From Piscinibacter aquaticus (GTDB lineage Bacteria; Pseudomonadota; Gammaproteobacteria; Burkholderiales; Burkholderiaceae_C), in assembly GCA_007994965.1 (NCBI GenBank), contig VOPW01000001.1, positions 1,922,001 through 1,986,000 on the forward strand: a DNA stretch of 64,000 nucleotides, in the 5' to 3' direction. The notes below the pieces were generated by a model. That model did no database searches. It was not told where the DNA came from and worked only from the letters and a program-made list of their open reading frames with translations. The translations under genes and the position numbers were made by a program. Below, in pieces: positions 1 to 64,000 of this stretch; positions within the stretch are counted from its first letter, which is position 1; each line of letters begins with the position of its first letter.

Positions 1-899
1 CGCACCGATCAGCGTGTGGATCTCGTCGATGAAGAGGATCGCATTGGGCTGATCCTTCAGGTGCTTGAGCACGCCCTTCAGGCGCTGCTCGAAATCACCG
101 CGGTACTTGGTGCCCGCCAGCAGCGCACCCATGTCGAGGGCGTAGACGACCGAGTGCGACAGCACCTCGGGCACGTCGCCCTGCGTGATGCGCCAGGCCA
201 GCCCTCGGCGATGGCGGTCTTGCCCACGCCGGCCTCGCCGACCAGCAGCGGGTTGTTCTTGCGGCGCCGGCACAGGATCTGGATCACGCGCTCGACCTCG
301 TGATCGCGGCCGATCAGCGGATCGATCTTGCCGTCGCGGGCGAGCTGGTTCAGGTTCTGCGTGAACTGGTCGATCGGCGAACCCTTGCCCTCGCCCTCTT
401 CCTTCTCGCCCTCGTTGCCACCGCTGCTGCCCTCGCTGGGCTTGCTCGGCTCGGGCGGATCGCTCTTCTTGATGCCGTGGGCGATGAAGTTGACCACGTC
501 CAGGCGCGTCACGCCCTGCTGGTGCAGGTAGTAGACGGCGTGCGAATCCTTCTCGCCGAAGATCGCCACCAGCACGTTGGCCCCGGTGACTTCCTTCTTG
601 CCGCTGCCGGTGGACTGCACGTGCATGATCGCGCGCTGGATCACACGCTGGAAGCCGAGCGTCGGCTGGGTGTCGACCTCTTCGGTGCCACCGACGGTCG
701 GCGTGTTTTCCTTGATGAAGCCAGCGAGGCTCTTGCGCAGGTCGTCCATGTTGGCCGAGCAGGCGCGCAGCACTTCGGCTGCCGACGGGTTGTCGAGCAG
801 CGCCAGCAGCAGGTGCTCCACGGTGATGAACTCATGGCGCTGCTGGCGCGCCTCGACGAACGCCATGTGCAGGCTGACTTCGAGTTCCTGGGCAATCAT
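1..899 (-). CDS. clpA: ClpA, ATP-dependent Clp protease ATP-binding subunit (N-terminal part, runs off window)
   Basis: ClpA is the AAA+ unfoldase that feeds substrates to ClpP in the cytoplasm. The visible part starts [10 protein letters not shown] and holds the double Clp N-domain (about residues 1-145), an acidic Glu/Gly/Ser linker, then the start of the first AAA+ domain with Walker A GEAGVGKT near residue 220. The start ATG (897-899) overlaps the clpS stop as ATGA, so the two genes are translationally coupled. The reading frame breaks just after the Walker A (near 200), where GCCGAGGGC is followed by a frame that reads Leu-Ala-Trp-Arg only if one base is restored. The gene continues off the left edge. 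The identity is secure and the break is most likely a missing base. Confidence 0.95.
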
Positions 900-1252
900 G
901 CGGCCTCCATAATGCACTGCAACGGGTGACCACCGCGACGCGCGGCAGCCAGCACCAGTTCTACCTTGGTCGCGGCCACGTCCTTGGTATAGACGCCGCA
1001 GACACCTCGACCCTCATGGTGAATCTTCAGCATGATCTGGGTCGCGGTTTCGAGGTCGCGCTTGAAATACTCCTGCAGCACCATGACGACGAACTCCATC
1101 GGCGTGTAGTCGTCATTGAGCATCACCACCTGATACATGCGGGGTGGCTGGGTACGCTGCGTCTTGCGCTCGGCGACGACCGAGCCTTGCCCGTCATCGG
1201 GCACACCTCCGCCCGGGGGCACCGGAGGCTGCGGCGGAGTTTCGTCGGGCAT
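896..1252 (-). CDS. clpS: ClpS, adaptor of the ClpAP protease
   Basis: ClpS binds the ClpA N-domain and delivers N-degron substrates. The 118-residue product has a Pro-rich disordered N-terminus followed by the conserved core, including the [13 protein letters not shown] stretch and the [16 protein letters not shown] stretch, both hallmarks of the family. Length is normal for Burkholderiales. It is upstream of clpA with a 4-base ATGA overlap, the usual operon. No frame problem is visible. Confidence 0.96.
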
Positions 1253-1403
1253 GAATCCATTCTATCGAGTTGACCGCGGACCCGGTCACTCGGCTGGATA
1301 TTGCGCCATCGAGGCGGATCACAAGTTCTCGAAGTGACATGCCCGAGGCACGCATTTTCGCGCACGCGGGCAATGTGCCCGTGGCAAGTCTTGCGCAGCT
1401 TCC

Positions 1404-1433
1404 TTGACACGCCATTGAATCGCGTTTGAGAAT
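1404..1433 (+). promoter_or_regulatory. candidate sigma-70 promoter of the cold-shock gene
   Basis: A perfect -35 hexamer TTGACA (1404-1409) is followed 18 bases later by GAGAAT (1428-1433), a -10-like element, 25 bases before the cold-shock start codon. This is seen directly, but promoter activity is inferred. Confidence 0.45.
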
Positions 1434-1458
1434 TCCGGACTCGTTCCAGGAGAGCAAC

Positions 1459-1707
1459 ATGCCGATCGGCACCGTGAAATGGTTCAACGACGCCAAGGGC
1501 TTCGGGTTCATCGAACCCGAGGGCGGTGGCGACGACGTCTTTGCCCATTTCTCCGCCATCCAGATGGAGGGCTTCCGCACCCTCAAGCAAGGCAGCCGGG
1601 TGAGCTACGAGCTGGTTCAGGGGCCCAAGGGCCAACTGGCCCAGAACATTCAGCCAGTGGCTGGTGTCGAGCGGCGCGCCGCCGACACGCTGGAGTCCGA
1701 GCGCTGA
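1459..1707 (+). CDS. cold-shock domain protein (CspA/CspD family)
   Basis: This small single-strand nucleic-acid-binding protein of 82 residues is made of one cold-shock domain. The start [20 protein letters not shown] carries the RNP1 motif KGFGFI, and [10 protein letters not shown] carries RNP2 (VFAHF). I chose ATG 1459 over an in-frame upstream ATG because the family starts there and an AGGAG-type site lies just before it. It is transcribed away from clpS and ends at a strong terminator. Assignment to CspA or CspD cannot be settled from the sequence. Such proteins act as RNA chaperones or, in the CspD case, as stationary-phase factors. Confidence 0.93.
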
Positions 1708-1728
1708 GCGCACCGTCTCCGTCAAGCA

Positions 1729-1753
1729 AAAGGGCCCGCAGCGCGGGCCCTTT
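1729..1753. terminator. rho-independent terminator, probably bidirectional
   Basis: A perfect 11-base stem AAAGGGCCCGC / GCGGGCCCTTT with loop AGC lies between the convergent cold-shock gene and icd. The A- and T-rich stem bases give U-rich tracts on either strand. Confidence 0.85.
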
Positions 1754-1787
1754 GTCTTTGGGCAGGGCTCGGGGCCCTGCCCGCCGC

Positions 1788-3037
<1,250 letters not shown>

Positions 3038-3135
3038 GGAGATGTGGCTCCGGGCTGGGGTGGGGTCGTATCGGAACGTGGAATTCTATTCCACGGTGTC
3101 TGTCAGTCGACTGACATCCGGCGCGCGAAAGGGCT

Positions 3136-3823
3136 TCAGAACGGCAGGCAGAAATCGCTGCCCATCGCGGTTGCGAGGCCATGGACGAGCGCCCAGCCGG
3201 AGGCGCCGGCCAGCATCAAGCCGGCGAGGCGCACGGCGAGCGTCTGCACGGCTGGCATGCCGCCCGGCCAGATGCAGCCATAGGGCCGGTCCGAGCCACA
3301 GGCCCAGTCCGGAGCCCGCGGCAAACATCGCCATCAGGCTGGCGCCTTCCACCGGCCCGGAGCCCAGCGCCGCGACGACGAGTGCCGATTGCAGCAGACC
3401 GCACGGCAGCGCTACCCACATCGAACCCGCAGCGGCGGCACCGGCCGGCCCCTGCATCCAGATCACGCGCCGGGAAGACCCGCCGCGGCCGATGCCCTCG
3501 ATCCATGCCGGTTGCCGGCCGCGGATGAGCAGCCACAGGCCGAGCGCCAGCGCTGCCACCTGCAGAAGCGTCCACAGCGGCCGCAGGATCGCCACCTGCG
3601 CACCTTGCGTGGCCAGCCACGAGACGCTGCCGGCGGCCAATGCGCCGCCAGCGGCGTAGCTGACCAGCCGCGCGACGTGGAACGAGAGCGTGCTGGTGTG
3701 GGTTGCGACGCCGCCGGCGCAGCCGCGCACGATGCCCGTGCAGGCGGCACCGCACATCGCCGCGCAGTGCGGCGAGCCCGCCAGCCCCATGAGCAAGGCG
3801 GTGGTGGCGAGCGCGGCGTTCAT
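3136..3823 (-). CDS. sulfite exporter TauE/SafE-type membrane protein
   Basis: This polytopic inner-membrane protein of about 229 residues belongs to the TauE/SafE-like (DsbD/UreH transmembrane) group, often found near cbb3 oxidase genes and thought to take part in metal or oxidase maturation. The N-terminal GLAGSPHCAAMCGAACTG has the paired His/Cys motif (PHCxxMCG) typical of the group. A frame shift near 3262 (after LWLHLAG) is needed; the restored frame gives a final hydrophobic helix and ends in DFCLPF. It starts 3 bases after the hemN stop, so the two form one operon. The exact substrate is unknown. Confidence 0.78.
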
Positions 3824-3826
3824 GCC

Positions 3827-5240
3827 CTAAATGATGCGCGAGAAGCGTTCGCGAGTGCGGTCGGCCTGAAGGTACTTGTCGAACACCATCGCCACGCTGC
3901 GGATGAAGTACCAGCCCAGCGCGGTGACCTGGATAGCCGTCGGCTCCAGCGTCACGAGGCCGGAGGCTTCGAGGCCGCGAAGCTGCTCGAGTTCGCCGGC
4001 AAAGTGCTTGCGGAAGTCGATCAGGTGCGCGAGCTCGATCGACTCGAACTCGAGCCGGCCCTGGCACATGATGGCCATGATCACCGCGCGGCGCAGCAGA
4101 TCCTCGCGCGTCAGCGCCAGCCCGCGCACGATCGGAAACTGACCACGGTTGACGGCGTCGTAGTACTCGTCGAGCGTCTTGGCGTTCTGGCTGTAGGTCG
4201 CGCCGACGCGGCCGATCGAGGAGACGCCCAGCGCGATCAGGTCACAGTCGGGCTGAGTGCTGTAGCCCTGGAAATTGCGATGCAGCCGCCCCTGCCTCTT
4301 GGCCGCGGCCAGCGAGTCGCCCGGCAGCGCGAAGTGGTCCATGCCGATGTACTGGTAGCCGTGGCCGACGAAGCCGGCGATGGAGTTCGACAGCATCGTC
4401 ACCTTGTCGGCCGCCGGTGGCAGCGCGGCGGCATCGATGCGCCGCTGCGGCTTGAAGCGCTGCGGCAGGTGGGCATACGAGTACAGCGCGATGCGCTCGG
4501 GGCGCAGTTCGGCCACCTGCTCGACCGTGCGGCGCAGCGATTCCGGCGTCTGCTTCGGCAGGCCGTAGATCAGGTCGACGTTGGTCGACTCGAAGCCGAG
4601 TTCGCGCGCCGAGGCCATCAACCCGGCCACCATCTCGCGGCTCTGCACCCGGTGCACCGCCTGCTGGACGGCGGGATCGAAGTCCTGCACGCCGAAGCTC
4701 AATCGGTTGAAGCCGAGCTGGCGCAGGTGCTCCAGGCGCTCGGGTGTGACCGTGCGCGGATCGACCTCGATCGAGTTCTCCGCTTCCGGCGCCAGCCGAA
4801 GGCCCGGCGCAGCGCGCCCATCAGCCGGCTCAGTTCCGCATCGCTGAGAAAGGTCGGCGAGCCACCGCCGAAGTGCAGCTGCGACACCACCGGCCGGACC
4901 CGAGCCGGGCCACGTGCAGCGCGATTTCCTTCTCGAGCGCGTCGAGGTACTCGGTGGCGCGCTCGTGGTGCTTGGTGATGACCTTGTTGCAGCCGCAGTA
5001 GTAGCACAGCGACTCGCAGAAGGGGATGTGCACGTACAGCGACAGCGGGCTGGAGCCGCCGATCACGCCGCCCCCTTCCGCCCGCTGATCCAGCGCGCGT
5101 GCATAGTCTTCGGGCCCGAAGGCGTCGACGAAGCGATCGGCCGTCGGGTAGGAGGTGTAGCGCGGCCCGTTGACGTCGAGCCGGCGCAGCAGCTCCTCGG
5201 TCACGATGGGGCGCTCGGTGGGGGCGTAGGGCGTCGACAT
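3827..5240 (-). CDS. hemN: oxygen-independent coproporphyrinogen III oxidase (dehydrogenase), frame broken twice
   Basis: This radical SAM enzyme of anaerobic heme synthesis decarboxylates coproporphyrinogen III to protoporphyrinogen IX. The N-terminal part contains GPRYTSYPTADRF and the iron-sulfur motif CESLCYYCGCN. The middle has QLHFGGGSPTFL, and the C-terminal part has LSFGVQDFD and DLIYGLP. The start ATG 5240 gives the normal HemN start. Frame shifts near 4898 and 4797 separate three pieces that align end to end to about 470 residues. It is divergent from fnr, with an FNR box in between, which fits induction at low oxygen. Confidence 0.95.
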
Positions 5241-5275
5241 GAGCCCAGACTGTGCCTTGCCCGGGGTCAAGCGCC

Positions 5276-5289
5276 TTGACGTGCATCAA
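5276..5289. promoter_or_regulatory. FNR/ANR box between hemN and fnr
   Basis: TTGAC-GTGC-ATCAA differs from the FNR consensus TTGAT-N4-ATCAA at one base. It lies 36 bases upstream of the hemN start and 35 bases upstream of the fnr start, so it can serve hemN activation and fnr autoregulation. The match is seen directly; function is inferred from the consensus and context. Confidence 0.75.
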
Positions 5290-5323
5290 CGGGCTTCCAC
5301 GTGGTGAACGCGAGAATAATTCC

Positions 5324-6153
5324 ATGACCTCCACCACTCCGGAAGTGACGGCCGTGAACGTCCCCGCAGCGCGCAAGACGGCGCCGGGACGCACGTCGGA
5401 AGTCGCCCCGCGCAGCGCCATGTCTTCAGTCGTGCCGATCCGGGCCGAGGCCTTCAAGGTCGCGTGCTCCAACTGCAACCTGCGCGAGCTGTGCCTCCCG
5501 GTGGGCCTGTCGGATCCGGACCTCGAGCGCCTCGACCAGCTCGTCGCCAAGCGCCGCTCGGTGACGCGCGGCGACGCGCTGTTTCGCACCGGCGATTCGT
5601 TCCAGTCGCTCTATGCGGTGCGCACGGGCTTCTTCAAGACTTGCGTGTCGTCGGAAGACGGCCGCGACCAGTCACCGGCTTCCAGATGGCCGGCGAACTG
5701 CTCGGCCTCGACGGCATCAGCCACGACCGCCACAACTGCGATGCGATCGCGCTGGAGGATTCGCAGGTCTGCGTGATCCCCTTCGGCCAGCTCGAGGAAC
5801 TCTCGCGCGACTTCACGCCGCTGCAGCACCAGTTCCACAAGATCATGAGCCGCGAGATCGTGCGCGACCACGGCATGATGCTGCTGCTGGGCAGCATGCG
5901 CGCCGAGGAGCGCCTCGCCGCCTTCCTGCTCAACCTCACGCAGCGCCTGCAGGCACGCGGCTTCTCGGCCTCGTCGCTGATCCTGCGCATGACGCGCGAG
6001 GAGATCGGCAGCTACCTCGGCCTCAAGCTCGAGACCGTGAGCCGCACCTTCTCGAAGTTCCAGGACGACGGACTGCTCGAAGTCAAGCAGCGGCACATCC
6101 GCATCCTCGACGAAGCCGGCCTGCGCCAGCTGATCACCAGCACGAGCTGCTGA
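5324..6153 (+). CDS. fnr: FNR-type oxygen-sensing transcription regulator, frame broken once
   Basis: This Crp/Fnr-family regulator holds an oxygen-labile [4Fe-4S] cluster. The cluster Cys set is visible: CSNCNLRELC near the N-terminus and the distal Cys in ALEDSQVC. A cyclic-nucleotide-like fold follows, then a helix-turn-helix with the DNA-recognition helix around LETVSRTFSKFQ. I chose ATG 5324 because upstream in-frame codons overlap the hemN promoter. One base is missing near 5672 (GACCAG|TCACC), which splits the gene. Length is about 276 residues, longer at the N-terminus than E. coli Fnr. The neighbouring hemN and cco genes are classic targets. Confidence 0.93.
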
Positions 6154-6180
6154 GGGCGCCTCGTCGTTCGGGCCGCGCGC

Positions 6181-6463
6181 TCAGCGCGGCCAGTGGCGCC
6201 CGCGGTCGGCGTTGATCTCGTCGGCGCTCATGTCCAGCAGCGCCGTCAGCGCGCCAGCGATCGCGATCACGCCCCAGAAGATCAGGAAGGTCACCGTGTA
6301 GACCGCCCTGGTTCGACCAGTCCAGCGCTTCACCGCCGAACCAGTGCAGGTCGCCCGGATCGACGACCACGAACACCAGCATCTCCAGCACGCCGGCCAT
6401 CAGGAACGCCGGCCAGAGGATGGTCAGGGCGCGCTGCTTCACGACCTTGGCATCGATGGGCAT
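6181..6463 (-). CDS. small membrane protein at the end of the cco operon
   Basis: This predicted two-helix inner-membrane protein of about 94 residues begins MPIDAKVVKQRALTILWPAF. Hydrophobic segments flank a VDPGDLHWFGG turn, and it ends RGRHWPR. A frame shift near 6310 is needed to join the two halves. The start follows the FixH-like stop directly (stop at 6465-6467, start at 6463). Function is unknown; position alone suggests a role linked to cbb3 oxidase. I did not recognise a named family. Confidence 0.6.
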
Positions 6464-6464
6464 G

Positions 6465-6719
6465 TCAGCGCTGCGGCGTGGCGGCGTGATTGCGGCCCTG
6501 CTGGGCGGGTGCCAGCGCATCCTTGGGGCTGAGCTTCGGCGCCATGTTGTCGCCCGGGCGGATGTCGCCCTGTGCGGTGCTGATGACCGGATCGATGTGC
6601 TTCCAGGCGATCACCGCCGTGGACAGGCTGGCGACGACGACCGACAGCGGCCCGCCGATCACCAGCCAGACGGTCGGCACCTTCCACCAGGGCGTGCTGG
6701 GTTGCATCTTGTCTTGCAT
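6465..6719 (-). CDS. FixH/CcoH-like small membrane protein
   Basis: This 84-residue protein has one strong transmembrane helix (VPTVWLVIGGPLSVVVASL, about residues 14-33) followed by a short periplasmic or cytoplasmic tail rich in Ala, Pro and Gln. Short FixH-like proteins sit directly after ccoG in cbb3 loci and are needed for oxidase assembly. The assignment rests on the position (15 bases after ccoG) and the WW-V-P-x-VWL start, not on a long alignment. Confidence 0.6.
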   Translation of the reverse strand: MQDKMQPSTPWWKVPTVWLVIGGPLSVVVASLSTAVIAWKHIDPVISTAQGDIRPGDNMAPKLSPKDALAPAQQGRNHAATPQR

Positions 6720-6734
6720 GGCAATGTCCTCGGA

Positions 6735-8190
6735 TCAGCGCGGAACGACGAATGTCGACTTCTCGCGGACTTCGACCGCCCGCCTTCGGCGTCGGCCAGC
6801 CGGGTGATGACGAATCGGAGCGGGTGGGCGCCGGAGCCCAGGGCCTCGCCGGCCTCCGGCGCGATCTGCACGGCCACCGGCACCCAGCGGGATTCGGTCG
6901 AGCCGACCTCCACTTCCGCCTTGGACGCCAGCGATGCACCGGCCAGGCCTTCGACGGCAATGCGGAAGCGCTGGGGCCGCTCGGTGGCGTTCATCAGCTG
7001 CAGGCGGTAGACGTTCTCGATACGGCCATCGTCGACCAGCCGCGCCAGCGCGCCGCGATCGCGCACCACGTCGACACGGAACGGCGTGCGCAGTGCCAGG
7101 CTGGCGGCGAAGGCGGCGACGATCAGCACCATGATCGCGGTGTAGATCAGCACCCGAGGCCGCAGCACGCGGCGCAGCATCTGCTCGCGGCTCCAGTGCC
7201 CCGTCATGCCGTTCTGCGTGGCATAACGGATCAGCCCGCGCGGGTAGTTCATCTTGTCCATCACGCTGTCGCAGACGTCGATGCAGGCGGCGCAGCCGAT
7301 GCACTCGTACTGCAGGCCCTTGCGGATGTCGATGCCCGTGGGACAGACCTGCACGCACAGTGTGCAGTCGATGCACTCGCCCTTGCCCGCATCCTTCAGC
7401 GACGCATGCGCCATCGATTTCGGCCGCGAGCCGCGCGGTTCTCCGCGCTGCGCGTCGTAGCTGATGATCATCGTGTCGTGGTCGAACATCGCGCTCTGGA
7501 AGCGCGCGTACGGGCACATGTACTTGCAGACCTGCTCGCGCATGAAACCGGCGTTGCCGTAGGTGGCAAAGCCGTAGAACAGGATCCAGAACCATTCCCA
7601 CGGTCCGAAGCCCAGCGTCAGCGCCGAGGCGGCGAGTTCGCGGATCGGCGTGAAGTAGCCGACGAAGGTGAAGCCGGTCCACAGGCCGAAGGCGATCCAC
7701 ACCGCTTGCTTGCCGCCCTTGCGCAGCAGCTTCTCGCCGTTCCACGGCCCGGCATCGAGCCGCATGCGTTTGGCCCGATCACCCTCGATGCGGTTCTCGA
7801 ACCACATGAAGATCTCGGTGTAGACCGTCTGCGGGCAGGCATAGCCGCACCACAGGCGCCCGGCCACCGCGGTGAACAGGAACAGCGCGTAGGCCGAGAG
7901 GATCAGCAGCCCGGTGAGGTAGATGAAGTCCTGCGGGTACAGGACCAGGCCGCCGATGTAGAAGCGGCGGGCGCCCAGGTCGAACAGCACGGCTTGGCGG
8001 CCGTTCCACTGCAACCAGGGCAGCCCGTAGAAGAGCAGCTGGGTGGCCCAGACCAGCACCCAGCGCCGGTGGCAAACCAGCCGCTGACCGCACGCGCGTA
8101 GATCTTCTTCTGCGCGGCGTAGAGCGAGACGATCTCGCCGGCCGCATCGGGGGCGGGCGCCCCTGGCGCGGCCGCGTGCGTGTCAGACAT
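6735..8190 (-). CDS. ccoG: CcoG (FixG/RdxA-type) cbb3 oxidase maturation protein, frame broken twice
   Basis: This membrane-bound polyferredoxin-like protein is needed for cbb3 oxidase maturation (cupric reductase activity is known for the family). Visible features are an N-terminal cytosolic stretch, several membrane helices, the RLWCGYACPQTVYTE motif, VCKYMCPYARFQ, and two 4Fe-4S clusters (CIDCTLCVQVCPTGID and CIGCAACIDVCDSVMDKM). The C-terminal immunoglobulin-like domain ends EKSTFVVPR. Frame shifts lie near 8055 and 6780. It starts 12 bases downstream of the ccoP stop. Length is about 485 residues, as expected. Confidence 0.95.
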
Positions 8191-8202
8191 TCAGGCTTCC
8201 GG

Positions 8203-9111
8203 TTACGGCTTGGCGCCGCCTTGCGACAGGCTCCACACATACGCGCCGAGCACGTGGATCTGCTCGGTCGTCAGGCGCGAGGCCTGCGCGGGCATCACGT
8301 TGGTCTTGCCATTGTTGATCATGCCCACCACGGCCTGCTCGCCGCCACCGTGGAGCCAGACCTTGTCGGTCAGGTTGGGCGCACCGAGGGCCTGGTTGCC
8401 CTTGCCGTCGGGGCCGTGGCAGGCGGCGCAGGCGCCGAACTTTTCCTTGCCGAGCTGCGCGGCCAGTGCGTTGTGCGCGCTGCCCGACAGGCTGAGCACG
8501 TAGTTGGCGACGTTCTTCACGTCCTCGGCGGTGCCCACGGCCGCGGCCATCGGCGGCATCATGCCCTGGCGGCCGCCGGTGATGGTCTCCTTGATCTTGT
8601 CGTGCGAGCCGCCGTAGAGCCAGTCGCCGTCGGTCAGGTTCGGGAAGCCCTTGCTGCCCTTGGCGTCCGAGCCGTGGCAGGCCGCGCAGTTGTTGATGAA
8701 CAGGCGCTCGCCGATCGCCATCGCCTGCGGATCCTTCGCCAGTGCCTCGGCGGGCTGGCTGGTGAACTTGGCGTACAGCGGGGCCATGGTGGCCTGTGCC
8801 TTGGCCTGCTCGGCCTCCCACTGACCGGCACTCGACCAGCCCAGCTTGCCACCGAAGTTGCCCAGGCCCGGATAGAGCGCGAGGTAGAGCGCCGCGAAGA
8901 CGACGGTGATCACGAACAGGCCCATCCACCAGCGCGGCAGCGGATTGTTCAGTTCGCGAAGATCGCCGTCCCACACGTGGCCGGTGGTGTTGTCGCCGGC
9001 CATGACCTTGCGCTTGCTGGCCACGATCAGCAGCCACAGGCAGGCCGCCGGGCCGAGGATCGTCACCGCAGCGACGTAGATCGACCAGCCGTTGTTGATG
9101 AAGTCGCTCAT
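8203..9111 (-). CDS. ccoP: CcoP, di-heme cytochrome c subunit of cbb3 oxidase
   Basis: This 302-residue subunit passes electrons to CcoN. It has an N-terminal membrane helix (YVAAVTILGPAACLWLLIV), the conserved HVWDGDLRELNNPLPRWW segment, a second helix, then two cytochrome c domains with heme motifs CAACH (twice) and distal Met residues in the MMPPM and NVMPA segments. The frame is intact. The start overlaps the ccoQ stop as ATGA. Order N-O-Q-P is the standard operon. Confidence 0.97.
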   Translation of the reverse strand: MSDFINNGWSIYVAAVTILGPAACLWLLIVASKRKVMAGDNTTGHVWDGDLRELNNPLPRWWMGLFVITVVFAALYLALYPGLGNFGGKLGWSSAGQWEAEQAKAQATMAPLYAKFTSQPAEALAKDPQAMAIGERLFINNCAACHGSDAKGSKGFPNLTDGDWLYGGSHDKIKETITGGRQGMMPPMAAAVGTAEDVKNVANYVLSLSGSAHNALAAQLGKEKFGACAACHGPDGKGNQALGAPNLTDKVWLHGGGEQAVVGMINNGKTNVMPAQASRLTTEQIHVLGAYVWSLSQGGAKP

Positions 9112-9284
9112 TGTTGGTTTCCTCCACGCGAGGCGCCCTCGGCGCCCTGCTCCTCGGCGAACGGCAGCTGCGCCGCCTCGTCGAACCCTGCTCGGTTGTT
9201 GCGGGACCAGGCCCAGGCCACGATGCCCAGGAAGGCGATCAGCGAGATCACCGTCACCACGCTTCTGAGGTCATTGACGTCCAT
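9108..9284 (-). CDS. ccoQ: CcoQ, small subunit of cbb3 oxidase
   Basis: This 58-residue single-helix protein runs from MDVNDLRSVVTVISLIAFLG to ASRGGNQQ. It lies between ccoO (12 bases upstream) and ccoP (ATGA overlap), the fixed position of CcoQ, which stabilises the oxidase complex. The helix is followed by WAWSRNNRAGFDEAAQLPF, the conserved CcoQ tail pattern. Confidence 0.92.
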   Translation of the reverse strand: MDVNDLRSVVTVISLIAFLGIVAWAWSRNNRAGFDEAAQLPFAEEQGAEGASRGGNQQ

Positions 9285-9296
9285 GGCGGGCCTCCC

Positions 9297-9935
9297 TCAC
9301 TTGGCTGCGGCGTTCGCCGGCGCGGTGCCCAGCACCTGCAGGTAGGCGATCACCGCTTCCATCTCGGACCTGCCCTTGACCTCGTCGCCGGCCTTGGCGA
9401 TCTCGTCGTCGGTGTAGGGCACGCCGACCACGCGCAGCGCCTTCATCTTCGGCGCCATGTCGGCCGGATCGACCGTGGCCTTGTTGAGCCACGGGTAGGC
9501 CGGCATGTTCGACTCGGGCACGAGGTCGCGCGGGTTGGTCAGGTGGATGCGGTGCCAGTCGTCGCTGTACTTGCCGCCGACGCGGTGCAGGTCCGGGCCG
9601 GTGCGCTTGCTGCCCCACTGGAAGGGATGGTCGTAGACGAACTCGCCGGCCTTGGAGTAGTCGCCATAGCGCAGCGTCTCGGCGCGGAACGGGCGGATCA
9701 TCTGCGAGTGGCAGTTGTAGCAGCCCTCGCGGATGTAGACGTCGCGGCCGGCGAGTTGCAGCGCCGTGTAGGGCTTGAGGCCCGGCGCCGCCTGCGTGGT
9801 CGACTTCTGGAAGAACAGCGGCACGATCTCGACGAGGCCGCCCACGGCGACCACGATCAGGATCAGCACGATCATCAGGAAGTTGTTGGTCTCGATCTTC
9901 TCGTGCGAGAAGCCGGTGGCTTGGTTGTTGGCCAT
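9297..9935 (-). CDS. ccoO: CcoO, mono-heme cytochrome c subunit of cbb3 oxidase
   Basis: This 212-residue subunit is anchored by an N-terminal helix ([17 protein letters not shown]) and carries one heme site in [20 protein letters not shown]. It then has [20 protein letters not shown] and MPAYPWL, the usual CcoO signatures. The frame is intact. It is preceded by ccoN with a 21-base gap and followed by ccoQ. Confidence 0.97.
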
Positions 9936-9956
9936 TTGTTCGGTACTCCTCGAAGA

Positions 9957-11403
9957 TCAGGCGTGGGCCGCGACCGGGGGCACGGGCACGGGCTCGTACT
10001 TGCCGGCGGTGGCCGTCTTGATCGTGTTCCAGCCCATGATCAGCATGCCGCTCAGGTACAGCACACCGCCGAGCAGACGGATCACGTAGAACGGGAAGGT
10101 CGCCTTCACGCTCTCGACGAAGCTGTAGACCAGCGTGCCGTCGGGGTTGATGGCGCGCCACATCAGGCCCTGCATCACGCCGGCGATCCACATCGCGGCG
10201 ATGTACAGCACGATACCGATGGTGGCGATCCAGAAGTGCAGTTCGATGGCGCGCGTGCTGTACATCGTCTTGCGGCCGAACATGCGCGGGATCAGGTAGT
10301 ACAGCGTGCCCATCGACACCAGCCCGACCCAGCCGAGCGCGCCGCTGTGCACGTGGCCCACCGTCCAGTCGGTGTAGTGGGACAGCGCGTTGACGGTCTT
10401 GATCGACATCATCGGGCCTTCGAAGGTCGACATGCCGTAGAACGACAGCGAGACGATCAGGAACTTCAGGATCGGGTCGTCACGCAGCTTGTGCCACGCA
10501 CCCGAGAGGGTCATGATGCCGTTGATCATGCCGCCCCACGAGGGCGCCAGCAGCACCAGCGAGAACAGCATGCCCACGCTCTGCGCCCAGTCGGGCAGCG
10601 CGGTGTAGTGGAGGTGGTGCGGGCCGGCCCACATGTACGTGAAGATCAGCGCCCAGAAGTGCACGATCGACAGGCGATACGAGTAGACGGGGCGCTCGGC
10701 CTGCTTCGGGATGAAGTAGTACATCATCCCGAGGAAGCCCGCGGTCAGGAAGAAGCCCACCGCGTTGTGGCCGTACCACCACTGCACCATCGCGTCCTGC
10801 ACGCCCGCGTAGGCCGAGTAGCTCTTGGTCAGGCTGACGGGAATCGCGGCGCTGTTGACCAGTGCAGCAGCGCGACCGTCAGGATGAAGGCGCCGAAGAA
10901 CCAGTTGGCCACGTAGATGTGGCTCACCTTGCGCGTGCCGATGGTGCCGAAGAAGACGATCGCGTAGGACACCCACACGACGGTGATCAGCAGGTCGATC
11001 GGCCACTCGAGCTCGGCATACTCCTTGCCGCTGGTGATGCCCAGTGGCAGCGAGATGGCCGCCAGCAGGATCACCAGCTGCCAGCCCCAGAAGGTGAACC
11101 ACGCCAGCTTGCCGGCAAACAGCGGCACCTGCGAGGTGCGCTGCACGACGTAGTAGCTCGACGCGAACAGCGCACAGCCGCCAAAGGCGAAGATCACCGC
11201 GTTGGTGTGCAGCGGCCGCAGCCGGCCGTAGCTGAGGAAGGAGATCCCCAGGTTGAGCTCGGGCGGGTGAGCTGCGCGGCGATGATCACGCCGACGAGCA
11301 TGCCCACAATGCCCCATAGCACCGCCGCGAGCGCAAACGCTCGCACCACGGCGTCGTTGTAGACGGGCCCGCCCTTCGCGGCCGCCGACGCGTTGTTGAC
11401 CAT
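9957..11403 (-). CDS. ccoN: CcoN, catalytic subunit of cbb3 oxidase, frame broken twice
   Basis: This heme-copper oxidase subunit reduces O2 with high affinity. Visible features are the heme-ligand regions [14 protein letters not shown] and [29 protein letters not shown] (copper B histidines), and [14 protein letters not shown]. It ends VPPVAAHA. The start [17 protein letters not shown] at 11403 has an AGGAGAG site upstream. The frame shifts near 11267 and near 10862; the three pieces join to about 481 residues, the normal length. An FNR box lies 72-85 bases upstream of the start, inside ccoS. Confidence 0.96.
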
Positions 11404-11462
11404 CGGGATCTCTCCTTCCTTGGAAGTCCTGTTTTCGAATGAAACCATTGTTTCGCGCAGGG

Positions 11463-11654
11463 TCATTCGCGAGCTTGATCGCTGTCAACGTTTCCCGAAG
11501 CCGGGAAGCGGCCGGCTTCGCCGGGCTCGAAGATGCGCTCGCCCTCGCGCTCGAGATCGTCGAACTGCCCGGCGTTGAGGGCCCACGCGAAGATGCCGAT
11601 CACCGCGAAGACCAGCACCACGGAGAGCGGGATCAGCACGAAGAGGATGTCCAT
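11463..11654 (-). CDS. ccoS: CcoS, cbb3 oxidase maturation protein
   Basis: This 63-residue protein starts [20 protein letters not shown]. One membrane helix is followed by the family motif [19 protein letters not shown]. CcoS is required to insert heme and copper into cbb3 oxidase. It lies just after ccoI and just before ccoN on the same strand. The frame is intact, and the 3' end contains the FNR box that likely drives ccoN. Confidence 0.92.
11475..11488. promoter_or_regulatory. FNR/ANR box upstream of ccoN
   Basis: TTGAT-CGCT-GTCAA matches the FNR consensus TTGAT-N4-ATCAA at 9 of 10 bases. It lies within the 3' end of ccoS, 72 bases before the ccoN start codon. This is a suitable place to activate ccoNOQPG at low oxygen through the FNR encoded at 5324-6153. 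Confidence 0.7.
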
Positions 11655-11659
11655 CGATC

Positions 11660-13951
11660 TCAGACCTTGGGTTCGTCGGCGCTGGTGCGAGACACGCGCA
11701 GCGCGTTGAGCACGACCAGCAGCGAGCTCGAGGCCATGCCGATGCCGGCCGCCCACGGCGGCAGCCAGCCGACCAGCGCCAGCGGCACGCACGCCGCGTT
11801 GTAGAGCGCGGCCCAGGCGAGGTTCTGGCGGATCACGCGCAGCGTGCGCTGCGATTGCGTGCGGGCCAGCGCCACGTCGGCCAGGCGGTCGCCCAGCAGC
11901 ACCACGTCGGCGCCACTGCGTGCCACGGCCGAGCCGTGCGCGAAGGCGAAGGAGACGTCCGCCCTGGCCAGGACGGGCGCATCGTTGAGGCCGTCGCCGA
12001 CCATCGCCACGCGCCGGCCCTCGCCCTGCCGGGCGGCCACGGCGGCGAGCTTGTCGGCCGGCGTGGCACCGCCGCGTACATCGGCGATGCCCAGGCGCTC
12101 CGCCAGCAGCGCGGCGCGCATCGGCGCGTCGCCCGACAGCATCGCCAGCTTCACGCCCTGCGACCGGAGTTGCGCCAGCGCCCGCTGGGCATCGGCGCGC
12201 AGGGTCTCTCGCGCAGCACGAACACCGCGACCGCACCGTCTTCACGGCCGAAGCACAACGCGCCATCGGGCGCCTGCTCGCTGGTCAGATCCGGATCCAC
12301 CCAGTCGCGGCGACCGAGCCGCCAGCGGATGCCCGCCGCGTCGCGTGCCTCGAGGCCCTGCCCTGCGTGCTCTTCGACCTCGCTCCATCCCGGCACCGCC
12401 GACGAATCCTGCGCGGCTTCGACCAGCGCGCGCGACGCCGGGTGGCTGGACAGCGCGGCCAGCGATGCAGCGCGCTGCAGCAGCTGCGCGGCATCGACCT
12501 GCGCGCCGAACACGTGGGTCTCGGCCAGTTCCAGCCGGTCCAGCGTCAAGGTGCCGGTCTTGTCGAAGACCACCGAGTCGATCGTGGCCAGCGCTTCCAG
12601 CGCCTCGATGCGCTGCAGCAGCACGCCGCGCCGGGCCAGCCCGCCGGTGGCTGCCAGCAGCGCCGATGGCGCTGCCAGCGACAGCGCACACGGGCAGGTG
12701 ACGATCAGCACCGACACCGCCACCCACACCGCGCGCGACGGATCGATCACCGACCACACGGCCGCGGCCCCTGCGGCCAGCGCGAGCACGGTCCACAGGA
12801 ACGGCCCGGCAATGCGCTCGGCCTGCTGCACGAGCCTCGGACGCTGGGTCAGCGCGCTGCGCATCAGCGCGACGATGCCCGCCCGGCGCGTGTCGTCCCC
12901 CAGCCGCAGCACCTTCATCACAACGGGCGCACGCAGGTTCAGGCTCCCGGCCACCACGTCGTCGCCCGGCTGCTTGGCCACCGGCTCGGATTCACCCGTC
13001 AGCAGCGCCTCGTCGGCGAGGCTGCTGCCTTCCAGCAGCACGCCGTCGGCGGGATAGGCTGGCCCGCCTTCACGCGCACCCGGTCGCCGATGACCAGCCG
13101 CGCCATGGCGATCGTTTCGCTGCGCCCGTCGTCGAGCAGCCGTTCGACGCTGTCGGGCAGGCGCGCGCTGCCGGCCTCCAGAGACAACGCCACGGGTGCC
13201 GCGCCCTCGCCTCCAGCCAGCGCCCGCCGAGCAGGAAGAAGACGAACATCGTCAGCGAGTCGAAATAGACCTCGTGGCCGAACACGCCGCCCGGATCGAA
13301 GGTCGCGCCGGAGCTCGCGACGAAGGTGACGAGAATGCCCAGCGACACCGGCACGTCCATGCCGAGGCCGCGCTGCTTCAGGCTGTTCCAGGCACCGGCG
13401 AAGAAGGGCCCGGCGGAGAAGAGCAGCACCGGCAGGCTCAGGACCCAGCTCGCCCATTGCAGCAGGCGCAACATGTCAGGGGTGATGTCGCCCGGGTCGG
13501 ACACGTACGCCGGCGTGGCGTACATCATCACCTGCATCATGCAGAAGCCGGCCACGAACAGCCGCCAGAGCGCCTTGCGCTGCTCGGCTTCGCGCTGCGC
13601 GCGCGCGCTGGCCGCGGCATCGGGCACGGCGCCATAGCCGGCGCGACGCACCGCTTCGACCAGCGCCGAGGCGCGCGTGCGCTGCGGATCCCAGCGCACC
13701 AGGGCCAGCGCGGTCGACGAATGCACCCTCGCTTCGCGCACGCCCTCCACGCCAAGCAACGCGTCTTCGATGAGCCCCGCGCAGGCGGCGCAGTACATGC
13801 CGGAGATGCGGAACTGCGAGGTGGCCTCGCGCGCCCCACCCTGCGCCTGCGCAAAGGTGGTGAAGGACGCCCGGTTCAGCGGATCATCGAGCGCGCGAAG
13901 GTCGCTGTCGGCCGCAGCGAGGCCGGCGCGTTCAGTCAGTACGGAGGCCAC
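11660..13951 (-). CDS. ccoI: CcoI/FixI-type copper-transporting P-type ATPase, frame broken three times
   Basis: This P1B ATPase delivers copper for cbb3 oxidase assembly. From the N-terminus it has a heavy-metal-associated domain with MYCAACAGLIEDAL, several membrane helices, the TGES actuator loop (LLTGESEPVAKQPG) and the metal site TCPCALSLA. The phosphorylation motif VFDKTGTLT and the MVGDGLNDAPVLA hinge follow. Frame shifts lie near 13197, 13055 and 12208. The stop is 6 bases before the ccoS start. The total of about 764 residues is typical. CPC with an HMA CAAC places it in the copper class. Confidence 0.94.
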
Positions 13952-13985
13952 GGCGATAATCTAGGCGCCGCACACCTCCGATCGC

Positions 13986-14436
13986 ATGACATACATCAAG
14001 CCGCTCGCCACCGTTGCCCTGGCCTTGCTCGCCGCACTGCCCGCACTGGCTCAGGACGGCCCGCAGAAACTGCCGGGCACGAAGTTGACGGTGGGCTTCC
14101 ACCTGATCAACGCGGAGGTGGCGAGCACGCCGGAGCAGCGCGCCATCGGCCTGATGCACCGGCCGACCATGCCAGCCAACGACGGCATGCTGTTCGTCTT
14201 CGAGCGGCCGGGCCAGCAATGTTTCTGGATGAAGAACACGCTGCTGCCGCTGTCCATCGCCTTCCTCGACGACGATGGAACGGTGGTCAATATCGAGGAG
14301 ATGAAGCCGCAGACGCTCGATTCGCACTGCTCCGCCAAGCCGGTGCGCTTCGCTCGAGATGAACCAGGGCTGGTTCAGCAAGCGCGCGATCAAGCCGGGC
14401 GCGAAGATCAGCGGCGCGCCGTTCGGCAGCAGGTAG
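13986..14436 (+). CDS. DUF192 family exported protein, frame broken once
   Basis: This small periplasmic protein has a cleavable signal peptide (MTYIKPLATVALALLAALPALA) followed by one DUF192 domain. Visible family features are AEVASTPEQRAIGLMHRPTMP, GMLFVFERPGQQCFWMKNT and LPLSIAFLDDDGTVVNI. A shift near 14352 must be repaired for the normal end EMNQGWFSKRAIKPG...FGSR and stop at 14434-14436. The biochemical role of DUF192 is not known. It is divergent from ccoI and ends at a strong shared terminator. Confidence 0.9.
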
Positions 14437-14453
14437 TCGACCAGCCGGCATGA

Positions 14454-14482
14454 AGAAAGGCCGGTCATCGACCGGCCTTTCT
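14454..14482. terminator. bidirectional rho-independent terminator
   Basis: A perfect 13-base stem AGAAAGGCCGGTC / GACCGGCCTTTCT with loop ATC lies between the convergent DUF192 gene and sodB. Confidence 0.9.
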
Positions 14483-14504
14483 CATGGGGCAGTGCGTTCC
14501 GGGA

Positions 14505-15086
14505 TCAGCCGAAATTCTTCTCGGCGAAGTCCCAGTTCACCAGCGAGGCCAGGAAGGTCTCGACGAACTTCTGACGCAGGTTGCGGTAGTCGATGTAGTA
14601 GGCGTGCTCCCACACGTCGACGGTCAGCAGCGCCTTGTCGGCGGTGGTCAGCGGGGTTCCCGCGGCGCCGGTGTTGACGATGTCGACCGAACCGTCGGCC
14701 TTCTTCACCAGCCAGGTCCAGCCAGAGCCGAAGTTGCCGACCGCGCTCTTGACGAAGGCTTCCTTGAAGGCGGCGTAGCTGCCCCACTTGGCGTTGATCG
14801 CCGCGGCCAGCGCGCCCTTGGGCTCGCCGCCGCCTTGCGGCTTCATGCAGTTCCAGAAGAAGGTGTGGTTCCAGATCTGCGCGGCGTTGTTGTAGACGCC
14901 ACCGCTGGACTTCTTCACGATGTCCTCGAGCGACATGCTCTCGAACTCGGTGCCCTTCTGCAGGTTGTTCAGGTTCACGACGTACGCGTTGTGGTGCTTC
15001 CCGTGGTGGAACTCCAGCGTTTCCTTGCTGTAGTGCGGGGCCAGGGCGTCGATCGCGTACGGGAGCGGCGGCAGGGTGTGTTCCAT
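14505..15086 (-). CDS. sodB: iron superoxide dismutase
   Basis: This cytoplasmic enzyme dismutates superoxide. The 193-residue protein starts [20 protein letters not shown] and holds the metal ligands in [21 protein letters not shown] and [13 protein letters not shown], and [11 protein letters not shown]. The F-rich NHTFFWNC segment and the overall pattern favour iron over manganese. ATG 15086 fits the family start and has an AGAGGA-like site. The frame is intact. Confidence 0.95.
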
Positions 15087-15166
15087 GGGGTCCTCTTCTC
15101 TGGATGGGGGCGGATCGGCGCGCATTGTAGGCAGGCCGCCAAGGCCCTGCCGGCGGGCGTGATGCT

Positions 15167-16507
15167 TCAGCGGCCGCCCTCGGGCTCGATGCTAGCCACG
15201 GTCAGGCCGGCGCGGCCATCGGCCATCGTGGCCTGCAGCGCCGGCCCGGCGTCAGCTGGCGCACCGACTGCAGCACTGGCCCTGCGCATCGGTCAGCCAG
15301 GCATAGCCGCGCGCCAGCACATGCTGCGGATCGAGCGCCTGCAGGCGCTGGCTGAAGGTCGCGAGCTGCAGATGCCGCGCCCGCAGGTCGACGCCCGCCG
15401 CCCGCACCAGCCGACGGGCGAGCTGTTCGTGGTGCGCAACGTGCCGTTCGCTCAGGCGGGCGCCGGCCGTGCCGAGGCGCTGGGCGAGCAGTGCGAGCTG
15501 CTGCTGGCGCATCCGCACCGAATCGGCGGGGCGCGACAGCCGCCGCGCCAGGCCGTCGAGCCGCTGGGCCTGGGTGTCGAGCGCGGCGCGCAGGCGCTGC
15601 GCCGAACGTCGCTGCAGGACCGCCAGAGATTCGGCGCAGGTCGTGGTGGCCGGCGCGGCCAGCTCGGCGGCGGCGGTAGGCGTCGGCGCGCGAAGATCGG
15701 CGGCCGGTCGGCCAGCGTGATGTCGGTCTCGTGGCCCACGCCGCAGACCACCGGCACGCTGCAGGCCACGATCGCGCGCACCACGCGCTCGTCGTTGAAC
15801 GCCCACAGGTCTTCGAGCGAGCCGCCGCCGCGGCACAGCAACAGCGTGTCGACCTCGCGACGCTGCGACGCTTCGCCCAGCGCCTGCACGAGCGCAGCGG
15901 GTGCCTCGGCACCTTGCACCAGGCTCGGGTAGACGATCACCTCGACATGCGGGCTGCGCCGCGCGAGCGTGGTGAGCACGTCGTGCAGCGCGGCGCCCGA
16001 GAGCGAGGTGATCACACCGAGTCGCGAAGGAAAGGCCTCGATCGGCCGCTTGCGTGCGGCCTCGAAGAGGCCCTGCGACTCGAGTCGCGCCTTGAGGCGG
16101 AGGAACTGCTCGAAGAGCGCGCCGGCGCCGGCGCGCTGCATGCCTTCGACGACGAACTGCAGCTCGCCACGCGGCTCGTAGACCGCCAGGCGACCGCGCA
16201 TCTCGACGAGCTGGCCATCGGCGGGCGCGAAGTCGAGCAGGCTCGCCGCGCGTCGGAACATCGCACAGCGCAGCAGGGCCGCCTCGCCATCGGCGTCCTT
16301 CAGGCTGAAGTAGCAGTGGCCGCTGGCCGCGCGCGTGAACGCGGAAACTTCGCCGCGCACGACGCACACCGGAAAGCGCGCCGCGAGCGCATCGGCCACG
16401 GCCTGCACGAGGCCGGCAACGCTCCAGACGAGTCGGCCCGGGAGGCCCGCGCCCGCCTCAGCCACGCTCAAACCCAGCACCGGCGCGGTGCAAGAACTCC
16501 ACAGCAA
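15167..16507 (-). CDS. xseA: exodeoxyribonuclease VII large subunit, frame broken several times
   Basis: XseA forms the single-strand-specific exonuclease VII with XseB. The N-terminal OB-fold ([27 protein letters not shown]) is followed by the catalytic core with [29 protein letters not shown] and [15 protein letters not shown] coiled-coil region rich in Leu, Arg and Gln and the C-terminal VLARGYAWL segment come next. Frame shifts occur near 15700, 15290 and 15240; the repaired frame ends EPEGGR-stop at 15167. The start ATG 16507 is the first plausible one but remains uncertain. Total is about 446 residues. Confidence 0.9.
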
Positions 16508-16797
16508 GCGGCCATGCGCCCTGGCGAGCCAAGAGGGCCGTCACGGCGTTGTCATGTTCGTGCAAGTGCTTGATTTGCAAGGAGATCTCGATGCTCAGAT
16601 TTTCAGCAATCCAGCCGACCGCCAGAATTGGCGCGCCTTGGCGCCGCATGCAGCCCGGTTGCCCACAAAGTTATCCACATCACCGGTGGATTGCGGGCCG
16701 AGACGGCTTCGGGTCGTCGCGGAGGCGTGGCAGTGCGGCCCTTGGTCTATCATCGCGCGTCCCAAAAGAACCGCCGTCCGCCTTCGAAAGGGCTCGC
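16508..16797. other. intergenic region with a DnaA-box-like 9-mer
   Basis: About 290 bases lie between divergent xseA and exbB. A perfect TTATCCACA (16671-16679), the DnaA-box consensus, is present once. No second box in array and no AT-rich region were seen, so it is not an origin by itself. A 63-codon open frame on the minus strand (16458-16649) has no recognisable family and is not called. Confidence 0.4.
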
Positions 16798-17433
16798 TTG
16801 TTTTCGATCATACAAGCCGCTGGCTGGCCGATCTGGCCTCTCATCATCTGCTCGGTCATCGCGCTGGCGCTCGTCGTCGAGCGCCTTTCGAGCCTGCGCG
16901 CAGCGCGCGTCGTGCCGCCCAAGCTGCTCGACGAGGTGCTCTCCGTCACGCGCGCCAACCTGCCCGCGCCCGACGTGGTGAACAAGCTGGCCGACAACTC
17001 CATCCTCGGCCGCGTGCTCGCCGCCGGCATCCGCGCCGTGATCGCCGACCCGCGCATCACCGAGGAAGCGCTCCGCGGCGCCTTCGAATCGGCTGGCCGG
17101 GCCGCCGTGCATCGCATGGAGAAGTACCTCAACACGCTGGGAACGATCGCCTCGTCGGCGCCCTACCTCGGGCTGCTCGGCACGGTGATCGGCATGATCG
17201 AGATCTTCGCGTCGCAGTCGCCGTCGGGCAGCAACCCGGCGCAGCTCGCGCAGGGCATCTCGATCGCGCTGTACAACACCGCCTTCGGCCTGATCGTGGC
17301 GATTCCGGCGCTGATCTTCTACCGCTACTTCCGCGGGCTGGTGGAGCAGTACACGCTGGACATGGAGCAGGCCGCCAACCGGCTGGTGCCGCACCTGCTG
17401 CGCTTCACCTCGCCGCGCGCCACGGCCGCCTGA
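16798..17433 (+). CDS. exbB: MotA/TolQ/ExbB proton channel family protein
   Basis: This inner-membrane proton channel subunit energises TonB-like or Tol-like work with ExbD. The protein of about 211 residues begins with a TTG codon (MFSIIQAAGWPIWPLIICS) after a GAAAGGG ribosome site. It carries the family core LNTLGTIASSAPYLGLLGTVIGMIEIF and the last helices TAFGLIVAIPALIFYRYFRG. It is followed 7 bases later by exbD and then lpxK, the standard order in Burkholderiales. Confidence 0.9.
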   Translation: MFSIIQAAGWPIWPLIICSVIALALVVERLSSLRAARVVPPKLLDEVLSVTRANLPAPDVVNKLADNSILGRVLAAGIRAVIADPRITEEALRGAFESAGRAAVHRMEKYLNTLGTIASSAPYLGLLGTVIGMIEIFASQSPSGSNPAQLAQGISIALYNTAFGLIVAIPALIFYRYFRGLVEQYTLDMEQAANRLVPHLLRFTSPRATAA

Positions 17434-17440
17434 GCCCACG

Positions 17441-17866
17441 ATGTCGCTGAACTTCCGCAAGGGTCGTCCCGAGGAACCGGAGATCAACCTGATCCCGTTC
17501 ATCGACATCCTGCTGGTCGTGCTCATCTTCCTGATGGCCTCGACCACCTACTCGAAGTTCACCGAGCTCCAGGTGACGCTGCCCACCGCGGATGCCGAGA
17601 AGCTGCGCGATCGCCCGCGCGAGATCGTCGTGCTGGTCAGTGCCGATGGCCGCTACGTGGTCAACCGCAAGCCCGTCGAGGGCCGCAGCGTTGAACTGCT
17701 GGCCGCCGAGCTGAATGCCGTGTCCGAGGGCGCGAAGGACCCGGTCGTGATCGTCTCGGCCGATGCCACGGCAGCACACCAGAGCGTGGTCAACGTGATG
17801 GACGCAGCGCGGCGCGCCGGCCTCGCCCGGCTGACCTTCGCCACGCAGACCTCCGGCGGCGGCTGA
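17441..17866 (+). CDS. exbD: ExbD/TolR family protein
   Basis: This 141-residue partner of the ExbB-like channel has one N-terminal membrane helix preceded by EINLIPFIDILLVVLIFL; Asp at the start of the helix (PFIDI) is the proton-binding residue. The periplasmic domain includes VSADGRYVVNRKPVEG and ends LARLTFATQTSGGG. The frame is intact. Confidence 0.92.
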   Translation: MSLNFRKGRPEEPEINLIPFIDILLVVLIFLMASTTYSKFTELQVTLPTADAEKLRDRPREIVVLVSADGRYVVNRKPVEGRSVELLAAELNAVSEGAKDPVVIVSADATAAHQSVVNVMDAARRAGLARLTFATQTSGGG

Positions 17867-17891
17867 GCCCGCCGGGGCACGCGCCGGCGCC

Positions 17892-18924
17892 GTGGACACG
17901 TCCGATCGATTCGCGCTGCGCCTGCAGCGCGGCTGAGCTGAGCCGCGGGCCGCTGGCCTTCGCCATGCTGCCCCTCGCAGCGGTCTTCGCGATGCTGACG
18001 GCGGCCCGCCGGGCAATGTATCGGCTCGGACTGCTGCGCAGCGAACGCCTCGACGTGCCGGTGATAGTGGTCGGCAACCTGATCGCCGGGGAGCCGGCAA
18101 GACGCCGACCACACTCGCACTCATCGATCTGCTGCGCCGCCATGGCTGGCAGCCGGGCATCGTGTCGAGAGGCCATGGGCGCAGCTCGACCGGCATCGTG
18201 CACGTGCAGCCCGACACGCCAGCCACGCAAGGCGGCGACGAGCCCGTGCTGCTGCGGCTGCGCAGCAATGTGCCGGTGAGCGTCGGCGAGGACCGCGTCG
18301 CGGCCGCGCGCTCGCTGCGCCAGCGCCATCCGGAGGTCGACGTCCTGGTCTGCGACGACGGGCTGCAGCACCTGCGCCTGGCCCGCGACGCGCAGGTGCT
18401 GGTGTTCGACGAACGCGGCGCCGGCAATGGCTGGGCGCTGCCGGCCGGCCCTGCGCGATCCGCTGCCATCGCGGGTACCGCCACGCTCGCTCGTGCTCTA
18501 CAACGCCCCGTCGCCCAGCACACCGCTGACGGGCCACCTCGCGCAGCGCGCACTGGCCGGTGCGGTGTCACTGCAGGGTTGGTGGCGCGGCGAGGCCGCC
18601 AGCATGGCCGTGCTGGAGGGCCTGCGTGGCCGCCCGGTGCTGGCCGCGGCCGGCACGGCCCAGCCCGCGCGATTCTTCGCGATGCTGCGCGAGCAGGGCC
18701 TGACGATCGTGGAGCATCCGCTGCCCGATCACCATGCGTTCGCCGATCTCGCCTGGCCGGCTGGCTTCACCGATGTCGTGATCACCGAAAAGGATGCGGT
18801 GAAGATCCGCCCCGAACGCGCCGGCGCGGCGCGCCTGTGGGTCGCGGCGCTAGACTTCGCACTCCCCGCAGCCTTCGAGCAGGAACTGCTCGCCCTGCTG
18901 CCGCCTTCACGCCAAAGCGACTGA
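17892..18924 (+). CDS. lpxK: tetraacyldisaccharide 4'-kinase, frame broken several times
   Basis: LpxK phosphorylates the lipid A disaccharide at the 4' position on the inner face of the inner membrane. Visible segments are [15 protein letters not shown] plus a Walker A that reads [16 protein letters not shown] once a base missing near 18094 is restored. They are followed by [27 protein letters not shown], and [12 protein letters not shown] with TEKDAVK near the end. Further shifts lie near 17930 and 18445. The GTG at 17892 is a tentative start because the first residues are out of frame. The gene lies between exbD and a Trm112-like gene, its usual place. Confidence 0.9.
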
Positions 18925-18927
18925 GCC

Positions 18928-19118
18928 ATGGAAACGCGTCTGCTCGAACTGCTGGTCTGCCCGATCTGCAAGGGCCCGCTGGAACACCGCCGCCCACCGG
19001 TCGACGAGCGCCACGAACTGGTGTGCCACGCCGACCACTGGCGTTCCCGGTGCGCGACGGCATTCCGGTGATGCTGGAGAGCGAAGCGCGGCCCCTGACC
19101 GAAACGCCGGCATCGTGA
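18928..19118 (+). CDS. Trm112/YcaR-like small zinc protein, frame broken once
   Basis: This protein of about 63 residues starts [20 protein letters not shown] with a CxxC pair, then ELVCHAD, and after repair of a shift near 19034 ends [20 protein letters not shown]. Members of this family sit between lpxK and kdsB in many proteobacteria; the eukaryotic and archaeal relatives activate methyltransferases. Its stop TGA overlaps the kdsB GTG start. Confidence 0.9.
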
Positions 19119-19871
19119 ACTTCACGGTGCTGGTGCCGGCGCGGCTCGCGTCGACGCGGCTGCCGCGCAAGCCGCTGGCCGACATCGGCGGCCTGCCGAT
19201 GATCGTGCGCGTGGCCCGCCGCGCCGCCGAGTCGTCGGCCGCAGCGGTCGTCGTCGCGGCCGACCATGTCGACATCGCTGCAGCCTGTGAAGCGCATGGC
19301 GTTCGCGTGGTGCTGACTCGGCCCGACCATGCCACCGGCAGCGATCGCCTGGCGGAAGCCTGCGAACGGCTCGGCCTCGACGGCAGCGACGCGGTCGTCA
19401 ACGTGCAGGGAGACGAGCCGCTGATCGACCCCACGCTGATCGATGCCTGCGCGACGCTGCTCGAGGCGCGCAGCGATTGCGTGATGAGCACCGCCGCCCA
19501 TCCGATCGACGGCCGCGGCGACCTCGACAACCCCAACGTCGTCAAGGTCGTGCTCGACGCCGCCGGCCGTGCGCTCTATTTCTCGCGCGCGCCGATCCCT
19601 GGTGGCGCGACGGCCGCGCCTCGGGCGCTGCGTCGCTGCAGCAACCGGCGCCGCTGCGCCACGTCGGTCTGTACGGCTACCGGGCCGGCTTCCTGCGCCG
19701 CTTCCCGATGCGCTCGAGCCGGCGCCCATCGAGCAGCTCGAGTCGCTCGAGCAGCTGCGGGTGCTCTGGCACGGCGAGCGCATCGCGGTGCACGTCGCGG
19801 CGCATGCACCCGGACCCGGCGTCGACACGCCCGAAGACCTCGAGCGCGTGCGCGCCCTCTTCGCTGGCTGA
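19115..19871 (+). CDS. kdsB: CMP-KDO synthetase, frame broken twice
   Basis: KdsB activates KDO with CTP for lipopolysaccharide core synthesis. The start GTG at 19115 ([20 protein letters not shown]) contains the nucleotide-binding PARLxSTRLPxKPL motif. Later segments include [39 protein letters not shown] and [12 protein letters not shown], then [14 protein letters not shown] near the end. Frame shifts lie near 19601 and 19712. Length is about 252 residues. It overlaps the Trm112-like stop, indicating one operon from exbB. Confidence 0.94.
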
Positions 19872-19989
19872 GCCACTCGCCCCGGGCGTCAGCCCCCGGG
19901 GAAGCGTCAGGTTTGCGCAGGGACCTGCGTGTTATTCTCGATTTCGACTCATCGCGACGAGGTGCCCCACGTCGTCGTTCCCCGCATAA

Positions 19990-20663
<674 letters not shown>

Positions 20664-20674
20664 GGACGGCTGGC

Positions 20675-21433
20675 ATGGACATCGCAGGCAAGGTCTTCAT
20701 CGTCACCGGCGGCGCTTCGGGCCTCGGTGAAGGCACCGCGCGCATGCTGGCGCGAAGCGGCGGCAAGGTCGTGATTGCCGATCTGCAGGCGGACAAGGGC
20801 GAGGCCGTCGCGAAGGAACTCGGAGGCGTGTTCGTCAAGTGCGACGTCAGCCAGGAGGCCGATGGCCAGGCTGCGGTCGCCGCGGCGCTCAAGCTCGGCA
20901 AGCTGGTCGGCCTCGTCAACTGCGCCGGCATCGCGCCGGCCGCCAAGACGGTGGGCAAGGACGGTGCGCATGCACTGGCGCTGTTCGCCAAGGTCGTGAC
21001 CGTCAACCTGGTCGGCAGCTTCAACATGATCCGTCTCGCGGCCGAGGCGATGGCGAAGAATGATCCGGAGCCGACCGGCGAGCGCGGCGTGCTCATCTCC
21101 ACGGCCAGCGTGGCCGCCTACGACGGCCAGATCGGCCAAGCCGCCTACTCCGCCTCGAAGGGTGGCGTGGTCGGCATGACGCTGCCCATCGCGCGCGATC
21201 TGGCGCGCAACGGCATCCGCAACATGACCATCGCGCCGGGCATCTTCGGCACGCCGATGCTGTTTGCCATGCCCAAGGAAGTGCAGGACGCGCTCGCTGC
21301 CGGCGTGCCCTTCCCGAGCCGCCTGGGCACGCCGGAGGACTACGCGAAGCTCGTGCACCAGATCATCACCAACGACATGCTCAATGGCGAGGTGATCCGG
21401 CTCGACGGGGCGATCCGGCTGGCGCCGAAGTGA
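20675..21433 (+). CDS. short-chain dehydrogenase of the 3-hydroxyacyl-CoA dehydrogenase type II group
   Basis: This 252-residue Rossmann-fold SDR has the cofactor motif [16 protein letters not shown] (NAG motif position), the catalytic Ser in [10 protein letters not shown] and the active-site YSASK. The C-terminal [19 protein letters not shown] and [13 protein letters not shown] match 3-hydroxyacyl-CoA/2-methyl-3-hydroxybutyryl-CoA dehydrogenases of fatty acid or isoleucine breakdown. ATG 20675 lies 12 bases after adk. The frame is intact, and a terminator follows. Confidence 0.88.
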
Positions 21434-21464
21434 CGCGGCGCTGATCCGCGACACCACCCAACGG

Positions 21465-21491
21465 AAACGGGCGCCCAGCGGGCGCCCGTTT
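21465..21491. terminator. bidirectional rho-independent terminator
   Basis: A perfect 12-base stem AAACGGGCGCCC / GGGCGCCCGTTT with loop AGC lies between the convergent dehydrogenase and S9 peptidase genes. Confidence 0.9.
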
Positions 21492-21513
21492 GCCTTCTAG
21501 CGTTGGTCAGGCT

Positions 21514-23569
21514 TCAGGGCTGCGCCTTGCGCTTCGGCCCGATGTGCTCGTCGTAGAAGCGCAGCGAGCGGGTGTAGAAGTCGGTCACGTTGGCTTCCTT
21601 GTTGAAGCCGTGCGCCTCCTCCGCGTACACCTTCCACTCGATCGGCTTGCCGGCCTTGATCATGGCGTCGCGCATCTTCTCGCCATGGATCAGTGGTACG
21701 CGGACGTCGTCCGAACCCATGGTGAGCATGACGGCGCCCTTGATCTTGTCGGCATTGCGCGCCGGCGAGACACGCTGGAACATCTCGGCGTCGTCCTTGC
21801 TGTCGCCGATCTCGAGCTTGAACTCGTTCTCCAGGTAGCTGAACTCGAGGTTCTGCGCGATGTCGGACCACGCCACGCTCTGCATCAGCCCGAGGTCGGT
21901 GACGGCGACGAACGAGTGTGCGCACTTGAACAGATCCGGTTCTCGAACAAGGCCTTGCAGCGACGCATAACCGCCATAGCTGCCACCGTGCAGGCACATG
22001 CGGTCCTTGTCGACGATGCCCTCCTTCACGAGATGCAGCGCACCATCGGTGATGTCGTCCTGCGCGGCCTGACCCCATTGCTTGAAGCCGGAGACGTGCA
22101 GCTTGTGGCCATAGCCCTTCGAGGCCCGCGGTTCCGGTTCCAGGACGGCATATCCGCGCGATGCGAAGAACTGAGCCTCGGGCCAGCGGCCCCATTCCGC
22201 CCAGTAGTAACCGCGAACCTGTGGACCGCCGTGAATGTTCACGATCAGCGGCAGATTCTTCGCCGGTACGCCTCGCGGAAGCGTCACGTAGGCGGGAATC
22301 ATCTGTCCGTCGCGCCCCTTGTACTGGATGAACTTGCGTTCGGCCATCAACTCCGGCTTGACCCAGACGCGCGACTTCGCGATTACCTCAAGCTGGTTCT
22401 TGGCCGACTCGTACAGGTAGTAGGTGCCGGGGTCGATGTCCGAATAGCTGAAGATCAGCGCCCGTGAGCCGTCCTTGGTTGGCTTGATTACCGTGAAGCC
22501 AGGGATCGACGCCGCAAGGCTCTTCTCAAAGCGCAGATACGGCGAGTCGGCGCCGAAGAACACCTTCTTGGGCCGATCGGACTGGTAGGCGAAGCCGACG
22601 ACCTGCTTCGTCCGCGGATCGGCCAGCAGCCCCTCGCCGGACTCCTTGGCCCCGCAACCGATGTCAACGATCGGATCCTCCACCATCAGTTCGCCGAACT
22701 GCTTGGTCTGCGTGTCGTACTTCCAAAGCGCCGCCTTGTCCCTGTCCCGACGCGCCGTCACGTAGAGCGTGCGGTCGTCCGCATCGAAGCCGCAGACGTC
22801 GAGGTCCTCTCGCTCGTTCTGGCTGCTCTGCTCGAAGATCTTCTCCCATGCTCCGCCCGCGGCAGGCCGATGCCGGTCGTCATCGCATAAGGCTTGCCCT
22901 TTGCCGGCCGCGGCTCATAGCGCTGCGCGATTCGCGGAATGTTCTTGTTGTCGAGGACCCACCCGGCGGTTCGCCCCGGGCTCTCGAAACTCAGCAGCTC
23001 GAACTTCAGCGTGCGCATGTCGAGCTTGTAGACGTCACTCCACTCGCGGGAGCGCTGTCGCATCGCGACGTATGCGATCGTCGAATCAGCGTCTTCGGTT
23101 TCCAGCACTTCGGTCACGCGAAGCCCCCCGGGGAACCGTTGTCGTTGTAGCCGAACACCTCGCGCATGTCGGTGCCGTCGGGGGCAATCGTGTAGGCACC
23201 CTTGATTCGAAGCTGACCGGTGGCTTCCTGTCCGTCGGAGACAGTGAAGTAAAGGCGGTTGTTACCGATCCAGCGGATCGCACCCACGTCCCATCGATCG
23301 GTGGCGGTCACGCTCTTCGCTTGGCGCGTCGCCAGATCCACCACGATCAGGTTACCGCGGCCCTTGAAAGGTGCGACTGCGGCGATCCGCTTGCCATCCG
23401 GCGAGAGCCGCACGGTGCGGAAGTCGGGCAAGGAAAAGAACTGCGCGACGGGCACCTCGGCCGCGCTCTTGTAGTCCATCACCGGCTTGGGTTGCGCCAG
23501 GGTCACTGGCGCCATCAAAGCCGTCGCGCAGGCCGCAAGGCCCGCCAACATCCATCGGTACTTCGACAT
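21514..23569 (-). CDS. S9-family (prolyl oligopeptidase-type) serine peptidase, exported, frame broken twice
   Basis: This secreted or periplasmic peptidase of about 685 residues has an N-terminal signal peptide (YRWMLAGLAACATALMAPVTLAQ), a beta-propeller region, and a C-terminal alpha/beta-hydrolase domain. The nucleophile is in HGGSYGGYASLQG, the Asp in TMGSDDVRVP and the His in EEAHGF, plus the oxyanion segment VNIHGGPQVRGYY. Frame shifts lie near 23115, next to a C6 run, and near 22858. It lies just downstream of a TonB-dependent receptor gene on the same strand, a pairing that suggests uptake and cleavage of peptides. A terminator-like hairpin separates the two. Confidence 0.9.
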
Positions 23570-23591
23570 CGAACTCCCCTCGTGAAAAACG

Positions 23592-23617
23592 GAAAGGCGA
23601 CCGGTGGATCGCCTTTC
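23592..23617 (-). terminator. rho-independent terminator between the receptor gene and the S9 peptidase gene
   Basis: On the minus strand a 9-base stem GAAAGGCGA / TCGCCTTTC with an 8-base loop is followed by GTTTTTCACG. It sits about 65 bases after the receptor stop and 22 bases before the S9 start. It may act as partial termination that lowers peptidase expression relative to the receptor. Confidence 0.65.
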
Positions 23618-25366
23618 GCCAAAGAAGGTTTCGCCGGGCAGGTCGCAGGGGATCACCCCGCGGCCGCCCTGCGATCCCCGATCAGAAGAACGTGTACTTC
23701 GCGCGCAGCGTGAAGGTCCGGCCCAGCGCGTTGTGGTACGTCGCGCCCCACGAACGGGTCTGGCTGTTCACGCCGGCACGGTAGTCGAACGGCAGCTTCT
23801 CATCGCCCAAATTGTCGACTGCGAGCGACAGTTCGGTGTTCTTGAAGCCCTTGTAGCCGAAGAACAGGCCCAGCGTAGTCCATGCCTTGACTTCGCAGAA
23901 CTGATTGAGCGCAGCCGGGGCCGAGCACACGCCAACCGGGGTTAGCTTGTTCTTGTAGTTGCCCACATAGTTCGCCGACAACTCTGTCGTCCAGGGCCCT
24001 GTCTCAAGACCAATCCGCGCGCTCATGCGGAGGCGAGGCTGCTGCCAAGTGCCGTTGTAGTCTTCGACCTTTGCGTCCTTCGACGGCTGAACATAGAAGT
24101 GATCGAAGTACGTAGCCGCCGCGCCGTAGCTCAACTTGCCCGCTTCGCCAAGATTGGTCTTGCCGCGGAAGTCGATGTCCCAGCCTTCGACGCGGGTCCC
24201 AGCGAGGTTCACGTAGGGCAGATCGACACCCGTGATGGAACCGCTGGCGTCGCGGGTGATGAACTGCTGGAACGACGTCTGGTTGGCCAGCAGGAAGTCG
24301 ATGTCGGTGCTGGCAATCTCATTGGTGCGGTCGATACGCCAACGGTCGATCGAGACGCTCACGTCCTTGACCGGTTCGAACACCAGCCCGATCGTGTAGC
24401 TCTTGGACTTCTCTGGCTCCAGATTCGGCGAGCCCTTGATGTTCGCCTGGATGCTCAACGAGCAGTCGGGATTCAACGGATCGATGACCGGGCAGCGGAC
24501 CGGATCCTGCACGCCATTGGCAAAGCCGACGTTGACCGCCGGGCTGGTTTCGCGCGGGTTCGCGACGCGGAAACCGCGAGCATAGGTTCCGCGCAGAACG
24601 AGGTTCGACATCGCGCTCCACTTCAGGCCCACCTTCGGCGTGGTGGAGGTGCCACCGACGCTGTAGCGGTCGTGGCGCAGCGCGAGCTGGCTTTCCAGGC
24701 TCTTGAGCACCGGAAGATTGAACTCCGCATAGGCCGACTTGACACTGCGGCTCTCGTCGATATCGCCCAGCGAGCCGAAGCCGAACACCTCACCGTTGAT
24801 GAAACGATTGTCGTAGTCGTCCTTCTGCTTCTCCCGCCTTGCCTCAACGCCCGCGGCAAAGCCGACGGCACCACCGGGCAGCGTCATCGACGCGAACTCG
24901 GTCGACACTCGCGCGTCGGCAAAAGTGGTCGTCGCCTTGCCCTGGCGGGTCAACTTCGGGGAGATCTGCGCAATTACCGCGGCGCTGTTCTGCAGGCCCG
25001 GAACGTAGGTTCCAGCTACCAGAGCGGCATCCATCTCCGAAGTGATGATCGAGCCGGTCTGGTCAATCCTGACTTTGCCGCTCATCACGCCGGCCGCGGT
25101 GTCGAAGTCCCAGCCGCCGACCGTGCCCTTCACACCGGCGAGAAGGCGAGCCTCGTCGTTCGTGACCTTGTATGTGCGAGGACCGATGTCGCCGGCGCGG
25201 TAGAGGATGTCGATCGGGCCGGTGATGCCGTAGGCAGCACCGTCCATGCGCAGAGTCTGTTCGCCGTCCGGATCGTTGTAATAGAACTGGGGATCCTGCT
25301 GATACTTGTACTTGCTCTTGCCCAGGCCGCCCTCGAAGAATGCCGTGAGATTGGAGCTGAGCTGAA

Positions 25367-25403
25367 AGAGCCGGCCGCGCAAATCTGAGCACGGCGTAAG
25401 GTG
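25367..25403 (+). repeat. left terminal inverted repeat of the IS3 element
   Basis: It begins AGAGCCGGCCGCGC and contains TCTGAGCACGGCG. It pairs with the right end as AGAGCCGGC...CGC...TCTGA.CACG.CG, 28 of 37 positions identical. Confidence 0.8.
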
Positions 25404-25456
25404 GAAAAGCTGCTCCGATGGGCGAGGATAGAGCCTGAGACGAAGGAGCATGAAGC

Positions 25457-25762
25457 ATGAGCAGGAGACCACGCCGCAACCACTCAGCGGCGTTCAAGGC
25501 CAAGGTGGCGCTGGAGGCCTTGGCCGACGGCAAGACGATTGCCGAGATCGCGCACAAGCACGACGTTCACCCGCATCAGGTCACGGAGTGGCGGCGGCAG
25601 CTGATCGAGCGCGCGGCCGGGGTGTTCGGCGCGCCGGCGGTGGCCGCGGCGCCGCCGGTGGACCTCAAGGCGCTGCACGCCAAGATTGGCCAGCTGGCCC
25701 TGGAGAACGATTTTTTGGAAGGCGCGCTCAGCAAGGCCGGGTTGCTGAGCGTAAAGCGATGA
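25457..25762 (+). CDS. IS3-family OrfA (helix-turn-helix transposase subunit)
   Basis: This 101-residue protein begins MSRRPRRNHSAAFKAKVALE. It has the HTH region LADGKTIAEIAHKHDVHPHQVTEWRR followed by a leucine-zipper-like stretch (LHAKIGQLALENDFLEGAL). The HTH binds the terminal repeats. The stop overlaps the orfB start as ATGA. Confidence 0.92.
   Translation: MSRRPRRNHSAAFKAKVALEALADGKTIAEIAHKHDVHPHQVTEWRRQLIERAAGVFGAPAVAAAPPVDLKALHAKIGQLALENDFLEGALSKAGLLSVKR
25711..25717 (+). promoter_or_regulatory. candidate programmed -1 frameshift site (T TTT TTG)
   Basis: In the orfA frame the codons read GAT-TTT-TTG. Slipping one base back at T-TTT-TTG enters the orfB frame, which is open without a stop from before orfA through orfB. 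This is the place in orfA where IS3-type elements make the OrfAB fusion transposase. The sequence fit is direct; use of the site is inferred from the family. Confidence 0.6.
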
Positions 25763-26587
25763 TCGATCGCGATCACCGTCTGCCGGTCAAGCGTCAGGCC
25801 GAGTTGCTGGGCATCAGCCGCGGCACGGTGTACTACCAGCCCGCGCCGATCCCGGAGGCGGAACTGGCGCTCATGCGGCGCATCGACCGCCTTCACCTGG
25901 ATCACCCGTACGCCGGCAGCCGCATGCTGCGAGACCTGCTGCGCCTGCAGGGCGTGGAGGTCGGACGGCGGCACGTGGGCACGCTGATGCGGCGCATGGG
26001 CATCCAGGCGCTGTACCGCAAGCCCAACACGAGCAGGAAGCACCCGGCGCACGCGGTCTTCCCGTACGCGCTGCGCGGGCTGGCCATCGAGCGGGCCAAC
26101 CAGGTCTGGGCGCTGGACATCACCTACATCCCGATGGCACGCGGCTGGGTGTACTGGTGGCGGTGCTGGACTGGGCCAGCCGCCGGGTGCTGGCCCACCG
26201 GGTGTCGATCACGATGGAGGCGGACTTCTGCGTGGAGGCGCTGCGCGAGGCGGTGGCCCGCTGGGGTGCGCCGGAGATCGTCAACACCGACCAGGGCAGC
26301 CAGTTCAGCGGTGCGGAGTTCGTGGCCGAGGTGGCACGCATCGGCGCTCGCCAGAGCATGGACGGCCGGGGCTGCTGGCGGGACAACGTGTTCGTCGAGC
26401 GGCTGTGGCGCAGCGTGAAGTACGAGGAGGTGTACCTCAAGGCCTACGACAGCGTCAGCGCGGCGCGCCAGGGCCGGCCACCTACCTGGACTTCTACAAC
26501 AGCCGCAGGCCGCACCAAAGCCACGACGGGCGCACGCCGGACATGATCTACTTCGGCACGCTGCAGCCGCAGGCCCAGGCCGCATGA
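25759..26587 (+). CDS. IS3-family OrfB (DDE transposase), frame broken twice
   Basis: The integrase-core part of the transposase starts MIDRDHRLPVKRQAELLGIS. DDE residues are in VWALDITYIP, IVNTDQGSQFS and NVFVERLWRSVKYE, followed by the NSRRPHQSHDGRTP end motif. Frame shifts near 26155 and 26475 are needed, similar to the errors elsewhere. Whether this copy is active depends on those breaks being artefacts. Confidence 0.9.
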
Positions 26588-26697
26588 GGGTTGAAACCTG
26601 AGTACAGGTCCCAACCGGGGACCTCCGGCGGCCCCTGCGGGGGCTGATAGACAAAGACCGAAAAGCCAAACACCAATCGCAGCCAATCCACCTACAT

Positions 26698-26734
26698 CAG
26701 CTCACGGCGTGTTCAGACGAGCGGAGCCGGCTCT
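26698..26734 (-). repeat. right terminal inverted repeat of the IS3 element
   Basis: On the minus strand it reads AGAGCCGGCTCCGC...TCTGAACACGCCG, matching the left end as described for 25367-25403. The adjacent GAA at 26735-26737 is the target duplication. Confidence 0.8.
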
Positions 26735-27895
26735 GAACGTTCCCCGAACGAACAAGCTGTCGCGCTCTGCACCGGGCAGCATGGTGTTGTACTGAAAGAT
26801 GTCGATCACACATCGAGTCACGCCACCGACTACCCGCTGATTGGCAGGCGGGCAATTCGTTCCAGGCAGCGCCGAGATGATGTTGGTGTTCAGGTCGATT
26901 CGATTGCCGGGGTAGGAGTACGACGACCGGCCGTCAACAGGGATGCCCGACCTATTGAAGTTGCGCGAAGGATAGAAGCGGTTCTCGCTGACCGTCGCGT
27001 GATCCTGCGACAGGTGCTCGTAGATGCCGAAGATGTTGTAGCGGTCGGCGGCGATGTCGCCGATGCCACCGGACAGGCCGAAGCGCGTCACGCCCAGCGC
27101 GCCGGCCTCGTTGAAGCCGTGCTGCACCGTGGCCTCGAGCCCGGTGAAGTCGCCGCGCAGGATGATGTTGACGACGCCGGCGATGGCTTCCGAGCCGTAG
27201 ATCGCCGAGGCGCCGTCCTTCAGGATGTCGATGCGGTCGATCGCCGACACCGGGATCGAGTTCACGCTGGTCAGGACCTCCTGGAAGCCGGTGATGCCGT
27301 ACGGAGCAATGCGCCGGCCGTTGATCAGCACCAGCGTGGCGCCGCCGCCCAGGCCGCGCAGCGAGATCGTCGCGGCGCCCGGCGTGAAGCCGCTGAATTC
27401 CACGCCGCTGAGGCCGCCCTGCACCACCGTCAGCTTGGTGATCACGTCACCCAGCGTCGAGGCACCGGAACGCACCATGTCTTCGCGCGTGATCACCGTG
27501 ATGGGAGACGCGGTCTCCATGTCGGTGCGCTTGATGTTGGATCCGGTGACCTCCACGCGCTGCAACTGCTGCTGAGGGGGCTGCTGCTGCGCCTGTTGCG
27601 ACCATGCGAGCTGCGCGCTGGTAGCGCACATGGCCAGCACGGCCAGCCGAATACGACTTGGCTTGAACATCTGAAAGATCCTCCAGAAGGGGCTCACGCG
27701 TGCCCCGGGTTATGGTTGCTTGAGCGGCACCGCCGGATCACGGTCGGAGCACGCTGGTGCAAAGTCCCGAGAGAACTTTGTACTTTCAGCGTAACCCGAT
27801 GTGACCGTCGCGCCTCTCATGGGCTTCACTGATGAGGCGCGTTAGCAACAGCCCATGACCACGAGATGACGCAAGTGCCGGGCCTGAAAGCAAGA

Positions 27896-27919
27896 AAGCC
27901 CCCGCATTCGCGGGGGCTT
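27896..27919 (-). terminator. terminator of the tonB-exbB-exbD-TPR operon
   Basis: A 10-base stem AAGCCCCCGC / GCGGGGGCTT with loop ATTC lies about 27 bases past the TPR gene stop; on the minus strand it is followed by TCTTGCTTTC. Confidence 0.8.
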
Positions 27920-27945
27920 CCTGTCTAGACCACTGTGCGTTGCGC

Positions 27946-29153
27946 TCAGCCTCTTCGTTTGGCGTAGAGCGACCACAGCCTCGCGAGATCCGCCGTGCCA
28001 TCGTTGCCCGAGACGCTGCGCAACGTTGCCTGCGCCTTCGCATCTCCGGCAATCACCTGCGCGATCCCGAGGTGCAGCTTCGCGTCTTCCGGCCGCTTCA
28101 ATCCGCCCTTGGCGATGCCCTGCTGGATCATCGGCAGACCGCCCGCGCTGTCCCCTCCCATCGCGCGCGCGAAGCCGAGCTTGACCAGCGCATTGCCATC
28201 CTTGGCGGCCTTCGCCTCCGCCTCTTCCGCAGCACGGCCGGCCTTGGCTTCCGCCACCTTGCGCGCCACCAGATCGCGCAGACGCTTGTGGCGCTCGGCC
28301 TCGGCGCCCGTGCCGAGCACGCCTGCGGCAAAGCCCTTGTCGACCACCTGCTTCGCCTCGTCCTCGTGGCCCGCCTGCAGCGCGAGCTGGCCCATCTCCA
28401 TGTAGTCGGCCGCGGAAGACAGGCTGCCCGTGGCGAGGCTCAGCCGGTAGGTATCGAGCACCAGCCTGTCGCTGAAGCCCGGCTTGCGCTGCATGCGGCT
28501 GAGCAGATCGACCCAGTACTCCTTCTTCGGGTAGTAGGTCACCAGCCGTTCGAGCGCGAAGACCGTGCTGCTCGGGTCCTTCATCTGCGCGGCCGCGTTG
28601 AGCAGCAGGTTCAGCCGGTCCTGGGCCGGCACCGCGCCGCTCTTCTCTGCGGCCTGGATCTCGGTGGTGAGCTCGCGAGCCGCACCCGCGAAGTCGCCGC
28701 TGAGGTACTGGCTCTGGATCAGCAGCGTGCGGATCGCCGGGTTGGTGCCACCTTCCTTGAAGTAGCGCTGACCCCACTGCATCGCCTTGGCGTAGTCCTT
28801 CGCACGGTAGTACCCCCGGCGATCGACTCCGCCATGCGCGCCTTGTCGGCCGCCGAGATCTTGCCGCTGCCGGCGAGTGCCTCGAACGACTTCGCCGCCG
28901 TCTCCATGTCGCCCGCGCCCGACGCCGCGGCGATGCGCATGCGCTCGATCAGGAAGCTCTCGTTGGCGTTCTTGCTGCCGGCGGCGTCGGCCTCGCGGAC
29001 CTTAACCAGCGCCTCCTTGTACTTGCCCGCCTTGATGAGTTCCTGAGCCGCCTGCAGCGGCTTGCCCACGTCGGGGCGCACGGCCTCCTGGGCCTGGGCG
29101 CCGAGCGAGATGAGCAGCGCTGCCGCCAGCGCGGTGATGCGTGCGTGCTTCAT
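27946..29153 (-). CDS. exported tetratricopeptide-type protein of the TonB operon, frame broken once
   Basis: This protein of about 402 residues has a signal peptide (MKHARITALAAALLISLGAQA). Helical repeats rich in Ala and Leu follow (AAQELIKAGKYKEALVKVREAD, and later YMEMGQLALQAGHEDEAKQV), which look like TPR/SEL1-type repeats. A shift near 28816 joins the two parts. It is the last gene after two exbD genes with a 4-base gap. Similar periplasmic helical-repeat proteins accompany TonB systems; the partner is unknown. Confidence 0.8.
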
Positions 29154-29157
29154 GGCG

Positions 29158-29586
29158 CTACTTGACGAATTGCTCGTTGCCGACCATGCCGAGCTTGGTC
29201 ACGCCGAGACGCTGCGCCGAGGCCAGCACCATCGCCACCGACTTGTACTCCACCAGCTTGTTCGGCCGGATGTGCACCTCGGGCTGGTCGGGCAGCGCGG
29301 CGGCCTGCGACAGCCGCGCCTCGAGCGTGGCGCGGTCGGGCAGCGCCTCGCCGTTCCACAGCACCGTGCCGTCGAAGTCGATGTCGATGGTGACGACCAC
29401 CGGCTCCACCTGCGACGGCGGCGGCGCGCCCTGCGGCATGTTGAGGTTGACGCTGTGCAGCTGGATCGGGATGGTGATGATCAGCATGATGATCAGCACC
29501 AGCATCACGTCGATCAGCGGCGTCGTGTTGATGTCGAGCATCACGTCCGGCTCGCTGCCGCCGGAAGAGCCTACGTTCATTCCCAT
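29158..29586 (-). CDS. exbD: ExbD-family protein, second copy
   Basis: This 142-residue biopolymer transport protein has DVMLDINTTPLIDVMLVLIIMLIITIP, with the helix-start Asp of the ExbD proton pathway. The periplasmic domain has EVHIRPNKLVEYKSVAMV. It follows the first exbD by 3 bases. The two copies differ in the loop after the helix. Confidence 0.92.
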   Translation of the reverse strand: MGMNVGSSGGSEPDVMLDINTTPLIDVMLVLIIMLIITIPIQLHSVNLNMPQGAPPPSQVEPVVVTIDIDFDGTVLWNGEALPDRATLEARLSQAAALPDQPEVHIRPNKLVEYKSVAMVLASAQRLGVTKLGMVGNEQFVK

Positions 29587-29589
29587 GCG

Positions 29590-30011
29590 TTACCCCTTCG
29601 GCGGCGGCTCGGTCACGAAGCTGATCTTGGCGATCGCCGCGCGCTGGCACGCGAAGACGACCCGCCCGATCGATTCGTAGCGCGCGCCGAGATCGCCGCG
29701 GATGTGGACCTCCGGCTGGGGTTCATCACCGCGATCGTCTTGAGGCGCTGGAACAGCGCCTCGCTGTCGGCCACCGGCTGGGCGTTCCAGAACACGTCGC
29801 CATCCTTGTTGACCGAGATCTCGATGTTCTCGGGCTTGGTCTGGCGCGCGATGTTGGTTTCCAGCGGAAGCTGCATCGGCACGGTCTGCGTGACCACCGG
29901 AATCGTGATCAGGAAGATGATGAGCAGCACCAGCATCACGTCGACGAGCGGCGTGGTGTTGATGGCGCTGGTGAGGCCGTCTTCCTCACCGCTGCTGATT
30001 TGCATCGCCAT
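29590..30011 (-). CDS. exbD: ExbD-family protein, first copy, frame broken once
   Basis: It starts MAMQISSGEEDGLTSAINTT and continues LVDVMLVLLIIFLITIPVVTQ with the conserved helix Asp. The shift near 29721 (after KTIAVMNP) restores EVHIRGDLGARYESIGRVV, ending TEPPPKG. Length is about 140 residues. The paired exbD copies suggest a heteromeric ExbD assembly or two specialised partners. Confidence 0.9.
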
Positions 30012-30035
30012 GGCGTTCTCCTGGCGTTACGGCAA

Positions 30036-30865
<830 letters not shown>

Positions 30866-30931
30866 GGGGTTCTCTTTCGGGGTATGCAGAGAATTCGGTT
30901 GTGGTGACGGCAGATCCGGGTCGGACTGCCT

Positions 30932-31591
30932 TCAATCGATCTTGTAGAGGAACGGCACGGTCACGACCACGTCCTGGCCTTGGCCGGCACAGGTGTACTC
31001 GGAGACGATCTTGGACGCGGCGCGCAAAGATCGGGTGCGATGACTTCACCGTGCGCACGTTCTTGATCGAGCCGTCGGGACCCAGCGTGAACTGGATGAC
31101 CGCTTCGCCGCGCTCGAGGCCCGCACGGGCCGCTTCACGCGGGAACGACGCATCACCCATCTTCTGCTGGTAGTTGGAACAAGCCACGGACGCGGTGACC
31201 GTGGCGGGCGCGGAGGTGCCGGCGGCGCAGGCGCAGCGGTGGGCGGCGGCGCCGGCGCGATCACCACCGGTGCCGGGGGCGGCGTCGGCGTGGTGGCCGT
31301 GATGGTCGGCTGAGGCGGCGGCGGCGCAGCGATCTGCACTTCCGGCGGCGGGATGAACGGAGGCGGCGGCGCCTCGAGTTTCGGTGGCGGTGGCACCACC
31401 ACTTCGGGCGGCGGCGGCGGCTTCTTCACTTCCTCGATGACCTTGGTCTCGATCGGTGCTCGAACCACGTCGACCACCTTCTTGGCCGTGCCAGTCAGCA
31501 GCGCGTAGACGATGAAGCCGTGAAACAGGATGACAGCGGTGATACCGACGAGGTGTTTCCTCGGGTCTCGCTGCCGCTGGGCGAAGTTCAT
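30932..31591 (-). CDS. tonB: TonB energy transducer, frame broken twice
   Basis: TonB spans the periplasm to drive outer-membrane receptors. The N-terminal helix (HLVGITAVILFHGFIVYALL, with the SxxxH-like His) is followed by a long Pro-rich region (PPPPPEVVVPPPPKLEAPPP...) and a C-terminal TonB domain with GEAVIQFTLGPDGSIKNVRTV. Shifts lie near 31222 and 31025; the repaired end is VTVPFLYKID. Length is about 220 residues. It heads the operon with exbB and two exbD. Confidence 0.92.
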
Positions 31592-31633
31592 GTCCTGGGG
31601 TCTCCAGTTCGAAAGCGTCGGAGGTTAACAAAA

Positions 31634-31662
31634 ATGCCCGCCGGCTCGTGACCAGCGGGCAT
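31634..31662 (-). terminator. terminator after the second TonB-dependent receptor
   Basis: On the minus strand the 8-base stem ATGCCCGC / GCGGGCAT is followed by TTTTTG. It lies 30 bases past the receptor stop and 43 bases before the tonB start. Confidence 0.75.
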
Positions 31663-31691
31663 GGTAGGAAAGTAACGCTTGTCGTCGGTGA

Positions 31692-34433
31692 TCAGAACTT
31701 GTACGACGCGTTGGCGTAGTAGGTGCGCCCACGCGGATCGTAGTAGCGGTCGTCAAAGCCGCGCATCTGGCCCTTGTTGTTGCCGCCAGTGACCACCGAG
31801 AAGGGCGGATTGCGGTCGAACACGTTGAGCACGCCAAGCTGGATGGTCCAAGCCTTCGCCGGCGTCCACACCGACTGCCAGTCGAACGTGACCTGCGGAC
31901 GAACCTTGCGACGGATCTCGGCCGTGTTGCCGTTCGGCAGACCGTCCGGCCCCAGTTCCTCCGCTTCCTGGACGCTGTCGTCGTAGCCCGACTTGAAGTT
32001 GGCCGTCAGAGTGTGCGACCGGGCTTGAGACACCTTGACCGTATTCGCCCACTTCCCTGAATCCGGAAGGTCACCGTGGTGTCCTCGCCGAATCGACCCA
32101 GGCTGGAGAAGTACGCATCGCCCGGCAGCAGCTGATAGCGATTACGCAGCATATAGGTGGTGGTCAGCTGCGAGGTCAAGCCGCCCAGCGCAGTGTCGAA
32201 CCGCCCAATGACGTTGAAGTCGATGCCGGCGTTCCACGAATTGCCGAGGTTGGCATTGCCCTGGAAGATCGCCAGATAGTTCTCGCCGGTGCCCGCCAAC
32301 TTGGTACGGAACGACGACGCATACTTCGTCGGGTTAGCAAAGAACTCCGACTCCGGGATCTGACCGAAGCTGTCGCGGATACCAACCACCCAGTAGTCCG
32401 CGCCGAAGGACAGGTTCTGACTCGGTTCCAGGACGATGCCGAAACTCGCTTGCTTCGACTTCTCCGGCTTCAGGTTCAGGTTTCCGCCGGCGAAGACGTC
32501 GTACTGATCTCCGTCGGGACGGCAGACTGCGCCCAACCCAGTAGCGATCTGCTGCAGCGCGGTATTCGTCGAGCAGTCGTACTGATCGCTCGTCACGCCG
32601 AACGACTCTTCCGGGCTCTTCACTTGCTTCACGGTCGGTGCACGGAAGCCCGTGCCGATCGAGCCGCGCAGCAACACGTTGCTCGACGGCTGCCAGCGAA
32701 CAGCCACCTTACCGTTCGTCGACTCGCCTACACCCTGGTACTTGTCGAAGCGAACGGCGCCCGAGGTTTCGATGGTCTTCGTCACGGGCGCGACGAGTTC
32801 GGCAAAGGCACCCGCGACCTTGCGCTGCGCCGAGTACGGGATCACTGCCGCTTCGTCACCGAAGCGCACTTCGCCGTTCAGACCCTGCGCCAAAGGACTC
32901 GGAGCGTTGTTGTTCTTCTCGATGCCGAAGTTCGCGCCGAGGCCGATGCTGAGCGCACCGCCTGCCATCGGCATGATCTCCCGCGAAACCTTCGCGTTGA
33001 TCATGTCCAGTGTCGACTTGCCGCCGTTGTAGTAGCCGTTGCGCAGAACGCCCTGCAGCGCATCGATCGCCCCTTGCGTTTGCTGGCCCGGGCCAACGAA
33101 TGGATCGAGCAGTCCGGCGAACAGAACGTCGGTGAACAGCGCGTTCTGCTCAGGGTAGCCCTTGTTGAAGATCTTCGACTTGCTGACGGAGTGGACGATC
33201 GAAGCACCGTAGTCCCAGCCAAGCACGGTGCCTTCGGCACCCAGCGTGAAATGCAGCAGGTCGGACTTGTTGACAGACGTGCGTTGACCAAGATCGAACA
33301 CGCGATATCGTGCCGTGACGTTGCCGGTGGCCGGCAGGCCGGGAAGGCCCTGCACCGCGGTCGGCAGGCTACCCACGGGGACCGGAATCGACCCAGGCAC
33401 CGGCGCGATCCGCGAGGTCTGCTCGCTCTTCGCGGTCAGCAGTTCTGCGGTCACGCGGTGATCACCCGCCAGCTTCATCTGACCCTGAAGGTAGAGGTTG
33501 CTGCGCTTCTGCTCAGGGTAGATCTCGAGTTGCGTGACGTAGTCGTAGTAACACGCGCGGGCGCCAAAGCGGAACGTGTCCGGCGGGCAGAAGCCGTTCT
33601 CGATGAAGTACGGGCTGACGATCTCGTCGTCAGCGGAGCCAGCCCGTTGGGAATGACGATGTTGGCGGGGATCGGGCTCGGCGAACCGCTGTTGATCTGA
33701 TAGTTCTTGCCGTTGTCAGCGAACTTGACCAGCGCCGACTTGGCGAAGTCGCGCTGCGTGGACTTCAGCTTGGTCCGCTTGTCCGCGCTGGCTGCGATCA
33801 AGACGTTGAACCCGTCAGTGTCGATGTCGCCAAAGCCTTTGGTGGCGCTGATGCGGGTCTCGCGCGCGCCGCCGCTCGGGCTCGAGAAGCCCACGCTGAC
33901 ATCACCATCCGAGGCATTGCGGCGGGTGATGAAGTTCACCACGCCGGCAACGGCATCGCTGCCATACAGTGCCGAGGCGCCGTCCGTCAGAATCTCAACG
34001 CGCTCAATGGCGGCAAGCGGAATCGTATTCAGGTCAACCGCGGCCCCGAAGCCGGTGATCGCCTGACCACCGAATTGCGTGATGCGCTTGCCGTTCAGCA
34101 GGACCAGTGTTCGCTGTTCGCCGAGAGCGCGGAGGAGATGCCAACGAAGCCACCGGTTTCACCGCCCACCGACGCCGCCTGGGACACTGAACCCTGCGCG
34201 GCAGGGAGCGCCTGCAGCAGGTCGGCCACGTTTGTGGCGCCAGTTCGCTGAATCTGCTCGCGAGTAATGGTCTGGACCGGTAGCGCCCCTTCGGTCTGGA
34301 CGCGGCGAATCGAAGAACCCGTGATCTCGACGCGCTCGAGAGTGGCTTGGCCGAAAGCAGGCACGCTGGTAATGCCCGCGGCACCGCCCAGCGCGATCAG
34401 CACTGCGCTGCAAACCTTGGTTCGCTTGTGCAT
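31692..34433 (-). CDS. TonB-dependent outer-membrane receptor, frame broken several times
   Basis: This receptor of about 912 residues starts MHKRTKVCSAVLIALGGAAG with a signal peptide, after a GAGGAG ribosome site. The plug domain has VEITGSSIRRVQTEGALPVQ and ITREQIQRTGATNVADLLQALP. The barrel ends YYDPRGRTYYANASYKF, with the terminal Phe typical of outer-membrane barrels. Frame shifts lie near 34113, 33643 and 32055. It lies just upstream of tonB on the same strand, so it is a probable substrate receptor of that TonB system. The substrate is not clear; relatives include peptide and sugar receptors. Confidence 0.9.
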
Positions 34434-34781
34434 TCGTTATCTCCTCTGAAAGGATGGAAAGGTCGAAAGGTTGGGAGCACCTTGCTCAGCAAGAGCCATG
34501 CCTCGACACGTCGATGGTGGCTCGCGTCTGTGCAGTGCGCACTCTGTGATTCTCGCGAAGCGAAAACGCATGCCCTCACAGGGTATTCCTTGAGTTCGTG
34601 GCATCGCGATCACACTCGCGCAGGTGTTCCGGCCCAGACGACTGACTCGGTGGTCTAGACAGATCTCACTAACCGCCATGAAGGTCAACGCTGAGCACAC
34701 AGCACTCGGACGGGGCATGCAGAGGCGCTGCGCGACCGATGGCGGTGCGAAGTTGCAGGAGCCGTGCCTGCGCCACGCTCG
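34434..34781. other. intergenic region upstream of the second receptor
   Basis: About 350 bases lie between the receptor start and the ABC ATPase stop. I see no convincing gene, hairpin terminator or Fur-like box here. It should hold the receptor promoter. Confidence 0.5.
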
Positions 34782-36612
34782 CTACTCTGCCTGCACCGCA
34801 ATCCGCGGCACCGCCGCCAGCAGCGTGCGCGTGTAGTCGCTGCGCGGCGCGCCCAGCACCTGTTCGACGCTGCCCGCCTCCTCGATGCGGCCGCGCTGCA
34901 TCACCGCAATGCGGTCGGCGATGTACTCGACCACGCCGATGTTGTGCGTGATGAACAGGTACGAGACGCCGGTGTCGCGCTGCAGTTCGCGCAGCAGGTT
35001 GAGGATCTGCGCCTGCACCGAGACATCGAGCGCCGAGGTCGGCTCGTCGCAGACGATCAGGCGCGGCTCGACGGCCAGCGCGCGCGCGATGGCGATGCGC
35101 TGTCGCTGCCCGCCGGAGAACTCGTGCGGATAGCGCTGCAGCGCGTCGCGGCGCAGGCCGACCTGGTCGACCAGCGTGTGAAGCCGCTCGCGGCGCTGCA
35201 CGGCATCGAGCTCCGGCCGCAGGGCGACCAAGCCCTCCTCGAGGATGTCGAACACGCGCATGCGCGGGTCCAGCGAGCCGAACGGATCCTGGAAGACGAT
35301 CTGCACCGCACGGCGCGCCGGCGCAGCGCCTCGCCTTCGAGCGCGAAGAGATCCTGGCCCTGGAACAGCGCCTGCCCGCCGATCACCGCGGCGGCGCAAC
35401 AGCTGCACGATCGCCTTGCCGGTGGTGGTCTTGCCGCAACCCGATTCACCCACCAGCGCCAGCGTGCGGCCCGACGGAATGTCGAACGAGACACCATCCA
35501 CCGCGGTGAAGGCACCGGCCACGCGCTGCAGCAGGCCCTTGCGGATCGGGAAGCGCACCGACAGGTCGCGCACCTCGAGCAAGGGCTTGTCGGCGCCGTC
35601 GCCGCGCGGCGCTTCGTAGCGCAGCGGCTCGGCCGGGAGCCTGGCCTCCACCGCTGCGGCACCTTCGCGGTACAGCACGCAGCGCACGCTGCTGCCGCCC
35701 GCGCGCTCGAGCGCCGGCGGCGCGGCGGGCATGCGTCGTGGGCCTGATCGCAGCGCGGCGCGAAGCGGCAGCCGCCGAACTCCTGCCACAGCGGCGGCAC
35801 GGTGCCGGCGATCGCGGCGAGCGCCCCGCCCCGCTTGGCGGTGTCGGGCAGCGCGCGCAGCAGCGCCCGCGCATACGGATGCTTGGGCGCGGTGAAGAAC
35901 TCCTGCGCGCTCGCCACCTCGACGATCTGGCCGGCGTACATCAGCGCCACCTGCTGCGCCATGCCCGAGACCACGGCAGGTCGTGGGTGATGAGCAGCAT
36001 GCCCATGCCCTGCTCGCGCTGCAGCTGGCGCAGCAGATCGAGGATCTGCGCCTGGATGGTCACGTCCAGCGCCGTGGTCGGCTCGTCGGCGATCAGGAAG
36101 TCGGGTTCGCAGGCCAGCGTCATCGCGATCATCACGCGCTGCTTCTGGCCGCCCGACAGGCGGAACGGATACTCGTCGATGCGACGCTGCGGCTCGGGGA
36201 TGCCGACGCGGCCCAGCCATTCGATCGCCCTCGCCCGCGCCGCCTCGCCGCGCAGTTCGGTGTGCGCCTCGATCGCCTCGACGATCTGCTCGCCCACACG
36301 CATCACCGGGTTCAGGCTGGTGGCCGGCTCCTGGAAGATCATGCCGATGCGCCCGCCGCGCACCGCGCGCATGCTCGATTCGGGCAGGGCCAGCACGTCG
36401 TGGCCTTCGATGTCGATGCGGCCGCTGGTCACGCTGCCGTTGTCGGGCAACAGCCGCATCAGCGCCAGCGCAGTCATGCTCTTGCCGCAGCCGGATTCGC
36501 CCACCAGTGCAAAGGTCTCGCCGCGGCGGATGGCCGTGCTCAGGCCGTCGATGGCGCGCACCAGGCCGGCATCGGCATCCAGCGCCACCTTGAGTTCGTC
36601 GATGGTCAGCAT
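34782..36612 (-). CDS. yejF: YejF-type peptide ABC transporter, fused double ATPase, frame broken several times
   Basis: This protein of about 605 residues has two ABC ATPase domains. The first has Walker A GESGCGKSMTALALM, signature LSGGQKQRVMIAM and Walker B DFLIADEPTTALDV. A CRFAPRCDQAHDACP-type Cys segment follows, as in oligopeptide ATPases. The second has GESGCGKTTTGKAI, FSGGQRQRIAIARAL and LIVCDEPTSALDV. Shifts lie near 35970, 35733, 35395 and possibly 35330. It powers the permeases encoded just upstream. The Yej system takes up peptides and microcin C in enterobacteria. Confidence 0.88.
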
Positions 36613-36622
36613 CTCGTGATCC

Positions 36623-38064
36623 TCAGGCCGCCGGGCGCTTGATCAGGCGCGGGCGGAAGCTGCGTGCGCGCGGGTCGAAGGCGTCGCGCACGCCATCGGC
36701 AAACAGGTTGGCGGCCAGCACCAGCGTGACCATGAATCCGAAGGCGGCGGCGAAGCTCCACCACACCACCGGGTCGCGGCTCATCTCGCTGCGCGCCGGG
36801 TTGATCATGCCGCCGAAGCTGTTCATCGACGGGTCGACGCCCACGCCGACATAGGTCAGCACCGCCTCGTACAGGATCAGCTCGGAAAAGCTCAGCACGG
36901 TGGTGATCAGCACCGGGTGCATCACGTTCGGTGCGATGTGCTTCGCCATGATGCGCGCGTGGCCCACACCGAAGGCGGTGGCCGCCTGCACGTACTCGAG
37001 CTCGCGCAGCTTCAGCGTCTCGCCACGCACCGGGCGGCACAGCGTCGCCCAGCCGGTCAGACCGAGGATCACGCAGAGCAGGAAGATCTTCAGGTCCGAG
37101 CGCTCGAGGCCGGTCTCGAACAGGTCGGGATTCTTGTCGAGGAACACCTGCACCATCAGCACGCAGGCGGCGATCAGCAGCACGTTGGGCACCGAGCTGA
37201 GCGTGGTGTAGAGGTACTGGATGACCTCGTCGACCCAGCCGCGGAAGTAGCCGGCGAGGATGCCCAGCACCACCGCGAAGGGAGCGTGGCCACCGTCGCC
37301 AGCGTGCCGATCACGAAAGCAGTGCGGATGCTCTTCATCGCCTGGTAGAGCACGTCGTTGCCGGTGCGGTCGGTGCCGAAGACGTGGTAATGGCCCATCA
37401 GCGCCACGACGATGCCGATCAGCACGGACGACACCGCCACGGTGATCAGCGCGGCGCGCAGCGGCAGATCGGTGCGGTCGCCGAGCAGGTCGCGCAGCGC
37501 GCCACCCATGCCGCCATGGCTGCGGCGCAGTGCGGCGGCCGTGGCCAGCGTGGCCATTGCGGCGAAGATCAAGCCGCCGAGCGCGCCTACCGCGGCGCGA
37601 GACGCCACATCGCCGCCCCACTGCGACTCGGGCTCACTCAGATGCGCGCCACCGAACTTCAACCGTGGAAAGTCGCGCACCGGCTGGCCGTCGCGCTCGA
37701 TCGGCTCCTTCTGCAGGCCAAGGTAGGCCAACGGCTCCGAGTAGCCTGTCTCGCGCATCGCGATCTGCCGTGCCATCAGCACGTCGAGCAGGCTCTCGGT
37801 GGTGGTGGCGTAGAAGGTCGGCGTGCCGGCCGGCGCACCGGGCGCGGGCGGCAGCGCACGGCGGAAGTGCACGCTGTCGGCCATGGTGACGAGCGCGAAC
37901 AGCACCAGCACGATGCCCGAGCACAGCGCGGCCGGATCACGCAGCACCTTCCACCAGTTGGCGCGCAGGTTGGCGTTGACGCGGATGCGCCAGCCGTACC
38001 AGGCCAGCGCGGCGAGCATCAGGTAGAGGACCACATCGGTCCAGAGCAGGACGATCTTCGGCAT
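36623..38064 (-). CDS. yejE: YejE-type peptide ABC transporter permease, frame broken once
   Basis: This inner-membrane permease has about 480 residues, longer than E. coli YejE because of an extended periplasmic loop after the first helices (SVHFRRALPPAPGAPAG to SEPESQWGG). The core permease contains FGTDRTGNDVLYQAMKSIR. After the shift near 37283 come VLGILAGYFRGWVDEVIQY, the EAA loop ELEYVQAATAFGVGHARIMAKHI and helices to FADGVRDAFDPRAR. It starts 9 bases after yejB ends. Confidence 0.88.
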
Positions 38065-38073
38065 GGCAGTCAG

Positions 38074-39057
38074 TCAGGAGAGCCGCACGCGCGGATCGGC
38101 CCAGGTGTAGGCCACGTCGATGACCACGTAGCTCGCGATGTACAGCAGCGCGCCGAGGAAGACCATCGAGCGCACGATGGCGAAATCCTGGCCGCTGATC
38201 GCCTCGATGACGAAGGCGCCGAGGCCCGGAATGCCGAAGAAGCTCTCGAACACCAGGCTGCCGAGGAAGACGTAGGGCAGGTACGAGCCGGCGCTGGTGA
38301 TGATCGGGATCAGCGCATTCTTCAGCACGTGGCGGAACAGCACCACCGCTTCCGACAGGCCCTTGGCGCGCGCGGTGCGCACGTAGTCGCGGCCGATCTC
38401 CTCGAGGAACATCGCGCGGTACAGCCGCGCCTCGCCGCCCAGGCGCGACAGCAGCGACAGCATGATCGGCAGGACCAGGAACTTCACCGCATCGAGCCCC
38501 GGCGCGTAACCGTTGATCGGCACCAGCCGCAGCACACGCGAGAAGAAGTACTGGCCGACGATGATGTAGAAGAGCGCCGAGATCGACAGCATCAGCACGC
38601 ACAGCACCACGCCCCAGAAATCGATGCGCGAGTGGCGGAAGAACACCAGCAGCAGCGCGAAGGCCGTGCTGGCGATCACCTGCAGGATGAACAGCGGCAG
38701 CGCGAGCTGCAGGCTCACGCCCATTCGGGTCTTGATCTCGTGGCCGATGTCGATGGCGTTGCGTGCATCGGAGCGGCCGAACTGGAAGGCGAACAGCGAC
38801 ACCGAGCGCTCCCACAGGATGGTCTGCGTCACCTGCGCGGCGCCCTGCTCCTTCGCATTCCAGTACAGCGGCTTGTCGTAGCCGCGCTCGGCCTTCCACT
38901 TCTCGATCTGGTCCTGCGTCACGCGCTTGCCGCCGATGTTCAGCCGCGCCATGTCGTCGGGCGTGTTGACGGTGAAGAACAGCGCGAAGGTCAGCAGGTT
39001 CACGCCGATCAGGATCAGCACCCCATAGCCGATGCGGCGGATCAGGTAGTTCAGCAT
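38074..39057 (-). CDS. yejB: YejB-type peptide ABC transporter permease
   Basis: This permease of about 327 residues starts MLNYLIRRIGYGVLILIGVN. It has the large periplasmic loop RLNIGGKRVTQDQIEKWKAE, and the EAA loop lies around RDYVRTARAKGLSEAVVLFR. It ends YTWADPRVRLS. The ATG at 39057 follows the binding-protein stop (TGA 39059-39061) with one base between. Without repair of a shift near 39119 the upstream gene reads straight into this one; that continuous 1,092-codon frame is an artefact. Confidence 0.9.
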   Translation of the reverse strand: MLNYLIRRIGYGVLILIGVNLLTFALFFTVNTPDDMARLNIGGKRVTQDQIEKWKAERGYDKPLYWNAKEQGAAQVTQTILWERSVSLFAFQFGRSDARNAIDIGHEIKTRMGVSLQLALPLFILQVIASTAFALLLVFFRHSRIDFWGVVLCVLMLSISALFYIIVGQYFFSRVLRLVPINGYAPGLDAVKFLVLPIMLSLLSRLGGEARLYRAMFLEEIGRDYVRTARAKGLSEAVVLFRHVLKNALIPIITSAGSYLPYVFLGSLVFESFFGIPGLGAFVIEAISGQDFAIVRSMVFLGALLYIASYVVIDVAYTWADPRVRLS

Positions 39058-39058
39058 G

Positions 39059-41292
39059 TCAGGCTCCGGCCGCCACGACCGACTTCGGCTTCGCAGTAGC
39101 AAGCTGGCGCGCGCGGTAGCCGCGCCAGCCAGCAGCACCATCGCCAGCAGCGCCAGCGCGATCAGCGCCAGCGGCCAGCGCACCGGCTGGTTCCATTCGG
39201 CCTGCTTCGCCACGCGCAGCGCCGGGTCGATGCGGTAGTACTTGGCCAGGTCGCGCACCACGATGCTGGGCTTGCCGTTGTGCGCCCAGGGCTGGAACGC
39301 CAGCGCCACGTAGGGCCAGTAGCCCCAGGCCCAGGGCGCGTCTTCTCGCACCACGGCCACCATCTGGTCGATGACCTTCTGCTTCTCCGGGCCGTCTTCC
39401 AGCGTCTGCATGATGCGGTAGAGGCGGTCGTACTCGGGGTTGCTGTAGTTGGCCGCGTTCTCGCCCTGGTTCGGGTACTTCGCGTTCGGCCCGTAGAGCA
39501 GGAACAGGAAGTTCTCCGCGTCCGGATAGTCGGCCAGCCAGCCCCACCAGAAGATCTGCTGCTTGCCCTTGAGCACCTTGTCCTGGAACTGGTTGTAGTC
39601 GGTCGCGCGGATCTCCAGCTGCACGCCCAGCTTGGCGAACTGCTTGACCATCCAGTCGAGTTCCGGCTTGATGTCCGGCGTCGCGGCACGCTGGTAGTCG
39701 TAGTTCAGCACCAGCGGCTTGCCGGTCTTCGCATCGCGGCCGTCGGGGTAGCCGGCCTCGGCGAGCAGCTTCTTCGCGTCCTCGATCGTGCGGCGCACCG
39801 GCTTGCCGTCGACCAGCTGGTGCGTGACCGGGTTGATGCCGTCCGGCTTGCCTTCGCGCGAGCCGAACACGCCCGGCGGCACCGGCCCGTGCGCGGCGAC
39901 GCCGCCCTTGTTGCGGAAGATGCGGCCATAGCCTTCCTCCCAGTCGATCGCGATCGACAGCGCATGGCGCAGCTTGCGGTTCTTCGCCTGCTGCTCGGGC
40001 GTGTCGCCCTTGCCCACCACCGGGTCGAGCCAGTTGAAGCCGAGGTACCAGTTGTTGATGTCGGTGGCCTGCGGGAACAGGAAGCCGCGCGCCTCGTAGT
40101 CCGCCCGGACCTTGTCGGAATCCTCCATGTCGGCGCGGAACTGCACGCCCCACTCGGGCCGCTCGATCTCGGGCACGTCGAGGTAGCCCTGCTTGAACAT
40201 CTCCTTGCGCGGCACGGACTCCTTGACGATGGTCGACACCACCGTGTCGACGAAGGGCATGGTCTTGCCGCAGTCGTCGAGCAGGCCCTTCTCCTTGTCG
40301 CCCGGCTCGCCTTCGCAGGGGTAGGGCTCGCCGCGGAAGTTCGGGTTGCGCTTCATCACGTGCAGCCGATCCTGCACGTACTCGGTCATCATGTACGGGC
40401 CGGTGCCCACCGGCCACTTCACCAGCGACAGGCCGTTGGCGTTCATGCCCGGCTGCGAATAGAAGGCATCGGCCTCCCACGGCACCGGCGAGGAGAAGGT
40501 CATTGCCAGCCAGTATTTCCACTGCGGATACTTGCCCTTGATCCGGAAGCGCACCGTGTGGCTGTCGGGCGCCGTCACGCCGGCCAGCGGCCAGCGGCGA
40601 AAATCGAGGAAGGGCTTGTCGGGGCTCGACGCGGGCAGGCCGTGCAGGAGCTTCGCGTCCTCCGCCTTGACGAGCTCGGCGTACTCCTTCAGGCCGATCA
40701 CGTACTCCGAGAAGATCGCGAAGATCGGCGCCTCGATACGCGTGGTGGCGTGGCGCTTGAACGCGTAGACGTAGTCCTCCGCCACCAGCTCGCGCGTGCC
40801 CTGCTTCTCGAAGTCCCAGGGCGAGCGCTTGTCACCCACCTGCTCGCGCGTGAGCTGGTGGTACAGATACTCGCCCCTGTCGTTCTTCGCGAAGGCCGGG
40901 TGCGGCGCGTAGAGGATGCCCTTCTTGAGCCGGACGTCGTAGATGCTCTCGGCGATCTGATCGGCCGGTGCATCGTCGGGCAGCGGCTGCCCGGCCTTGT
41001 CGACGTAGCGCGGATGCGCCACCGCCTCCGCCGTCTTCGGGATCAGCTCGTACGGCCGCTTCAGGTAGTGGTACGCATACATCGGCTCGTAAGCCGAGTA
41101 GGTGTACGGCGTCTCGGGATTGCTGTACGACGCGGTCGGGTCGAGGTAGCGCGGCGAGCGTTCGTCGAAGGAGTTGAACAGCGTGTTGGTGGCGGCAGCG
41201 CCATCCGGGTACGGGCTGTTGTTGCAGGCGGCCAGCACCAGCGTCAAGGCCAGTGTCCACCGTGCGCCCCACCCTCTCATCGGACCGTGCAT
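39059..41292 (-). CDS. yejA: YejA-type extracellular peptide-binding lipoprotein, frame broken once
   Basis: This SBP_bac_5-family protein of about 744 residues has a lipoprotein signal ending LTLVLAACNNSPYPD (lipobox LAAC). Family segments include WPVGTGPYMMTEYVQDRLHVMKRNPNF, NNWYLGFNWLDP and LRHALSIAIDWEEGY. The C-terminus carries a predicted membrane helix (PLALIALALLAMVLLAGA), unusual for a binding lipoprotein. The shift near 39119 restores the end AKPKSVVAAGA-stop. ATG 41292 is favoured by GAAGGGAA upstream; 41280 is possible. Confidence 0.88.
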
Positions 41293-41515
41293 GCGGTCGT
41301 TCCCTTCGTCGATCGGGAGCCCACCGCAGGCTTGGCGCGGCCGCTCCACCAAAAGAATCTGCCCCCGACGAACACCGGCTTGTGGCCGCGCCGCCGAGGG
41401 GCAGCCGCGGATGATAAGCGGGCGCCAGGCGACCTCGCTCAGGGTTTCACCGGCGGCGCCCCTTGAACATGGGGCCGGCCAGCCGATTAGAGCGGCGCCT
41501 CCAGGGCCGCGGAGG

Positions 41516-42397
41516 TCACCAGCCGATGAGCACGTCGCGTGCCTGCACGACGAGCTGCACGCGCGCGCCGACCGGCAGCGTCACCTTGGTCGGCACGTGG
41601 CCGAACGGCAGCCCGGTGAGGATGGGCGTGCGGGTCACGCAGCGCAGCTTCGCCACCATGCTCTTGAGCGTGTAGCCGCGGTCCAACGGCGACTTCTTCC
41701 AGTCGGTGAACGCACCGAGGACGATCGCCTTCTGTGCATCGAGCACCCCGGCCTGGTGCAGCTGCAGCAGGCTGCGCTCGACGCGGTAGGGGTGCTCGTT
41801 CACGTCTTCGAGAAACAGCACGCCGCCCTTGATGCGAGGCCAGTGCGGTGTGCCCAGCAGCGAATTGACCATGCACAGGTTGCCGCCCCACAGCACGCCC
41901 TTGACGTCCAACCCGTCGAAGCCAGCTTCGGTGCGGAAGCCCACCGCTTCCAGCTCGCCGCTCATTGCCTCGGCAAAGCAGTCGCGGGTGATCTCGTCGA
42001 CGCCCTCGCTGCCGAAGTCGAAGCACGCCATCGGCCCCGCCCAGGTCATGCCCTTGGCGTGGGCCAGCAGGCCGAGCTGAAGCGCAGTGAGGTCGCTGTG
42101 GCCCACCCAGCGCGTGCCGCGTTCGACGCTGCGGGCGAGCAGCGTCCAGTCGATCTGATCGAGCAACCGCGTCAGGCCATAGCCACCCCGCGCCGCCATG
42201 GCGATGTCCGGCGCCGCGCGGGCCACGCGGTGGATCGCGGCGAGCCGAAGTTCGTCGTCGCCGCCGAAGCGTTGGTGACGAGCCAGCGCGGCTTCGTCCA
42301 GCGCGACATCGAAGCCGAGAGCGGCCAGGCGGCGCGCCGCCAGGCAAGGTGGCGGCCCGGGCCACGACGCCCGAGGGCGTGAAGAGCTGCAAGGAAG

Positions 42398-42401
<4 letters not shown>
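41516..42401 (-). CDS. ldcA: LD-carboxypeptidase (S66 family), frame broken once
   Basis: This cytoplasmic enzyme of murein recycling trims tetrapeptides to tripeptides. It starts MTSLQLFTPSGVVARAAT and has AARGGYGLTRLLDQIDW. The likely catalytic Ser is in WVGHSDLTAL, Glu in FLEDVNEHPYR and His in LPFGHVPTKVTLP. A shift near 42350 separates the N-terminus. The start overlaps the tadA stop as ATGA. Length is about 295 residues. Confidence 0.9.
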
Positions 42402-43026
<625 letters not shown>

Positions 43027-43041
43027 CTAGGCTTGCCGGCC

Positions 43042-44013
43042 ATGCAGGAAGCGATGTTCCCGGAGACCGATGGCGTCCTGCCCGCCGCCGTGCCCGCGCC
43101 GGTGCAGTCACTGGCCGCGGCCTTGCCATCTGTGGTGCGGCTCGGTACCTCGTCGTGGACCTTCCCCGGCTGGGCGGGCCTGGTCTATGCCCATCGCGCC
43201 AGCGCGCAGGCACTCGCGCGCGATGGCCTGCCCGCCTACGGCCACCACCCGCTGCTGCGCACCGTGAGCCTCGACCGCAGCTTCTACTGGCCGCTGGAAG
43301 CCGCTGAGTACGCGGCCTGCGCGCAGCAGGTGCCCGACGACTTCCGCTTCGTCGTCAAGGCGCCGGCGCGCATCTGCGATGCGGTGCTGCGCGATCCCGG
43401 CGGTCGCGGTGCACGACCCAATCCGCTGTTTCTCGACGCGCAGACCGCGCTCGGTGAATTCGTGCGCCCCGCCATGGAAGGCCTCGGGGAGAAGCTCGGC
43501 GCGCTGGTGTTCCAGATCAGCCCGCTGCCCGCGCACTGGCTGTCGGACCGCGAGGCCCTGTTCGCCGGGCTGGACGCCCTGCTGCATGCGCTGCCGCCGG
43601 GCCTTCTCTGCGCCGTGGAGGTGCGCGACGCCGCCTGGCTGGGCGCGGACTTCGCCGCGCTGCTGCGAGCCCGCGGCGCCACCTACTGCCTCGGCCTGCA
43701 TCCCCGGCTGCCGCCGATCGACGAGCAGTTGCCGATGCTGCGCGCACTGTGGCCCGGGCCGCTGGTGTGCCGCTGGAACCTGCACCGCCGCCATGGCGCG
43801 CAGGGCTACGAATCGGCCAAGGCGGGCTACGAGCCCTTCGACCGCCTCGTCGATCCCGACCCCGGCACACGTGAAGTGCTGGCCAGGGTCGCGGCCGCCA
43901 CGTCAGCCGCCGGCCAGCCGGTGTACGTGACGATCAACAACAAGGCCGAAGGCAGCGCCCCCTGCTCGGTGATCGCGCTGGCCGAGGAGATCGCGCGGCA
44001 GCGCGCCGGCTGA
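43042..44013 (+). CDS. DUF72 family protein
   Basis: This 323-residue TIM-barrel-like protein of unknown function starts MQEAMFPETDGVLPAAVPAP. The DUF72 core includes VRLGTSSWTFPGWAGLVY, SFYWPLEAAEYAACAQQVP, DDFRFVVKAPARI and LVCRWNLHRRHG, and the end VYVTINNKAEGSAP. The frame is intact. The stop (44011-44013) touches the guaA-like repeat, so the ancestral neighbour was probably the guaA 3' end on the opposite strand. Confidence 0.9.
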   Translation: MQEAMFPETDGVLPAAVPAPVQSLAAALPSVVRLGTSSWTFPGWAGLVYAHRASAQALARDGLPAYGHHPLLRTVSLDRSFYWPLEAAEYAACAQQVPDDFRFVVKAPARICDAVLRDPGGRGARPNPLFLDAQTALGEFVRPAMEGLGEKLGALVFQISPLPAHWLSDREALFAGLDALLHALPPGLLCAVEVRDAAWLGADFAALLRARGATYCLGLHPRLPPIDEQLPMLRALWPGPLVCRWNLHRRHGAQGYESAKAGYEPFDRLVDPDPGTREVLARVAAATSAAGQPVYVTINNKAEGSAPCSVIALAEEIARQRAG

Positions 44014-44051
44014 TCACTCCCACTCTATTGTCAACAGGCAGGTGCCGCTCA
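44014..44051. repeat. left att-like core: guaA 3' end, copy 1
   Basis: It reads TCACTCCCACTCTATTGTCA and on through ACAGGCAGG; on the minus strand ACAATAGAGTGGGAGTGA encodes T-I-E-W-E-stop, the conserved C-terminus of GuaA. It matches the copy at 53895 at 37 of 38 bases and abuts the DUF72 stop codon. Confidence 0.8.
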
Positions 44052-44089
44052 TAGGTGGGAGCGAGCCTCCACCGGATGCGAATCAGCTC

Positions 44090-44273
44090 GATACCGACAT
44101 TTCTACCGTCGCTGAACAGAGCATCAGGGGACCCCTTTTATGACCTCCAACGATGAAGCCCGCGACGTTGCCGGCCTTCTAGGCAGAAGCAGCGCGTTCG
44201 GGGCAGGGTTGACGGTATCAGAAGCCGGGTTGCCCGCGTCGATGACGGTATCGGCAAGGTCAGAGTCGGTATC
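44090..44273. repeat. short-repeat (arm-type) array, copy 1
   Basis: Sites are GATACCGAC (44090), TACCGTC (44104), GACGGTATC (44211 and 44244) and GTCGGTATC (44265). The first two are inverted relative to the last three. Spacings of 33 and 21 bases between the last three equal those in copy 2. They are probable arm-binding sites of a tyrosine integrase, outside any gene. Confidence 0.7.
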
Positions 44274-44358
44274 GCAGCGGTCATTGTCGCCTCGGCTGTT
44301 CGTACAAGGTCCGAGCAGCACGTTTGTGCGACTTTGCTGCCCTGTCACGGAGCACTGC

Positions 44359-44643
44359 ATGGGCATGACCACCATCCGACTGGAAGAGGATCTCGAGGCC
44401 CGCATCTCAGCGGCGGCTGAGCGCGAAGGCAAGACCTTTCACGCATTCATTGTGGACGCCATCGTGTGCACGGTCGAGCGATCGGAGTCCGAGGACGAGT
44501 TCCATCGCCATGGCGAGAAGCGCTTGGCCAAGTTGCAGGCGACCGGCAATTCGGTTGCCTACGAGCAGGCGCGTGCGTACCTTGAGGCCAGGGCACAGGG
44601 TCGGCACCCTGCCCGCCCTCCGGCACGCAAGCTGGCTTGCTGA
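44359..44643 (+). CDS. CopG/ribbon-helix-helix-type antitoxin-like protein
   Basis: This protein of about 94 residues starts MGMTTIRLEEDLEARISAAA, a ribbon-helix-helix pattern (TTIRLEEDLEARI, then HAFIVDAI). A charged C-terminal half follows (FHRHGEKRLAKLQATGNSV), as in antitoxins that neutralise RelE/ParE toxins. ATG 44359 follows CGGAG at 44348-44352. Upstream in-frame codons run through the att array and are rejected. No toxin gene is recognisable in the 195 bases downstream; the sequence there looks decayed. Confidence 0.65.
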   Translation: MGMTTIRLEEDLEARISAAAEREGKTFHAFIVDAIVCTVERSESEDEFHRHGEKRLAKLQATGNSVAYEQARAYLEARAQGRHPARPPARKLAC

Positions 44644-44838
44644 CCCGCGAACGCGTGCCCTGTCGGACGGATGCGGGGGCAGCCGTTCTCGGTCCCAACG
44701 CCACTCAGACCCGCTCGAACGGCTGAGACCCTATCCGGTCACTCAGACACGATGGGGACCCGTCGTTCACAGCGTTGGGAGGGCGTTGCACCTGAGGCCC
44801 GCTTGCAAGCGGACGTTCGAGGAAGCGCTCGATGCACT

Positions 44839-45291
44839 TCAATTCTGAGACGGCCCGCTGCTCGACCTTGAGAGCATGACGACGTTGCGCGCATAGTCGA
44901 TGAACGCCTGCCTGCGGTTCAGCACATCTGCGCCGAGTACACCGACGACTCCTTCAACCTTCGCCTTGGCGAGGCCAGCGATCACGTGAGATAGATCAAG
45001 TGCAAGGAGCTTGAACTCGCCGAGGTCTGCTTGCCCGATCGATAAGTTGTGCGAAAGGACCTTCGTCATGCTCATTGCCACCGATCCGACTCCGCCGCCC
45101 TTCTTCCTAATCGTCGTCGCGAGCTGCAACTTGTAGTGCTTCAGCGAGCCGGTGTGAATGCAAGTGCCCCCAGCGCCAGTGTCCACAATCAGCTTCGCTG
45201 GCTTGCCGGAAAGTCGCGCCATGACTGTGATGTGCCCGCTCTTCTCGCGTACGAAGCTGACGAGCGCATTTTCGAGTAGTTGTCTGTTCAT
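44839..45291 (-). CDS. retropepsin-like aspartic protease domain protein
   Basis: This protein of about 150 residues starts MNRQLLENALVSFVREKSGH. It carries a single aspartyl-protease half-site AKLIVDTGAGGTCIHT (DTG motif) and a second hydrophobic-Gly segment GVVGVLGADVLNRRQAFIDY, the standard layout of bacterial retropepsin-like (pfam gag-asp) proteins, which dimerise. A longer frame extends to 45390, but the Met at 45291 fits the domain edge. The substrate is unknown. Base use is less GC-rich than the neighbours. Confidence 0.75.
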   Translation of the reverse strand: MNRQLLENALVSFVREKSGHITVMARLSGKPAKLIVDTGAGGTCIHTGSLKHYKLQLATTIRKKGGGVGSVAMSMTKVLSHNLSIGQADLGEFKLLALDLSHVIAGLAKAKVEGVVGVLGADVLNRRQAFIDYARNVVMLSRSSSGPSQN

Positions 45292-45551
45292 TGAGTCAAG
45301 CAGCCATAGATGCAGGATCGCGAATACGACGCCAAAGTCTCGAGCTGAAGCGGGACCGACGGCAAGGTAGACCACCCGGCGGAAAGACAATGCGCAAGCC
45401 CTGGGGCCGGGCGGGCTACCTTGCCATTGGGCCTCGCCTCGGACGGAGGGTTCGATACTGACCGGCAGCGTACGACTCCTAGAGGAGCGATACGAAGACT
45501 GCGTCGGCTGTCAGTTCCACCGAGCAAGGGTCCTGCGCTTGTCGACTGCCA

Positions 45552-45953
45552 TCAAACCCATCCGAGCAATCGAGCCACCAGCATCGCGATGCCGACCCAG
45601 CCGCCGAAGAACGCGAGCGTTCGCAGACCCGGGATGCCGAAGGTGTACGCCAAGTAGTGCGTCAGCCGCGCCAGCAGGTAGAGCATGCAGGCGGCCACGG
45701 TGAAGCCGTCGCCCCGCTGGGTCAGATGAATGGCGAGAGCGGCCGGAGCGAACAGCACGAGGTTCTCGACTGCATTGGCATGGGCCCGGCGCGCCCGTTC
45801 GGCCCAGGGCGCGAGCGGCTCATCCGTTGGCGACGGGTTGGCCAGCGCGCCGCCCAGCCCGCGCACGGCGATGCGGTTGAGCACGTAGGGAAAGGGCAGC
45901 AGTGCCGTCACGGCCAGCGTCAGCGCCAGCCAGAAGAGTTCGGTCGAGATCAT
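45552..45953 (-). CDS. MAPEG family membrane protein
   Basis: This 133-residue protein has four predicted membrane helices. The segments TELFWLALTLAVTALLPFPY, RARRAHANAVENLVLFAPAA (the conserved R-A-x-x-N-xxEN motif) and FGIPGLRTLAFFGGWVG are typical of the MAPEG group (microsomal glutathione transferase-like). It is the last gene of the nine-gene operon, starting 4 bases inside the upstream stop (ATGA). Confidence 0.88.
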   Translation of the reverse strand: MISTELFWLALTLAVTALLPFPYVLNRIAVRGLGGALANPSPTDEPLAPWAERARRAHANAVENLVLFAPAALAIHLTQRGDGFTVAACMLYLLARLTHYLAYTFGIPGLRTLAFFGGWVGIAMLVARLLGWV

Positions 45954-46434
45954 CGGGGTTGTCCTTTCGGAGGTGGGTGTTGTTCGGACTCATGCACGTG
46001 AAGGGTTTCGAAACCCAGGTGATGCATCAGTTCGCGCAGCAGGACCACGGTGGCGGCGAAGGCGGCCGACCCGGGCAGGCTCAGCTCCTGGGGTGCGGCG
46101 CCATGCGCCTGCAGGACCAGCCGGCTGAAGACCTGCTCCACCGCACTGCGGTGCAGCACGCCGCTGCCTTCGAGGCCGGCGATGCGCGCCAGCGCACGGA
46201 GTTCGGGCGATCGCGTGGCGAGCTGCCGCCCCACAGGCAGGCGCAGCCCCGCCTGCTGGATTCGGTCTTCGGTCAAGTCGATGGCGCGCTCCAGGGCGCT
46301 GGCGTCGAAGCCCTGGCCAATGCCCTGGCGCTCGGCGGGCGCGCCGGGCCGACCTCGATTTGGCCAATGCGCTCGCCTGTGCGCCTGTCGTCGACGGTCA
46401 CGGCCCCGGGGAGCACGGTGAGTTCCAGCGTCAT
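45950..46434 (-). CDS. protein of unknown function in the redox operon, frame broken once
   Basis: This protein of about 161 residues begins MTLELTVLPGAVTVDDRRTG. A shift near 46345 is needed before RQGIGQGFDASALERAIDLTEDRIQQ, and it ends FETLHVHESEQHPPPKG. I do not recognise a family. The first 25 residues look like a short beta region; the rest is helical and hydrophobic in part (VVLLRELMHHLG). It overlaps MAPEG at the 3' end. Confidence 0.55.
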
Positions 46435-46435
46435 G

Positions 46436-47441
46436 TTAGGCGCTCCCCTCGATCACGTACCTTCGACCCACGGCGCTGGGTACGACTCGCTGGTCGCCCA
46501 GGCGCCGGCCCAGCGCGGACAAGGCGCGCCAACCCGTGCAGTGCCCCGGCGCCAGCAGACCCAGATCCAAGTCGGCCAGGGCCTTGACCGTTTCGTCGAT
46601 GACTACCTCGTTGGCGCCCGACAGGTGGAAGCCCCCATCACCCCATGCAGGGGCAGCGGCGCGAAGCGCTCGCGCGCGTCCAGCGCCACGTTGACGATTC
46701 CGGCATGCGAGCAGGCCGAGAACGCCAGAAGGCCCCGGCCGCGAACCTGCACGGCGACGTAGCGCTCGTCCATGATGAGTGGATCGGGCACCCACTGGCC
46801 GTCGGTATCCAGGCGCACGTGCCCGCGAAATCCGCGTTCGAAGTGGGTGCGGCGCGGCACCTCGCCGCTCAGGAAGAAGTGGCCGCCGAGAAGAACCTGC
46901 GGCTGCGTGCCGATGACCGGCTGCGCCCCGGCCGCCTCCAGTTCCGCCGGGCCGGGCGGGGTCTGGATGGGCAGCACGCCGCCCAGTGGCCTGGGAATGG
47001 CCCGCTGCACGAACATCCGGGATGGAGATGGCAGGGCACCGGTGGCCGCCCCGGAGCCGCAGCACGAATGAGTTGGAAGGCCCGCGGCAGGCCGCCGGCG
47101 TGGTCCCAGTGACCATGCGAGAGCACGACCGCCTCGATAGCTCCCATGTCGACCTGCAGCCGCTCGACGTTGTGCTGCAGCGTGTCTCCTGCGGGACCGG
47201 CGTCGAACAGTAGGGTGTGCTTCTCTTCGGCGCGCCAAGTCGTCACCAGCAGCGCCAGACCGTGGTTGGCGCAGCACTGGCAGCTGCCCGCCAGTGTCTG
47301 CATGCCGGCGCGTCGCAGCATGTCCCACTCCTGCGTCACGTTGTCCGGCACGCTGGACAGGCTGTCGGTCACGTTGTCGATCAGGACGGTGATCTCCACC
47401 CGGTCCAGCGGCTGCAGCCCCGGCTGCGATGCGGTGTCCAT
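46436..47441 (-). CDS. metallo-beta-lactamase-fold hydrolase, frame broken twice
   Basis: This protein of about 335 residues resembles the MBL-fold subgroup related to archaeal dihydropterin ribofuranosyl synthases. Metal motif: VVLSHGHWDHAGGLP. Other family traits are the early VEITVLIDNVTDSL strand, LLFDAGPAGDTLQHNVERL, and ACSHAGIVNV near the middle with GGFHLSGANE and LAPGHCTGW after it. Shifts lie near 47055 and 46640. It starts 12 bases after the cupin gene. The true substrate cannot be called. Confidence 0.88.
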
Positions 47442-47453
47442 GGCGGTCTCGCT

Positions 47454-48136
47454 TCAGCGTGCGCCGGGCAGCGCCGGGCGGGCTAGGCGTCGCAAGTGGC
47501 CCAGCTTCGCCCACACGGTAACGCCGCGCGGCCCGACCTCGGCCCGCAGGGCGGCGCCCGCCGGCAGCCGCAGCCATGACCACTGCACGAAAGACTCGCC
47601 CTGCTCCGTGAAGGCGCCATCGAGCAGCAGGAACTCTCCGCCGTCGGGCAGCGGTCGCTCGACACAGCTGCCGGCCGGCCACTGCTCCAGGCGCACTTCC
47701 TCGCCGAAGCCCTGGTACAGCGGTACGACGCTCGGCGTCCCGGGTGTCACAGGCCCGTCAAGGTGAGCCGACAGCCGGTTCACCGGTGTCTTGTCCTGCG
47801 GGTCGAACTGCCACAGCTTCACGAACAGCGTGGTGCCGACCTCGGAGCGCGGCGCATGCCGAGTGCCCGGCGGGTTGCGGATGTAGCTGCCGGCGGGTAG
47901 TCGCCGTGCTCGTCCTGGAACACGCCCTCCAACACCAGGAACTCCTCGCCGCCGCCATGAACATGGGCGTCGAAGCGGCTGCCCGCGGCATAGCGAACGA
48001 TGCTGGTCGCCTGCGCGACCTCGTCGCCCCAGCGATGCAGCAGGCGTCGCTCCACGCCGCGGGCGGGGGACGGTTGCCAGGGCAGCGTCGAGGCGTGAAC
48101 CGCCGCACGCTGCGTGAGATCGGCATGGAGCTTCAT
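47454..48136 (-). CDS. ChrR-type double-cupin protein, frame broken once
   Basis: This protein of about 227 residues has two cupin halves. The first has [46 protein letters not shown] (metal-type H-x-H-x-GGEE-F-V-L-x-G) and [13 protein letters not shown]. The second has EWP-like REVQWPAGS-type text ([13 protein letters not shown]) and [11 protein letters not shown]. The shift lies near 47900. ChrR cupins bind zinc and sense oxidants when fused to an anti-sigma domain; here only the cupins are present. The start overlaps the flavoprotein stop. Confidence 0.85.
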
Positions 48137-49266
48137 GGGGCTGTGTCCTGTTGGATCGGGCTCCGGGCCACTGGAGTGTGGAGGAGCCGTTGCGCCAGCA
48201 GAGCCGCGACGGCGACCTCGGCCGCATCGAGTGCGCCTTCGAGGTAGCCGCCGTGGTCGCTGGAGAACTCGGTGCCGGCCAGCAGCAAGCGCTGCCGCCA
48301 CGCGGGCGGGACGCCGGCCGCGCCGTAGGACGGGTGCTCGAACAGGGGCTGTCGATCCGCCGCCGCGGCGGTGGCGGGTTCGGTCGCCCAATCCTGCACG
48401 CCCTGCCACAACGGCTGGGCGGCTTGCTCGCCGAACAGCCGCACGAGTTGGGCAATGGCCTGCTGCGCCAGCACCCGCGGTCCGATGCCGCTTCGATAGG
48501 GCGGCGGTGCCCCGACGAAGCCGAACAGGGCGCCGATACGGCCTTCTGCGTCCGAGGCATCGTGGATCTCCATCAGCGGACCGCGGCGACTCGTGGCCGT
48601 GCCGGACCAACCCGCTTCGCGCCAGAACGGGCGGGCGTAGACGGCCGCGAACTTCGCGTGGCCCGCCATCCAGGTGGGCGTCTGGCGCAGCCGGTCCAGC
48701 CAGGCCTCGGGCGGGCGGGCGTCATGCGGAGGTCCTGGTCGATGAGGCGCGGTGGCATGGCCAGGATCGCGTGCGAGGCGCGCTGGGTCCAGCTGGCGTG
48801 CGCACCTTCGAACACCAGTTCGACGGCGTCGGATCGCAGAGTCAGGCTCTGCAGGGAGACGCCGGTCCGACCAGCACGCGATCCGCGAGGGCGACCGACA
48901 GGCCCTCGGTCAGGGCCTGCATCCCGCCCTCGACACGACGGGCGGCCGGCGCGTGCGACCGGCGCGTTGCCGATGCACGGTTCCGTCGGGTGCCTCGTGC
49001 GCGGCATCTCCAGCGGTGTACTGCGCATAGCTGCGCAAACCGAGCTCGGCCACCAGGCGCTGGAGCCGCGGGTGGACGGCGGGCCAGAACCACGAGGGCC
49101 CCAGGTCGACCCGATGACGTTCGCCGGGCAGCCCCGCACTCAGGACCCGCCCGCCGATGCGGTGGCGCGACTCCACCAGCACGACCTCGACGCCGGCGCT
49201 GGCCAGCAGATGGCTCGCGAACAGACCACTCAGGCCGGCTCCGACAACCACGACGGGATCAGACAT
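48133..49266 (-). CDS. FAD-dependent amine-oxidase-like flavoprotein, frame broken several times
   Basis: It starts [20 protein letters not shown], with the dinucleotide motif GAGLSG, followed by [16 protein letters not shown], the flavin monoamine oxidase pattern. Later pieces include [34 protein letters not shown] and the FAD-binding C-terminal [20 protein letters not shown]. Shifts lie near 48955, 48872 and 48715. Length is about 377 residues. The substrate is unknown; the flavin site argues for oxidation of an amine or a related small molecule. Confidence 0.85.
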
Positions 49267-49315
49267 GACAGGGCTCCTCGACTCGGTTCAGCTTCCAGCG
49301 AGCATGGGCCGCAGG

Positions 49316-49957
49316 TCAATCTCGTCGGTCCAGGCGCTGGGCGCCCTGGTGGAAGAGATGCCAGTACTGCTCCGCCAGCGCATCGGGGTCCATCTGCCCG
49401 GCAGGTTGGGCCTGGGCGAACCGCTGCGAGGTGCGCTCGCCGCGGATCAGGCCGTTGATGACAACGTGCACCACATGCACGCCGTCGCTAGCGTGCTCCC
49501 GCGCCAATGCCTGGGCGAGCCCGCGCAGCGCGAACTTGGCCGAGCTGAAGGCGCTGAACTGTGGGCCCGCGCGCCGACTGCCCGAAGCCCCGCTGAAGAT
49601 CAGGCAGCCCCCAGCGCCGGCCCGCAGGCGCGGGATGGCCTGCTGGCTGACGTTGAAGGCCGTCAGCACCATGGACTGCCAGACCTGACTCAGCGTCTGC
49701 GCGGAAGTCTCCAGGAACGGCTGGCGGTGGAACTGCATCGCGTTGTGCACTACGCCAGCCAGCGGCGGCATCTCGCGGTCCAGCCGCTGGAACAGCTCGG
49801 CCACGGCCTGCGCATCGCTCAAGTCGGTGGCCCAGCGCGCATCACCGCTGCGCGACACGCAGGCCACGTGGTACCCGCCATGTTCGAAGCGCGCACGCAG
49901 CGACTCACCCAGTCCAGCGGCGTGACCGGCGATGACGACTGTTCCCGGAGTCGTCAT
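49316..49957 (-). CDS. short-chain dehydrogenase-like protein lacking the catalytic Tyr
   Basis: This 213-residue Rossmann protein has a GHAAGLG cofactor turn, VVHNAMQF (NAG-like), and CLIFSGASGSRR (Ser region). Where the SDR active site YxxxK should be, it reads FSAFSSAKFALRG, with Phe in place of Tyr before the Lys. The frame is intact here. It follows the DJ-1/PfpI gene by 4 bases. It may act as a regulator, a reductase with altered chemistry, or be inactive. Confidence 0.8.
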   Translation of the reverse strand: MTTPGTVVIAGHAAGLGESLRARFEHGGYHVACVSRSGDARWATDLSDAQAVAELFQRLDREMPPLAGVVHNAMQFHRQPFLETSAQTLSQVWQSMVLTAFNVSQQAIPRLRAGAGGCLIFSGASGSRRAGPQFSAFSSAKFALRGLAQALAREHASDGVHVVHVVINGLIRGERTSQRFAQAQPAGQMDPDALAEQYWHLFHQGAQRLDRRD

Positions 49958-49961
49958 GCCT

Positions 49962-50665
49962 TCACCCCTTCAGGCGTTCGGCGAGCGCGGCGGCCAGCGG
50001 CGCGGCGGACGCGGGGCTCTGGCCCGTCATCAGGGGCCCGTCGACCACGACGTTGGGCTCCCAGTTCGCCTTGCTGAGGTAGCGGGCGCCGCGGCCCTTG
50101 AGTTCGTCCTCGAGCGAGAACGGCAGGTGGTGCAGCAGCTCGATCTCGGTGTCCTCGTCGTTCTTGAAGCCGGTGAGACTGACACCCTTGACCAGATGCG
50201 TGCCCTGGGCGGACTTCACGTCGCGCAGGATGGCCGGCGCGTGGCAAACCATCGCGATGGGCCGCTGCGCGGCATGGAAGTCACGGATCAGCTTGATGGC
50301 GAACGAGTCCGAGGCGGGTCCCACAGCAGGCCGTAGCCGCCCGGGAAGAAGACGGCGTCGAAGGTCTCGACGTCCACGTGGCGCAGCCGGCGCGTGTGCC
50401 GGGCTGCAAACATCGCCACCGGGTCGTTCAGGAAGCGGTCCGTGTACTCGCTGGTGAAGGGTGCCTTGAGGCTGAGCAGGTCGATCGGCGCCTCTCCACC
50501 GGCCGGCGAGGCGAAGACGACTTCGCAGCCGGCCTCCGTGAGGATGTAGTAAGGGGCGGCGAGCTCGTGGAACCAAGTGCCGGTCTGCTTGCCGCTCAGG
50601 CCCATCTCGTCCACGGACGACATGACCAGGAGCACGCGTTGCTGCTTGTTGCGGGTGGGTTGCAT
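49962..50665 (-). CDS. DJ-1/PfpI-type class I glutamine amidotransferase-like protein, frame broken once
   Basis: This protein of about 234 residues starts MQPTRNKQQRVLLVMSSVDE. The family layout has TGTWFHELAAPYYILTEAGC, VFASPAGGEAPIDLLSLKA, VFFPGGYGLLWDL and the nucleophile elbow IAMVCHAPAIL. It resembles Hsp31/YhbO-like glyoxalase-III or deglycase proteins. The shift near 50315 falls in GLLWD. It fits a role against reactive carbonyls. Confidence 0.87.
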
Positions 50666-50752
50666 GCGGGTACTTTCAGAAGGTTGGAAGGGGTTTCGAG
50701 TTGCGCCGAAGGGCGAACGCGCAAGCGCTCGCGCAGGCCGCGGCTCTTGCGT

Positions 50753-51112
50753 TCAGTTGGCGGTGTAGACGCGGATGTCGGGCGCTGCCTTCAACAGCGG
50801 CTTGAGGCCGACGACCACGTCCTTGTTGAACAGGTCGCTGCTCAGGTAGGCCTCAGCCTGCTTGCGCGAAGCGAAGCGGTGCAGCACCTGCACGTCGTCG
50901 TCGCGGACCAGCAGTTCCTTGGCCTGCGCGCCCGGCACGGTGGCCAGGAAGGGCTGCTTGAACTGCTGGTAGACCGCGCCGGCGGCGGGGCGGTCCTTGC
51001 CGTCGACCTTCAGCGTGATCTGCAGGTAAGCGGTCTGGGCCATTGCCAGGGCCGGAAGCGCGAAGAGCGCAGCGGCCAAGAGGGGTACGAACTTTCGAGA
51101 GGAGGTGCTCAT
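50753..51112 (-). CDS. exported ABM-like (antibiotic biosynthesis monooxygenase-type) small protein
   Basis: This 119-residue protein has a signal peptide (SSRKFVPLLAAALFALPALAMA) followed by a ferredoxin-like ABM-type domain: YLQITLKVDGKDRPAAGAVY, LVRDDDVQVLHRFASRKQAE, and AAPDIRVYTAN at the end. The domain is a paralogue of the next gene upstream (51157-51438), which lacks the signal. The frame is intact. Confidence 0.7.
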   Translation of the reverse strand: MSTSSRKFVPLLAAALFALPALAMAQTAYLQITLKVDGKDRPAAGAVYQQFKQPFLATVPGAQAKELLVRDDDVQVLHRFASRKQAEAYLSSDLFNKDVVVGLKPLLKAAPDIRVYTAN

Positions 51113-51156
51113 GGTGGTGTTTACAGGTGGGTGGGATGGGACGTTGTTCGGTGGCT

Positions 51157-51438
51157 TCAGCGCTCGTCGTAGATGCGCACTTCGGGCGGTGCCTGCAGCA
51201 GCGGCTTGAGCGCCGTGACCACATCCGCGTTGAACAGCGCGCTGCCCAGATAGGCGCGGGCGTTCTGGGCGGACCGGAACTGGTGGAGAACCTGCACGTC
51301 CTCGTCGCGGACGAGCAGGCTCTTGGACAAGGCGCCCTCGACCTGCTGGAGGAAGGGCTGCTTGTAGCGATGGAAGACCGAGGCGGCCTGGGCGCGATCC
51401 TGGGGCAGGACCTGCAGCGTGATCTGAAGATGGGCCAT
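51157..51438 (-). CDS. cytoplasmic ABM-like small protein, first gene of the operon
   Basis: This 93-residue protein starts MAHLQITLQVLPQDRAQAAS and keeps the LLVRDEDVQVLHQF and LFNADVVTALKPLLQAPPEV segments that match the exported paralogue nearly residue for residue. ABM-type domains bind or oxidise small aromatic or quinone-like compounds, or act as simple dimeric binders. It is divergent from the lysR gene and leads the operon. Confidence 0.72.
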   Translation of the reverse strand: MAHLQITLQVLPQDRAQAASVFHRYKQPFLQQVEGALSKSLLVRDEDVQVLHQFRSAQNARAYLGSALFNADVVTALKPLLQAPPEVRIYDER

Positions 51439-51542
51439 GGTTGCTTTCAGGTGGTCGAGAGTTGCGGGAAACGTCGCTTGATCAATCGATGGGTGTAAGC
51501 GTATGGTCCAGCCTTCTCATACACAAATTGATTGTTGGCATC

Positions 51543-51569
51543 CAATTCATCGATGAGGCAAATGAATTG
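51543..51569. promoter_or_regulatory. inverted repeat overlapping the LysR start, candidate operator
   Basis: CAATTCAT (51543-51550), 11 bases, then ATGAATTG (51562-51569) form a perfect 8-base inverted repeat. The right arm ends on the lysR TTG start codon. Position between the divergent genes suggests an autoregulatory site; the T-N11-A-like spacing fits LysR boxes. Confidence 0.5.
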
Positions 51570-52487
51570 AACTTGAACCTGAAGCAACTGCGCTTTGCCG
51601 TGGCCGTGGCCGAGAAAGGTTCGTTCACCGAGGCGGCCGCAGCCTGTTTCGTCACCCAGCCGACGCTGTCCAACGGCATTGCGCAGCTGGAGGAGGAACT
51701 GGGGGACAGGCTATTTGTCAGGACGACGCGCAAGGTGGCGCTGACGCCGCTGGGTCGGGACGTGCTGCCCTACATGGAAGAGGTGCTGCGGGCGCAGGCG
51801 TCCCTTGAGGCGCAGATACGCAATCGGCTGCAGCCGAGCCGGCGCCTGCTGCGCATTGGCACCTCTCCCTTGATCCGGGCCAACCTGCTGTCGCTCATCG
51901 TCGAGCCGTTCCGCGGTCAACAGCAGGATGTGGACGTGGTCCTGCGTGAGATGAACATGACCGACCTGTACCGCATGCTGGGCGAGGGGCTGCTCGATGT
52001 GGTCATCGGCGTGGCAGGTACCTCAAGGGGTCCATGGCATACCGTGCCGCTGTACCGCGAGCCCTTGATGTTCCTGCCACGAGGTGACAGCTACCAGCCT
52101 CGAGGCCGCGGTGGCGTGGTGAGGTTCTCAGAGATCGGCGCCGAGACCTTTGTGATGGTTCCCGATGCCTGCGGGCTTGCGCACACCACACGTGACCTGT
52201 TCCGACGACATCGACGCAAGCTCAACGAGTACTCGGGCGAGGCCATGAGCTATCAGGTGCTGGAAGAATGGGCAGCGTTGGGGATCGGCGCGGCCATCCT
52301 CCCGCAGTCCCGGCTCACCGCGAAGGGCCGCGATGCATATCCCATAGTCGACAAGAACGGTGCCCCGGTCACCATAGGATTTGAAGCAGCGGCCAAGTGG
52401 CAGTGCAACGGAACCGCATCTGTCTGCATTCTCGAAGCACTGGCCAAGGTTGCGCCACGCATCGTGGCGGGATTGGGTGCCCTCTAG
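51567..52487 (+). CDS. LysR-family transcription regulator of the redox operon
   Basis: This protein of about 306 residues starts at TTG 51567 (MNLNLKQLRFAVAVAEKGSF) after GAGG. It has the winged HTH (FTEAAAACFVTQPTLSNGIAQLEEELGDRLF) and a C-terminal periplasmic-binding-like effector domain (LLRIGTSPLIRANLL to LGIGAAILP). There is no in-frame ATG near the true start. The divergent position to the nine-gene operon is the classic LysR arrangement. The effector is unknown. Confidence 0.88.
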   Translation: MNLNLKQLRFAVAVAEKGSFTEAAAACFVTQPTLSNGIAQLEEELGDRLFVRTTRKVALTPLGRDVLPYMEEVLRAQASLEAQIRNRLQPSRRLLRIGTSPLIRANLLSLIVEPFRGQQQDVDVVLREMNMTDLYRMLGEGLLDVVIGVAGTSRGPWHTVPLYREPLMFLPRGDSYQPRGRGGVVRFSEIGAETFVMVPDACGLAHTTRDLFRRHRRKLNEYSGEAMSYQVLEEWAALGIGAAILPQSRLTAKGRDAYPIVDKNGAPVTIGFEAAAKWQCNGTASVCILEALAKVAPRIVAGLGAL

Positions 52488-52499
52488 CTGTGAAGCTTC

Positions 52500-53540
52500 A
52501 ATAGGTTGTGTCCGGTGTTCATCCGGACTGGGTTTGAAGACTGGAAATCGCCAAACCCCCAGTCCTCAGGGAGACCAGCCGGATGAACACCCATAAGCAT
52601 GCCCGATTGACGTACGCGCGCCGCCTCGAGATGGTCAAGCAGATGACCGAGCACGGGCTGAGCGCCACCGAGGCTGCGCTACAGCAAGGCGTGACGCCGG
52701 CGACGGCGAGGAAGTGGCTCGGGCGCTATCTGGCGCAGGGCGACGCTGGCACGGCCGATGCCTCCTCGCGCCCGCTTCGCTCGCCCAGGAGCATCGAGTC
52801 GGGCAAGGCGCTGCTGATCGTCGAGCTGCGCCAGCGCCGGATGCTGCAGGCGCGGATCGCGAGCAGCGTGGGCGTCTCGGAGGCCACGGTCAGCCGCGTA
52901 CTCAGGCGAGCGGGCTTGTCCAAGCTGTCGGACTTGCAGCCGCGCGAGCCCGTGCAGCGCTATGAGCACAAGCAGGCTGGTGACCTGCTGCACATCGACA
53001 CCAAGAAGCTCGGGCGGATCGAGCGGCCCAGCCACCGGGTGACCGGCAACCGTCGCGACAGCGTCGACGGTGCTGGCTCGGAGTTCCTGTTCGTGGCGGT
53101 CGATGACCATGCGCGCGTGGCCTACACCGCCATGCATCCTGATGAGCGCACCCCCAGCGCCGTGCAGTTCCTGCGCGACGCGGTGGACTACTACAACCGC
53201 CTGGGCGTGACCATCAAGCGCTTGCTGACCGACAACGGTTCGGCGTTCCGCTCCAAGCCGTTCAAGGCTGCCTGCGAGCAACTCGGCATCACCCACAAGT
53301 TCACCCGCGCCTACCGGCCGCAGACCAACGGCAAGGCCAAGCGCTTCATCCAGTCGGCGCTGCGCGAGTGGGCCTACGGCTGGACCTACCAGAACAGCGC
53401 CGAGCGCCGCCGGGCGCTCCACAGCTGGCAGCATCACTACAACTGGCACCGCCCGCACCACGGCATCGGCCGCGTCGCACCAGCCTCCCGGCTACCGGGT
53501 CCGCGATACAACCTCTTGACGGTTCACATCTAGACGTTGG
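52500..53540 (+). mobile_element. IS481-family insertion sequence (borders approximate)
   Basis: A single transposase gene (52583-53533) fills about 1 kb. Left-end TGTCCGGTGTTCATCCGG and right-end (minus) TGTGAACCGTCAAGAGG are loosely similar, so terminal repeats are only partly defined. No target duplication was identified. Confidence 0.6.
52583..53533 (+). CDS. IS481-family transposase with Lys at the catalytic Glu position
   Basis: This 316-residue protein begins with an HTH region (TYARRLEMVKQMTEHGLSAT and EATVSRVLRRAGLS). The DDE core has the first Asp in LLHIDTKKLGR and the second in RLLTDNGSAF. The third site reads TNGKAKRFIQSAL, where the family normally has TNGKAERFIQ. A Glu-to-Lys change here should abolish DDE catalysis. 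The frame is otherwise intact. Confidence 0.9.
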   Translation: MNTHKHARLTYARRLEMVKQMTEHGLSATEAALQQGVTPATARKWLGRYLAQGDAGTADASSRPLRSPRSIESGKALLIVELRQRRMLQARIASSVGVSEATVSRVLRRAGLSKLSDLQPREPVQRYEHKQAGDLLHIDTKKLGRIERPSHRVTGNRRDSVDGAGSEFLFVAVDDHARVAYTAMHPDERTPSAVQFLRDAVDYYNRLGVTIKRLLTDNGSAFRSKPFKAACEQLGITHKFTRAYRPQTNGKAKRFIQSALREWAYGWTYQNSAERRRALHSWQHHYNWHRPHHGIGRVAPASRLPGPRYNLLTVHI

Positions 53541-53894
53541 TGGTGGTGGCGAGAAGTCGCTTGCTGCGGAGGCCAGTTCAGGCGGAAATCAACAGAGCAC
53601 TTCCAACTCAGTTTTCGAGGCGTGCGCCGAAATCAATGGACGGCTTCCCACTTGCCGGACGATGGGCCGATCCTGGGCGCTCGGCCGGTCAATTTGCAGT
53701 CGACGCAGGAATAAGGCACCGGCTTCTGCGCGCTGTCAGGCAGCAGGTTTCGTACCGTCAGTTCACCGTCTCAAGAGATCCTAGAAATGCCTGGATCTCG
53801 ACTCTCACCCAAGGCTCCTCAACCTGCTAACACTGCAATCGCATCATCAACGAGGCACCATAAGCTATTGATTTATATATACTTTTTACCCCCG

Positions 53895-53932
53895 TCACTC
53901 CCACTCTATTGTCAACAGGCAGGCGCCGCTCA
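53895..53932. repeat. att-like core: guaA 3' end, copy 2
   Basis: The sequence is the same as 44014-44051 except one base (GTGCCG/GCGCCG). It is preceded by an AT-rich stretch (TTGATTTATATATAC) and a C run that are absent from copy 1. Confidence 0.8.
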
Positions 53933-53970
53933 GAGGGAGAGCGCGCCGCGCGCCGGCATCGAGTCGGCTC

Positions 53971-54155
53971 GATACCGTCAAATCTACCGTCGTGTTCGAC
54001 AGCCCCGCCCAGGGCTCTTTCGCCGCAATTCCGGGCGACGATGGTTCACGACAGGGAATGGAGAGCCAAAAGTGCATGTTCTGATGCGCAATGACGGTAT
54101 CGACGGGCCGTTCCAGAGCGCGAGTGACGGTATCCGGGAGCCACTTGTCGGTATC
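53971..54155. repeat. short-repeat (arm-type) array, copy 2
   Basis: Sites are GATACCGTC (53971), TACCGTC (53985), GACGGTATC (54093 and 54126) and GTCGGTATC (54147). Offsets from the core are 76 and 90 for the first two, exactly as in copy 1, and the last three are spaced 33 and 21 bases apart, also as in copy 1. The region 53534-54396 has no convincing gene. Confidence 0.75.
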
Positions 54156-54396
54156 ACCATCTTCCCTGCGTTCCGCCCTAGCCTTCCCGTCGAACCACAC
54201 CCCTCGGACCCTTGAGTTCGCCAGCTTACCTTCCTACGCGCCGTCCGCGAAGGCCGAAGGCAGGACGAGGACGCGGTGGTGTTGGACAGCGATGGGCCGG
54301 CGCGCGAGACACGACACTTTTCGGCCCAAAGTCATCGCTCCCGGGCGCGCCTGCAGCGCCTAGAGTTCTCCTCAGACGCAGCCCAGGAGCCGCCTG

Positions 54397-54627
54397 ATGA
54401 GCCAGACGCAGACCGAGTCGAAACTGACCTCAGCCGACGTGCAGCCTGCCGTGTTCGTCCGCATGGCTGCGGTCGTGCGCATGACCGGACTCGGCCGGTC
54501 GACGATCTACCGGCTGATGGCCGAGGACAAGTTCCCGTCGCCGGTGCGACTGGCCAAGCGCGCCGTCGCGTGGCGCCGCATCGACCTCGAGCAGTGGAGC
54601 GCTGGCCGGCCCACGGTGTCGCACTGA
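54397..54627 (+). CDS. AlpA-like phage/ICE regulatory protein
   Basis: This 76-residue MerR-like HTH protein has the core VRMAAVVRMTGLGRSTIYRLMAEDKFPSPVRLAKRAVAWRRIDLEQW, the AlpA pattern. AlpA-type proteins activate excision or integrase genes in prophages and integrative elements. It has a GGAG site before ATG 54397. Its place just inside the att array suits a regulator of recombination. Confidence 0.88.
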   Translation: MSQTQTESKLTSADVQPAVFVRMAAVVRMTGLGRSTIYRLMAEDKFPSPVRLAKRAVAWRRIDLEQWSAGRPTVSH

Positions 54628-54666
54628 CACCCTCGCAGCGAGAGAACCCCTCGCAAGCGTTCCGGC

Positions 54667-54973
54667 CTATGCCGACATCGACAGCTTCATCACGGCGCCG
54701 ATCAGCAGCATCGCGCCGAGCACCTTGCCCCAGCGCCGGTCGTGAACCAGTAGCGGTGGTTGACCCACAGCGCGCGGTGCAGCCGCCCGAGCCCGAGCAG
54801 CACGGCCAGCGCCGTCACGAACGGGCCGACCAGACCCGCAGGCCCCGGCACCTGCCGCATCAACAGCACCCACATCAGCGGCCACGCGACCGCATCGACG
54901 GCCGCGAGCAAGCGCCGGCCGGGCCAGTCAGGCGCGTCCGGCCGGGGTTCGCGAGCAACCAGCAGCCACATGA
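54667..54973 (-). CDS. small membrane protein downstream of parB, frame broken once
   Basis: This protein of about 102 residues starts MWLLVAREPRPDAPDWPGRR and has three predicted helices (AAVDAVAWPLMWVLLM, LVGPFVTALAVLLGLGRL, VLGAMLLIGAVMKLSM). A shift near 54738 restores DRRWGKVLGAM. GGAGGAGTC lies before the ATG at 54973. It follows parB after a hairpin. Similar small membrane proteins follow parB in ICEs; function is unknown. Confidence 0.65.
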
Positions 54974-54986
54974 CTCCTCCGACCCC

Positions 54987-55021
54987 GATCGCGCAGGCGG
55001 GTTCACCCCGCCTGCGCGATC
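54987..55021. repeat. perfect 15-base hairpin over the parB stop codon
   Basis: GATCGCGCAGGCGGG / CCCGCCTGCGCGATC with loop TTCAC spans 54987-55021. The loop holds the parB stop (TCA on the plus strand). No T-tract follows, so it is not a standard terminator. It may tune coupling of parB to the membrane gene or protect mRNA. Confidence 0.7.
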
Positions 55022-56959
55022 CGGTCAACTCCGGCGATCGGCGCAACGGCTCGGGCAACCAGCGCGTGCCGGCCAGCCGCGATGCCGCTGCGCTCACCAG
55101 CGCATCCTTCTTCATCGCCTCGACACCACCACCGGCCAGCTCGGGCCCGGCCTCCTTCAGCGCCGCGATGATCTGCGCCTTCGGCACGTGGTTCAGGTAC
55201 GCCTCGGCAGTGGGCTCCCACCAGTCGGCCATGTCCAGGCCGAGTGCCGACGCGATGGCGTTCGCGCTGCCCGCCGCGCCTGCACCCGGCAGCGCGTTCA
55301 CCGTGAGCGCGCCGCACAGTGCGATCAGGTCGATCAGCTCGGCCTGGGGCAGGCCGATCAACCAGCCGAGCCATTCGCTCTGGTCATCGGGCAAGCGCGC
55401 ACGCCACGCTTCCTTCGCCTGCTGCATGGCCTTCCATGCCCGGCTCGGCTTGAGGTCGTCGGCCATGGCTTCCAGCGCGAACGCCGACAACTGCGGCGTC
55501 ACCTGCAAGGCCAACGCTTCACGCGGGTAGTCGGCGCCGAAGGTGCGCAGCACGAAGACATGCACCACCGAGGCCAGGGCCACCGTGGTGTTCTGCGCCA
55601 GCATCGCCTGCAGCGCCATCGTCCGGTGCGCGGCGAGGCGCTTGGTCAGCGCATCGCTGCACCCCGGCGTGCGGCGCTCCTGTGCCATCGACATCGAAGG
55701 CGTGCCTTCGTCGTCTCCCGCGTCGCCGGGATCGCGATGCTCCTTCGCACCCTTCGCGCCCACCGCAGCCGCGATGGCCTTGCGATCCTCGTCGCGCACC
55801 AGCCCACGCATCACCTCGACATCGCCGTCGCGGCCGATGGTGACGATGACGCCAGCGTGGGCCTTCTGCTCCAGCGTCCAGGTCTTGAGCGCTTCGTGGA
55901 TGACCTTGCGCCGCGCCGCGATGTCCTGCTCTTCCAGGTCGATCATCTCGGCCTCGTCGGGCGACCACTCAGGCGCGTCGTCCAGCGCCTGCGCCTGCTG
56001 CTCCGGTTCGGCAGCGCGCCGCTCCAGCGCATCGAGTTCCTGCTGCTCGGCGGCCGTGGGCTTGCGGTTGGTGTGCGCACAGGGCGCGAACTGCCGCAGG
56101 GCCATCGAATCCACGCTCAGCCGCGACTCGACCCACTTCCAGCCTTCCTCGCGCACGGTGGCGGCCAGCGCCTCCAGCTTCTCCGTCGCCAGCCGCTCCA
56201 GCAGTGCCGGGTCCGACAGGAAGCGGCTCTGCTCGTCATCGAACAGGTCGCGCCGCACGACACCGCCTGCCGCCTCATAGGCCTCGATGCCGACAAAGCG
56301 CACCAGCGCGCTGCCCGCGGCCTCCACCTCGCCGACCGTCAGCCGGCGCCGCAACGCGGCCGGCGTCTTGTCCCAGGGCTGCGCGTCGAACCAGTGCGCT
56401 CCTGCACCGCATGGTCGTCGCTGAGCGTCAGCGCCATCAGCTGGTCCAGGTTGATGCCGTCCTCGCGGTACAGCGCCAGCAGCTTCGGCGACAGCGCCGA
56501 GAGCTTCAAGCGCCGCTGCACCGTCAGGACCGACACGCCGAAGCGCGCCGCCACGTCCTCGACGCCCTTGCCTTCGTCGATCAGCGCCTTGAAGGCCTCG
56601 AACTCGTCGGCCGGGTGCATGGCCTCGCGCCCGCTGTTCTCGGCGAGGCTGACCTCCAACGCGCGCTCGGGCGGCACCAGCTCGCACAGCACCTCGTGTT
56701 CCTTCGGCAGGCGCCCGCGCTGCTGCAACAGCAGCATTGCGCGGCGCCGCCGCTCACCGGCCGCGACCGCGAACTTCATCTTGCGCGACTTGCCCCGGCC
56801 GACCTCCTGCTCGGTGACCACCAGGTTGTGCAGCAGGCCCTGCGCCTCGATCAGCGCCGCCAGTTCCTCGACCTGTCCGACCGAGTGACGGCGGACGTTG
56901 AACCGCGACGGCACCAGGCTGGCCAGCGGCACCGAGAGCAACTCCTTCGTGTGTTCCAT
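55003..56959 (-). CDS. large ParB/RepB/Spo0J-type protein of the ICE, frame broken twice
   Basis: This protein of about 650 residues starts MEHTKELLSVPLASLVPSRF. The ParB nuclease/CTPase domain has VRRHSVGQVEELAALIEAQG, VAAGERRRRAMLLL and VSLAENSGREAMHPADEFEAF, then the HTH FGVSVLTVQRRLKLSALS. The long C-terminal half, rich in Glu/Ala/Gln, is typical of ICE-type ParB proteins and of unclear role. Shifts lie near 56398 and 55035; the repaired end is VDRIAQAG-stop at 55003. An alternative start is 56974. It probably has an element maintenance or DNA-processing role. Confidence 0.87.
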
Positions 56960-57927
56960 GATGACGAACTCCATAGGTTGATGACACTCCGCGACCGTCT
57001 CTCGACAACGCATCACGGCGGCACGCCGGGCCAGGGAAAGGCCCAGGTTTGGAACGGCACGGCAACCTTTCGTAAACGGCGCCGTACCCACTCGCTGCGT
57101 TGAAGATCGACTTGCATCAAGACCCCATCTGCCTTCCCGACCTGAAAACCGCCTGCCCTGTTTTCCGAGGGAGCCGGATGGGCTGTTGATCCCTCGGCGT
57201 TGGGTTGAGCGGACTGCTGCCCCGCATTCGTCGGTCGCCGTGCGACACCGACAGCGCCGCGGACAAGCGCGGGCGCAAGGGCACCGTGGAATAGCTGGGA
57301 GGGGACCGCCGCAGGCGGGAGGGCACCGGCCTATGCCGCGAAAGGCCCTTGCGACAGCGCGCGCGGCGCTACGGTTCGCACATCGGGCGGCCGATGAAGG
57401 CGTGGCCGTCCCACACCGCCGCCGAGGCCTGCATGAGCACGCAAAAGGAAGAGTGCGTTTAGAGAGTTAGCAAATCGTCCCACGTACCAACGCTTACCAA
57501 AAACTTCGGCGCAGAGGTGGACAGTGCGACACCACTTGGGTACTTCTACAACCTGTGTAGAAGCCCGTCTTCTGCGGGCCACCACAAGCCGCCTGTCCGA
57601 GCGGATCGTGTCGTTCCCTTTCATCGCTTGGAGCAGGTATGCGCCGTTTCCACGAGGCGCCAGCCGCAGCCGTTGCGGCATCGAAGGCGCCACACTTGTT
57701 CGGTGTCCGTCGCACCGCGACGGCGAAGCGGTGCGCGCCGGGGCCGATCCAGGCGGGGGCATTCGGTGAATCGCGTGACACGCCCTGGCCTGCCGCGGCG
57801 TGTCGTGCCGAAAGACGCCATGGGGTCGGCGACAAACGGGGCAGCGTCCAAGGGCGCTCGAACCCTGAGCGCCGAAGGCCGGAGGGGGAAGTCCGGTTCT
57901 TCCTACAGCGCGTAGCAGGAGGTCTCT
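56960..57927. other. 970-base region between divergent parB and luxR genes
   Basis: It contains a palindrome CTTCTACA-N5-TGTAGAAG (57543-57563), a second hairpin GCCCG/CGGGC directly after it, and GGCGCTC/GAGCGCC (57853-57873). Apart from the low-confidence frame at 57639-58115, I see no gene. Confidence 0.5.
57543..57563. promoter_or_regulatory. palindrome upstream of the LuxR-type gene, candidate operator
   Basis: CTTCTACA and TGTAGAAG separated by ACCTG form a perfect 8-base dyad of 21 bases, close in size to lux boxes. It lies 365 bases before the luxR start and just after GGGTA. Function is inferred. Confidence 0.45.
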
Positions 57928-58115
57928 ATGTCGAACGAGAGGAAATCCCCCGGCGAGGGCTGCGAACGCAGCAGTCCGTCCAGTTCGCGGACGCCGAGCA
58001 CTTCAAGCGATGGTGCGACAACGACCCGATCCGGTTCGAGCACCCGCTCCTCCACGTCAACCTCAAGCGGGACGCCGACGAACTCTGGCGAAGCAGCGAC
58101 GCCAGCGGACCCTGA
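57639..58115 (+). CDS. possible small ICE protein overlapping the luxR start
   Basis: The last 75 residues (VRFFLQRVAGGLYVEREEIP to KRWCDNDPIRFEHPLLHVNL) look like real protein, while the first 85 are low quality and Arg/Ala-rich. The true start is therefore probably downstream of 57639. The frame overlaps the first 188 bases of the LuxR-type gene in another frame. I recognise no named family. Confidence 0.4.
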   Translation: MRRFHEAPAAAVAASKAPHLFGVRRTATAKRCAPGPIQAGAFGESRDTPWPAAACRAERRHGVGDKRGSVQGRSNPERRRPEGEVRFFLQRVAGGLYVEREEIPRRGLRTQQSVQFADAEHFKRWCDNDPIRFEHPLLHVNLKRDADELWRSSDASGP

Positions 58116-58878
58116 GACCGCGGCACTCTCGCGGATCGTGGCGGCCGCCGACTACACCGAGCGCATCACTGCCGTCGCCGAACGAATCACCGAGGCCAGG
58201 GACCAGGCCACCGTCCATGCGCTGCTCACGGAAGGCGTCCATGCGCTCGGCGCAGAGAACGCCGTCTTCGTCAGCTTCATCCGCGACAACGCCGATCTGT
58301 CCGCCTGCCGCTTCATGCTGGTGTGCGAGCCCGACTGGTGCCAGCGCTACCTCGAAGCCGGGTGCTTCGCCCACGACCCCTGGCTGGCCTATGCCGCGCA
58401 TCACTCGGAGCCGATCCCGGCCAGCACACTGCCGGTGCTGGACGCAGAGGGACGACGGGTCATTGCCCTGGCCATGGAGAACGGCTTCGCATCGGCGGCG
58501 CTGGTGCCGGCCCATTCTGGCGCCGGACACTCCCGGATCAGCCTGCTCTGCCTCGGATCAACCCAGCCCGGCTTCTTCGAGGGAGAGGGATTTGGGCGAT
58601 TCCGCCTGGGAGCCCGCCTGATCGCGGCCGAACTGCACGACTGGTGGCTGGCCCGCATCCGGCGCGAGCTGATCGTCAAGGCGCGCATCACCCCGGCGGA
58701 CCTCGAACTCCTACGCCACGAGCAGAAGGGACACAGCAGCAAACGCATCGCGGCCGAGCTGCACGTCAGCAAGAGTTCGATCAACTCGCGCTTCCAGCGC
58801 ATGAACATGAAGCTCGGCGTGCCGAACCGTCGCCTCGCGGCCAGGCTGGCGGTCGAGTGCGGATTGCTGATCAGCTAG
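57928..58878 (+). CDS. LuxR-type regulator with autoinducer-binding-like domain
   Basis: This 316-residue protein has an N-terminal Ser/Thr-rich stretch, an autoinducer-binding-type domain (QATVHALLTEGVHALGAENA to HDPWLAYAAHHSEP), and a C-terminal GerE-like HTH (ITPADLELLRHEQKGHSSKR, ELHVSKSSINSRFQRMNMKL). ATG 57928 has a perfect AGGAGG 4 bases upstream, which favours it. However, the first 60 residues look like shadow of the overlapping frame, so a later start (GTG 58138) is possible. It may link element activity to cell density. Confidence 0.8.
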   Translation: MSNERKSPGEGCERSSPSSSRTPSTSSDGATTTRSGSSTRSSTSTSSGTPTNSGEAATPADPETAALSRIVAAADYTERITAVAERITEARDQATVHALLTEGVHALGAENAVFVSFIRDNADLSACRFMLVCEPDWCQRYLEAGCFAHDPWLAYAAHHSEPIPASTLPVLDAEGRRVIALAMENGFASAALVPAHSGAGHSRISLLCLGSTQPGFFEGEGFGRFRLGARLIAAELHDWWLARIRRELIVKARITPADLELLRHEQKGHSSKRIAAELHVSKSSINSRFQRMNMKLGVPNRRLAARLAVECGLLIS

Positions 58879-59059
58879 TGTGGTGCGCCGGGCAGTCAGG
58901 CAACTGCGCATGGAGACCGGTGACATCTTGGCCTCCGGGTGCGGAACCTTTGGCCGTGCGGCAAGCCGAGGGGCTCTGGAATGCATTCCTGCCGGTGAGC
59001 CTCGGGGACACCGGCCTACTGGCTCGACGCTAGGCCCTGGCTTCCAGCGGCGATTCGAG

Positions 59060-59956
59060 TTATGGAGGCCGCAGTGCCCGGGTCGCTGCAGCAACCAACG
59101 CGCGGCTCAACTCTTCGATCATCGCGGAGGCCGCGCGTGCGTGCTGCCAGTACAGCGGAACGTCAAGCGGCGTTTCGGGCACCAGTTCGACCAGTGATCG
59201 GTCACGGAGTTGAGAGGCGATCAACTCCTGCGGATGCAGACCCCATCCCATGCCAGCCAGTGCCGCGGCGACAAAGGCATGAGGAGATGGCACGGCATGC
59301 CGTGGGAGTTCAACGTCCCGGTGGCAAAGGCGTCGCACCCAGCGGGCCTGCAGATCGTCTTTCGTGTTGAAGACCAGACTGGGCGCCTGAGCCGGGCTCC
59401 CCGCTCCGACACCGCCGCTGAAGTTTCGCGCCACGCATTCCGGGCTAGCAGCCGCGATGTAGCGCATGGCACCCAGCGGCCTGCTGTTGAAGCCCGCCGG
59501 GGGCCGTGCTGTTCCGGTGACGGCCGCGAGCACCGCGCCGCTGCGCAGCCACTCGGCGGTGTGGTCCTGATCATCCACCAGCAGTTCCACAAGCACCGGG
59601 GCATTGGCCGCATAGGCGGCGACCGCCGGTGCGAACCCGGTGGCAAGGCTGTCCGCGTTGACGGCGATTGGCAGCGACACGCGGGTGATCCCCTCTGGGG
59701 CCAGCGCCGGCAGCGCGCTCTGCAGTTCCTGTTCGAGAAGCCGCACGCGGTCGACGTGCCGGCACAGGCGTCGACCCGTGTCGGTGGCTCGGCACGGTTG
59801 ACCGCGAATCACCAGGGCGGAGCCAACCCGCTCTTCCAGCGAACGGATGCGCTGCGATACCGCCGACGGCGTGACGAACAGCGCCTGCGCCGCGCGCTCG
59901 AAACTGCCTTCACGGATGACGGCGGCCAGTGCGGAAAGCGCCGCGTAGTCGAGCAT
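59060..59956 (-). CDS. ArgP/LysG-type LysR regulator
   Basis: This 298-residue protein starts MLDYAALSALAAVIREGSFE. HTH: RAAQALFVTPSAVSQRIRSLEERVGSALVIRG, the ArgP signature with TPSAVSQRI. The C-terminal domain contains VPLYWQHARAASAMIEELSRALV, typical of ArgP/LysG. It is divergent from a LysE-type exporter; ArgP family members control arginine or lysine export. The frame is intact. Confidence 0.92.
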   Translation of the reverse strand: MLDYAALSALAAVIREGSFERAAQALFVTPSAVSQRIRSLEERVGSALVIRGQPCRATDTGRRLCRHVDRVRLLEQELQSALPALAPEGITRVSLPIAVNADSLATGFAPAVAAYAANAPVLVELLVDDQDHTAEWLRSGAVLAAVTGTARPPAGFNSRPLGAMRYIAAASPECVARNFSGGVGAGSPAQAPSLVFNTKDDLQARWVRRLCHRDVELPRHAVPSPHAFVAAALAGMGWGLHPQELIASQLRDRSLVELVPETPLDVPLYWQHARAASAMIEELSRALVAAATRALRPP

Positions 59957-60066
59957 GGATTAGTTCATCTTCATCACGATTAGTGAGTTTAGTTTGTCTT
60001 CATCGGCTGAGACAGGCAAGCTTGCTAAGCTATGGACCCAACAGCCACTGCAGGTCTCGCCTTCCT

Positions 60067-60678
60067 GTGTTCGTTCAAGGCTTGGCCTTGAGCTTCGGAC
60101 TCATCGTCGCCATCGGCGCGCAGAACGCCTTTGTGCTGCGCCAAGGGTTGCGCCGGGAGCACGTGGGCGCCGTGGTGCTGTTCTGCGCGGCGGCGGACGC
60201 GGTGCTCATTGCCGCCGGTGTCATGGGCATGGCGCAGGCGCTTGGGCAGAGCCCCGGCACGGCGCGCGCCCTGGCTTTAGCGGGCGCCGCATTCCTCGCG
60301 GTCTACGGTTGGCGGGCGATGCGGCGAGCGATGCATGTCCACAAGCTGGATGCGTCGGCTGCCGGTTCGTCGTTGTCGTTGGGCGCTGCGGCGGCGCAGG
60401 CGGCCGCGTTCACGCTGCTCAATCCGCACGTCTATCTGGACACCGTGCTGCTGGTAGGCAGCATTGGCGCGCAGCAACCTGCTGCGCTTCAAGGCTGGTT
60501 CATCGCGGGGGCCGCCGGAGCCAGCATGGTCTGGTTCTCCTTGCTGGGTTTCGGCGCCCGTTGGCTGGCACCCTGGTTCGCGCGGCCGAAGGCTTGGCAG
60601 GTGCTCGACGGCCTGATCGGTGCGACCATGTTCGTGCTGTCAGCGCTGCTGGTGCGGCACGCACTCATCGGCATGTAA
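60067..60678 (+). CDS. LysE/ArgO-type basic amino-acid exporter
   Basis: This 203-residue membrane protein starts at GTG 60067 (MFVQGLALSFGLIVAIGAQN). The family motif GAQNAFVLRQGLRREHV is followed by AAAFTLLNPHVYLDTVLLVG and six helices. The ATG at 60032 is out of frame. The divergent ArgP-like gene is its expected regulator. It probably exports arginine or lysine, and may protect against basic amino-acid analogues. Confidence 0.92.
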   Translation: MFVQGLALSFGLIVAIGAQNAFVLRQGLRREHVGAVVLFCAAADAVLIAAGVMGMAQALGQSPGTARALALAGAAFLAVYGWRAMRRAMHVHKLDASAAGSSLSLGAAAAQAAAFTLLNPHVYLDTVLLVGSIGAQQPAALQGWFIAGAAGASMVWFSLLGFGARWLAPWFARPKAWQVLDGLIGATMFVLSALLVRHALIGM

Positions 60679-60688
60679 AGGACTACGG

Positions 60689-61345
60689 ATGTACGTGAAC
60701 CCGCGGCACAGACTGACCGACCGCGATACTCTGTTTGCGCTGATGGCGTCCCACCCGCTCGGCGCCTGGGTCTGTCAGGGCGACAACGGCCTCGTCGCCA
60801 ACCATGTGCCCTTCCTGCTGGACCGCAGTCGCGGGCCCTACGGCACCTTGATCGGTCATGTCTCGCGCGCCAACAAGGTGTGGCGCGACCTCAGTTCGGT
60901 CGGCTCTTCCGTGGTCATGTTCCAGGGACCCCAGGCCTACATCACGCCCGGTTGGTACCCGGGAAAGACGGAACACGGCAAGGTCGTGCCGACCTGGAAC
61001 TACGTGGTGGCCCACGCCCACGGGGTCGCACGCGCGATCGAGGATCGCGAGTGGTTGTTCGACATGCTCCGACGCCTCACCCAGGTCCATGAGGCTCCTC
61101 AGACGGCGCCCTGGTCGGTATCCGATGCGCCAGCCTCGTTCATGGACAAGATGATGCGCGCCATCGTGGGCATCGAGATTCCGATTGATCGCCTCGAAGG
61201 CAAGCTCAAGGCCAGCCAGGACGAAGCGATGCCCGACCGGGTCGGAACGGTGCGCGGCCTACGAGAGCAGGCCTGCGACTCGGCGCGCGCCATGGCTGCG
61301 CTTGTTCAGGAGGCGATCGACTCGGAAGCCACCAGCGGCCCCTGA
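60689..61345 (+). CDS. PaiB-type FMN-binding regulatory protein
   Basis: This 218-residue protein belongs to the PaiB family (pfam FMN_bind_2). Visible segments are MYVNPRHRLTDRDTLFALMA, SHPLGAWVCQGDNGLVANHVPFLL, FQGPQAYITPGWYPGKTEHG and VPTWNYVVAHAHG. Bacillus PaiB is a negative regulator of sporulation and protease genes; proteobacterial copies are poorly characterised. It lies 10 bases after the exporter in the same direction. Confidence 0.9.
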   Translation: MYVNPRHRLTDRDTLFALMASHPLGAWVCQGDNGLVANHVPFLLDRSRGPYGTLIGHVSRANKVWRDLSSVGSSVVMFQGPQAYITPGWYPGKTEHGKVVPTWNYVVAHAHGVARAIEDREWLFDMLRRLTQVHEAPQTAPWSVSDAPASFMDKMMRAIVGIEIPIDRLEGKLKASQDEAMPDRVGTVRGLREQACDSARAMAALVQEAIDSEATSGP

Positions 61346-62546
61346 CTCCTGTGCCCTGTGCGATTGCGCGCACTTGGGGTCGGCTTCCCGGTGAGGGGGC
61401 GGATGTCGGCCGAGAACGACGCTAGGTCGCCACGGGGTCGGCGGTGGGTTGCCCAGGCGCGCACCGCATGGGCCAGTCGTTCCGGCATGAGCGAGTCGAC
61501 CGACAACGGCGCGAGGCTGTTCGGCCGGCGCATGCGCTGCGCAGTGCTGGTGGCATGCAGCGGATCGAGGTACTCGGTCAGCACACTGGCCACCAGATCG
61601 GCCAGACTGCCAAGCAACAGGCCCTTCCACCGTTCGACGATGCGCAGGTCTGGCGCGGGCTGCAGAGAGACCAGGGCATCGAGCGCAGTCGGTGGCGACG
61701 CCCAGGCAGGCTCGTCTTCCATCCAGCGGCTGGCGCGCTCCTCAATCGGTGCCTCCAGCGCAGCGGTGGGCGCAGAGCCCAGCGCGTCAGCCATCGATCC
61801 TGGCAACTGCAGTTCGCCGACCTGGGCGTCGACATCGCCGACCCACACCGGGCGCCGAGGATCCACGGCACGTAGTCGCTGCAGCAATTGGCTCTCCAGC
61901 CAGGCCTGCGATGGCTGTTGCGCAGAGCGGCACGCGATCGAACCACGGCGGCGCACCATGAGCGCCTCGACGTTCAGCACCGGTGGCCGACGGTCGTGAG
62001 CGCTTTCAGGATGCGGTCGGCCTCGCACCCGAGCGACGTGGCGATCACGCGGAAGCTCACCATCCTGGGCAGAACCTCCAGCCCGGCCTGCACCCACCGG
62101 CGGTAGTTGATCCATCCGCCCGGAAGAACGTCGACCGTCCACCCGCGCCAGCGCAAGGCGCGGGCGACAGGCAAGCTGTCGAGCCCGCTGCGTCCGCAGT
62201 AGACGAGGATGGCTTGGTCCAGCTTCAAGGGTGCGACCAGCGCCGCCAGTGCAGGCGGCAACTCTCCCTCGGCCTCGATGTCGTGGGCCACGAGGGCCCG
62301 TGCTCGATCGTCAGCGTGCCCGGTCACCAGCGGCCCCTGGCTGACCACGGCGGGCGAGAACTGCACTGCACCGGGGATGTGATCCTCCTCGTATTCCTGC
62401 GGCGTTCGCACGTCGATGACCAGCGCGTAGTGCGAGAAGTCCTGCACCTCAATCGCATGCGGATGGAAGGCACCGGCCAGGGATTCGATCTCGGGCGCCT
62501 TGTTCGGCTTGCGTGCGCGATCCGATGATTCTTGACCCGAAGTCAT
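61306..62546 (-). CDS. MnmH/SelU-like rhodanese protein without an intact P-loop, frame broken once
   Basis: This protein of about 410 residues has an N-terminal rhodanese domain (ALVIDVRTPQEYEEDHIPGAV) with Cys in VYCGRSGLDS, where tRNA 2-selenouridine synthases have YCWRGGxRS. The P-loop region reads VIATSLGCEADRIL in place of GLTGSGKT. The downstream VLNVEALMVRRRGSIACRSAQQPSQAWLES and GELQLPGSMADALGS match MnmH. The shift lies near 61982. The tail overlaps paiB by 40 bases, convergently. It is a probable MnmH relative with lost or changed nucleotide use. Confidence 0.7.
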
Positions 62547-62645
62547 CGCGTGAAGTGGTGGGTAAGGAACCTAGAGTTTCCGAACGGGGCGCGGTGGTGC
62601 CCCCTGACACGAAGCCCCTCGGTCTCCTCTACCTAAGGACCCGCC

Positions 62646-63209
62646 ATGGAAGCAATCGGCACTCTAGACCGGCCCCGCCGCGCTGCCAAGCGGGGCATGC
62701 TCGCGCACTTCTTCGCCGTCCTGCTGGCGTTCGCAGCGCTCTTCGGTGCGAGCACGCCGGCCCACGCCGTGGACGGCTGCAAGGTCCTGCTCTGCCTCGC
62801 CGCCCCGAGCTGGCGCTCGATCCCTGAGTGCGTGCCGACGATCAATCAGCTGCACCGCGATCTGGCGCGCGGCAAGCCCTTCCCGGTCTGCTCGATGGCT
62901 GGTGCCGGCAACTCGGCCAACAACACCTGGGCCAGCGCACCCGGCTACTGCCCTCCGCAGTACACCCGCGTCTTCGATGGCGAGAGCGGCCCGATCTACA
63001 CCTGCGACTACGCCGGTGCCGTCACGGTGAACATCAACGGCGCGCCCTTCACCCGGACACGGTGGAACGCCGGAGGCGACACCGTCACCGAGTTCACCCC
63101 GGCCGCGAAGGCCCAGCTCGGCACCTGGGACACCAAGTTCGACGACGACTACGCCGCGTGGTTCGCCGCGCTGCCGCCGCCGGCACCTGTCGCCGAGTCC
63201 GGCTACTGA
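62646..63209 (+). CDS. KikA-like exported conjugation-associated protein
   Basis: This 187-residue protein has a signal peptide (MLAHFFAVLLAFAALFGASTPAHA). A Cys-rich domain follows: VDGCKVLLCLAAPSWRSIPEC, ARGKPFPVCSMAGAGNSAN, GYCPPQYTRVFD and YTCDYAGAVTVNINGAPF. The VDGCKVLLCLA start resembles KikA-type proteins of VirB conjugation operons. It precedes virB1 and virB2 here, which supports the call. The frame is intact. Confidence 0.6.
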   Translation: MEAIGTLDRPRRAAKRGMLAHFFAVLLAFAALFGASTPAHAVDGCKVLLCLAAPSWRSIPECVPTINQLHRDLARGKPFPVCSMAGAGNSANNTWASAPGYCPPQYTRVFDGESGPIYTCDYAGAVTVNINGAPFTRTRWNAGGDTVTEFTPAAKAQLGTWDTKFDDDYAAWFAALPPPAPVAESGY

Positions 63210-63223
63210 GGCGGCATTGGGCC

Positions 63224-63718
63224 ATGGAAGCGTCCGTCTTCCTCGCGCTGGCGCTCGCCTGTGCACCGCAGGTGCACGTCGACACGGCGCGGGCACTGGT
63301 CAGGGTCGAGAGCGCCTTCAACCCCTGGGCAATTGGCGTCGTCGGTGGCGCGCTCGTGCGCCAGCCCCGGCACCGCGCCGAGGCACTGGCCACGGCCAAG
63401 GCGCTGCGGGATGCCGGCTGGAACTTCAGCGTCGGCCTCGGGCAGATCAACGTCGGCAACTTCGATCGGCTTGGCCTGACCGTGGAAACCGCCTTCGAAC
63501 CGTGCGCCAACCTGACCGCCATGCAGACGGTGCTCGCGGAGTGCATCGACCGCGCGAGCAGATCCGCATCGAAGGCAGTCGATCAGGTCGCCCTGCGACA
63601 GGCCCTGTCCTGCTACTACAGCGGCAACTTCGACACCGGCTTCCGTCACGGCTACGTGCGCAAGGTCATCGTCGCCGCCCGAGCCGTTCCCACTGCCCAA
63701 CCGAAGGAGAAGGTATGA
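63224..63718 (+). CDS. virB1: VirB1-type lytic transglycosylase
   Basis: This 164-residue muramidase opens peptidoglycan for the type IV secretion channel. It starts MEASVFLALALACAPQVHVD. The catalytic Glu is in VRVESAFNPWAIGVVGG, the GLGQINVGNFDRLGL motif follows, and SCYYSGNFDTGF comes later. The stop overlaps the virB2 start as ATGA. The frame is intact. Confidence 0.88.
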   Translation: MEASVFLALALACAPQVHVDTARALVRVESAFNPWAIGVVGGALVRQPRHRAEALATAKALRDAGWNFSVGLGQINVGNFDRLGLTVETAFEPCANLTAMQTVLAECIDRASRSASKAVDQVALRQALSCYYSGNFDTGFRHGYVRKVIVAARAVPTAQPKEKV

Positions 63719-64000
63719 CAACCCTCGCATCGATCCGGCGTGCCGCACCGGCCCTCGCCGCCATCGTTCCGGCCCTGCTGTCCCAGGCAGCTCTCGCCCA
63801 GGGCTTCGACAAGATCAACACCACGGTCACGAACGTCAACACGATCCTCGTGACGATCTCGATCGCGGTGGTGACCATCGCGATCATCTGGGCCGGCTTC
63901 AAGATGATCTTCCAGGGCGCCCGCGGCCGATGTCGCCAACGTGCTGATCGGCGGCACCCTGGTCGGCGGCGCGGCGGCCTTCGCCAGCTACATCGTGACC
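63715..64000 (+). CDS. virB2: VirB2/TrbC-type conjugative pilin (cut by window end), frame broken once
   Basis: It starts MTTLASIRRAAPALAAIVPA, a signal region, with likely cleavage after QAALAQ. Two hydrophobic segments follow (ILVTISIAVVTIAIIWAGFK, then VLIGGTLVGGAAAFASYIV). A shift near 63923 separates them. It is the major pilus subunit of a VirB-type secretion system and overlaps virB1. The C-terminus lies outside the window. Confidence 0.85.
   Translation, partial: MTTLASIRRAAPALAAIVPALLSQAALAQGFDKINTTVTNVNTILVTISIAVVTIAIIWAGFKMIFQGARGRCRQRADRRHPGRRRGGLRQLHRD

What the first reader, a model, noticed from the sequence alone, without database searches (positions are those of the whole stretch)
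23682..27670. TonB-dependent receptor interrupted by an IS3 element beside an S9 peptidase gene
The receptor is split with 312 codons on one side and about 560 on the other. The IS has matching ends and a GAA target repeat. The receptor-peptidase pair looks like a peptide uptake unit that was recently inactivated. A second receptor and a full TonB operon lie 4 kb away.
Basis: partly seen in the sequence, partly recalled or inferred. Interest (0 to 1): 0.55.

Follow-up and report, generated by a model that had tools for sequence, protein, structure and literature searches.

The report
Swapped-in uptake receptor broken by transposon
In a Piscinibacter-like bacterium, an outer-membrane uptake receptor sitting beside a TonB energy-supply operon has been cut in two by a mobile element; the break itself is ordinary, but the receptor and its neighbouring peptidase prove to be an exchangeable pair that most close relatives lack and that one relative carries in a different version at the same spot.

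Summary
A TonB-dependent receptor (minus strand, 23682-27670) is split into 312 and 560 codons by a 1368-bp IS3-family element (25367-26734) with imperfect inverted ends and a GAA target repeat. Five near-identical full copies lie in this genome, none in the seven congeners held. An S9 peptidase with a signal-peptide-like start follows; its two frame breaks look like assembly indels, since neighbouring core genes (adk, kdsB-type, exbB, tonB) are broken likewise.

The receptor is inactivated, probably recently; peptide uptake is unproven and a lasso-peptide reading failed its tests. The pair is an accessory cassette between two conserved genes, absent at the junction read in six of eight genus genomes and present in another version in one (G007). 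Leader and signal peptide match G007 (18/22), but the mature receptor and peptidase match another genus, G362 (plug 103/120). The tree rejects window+G007 (p 1.4e-6). So the mature part was probably exchanged behind a retained leader before the IS broke it. Against this: receptors here diverge fast in general (the second receptor is also only about 43% identical to G007's), so low identity alone proves nothing. A new member of known kinds of event.

The parts
27671..27945 (-). leader between the TPR-like gene and receptor 1 (holds a GCCCCCGC...GCGGGGGC hairpin); retained part of the mosaic
   Evidence: window:27590-27925 found in 2 of 8 genus genomes, here and G007 at 72%; in G001 and G003 similarity stops at the TPR-like gene's stop
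27599..27670 (-). signal-peptide codons 1-24 of receptor 1 (signal peptide named by eye), matching G007 and not G362
   Evidence: 18/22 to G007, 7/23 to G362; of 330 receptor pairs with plug identity at most 60%, only window-G007 itself reaches its score
26735..27670 (-). receptor 1, N-terminal part (signal peptide, plug, start of barrel), 312 codons; the open frame runs 10 more codons into the IS
   Evidence: (Plug PF07715)
25367..26734 (+). IS3-family insertion element, 1368 bp, GAA on both sides
   Evidence: NF033516 transpos_IS3, 245 bits for the open copy in L001
25457..25762 (+). IS OrfA (helix-turn-helix, PF01527)
25760..26587 (+). IS OrfB (integrase core); frame breaks in this copy, open in the copy at C2:6383
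   Evidence: PF00665, PF13276 on the L001 copy
23682..25366 (-). receptor 1, C-terminal part (beta-barrel), 560 codons plus stop; cut off from its signal peptide
   Evidence: PF00593
21514..23569 (-). S9 (prolyl oligopeptidase family) peptidase with a signal-peptide-like start (by eye) and GGSYG motif; read in three frames in this assembly
   Evidence: (PF00326)
20675..21430 (+). SDR gene (PF00106), conserved right-hand neighbour of the site
27946..29153 (-). conserved left-hand neighbour, called TPR-like here by eye (window piece: no Pfam or NCBIfam hit; intact G007 counterpart: borderline ANAPC3 repeat hit); one frame break
29158..31591 (-). Ton operon: ExbD, ExbD, ExbB (Pfam on the window), TonB (Pfam TonB_C on the G007 counterpart)
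31692..34433 (-). second TonB-dependent receptor (frame-broken in the assembly); in one 100/100 clade with the second receptors of P. defluvii, G006 and G007 at 43-45% identity, while G001/G003 carry another type in this slot

Best explanation
Receptor 1 and its S9 peptidase form an accessory uptake cassette at the end of a conserved Ton operon in a Piscinibacter-like genome. The mature receptor and the peptidase belong to another lineage than those at the same site in G007, while the leader and signal peptide are shared with G007: they were probably exchanged by recombination inside or next to the signal-peptide codons (the mosaic is shown by comparison; the exchange is inferred). Later an IS3-family element that is multiplying in this strain jumped into the receptor and cut it after codon 312. 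The plug half ends after ten IS-derived codons and the barrel half has no signal peptide, so no working receptor can be made (inferred). The peptidase downstream is probably silenced too unless it has its own promoter (inferred). The strain keeps its Ton operon and second receptor.
For: IS limits, ends, GAA repeat, five copies. Halves line up with the intact G007 receptor. Adjacency of the TPR-like and SDR genes is the usual state: 28 of 80 named loci have the SDR gene downstream, 24 of the 28 with a gap of at most 237 bp, three with 1.4-2.0 kb of other genes, one (L049 = G007) with a receptor-S9 cassette. In the genus, G001-G006 lack a cassette at the junction read; G000 and G007 have one. 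Mosaic: signal peptide 18/22 to G007 against 7/23 to G362 (Fisher p 8e-4); plug 63/120 against 103/120 (p 3e-8); control over 378 receptor pairs. Receptor tree: window+G362 100/100, G007+G310+G149 99/97, window+G007 rejected, p-AU 1.4e-6. Peptidase tree: window+G362 100/100, window+G007 rejected. Cassette GC 63% against 67.3% in the flanks.
Against: Only two genus genomes carry a cassette, so the exchange rests on one pair plus one outside relative. The second receptor slot, where window and G007 do form one well-supported clade with congeners, is also only about 43% identical between them, so low identity of receptor 1 is not itself a sign of exchange; the case rests on the tree and the mosaic. 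Direction of exchange is unknown; G362's copy lies elsewhere and on two contigs. The peptidase tree does not reject window+G362+G007 as one group (p 0.26), and the same receptor test did not finish. The signal-peptide stretch is short, and in the control G362's signal region was trimmed by my start rule (9 columns compared). No expression data.
Confidence: 0.75

Rival explanations
1. Plain vertical history: one ancestral receptor-peptidase pair was inherited by window and G007 and diverged fast; the IS hit came later. G362's related pair was acquired from a Piscinibacter. No exchange took place at this site.
For: Same site, same order, shared leader and signal peptide. Receptors at this locus do diverge fast: slot-2 receptors of one clade are 43-45% identical to the window's. 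The peptidase grouping of window, G362 and G007 is not rejected.
Against: G007's receptor joins G310 and G149 of another genus rather than window+G362 (99/97), and window+G007 is rejected for receptor (p 1.4e-6) and peptidase. The signal peptide and the mature part of window point to different relatives.
Confidence: 0.15
2. The IS insertion is a mis-assembly or a minority variant in the sequenced population, so most cells have an intact receptor.
For: The assembly is error-prone: 77% completeness, many frame breaks in core genes; five near-identical IS copies can mislead assembly.
Against: GAA on both sides at this copy, and unique flanks that line up within one receptor gene. Three of five copies have their own direct repeats.
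Confidence: 0.08
3. The pair scavenges and opens lasso peptides (isopeptidase plus TonB receptor, as in astexin-type clusters).
For: AtxE2-type isopeptidases are prolyl-oligopeptidase homologues whose clusters hold a TonB-dependent transporter (PMC9266682, passages read). NCBIfam NF033523 rings weakly (49.7 bits window, 89.7 bits G007).
Against: Scores far under the cut-off of 400 and below Dpp5. Lasso B-type protein (PF13471) in 0 of 4 genomes searched. No molecule named isopeptidase among the 34 and 48 solved-structure sequences matched at E 1e-10.
Confidence: 0.03
4. The two receptor halves are still made and assemble into a working or regulatory split protein.
For: Both halves remain open frames after insertion.
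Against: The barrel half would start inside the IS without a signal peptide (by eye), and no sigma-70-like promoter was found between 25100 and 28000 on either strand (a weak test, 0.2 expected in shuffles). None of the 7 other genus genomes has a full copy of this IS.
Confidence: 0.03

Closest known systems
IS3-family insertion sequences (ISRj2-like; an unnamed full-length relative in a Variovorax sp. WDL1 plasmid)
   Same: OrfA plus DDE OrfB, terminal inverted repeats, 3-bp target repeat; the Variovorax copy aligns over positions 1-1368 at 82.6%
   Different: the only named element in the 20 of 1370 plasmid records listed, ISRj2, is about 70% identical; ends read AGAGCC...GGCTCT, not the TG...CA usual in the family (the latter recalled)
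TonB-dependent receptors of the plug-barrel type (PF07715 + PF00593)
   Same: plug, barrel, signal-peptide-like start, Ton operon alongside
   Different: no NCBIfam receptor model above its cut-off for either half, so the ligand is unknown; split by the IS
Pyoverdine receptor (fpvA) locus of Pseudomonas aeruginosa
   Same: receptor types spread over clonal complexes in a way the authors call suggestive of multiple recombinatorial events (PMC2777410, passages read)
   Different: there the receptor matches a pyoverdine type made by the strain; here the partner is an S9 peptidase at the end of a Ton operon and the ligand is unknown
Lasso-peptide isopeptidase plus TonB transporter clusters
   Same: S9-type hydrolase next to a TonB receptor
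   Different: fails the family cut-off, and no lasso B-type protein in the 4 genomes searched

Membership tests
IS3 family | DDE transposase of the IS3 type | tested here: met
   NF033516 245 bits against cut-off 160 for the open copy (L001); rve PF00665, HTH_21
IS3 family | two overlapping frames OrfA/OrfB, OrfB in the -1 frame | tested here: met
   seen in copies W and L001; the other three copies differ by one T in the T run between the frames, likely assembly noise
IS3 family | terminal inverted repeats and a short target repeat | tested here: met
   26 of 34 end positions; 3-bp direct repeat at 3 of 5 copies, absent at 2
IS3 family | ends TG...CA (recalled) | tested here: not met
   ends AGAGCC...GGCTCT in all 5 copies; the filing rests on the transposase
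TonB-dependent receptor | plug and barrel domains in one protein | tested here: met
   one domain on each half; both in the intact G007 homologue
S9 peptidase | prolyl oligopeptidase catalytic domain with GxSxG | tested here: met
   (GGSYG at residue 259 of the C-terminal fragment)
AtxE2-type lasso isopeptidase | score above the NF033523 cut-off | tested here: not met
   49.7 and 89.7 bits against 400
AtxE2-type lasso isopeptidase | lasso synthesis protein in the genome | tested here: not met
   PF13471 in 0 of 4 genomes
Recombining receptor locus (fpvA-like) | receptor history in conflict with the flanking genes | tested here: met
   flanks put window among Piscinibacter (G001, G003, G006, G007); receptor 1 joins G362 of another genus (no TPR-like flank gene was found in G362, and it is not in the flank tree)
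Recombining receptor locus (fpvA-like) | cognate ligand pathway co-inherited | not testable with these tools
   ligand unknown

The most novel reading that the evidence does not exclude
This Ton locus is a receptor-exchange site. At its downstream end a fixed leader plus signal peptide acts as a socket into which mature receptor-peptidase cassettes from other genera are swapped by homologous recombination; the second receptor slot at its upstream end also changes type within the genus (G001/G003). Negative selection by something that uses the receptor as a door (phage or peptide toxin) then knocks receptors out again: IS here, in-frame stop in the nearest relative G362, empty junction in six congeners.
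Probability: 0.25. Interest if true: 0.55.

Novelty: new member of a known kind. Interest (0 to 1): 0.34.

Why it matters
TonB receptors are entry doors for nutrients, bacteriocins and phages (general knowledge), and their exchange and loss is best documented, as far as I recall, for pseudomonad siderophore receptors. Here one site in an environmental betaproteobacterium shows presence/absence, two alternative versions, a mosaic junction at the signal peptide and a fresh IS knock-out, so gain, swap and loss can be read at a single place. The knock-out alone is ordinary.

Tried and rejected
Lasso-peptide isopeptidase reading: rejected by score, by sequence search of solved structures at E 1e-10 and by absence of PF13471. 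Known RNA in the leader: nothing at gathering score in the window; nine sub-threshold hits at 27828-27977 centre on a G+C-rich hairpin, and the terminator scan, which wants a T run, counted none. Frame breaks of the peptidase as pseudogene evidence: rejected, because adk, the kdsB-type gene, ExbB, the second ExbD, TonB and oligopeptide-transporter genes nearby show the same against G007 (Pfam names of most of the G007 counterparts, ExbB and ExbD on the window). Outward promoter in the IS: none found, weak test. First named-genome scan with the barrel half found no relative. Plasmid records: 110 hold receptor matches, all under 60% identity, top-ranked row 32.7%. Class-wide sample: 0 of 368 other genomes at E 1e-90. 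Literature searches: 11 papers, listing and abstract starts seen; none reports a TonB receptor-S9 cassette in what I saw; 2; 0; 2, each naming Piscinibacter and TonB-dependent once; 10 of 40 listed; 4; 0. The library is partial; absence from print is not claimed.

Rows dropped: L020 and L021 from the receptor tree (30 rows); G034, G012 and G032 receptors and the window's second receptor from the pair control (28 receptors); 6 of 29 other peptidase loci (L161-L163, L165, L166, L168) from the peptidase tree. The second TPR-like fragment of G005 (contig C100) was not read.
Full report
WHAT IS THERE. The minus strand at 23682-27670 encodes a TonB-dependent receptor in two pieces. The first has 312 codons from an ATG at 27670 and carries the plug (PF07715, 79.5 bits). 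The second has 560 codons plus stop and carries the barrel (PF00593, 127.3 bits). Between them lies a 1368-bp element, 25367-26734. Its ends read AGAGCCGGC... and ...GCCGGCTCT, match at 26 of the first 34 positions when one is reverse-complemented, and are flanked by GAA on both sides. Four further full copies in the same genome share the ends. A 3-bp direct repeat is present at 3 of the 5 copies (GAA, AGC, GGC) and not at the other two (CGA/CGT, GTC/CAG). The copy at C2:6383 has an open 385-residue frame holding OrfB and scores 245 bits for NCBIfam IS3 transposase, cut-off 160. The top plasmid match, in Variovorax sp. WDL1, aligns over 1-1368 at 82.6%. None of the seven other genus genomes held has a full copy; six of the seven have short matches only and one has none. 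The five copies differ mainly by single bases and short indels, fitting recent spread plus assembly noise. Against the intact 888-residue receptor of G007 the halves align at residues 1-316 and 323-888.

THE PEPTIDASE. The S9 gene (PF00326, 155.6 bits) starts with a signal-peptide-like stretch near 23569 (by eye) and ends at 21514. It is read in three frames. The same assembly breaks adk, the kdsB-type gene, ExbB, the second ExbD, TonB and two oligopeptide-transporter genes against their intact G007 counterparts (names by Pfam), and the genome is scored 77% complete. The breaks are therefore no evidence of decay. The top solved-structure relatives are S9 enzymes such as 7c72 and 5l8s.

THE SITE. 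The taxon is Piscinibacter-like: a search of named genomes with the gene I call TPR-like (a name by eye; see parts) has four Piscinibacter records among its five best rows. The compared flanks of G004 and G002 are identical to those of P. defluvii SH-1 and MAG ACE_PRO42, and those of G006 stand at zero branch length from MAG USSF_maxbin.046. Of the 80 named loci, 28 have the SDR gene downstream: 24 with a gap of at most 237 bp, three with 1.4-2.0 kb of other genes, and one, L049, with a 5.0-kb receptor-S9 cassette. The other 52 have no SDR match downstream in the DNA held. A check of all 80 for relatives of these receptors or peptidases within 8 kb downstream (70 of 80 hold at least 3 kb there) found same-strand receptors in L049 and L064, opposite-strand receptors in L087 and weak S9 matches in L088, L091 and L111. 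Within the genus, G001-G006 have the two genes next to each other at the junction read, and G000 and G007 have a cassette. The flank tree puts the window in one group with G001/G003 and G007/G006 (96/97), so presence is patchy: G006, next to G007, lacks it.

THE MOSAIC. The cassette is 42% (barrel) and 46% (peptidase) identical to G007's, where most flanking gene pieces are 75-96%. That gap alone proves nothing: the second receptor, 31692-34433, sits in one 100/100 clade with the second receptors of P. defluvii, G006 and G007, yet is only 43-45% identical to them, and G001/G003 carry another receptor type in that slot. Receptors at this locus diverge fast or are replaced. The evidence for exchange is different. 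In a sample of 399 family genomes four others reach E 1e-90 with the barrel half: G362, G007, G310, G149. G362, of another genus, is the nearest, at 62% over the N-terminal and 55% over the C-terminal part. Its S9 is 75% identical over 264 residues; it starts beside the receptor and appears to continue on a second contig, near a metallo-beta-lactamase-fold gene that looks like pqqB (by eye; Pfam Lactamase_B_2), and no TPR-like gene was found in that genome. The window's signal peptide, however, is nearly that of G007: residues 1-24 are 18/22 with G007 and 7/23 with G362, whereas residues 46-165 are 63/120 with G007 and 103/120 with G362 (Fisher p 8e-4 and 3e-8). As a control I scored signal region and plug for all 378 pairs of 28 receptors: of the 330 pairs with plug identity at most 60%, only window-G007 itself reaches its signal-region score (the start rule used there cut G362's region short, to 9 compared columns). 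The leader plus signal-peptide DNA is found only in window and G007 among 8 genus genomes. The receptor tree (30 rows, 888 columns) joins window with G362 (100/100) and G007 with G310 and G149 (99/97), and rejects window+G007 (p-AU 1.4e-6). The S9 tree (24 rows) joins window with G362 (100/100) and rejects window+G007, but does not reject the three together (p 0.26); the same three-row test on the receptor did not finish. Cassette GC is 63% against 67.3% for the flanks. The simplest account is a shared old leader and signal peptide with the mature receptor and peptidase exchanged. Which lineage gave and which received is not known.

HOW IT WORKS NOW. The first half ends after ten codons read from the IS, and the second half would start inside the IS without an export signal, so no outer-membrane receptor is expected (inference). 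The peptidase lies downstream in the same direction and is probably affected (inference). The ligand is unknown: no NCBIfam receptor model reaches its cut-off. Pairing with S9 is not constant in this receptor type: in G310, G149, G184 and G157 no S9 relative was found in the 16-18 kb read, while G362 and G007 have one. G035 has a more distant receptor and an S9 match about 1 kb apart on one strand. The peptide-uptake reading is possible but unproven. The receptor of G362 itself carries an in-frame stop (L169, 2848-2850), so both members of this receptor branch that I found are broken, by different means. This could be chance, an error in a draft genome, or selection against the receptor.

COMPARED WITH WHAT IS KNOWN. 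IS inactivation of surface receptors (general knowledge) and recombination at receptor loci are known kinds of event. For pyoverdine receptors of Pseudomonas aeruginosa the authors call the distribution suggestive of multiple recombinatorial events (PMC2777410, passages read). Lasso-peptide isopeptidases, prolyl-oligopeptidase homologues in clusters with a TonB-dependent transporter (PMC9266682, passages read), are the nearest functional analogy, but membership fails. I rate the finding as a new member of a known kind, with the exchange site as the part worth following.

Noticed in passing
window 26570-26665; own contig C2 at 9431-9494, 35895-35974, 62648-62710, 64732-64874, 91076-91161, 97186-97252, 117112-117177: A 65-160 bp non-coding, hairpin-forming stretch after the transposase gene recurs at 71-86% DNA identity; at six of these seven C2 places it lies within about 450 bp of transposase pieces only 27-42% identical in protein (none seen close to 64732-64874 on that strand). 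The alignment fold of nine stretches gives 22 pairs, 5 with changes on both sides, but a covariation term of only -0.1; not in Rfam at E 1; one version matched 2 of 72,556 plasmid records, both Variovorax sp. WDL1. Several C2 copies are near-identical, so the sequences are not independent.
   Followed up: partly
own contig C2 (122476 bp; loci L033-L039): Holds three of the five IS copies and many other transposase matches; GC 61.9% against 67.2% in the window. In the 8 of 147 plasmid records listed for one 20-kb stretch, 8% or less is covered, mostly at transposase genes. Looks like a plasmid or island rich in insertion elements.
   Followed up: partly
L169:1372-4005 (G362): The closest relative of the broken receptor has an in-frame TAG in its barrel part.
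   Followed up: partly
window 31692-34433 and the same slot in L043, L044, L032, L047, L048, L065: The second receptor slot of the Ton locus also varies: G001/G003 carry another receptor type there than window, P. defluvii, G006 and G007, and in a Rhizobacter MAG (L065) the slot-2 receptor groups with the receptor-1 type.
   Followed up: partly
L064:9161-12334 (Rhizobacter sp. MAG): A third, distant TonB receptor (28-39% identical) also sits directly downstream of the TPR-like gene; the contig ends soon after.
   Followed up: no
L052, L054, L073 between the TPR-like and SDR genes: Other single genes occupy the junction: in L052 and L054 a TPR protein with an aspartyl/asparaginyl beta-hydroxylase domain, in L073 a gamma-glutamyltranspeptidase.
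   Followed up: partly
window 17000-38000: Frequent frame breaks in conserved genes, adk and the kdsB-type gene included, show an indel-rich assembly; frame breaks in this window should not be read as pseudogenes.
   Followed up: yes
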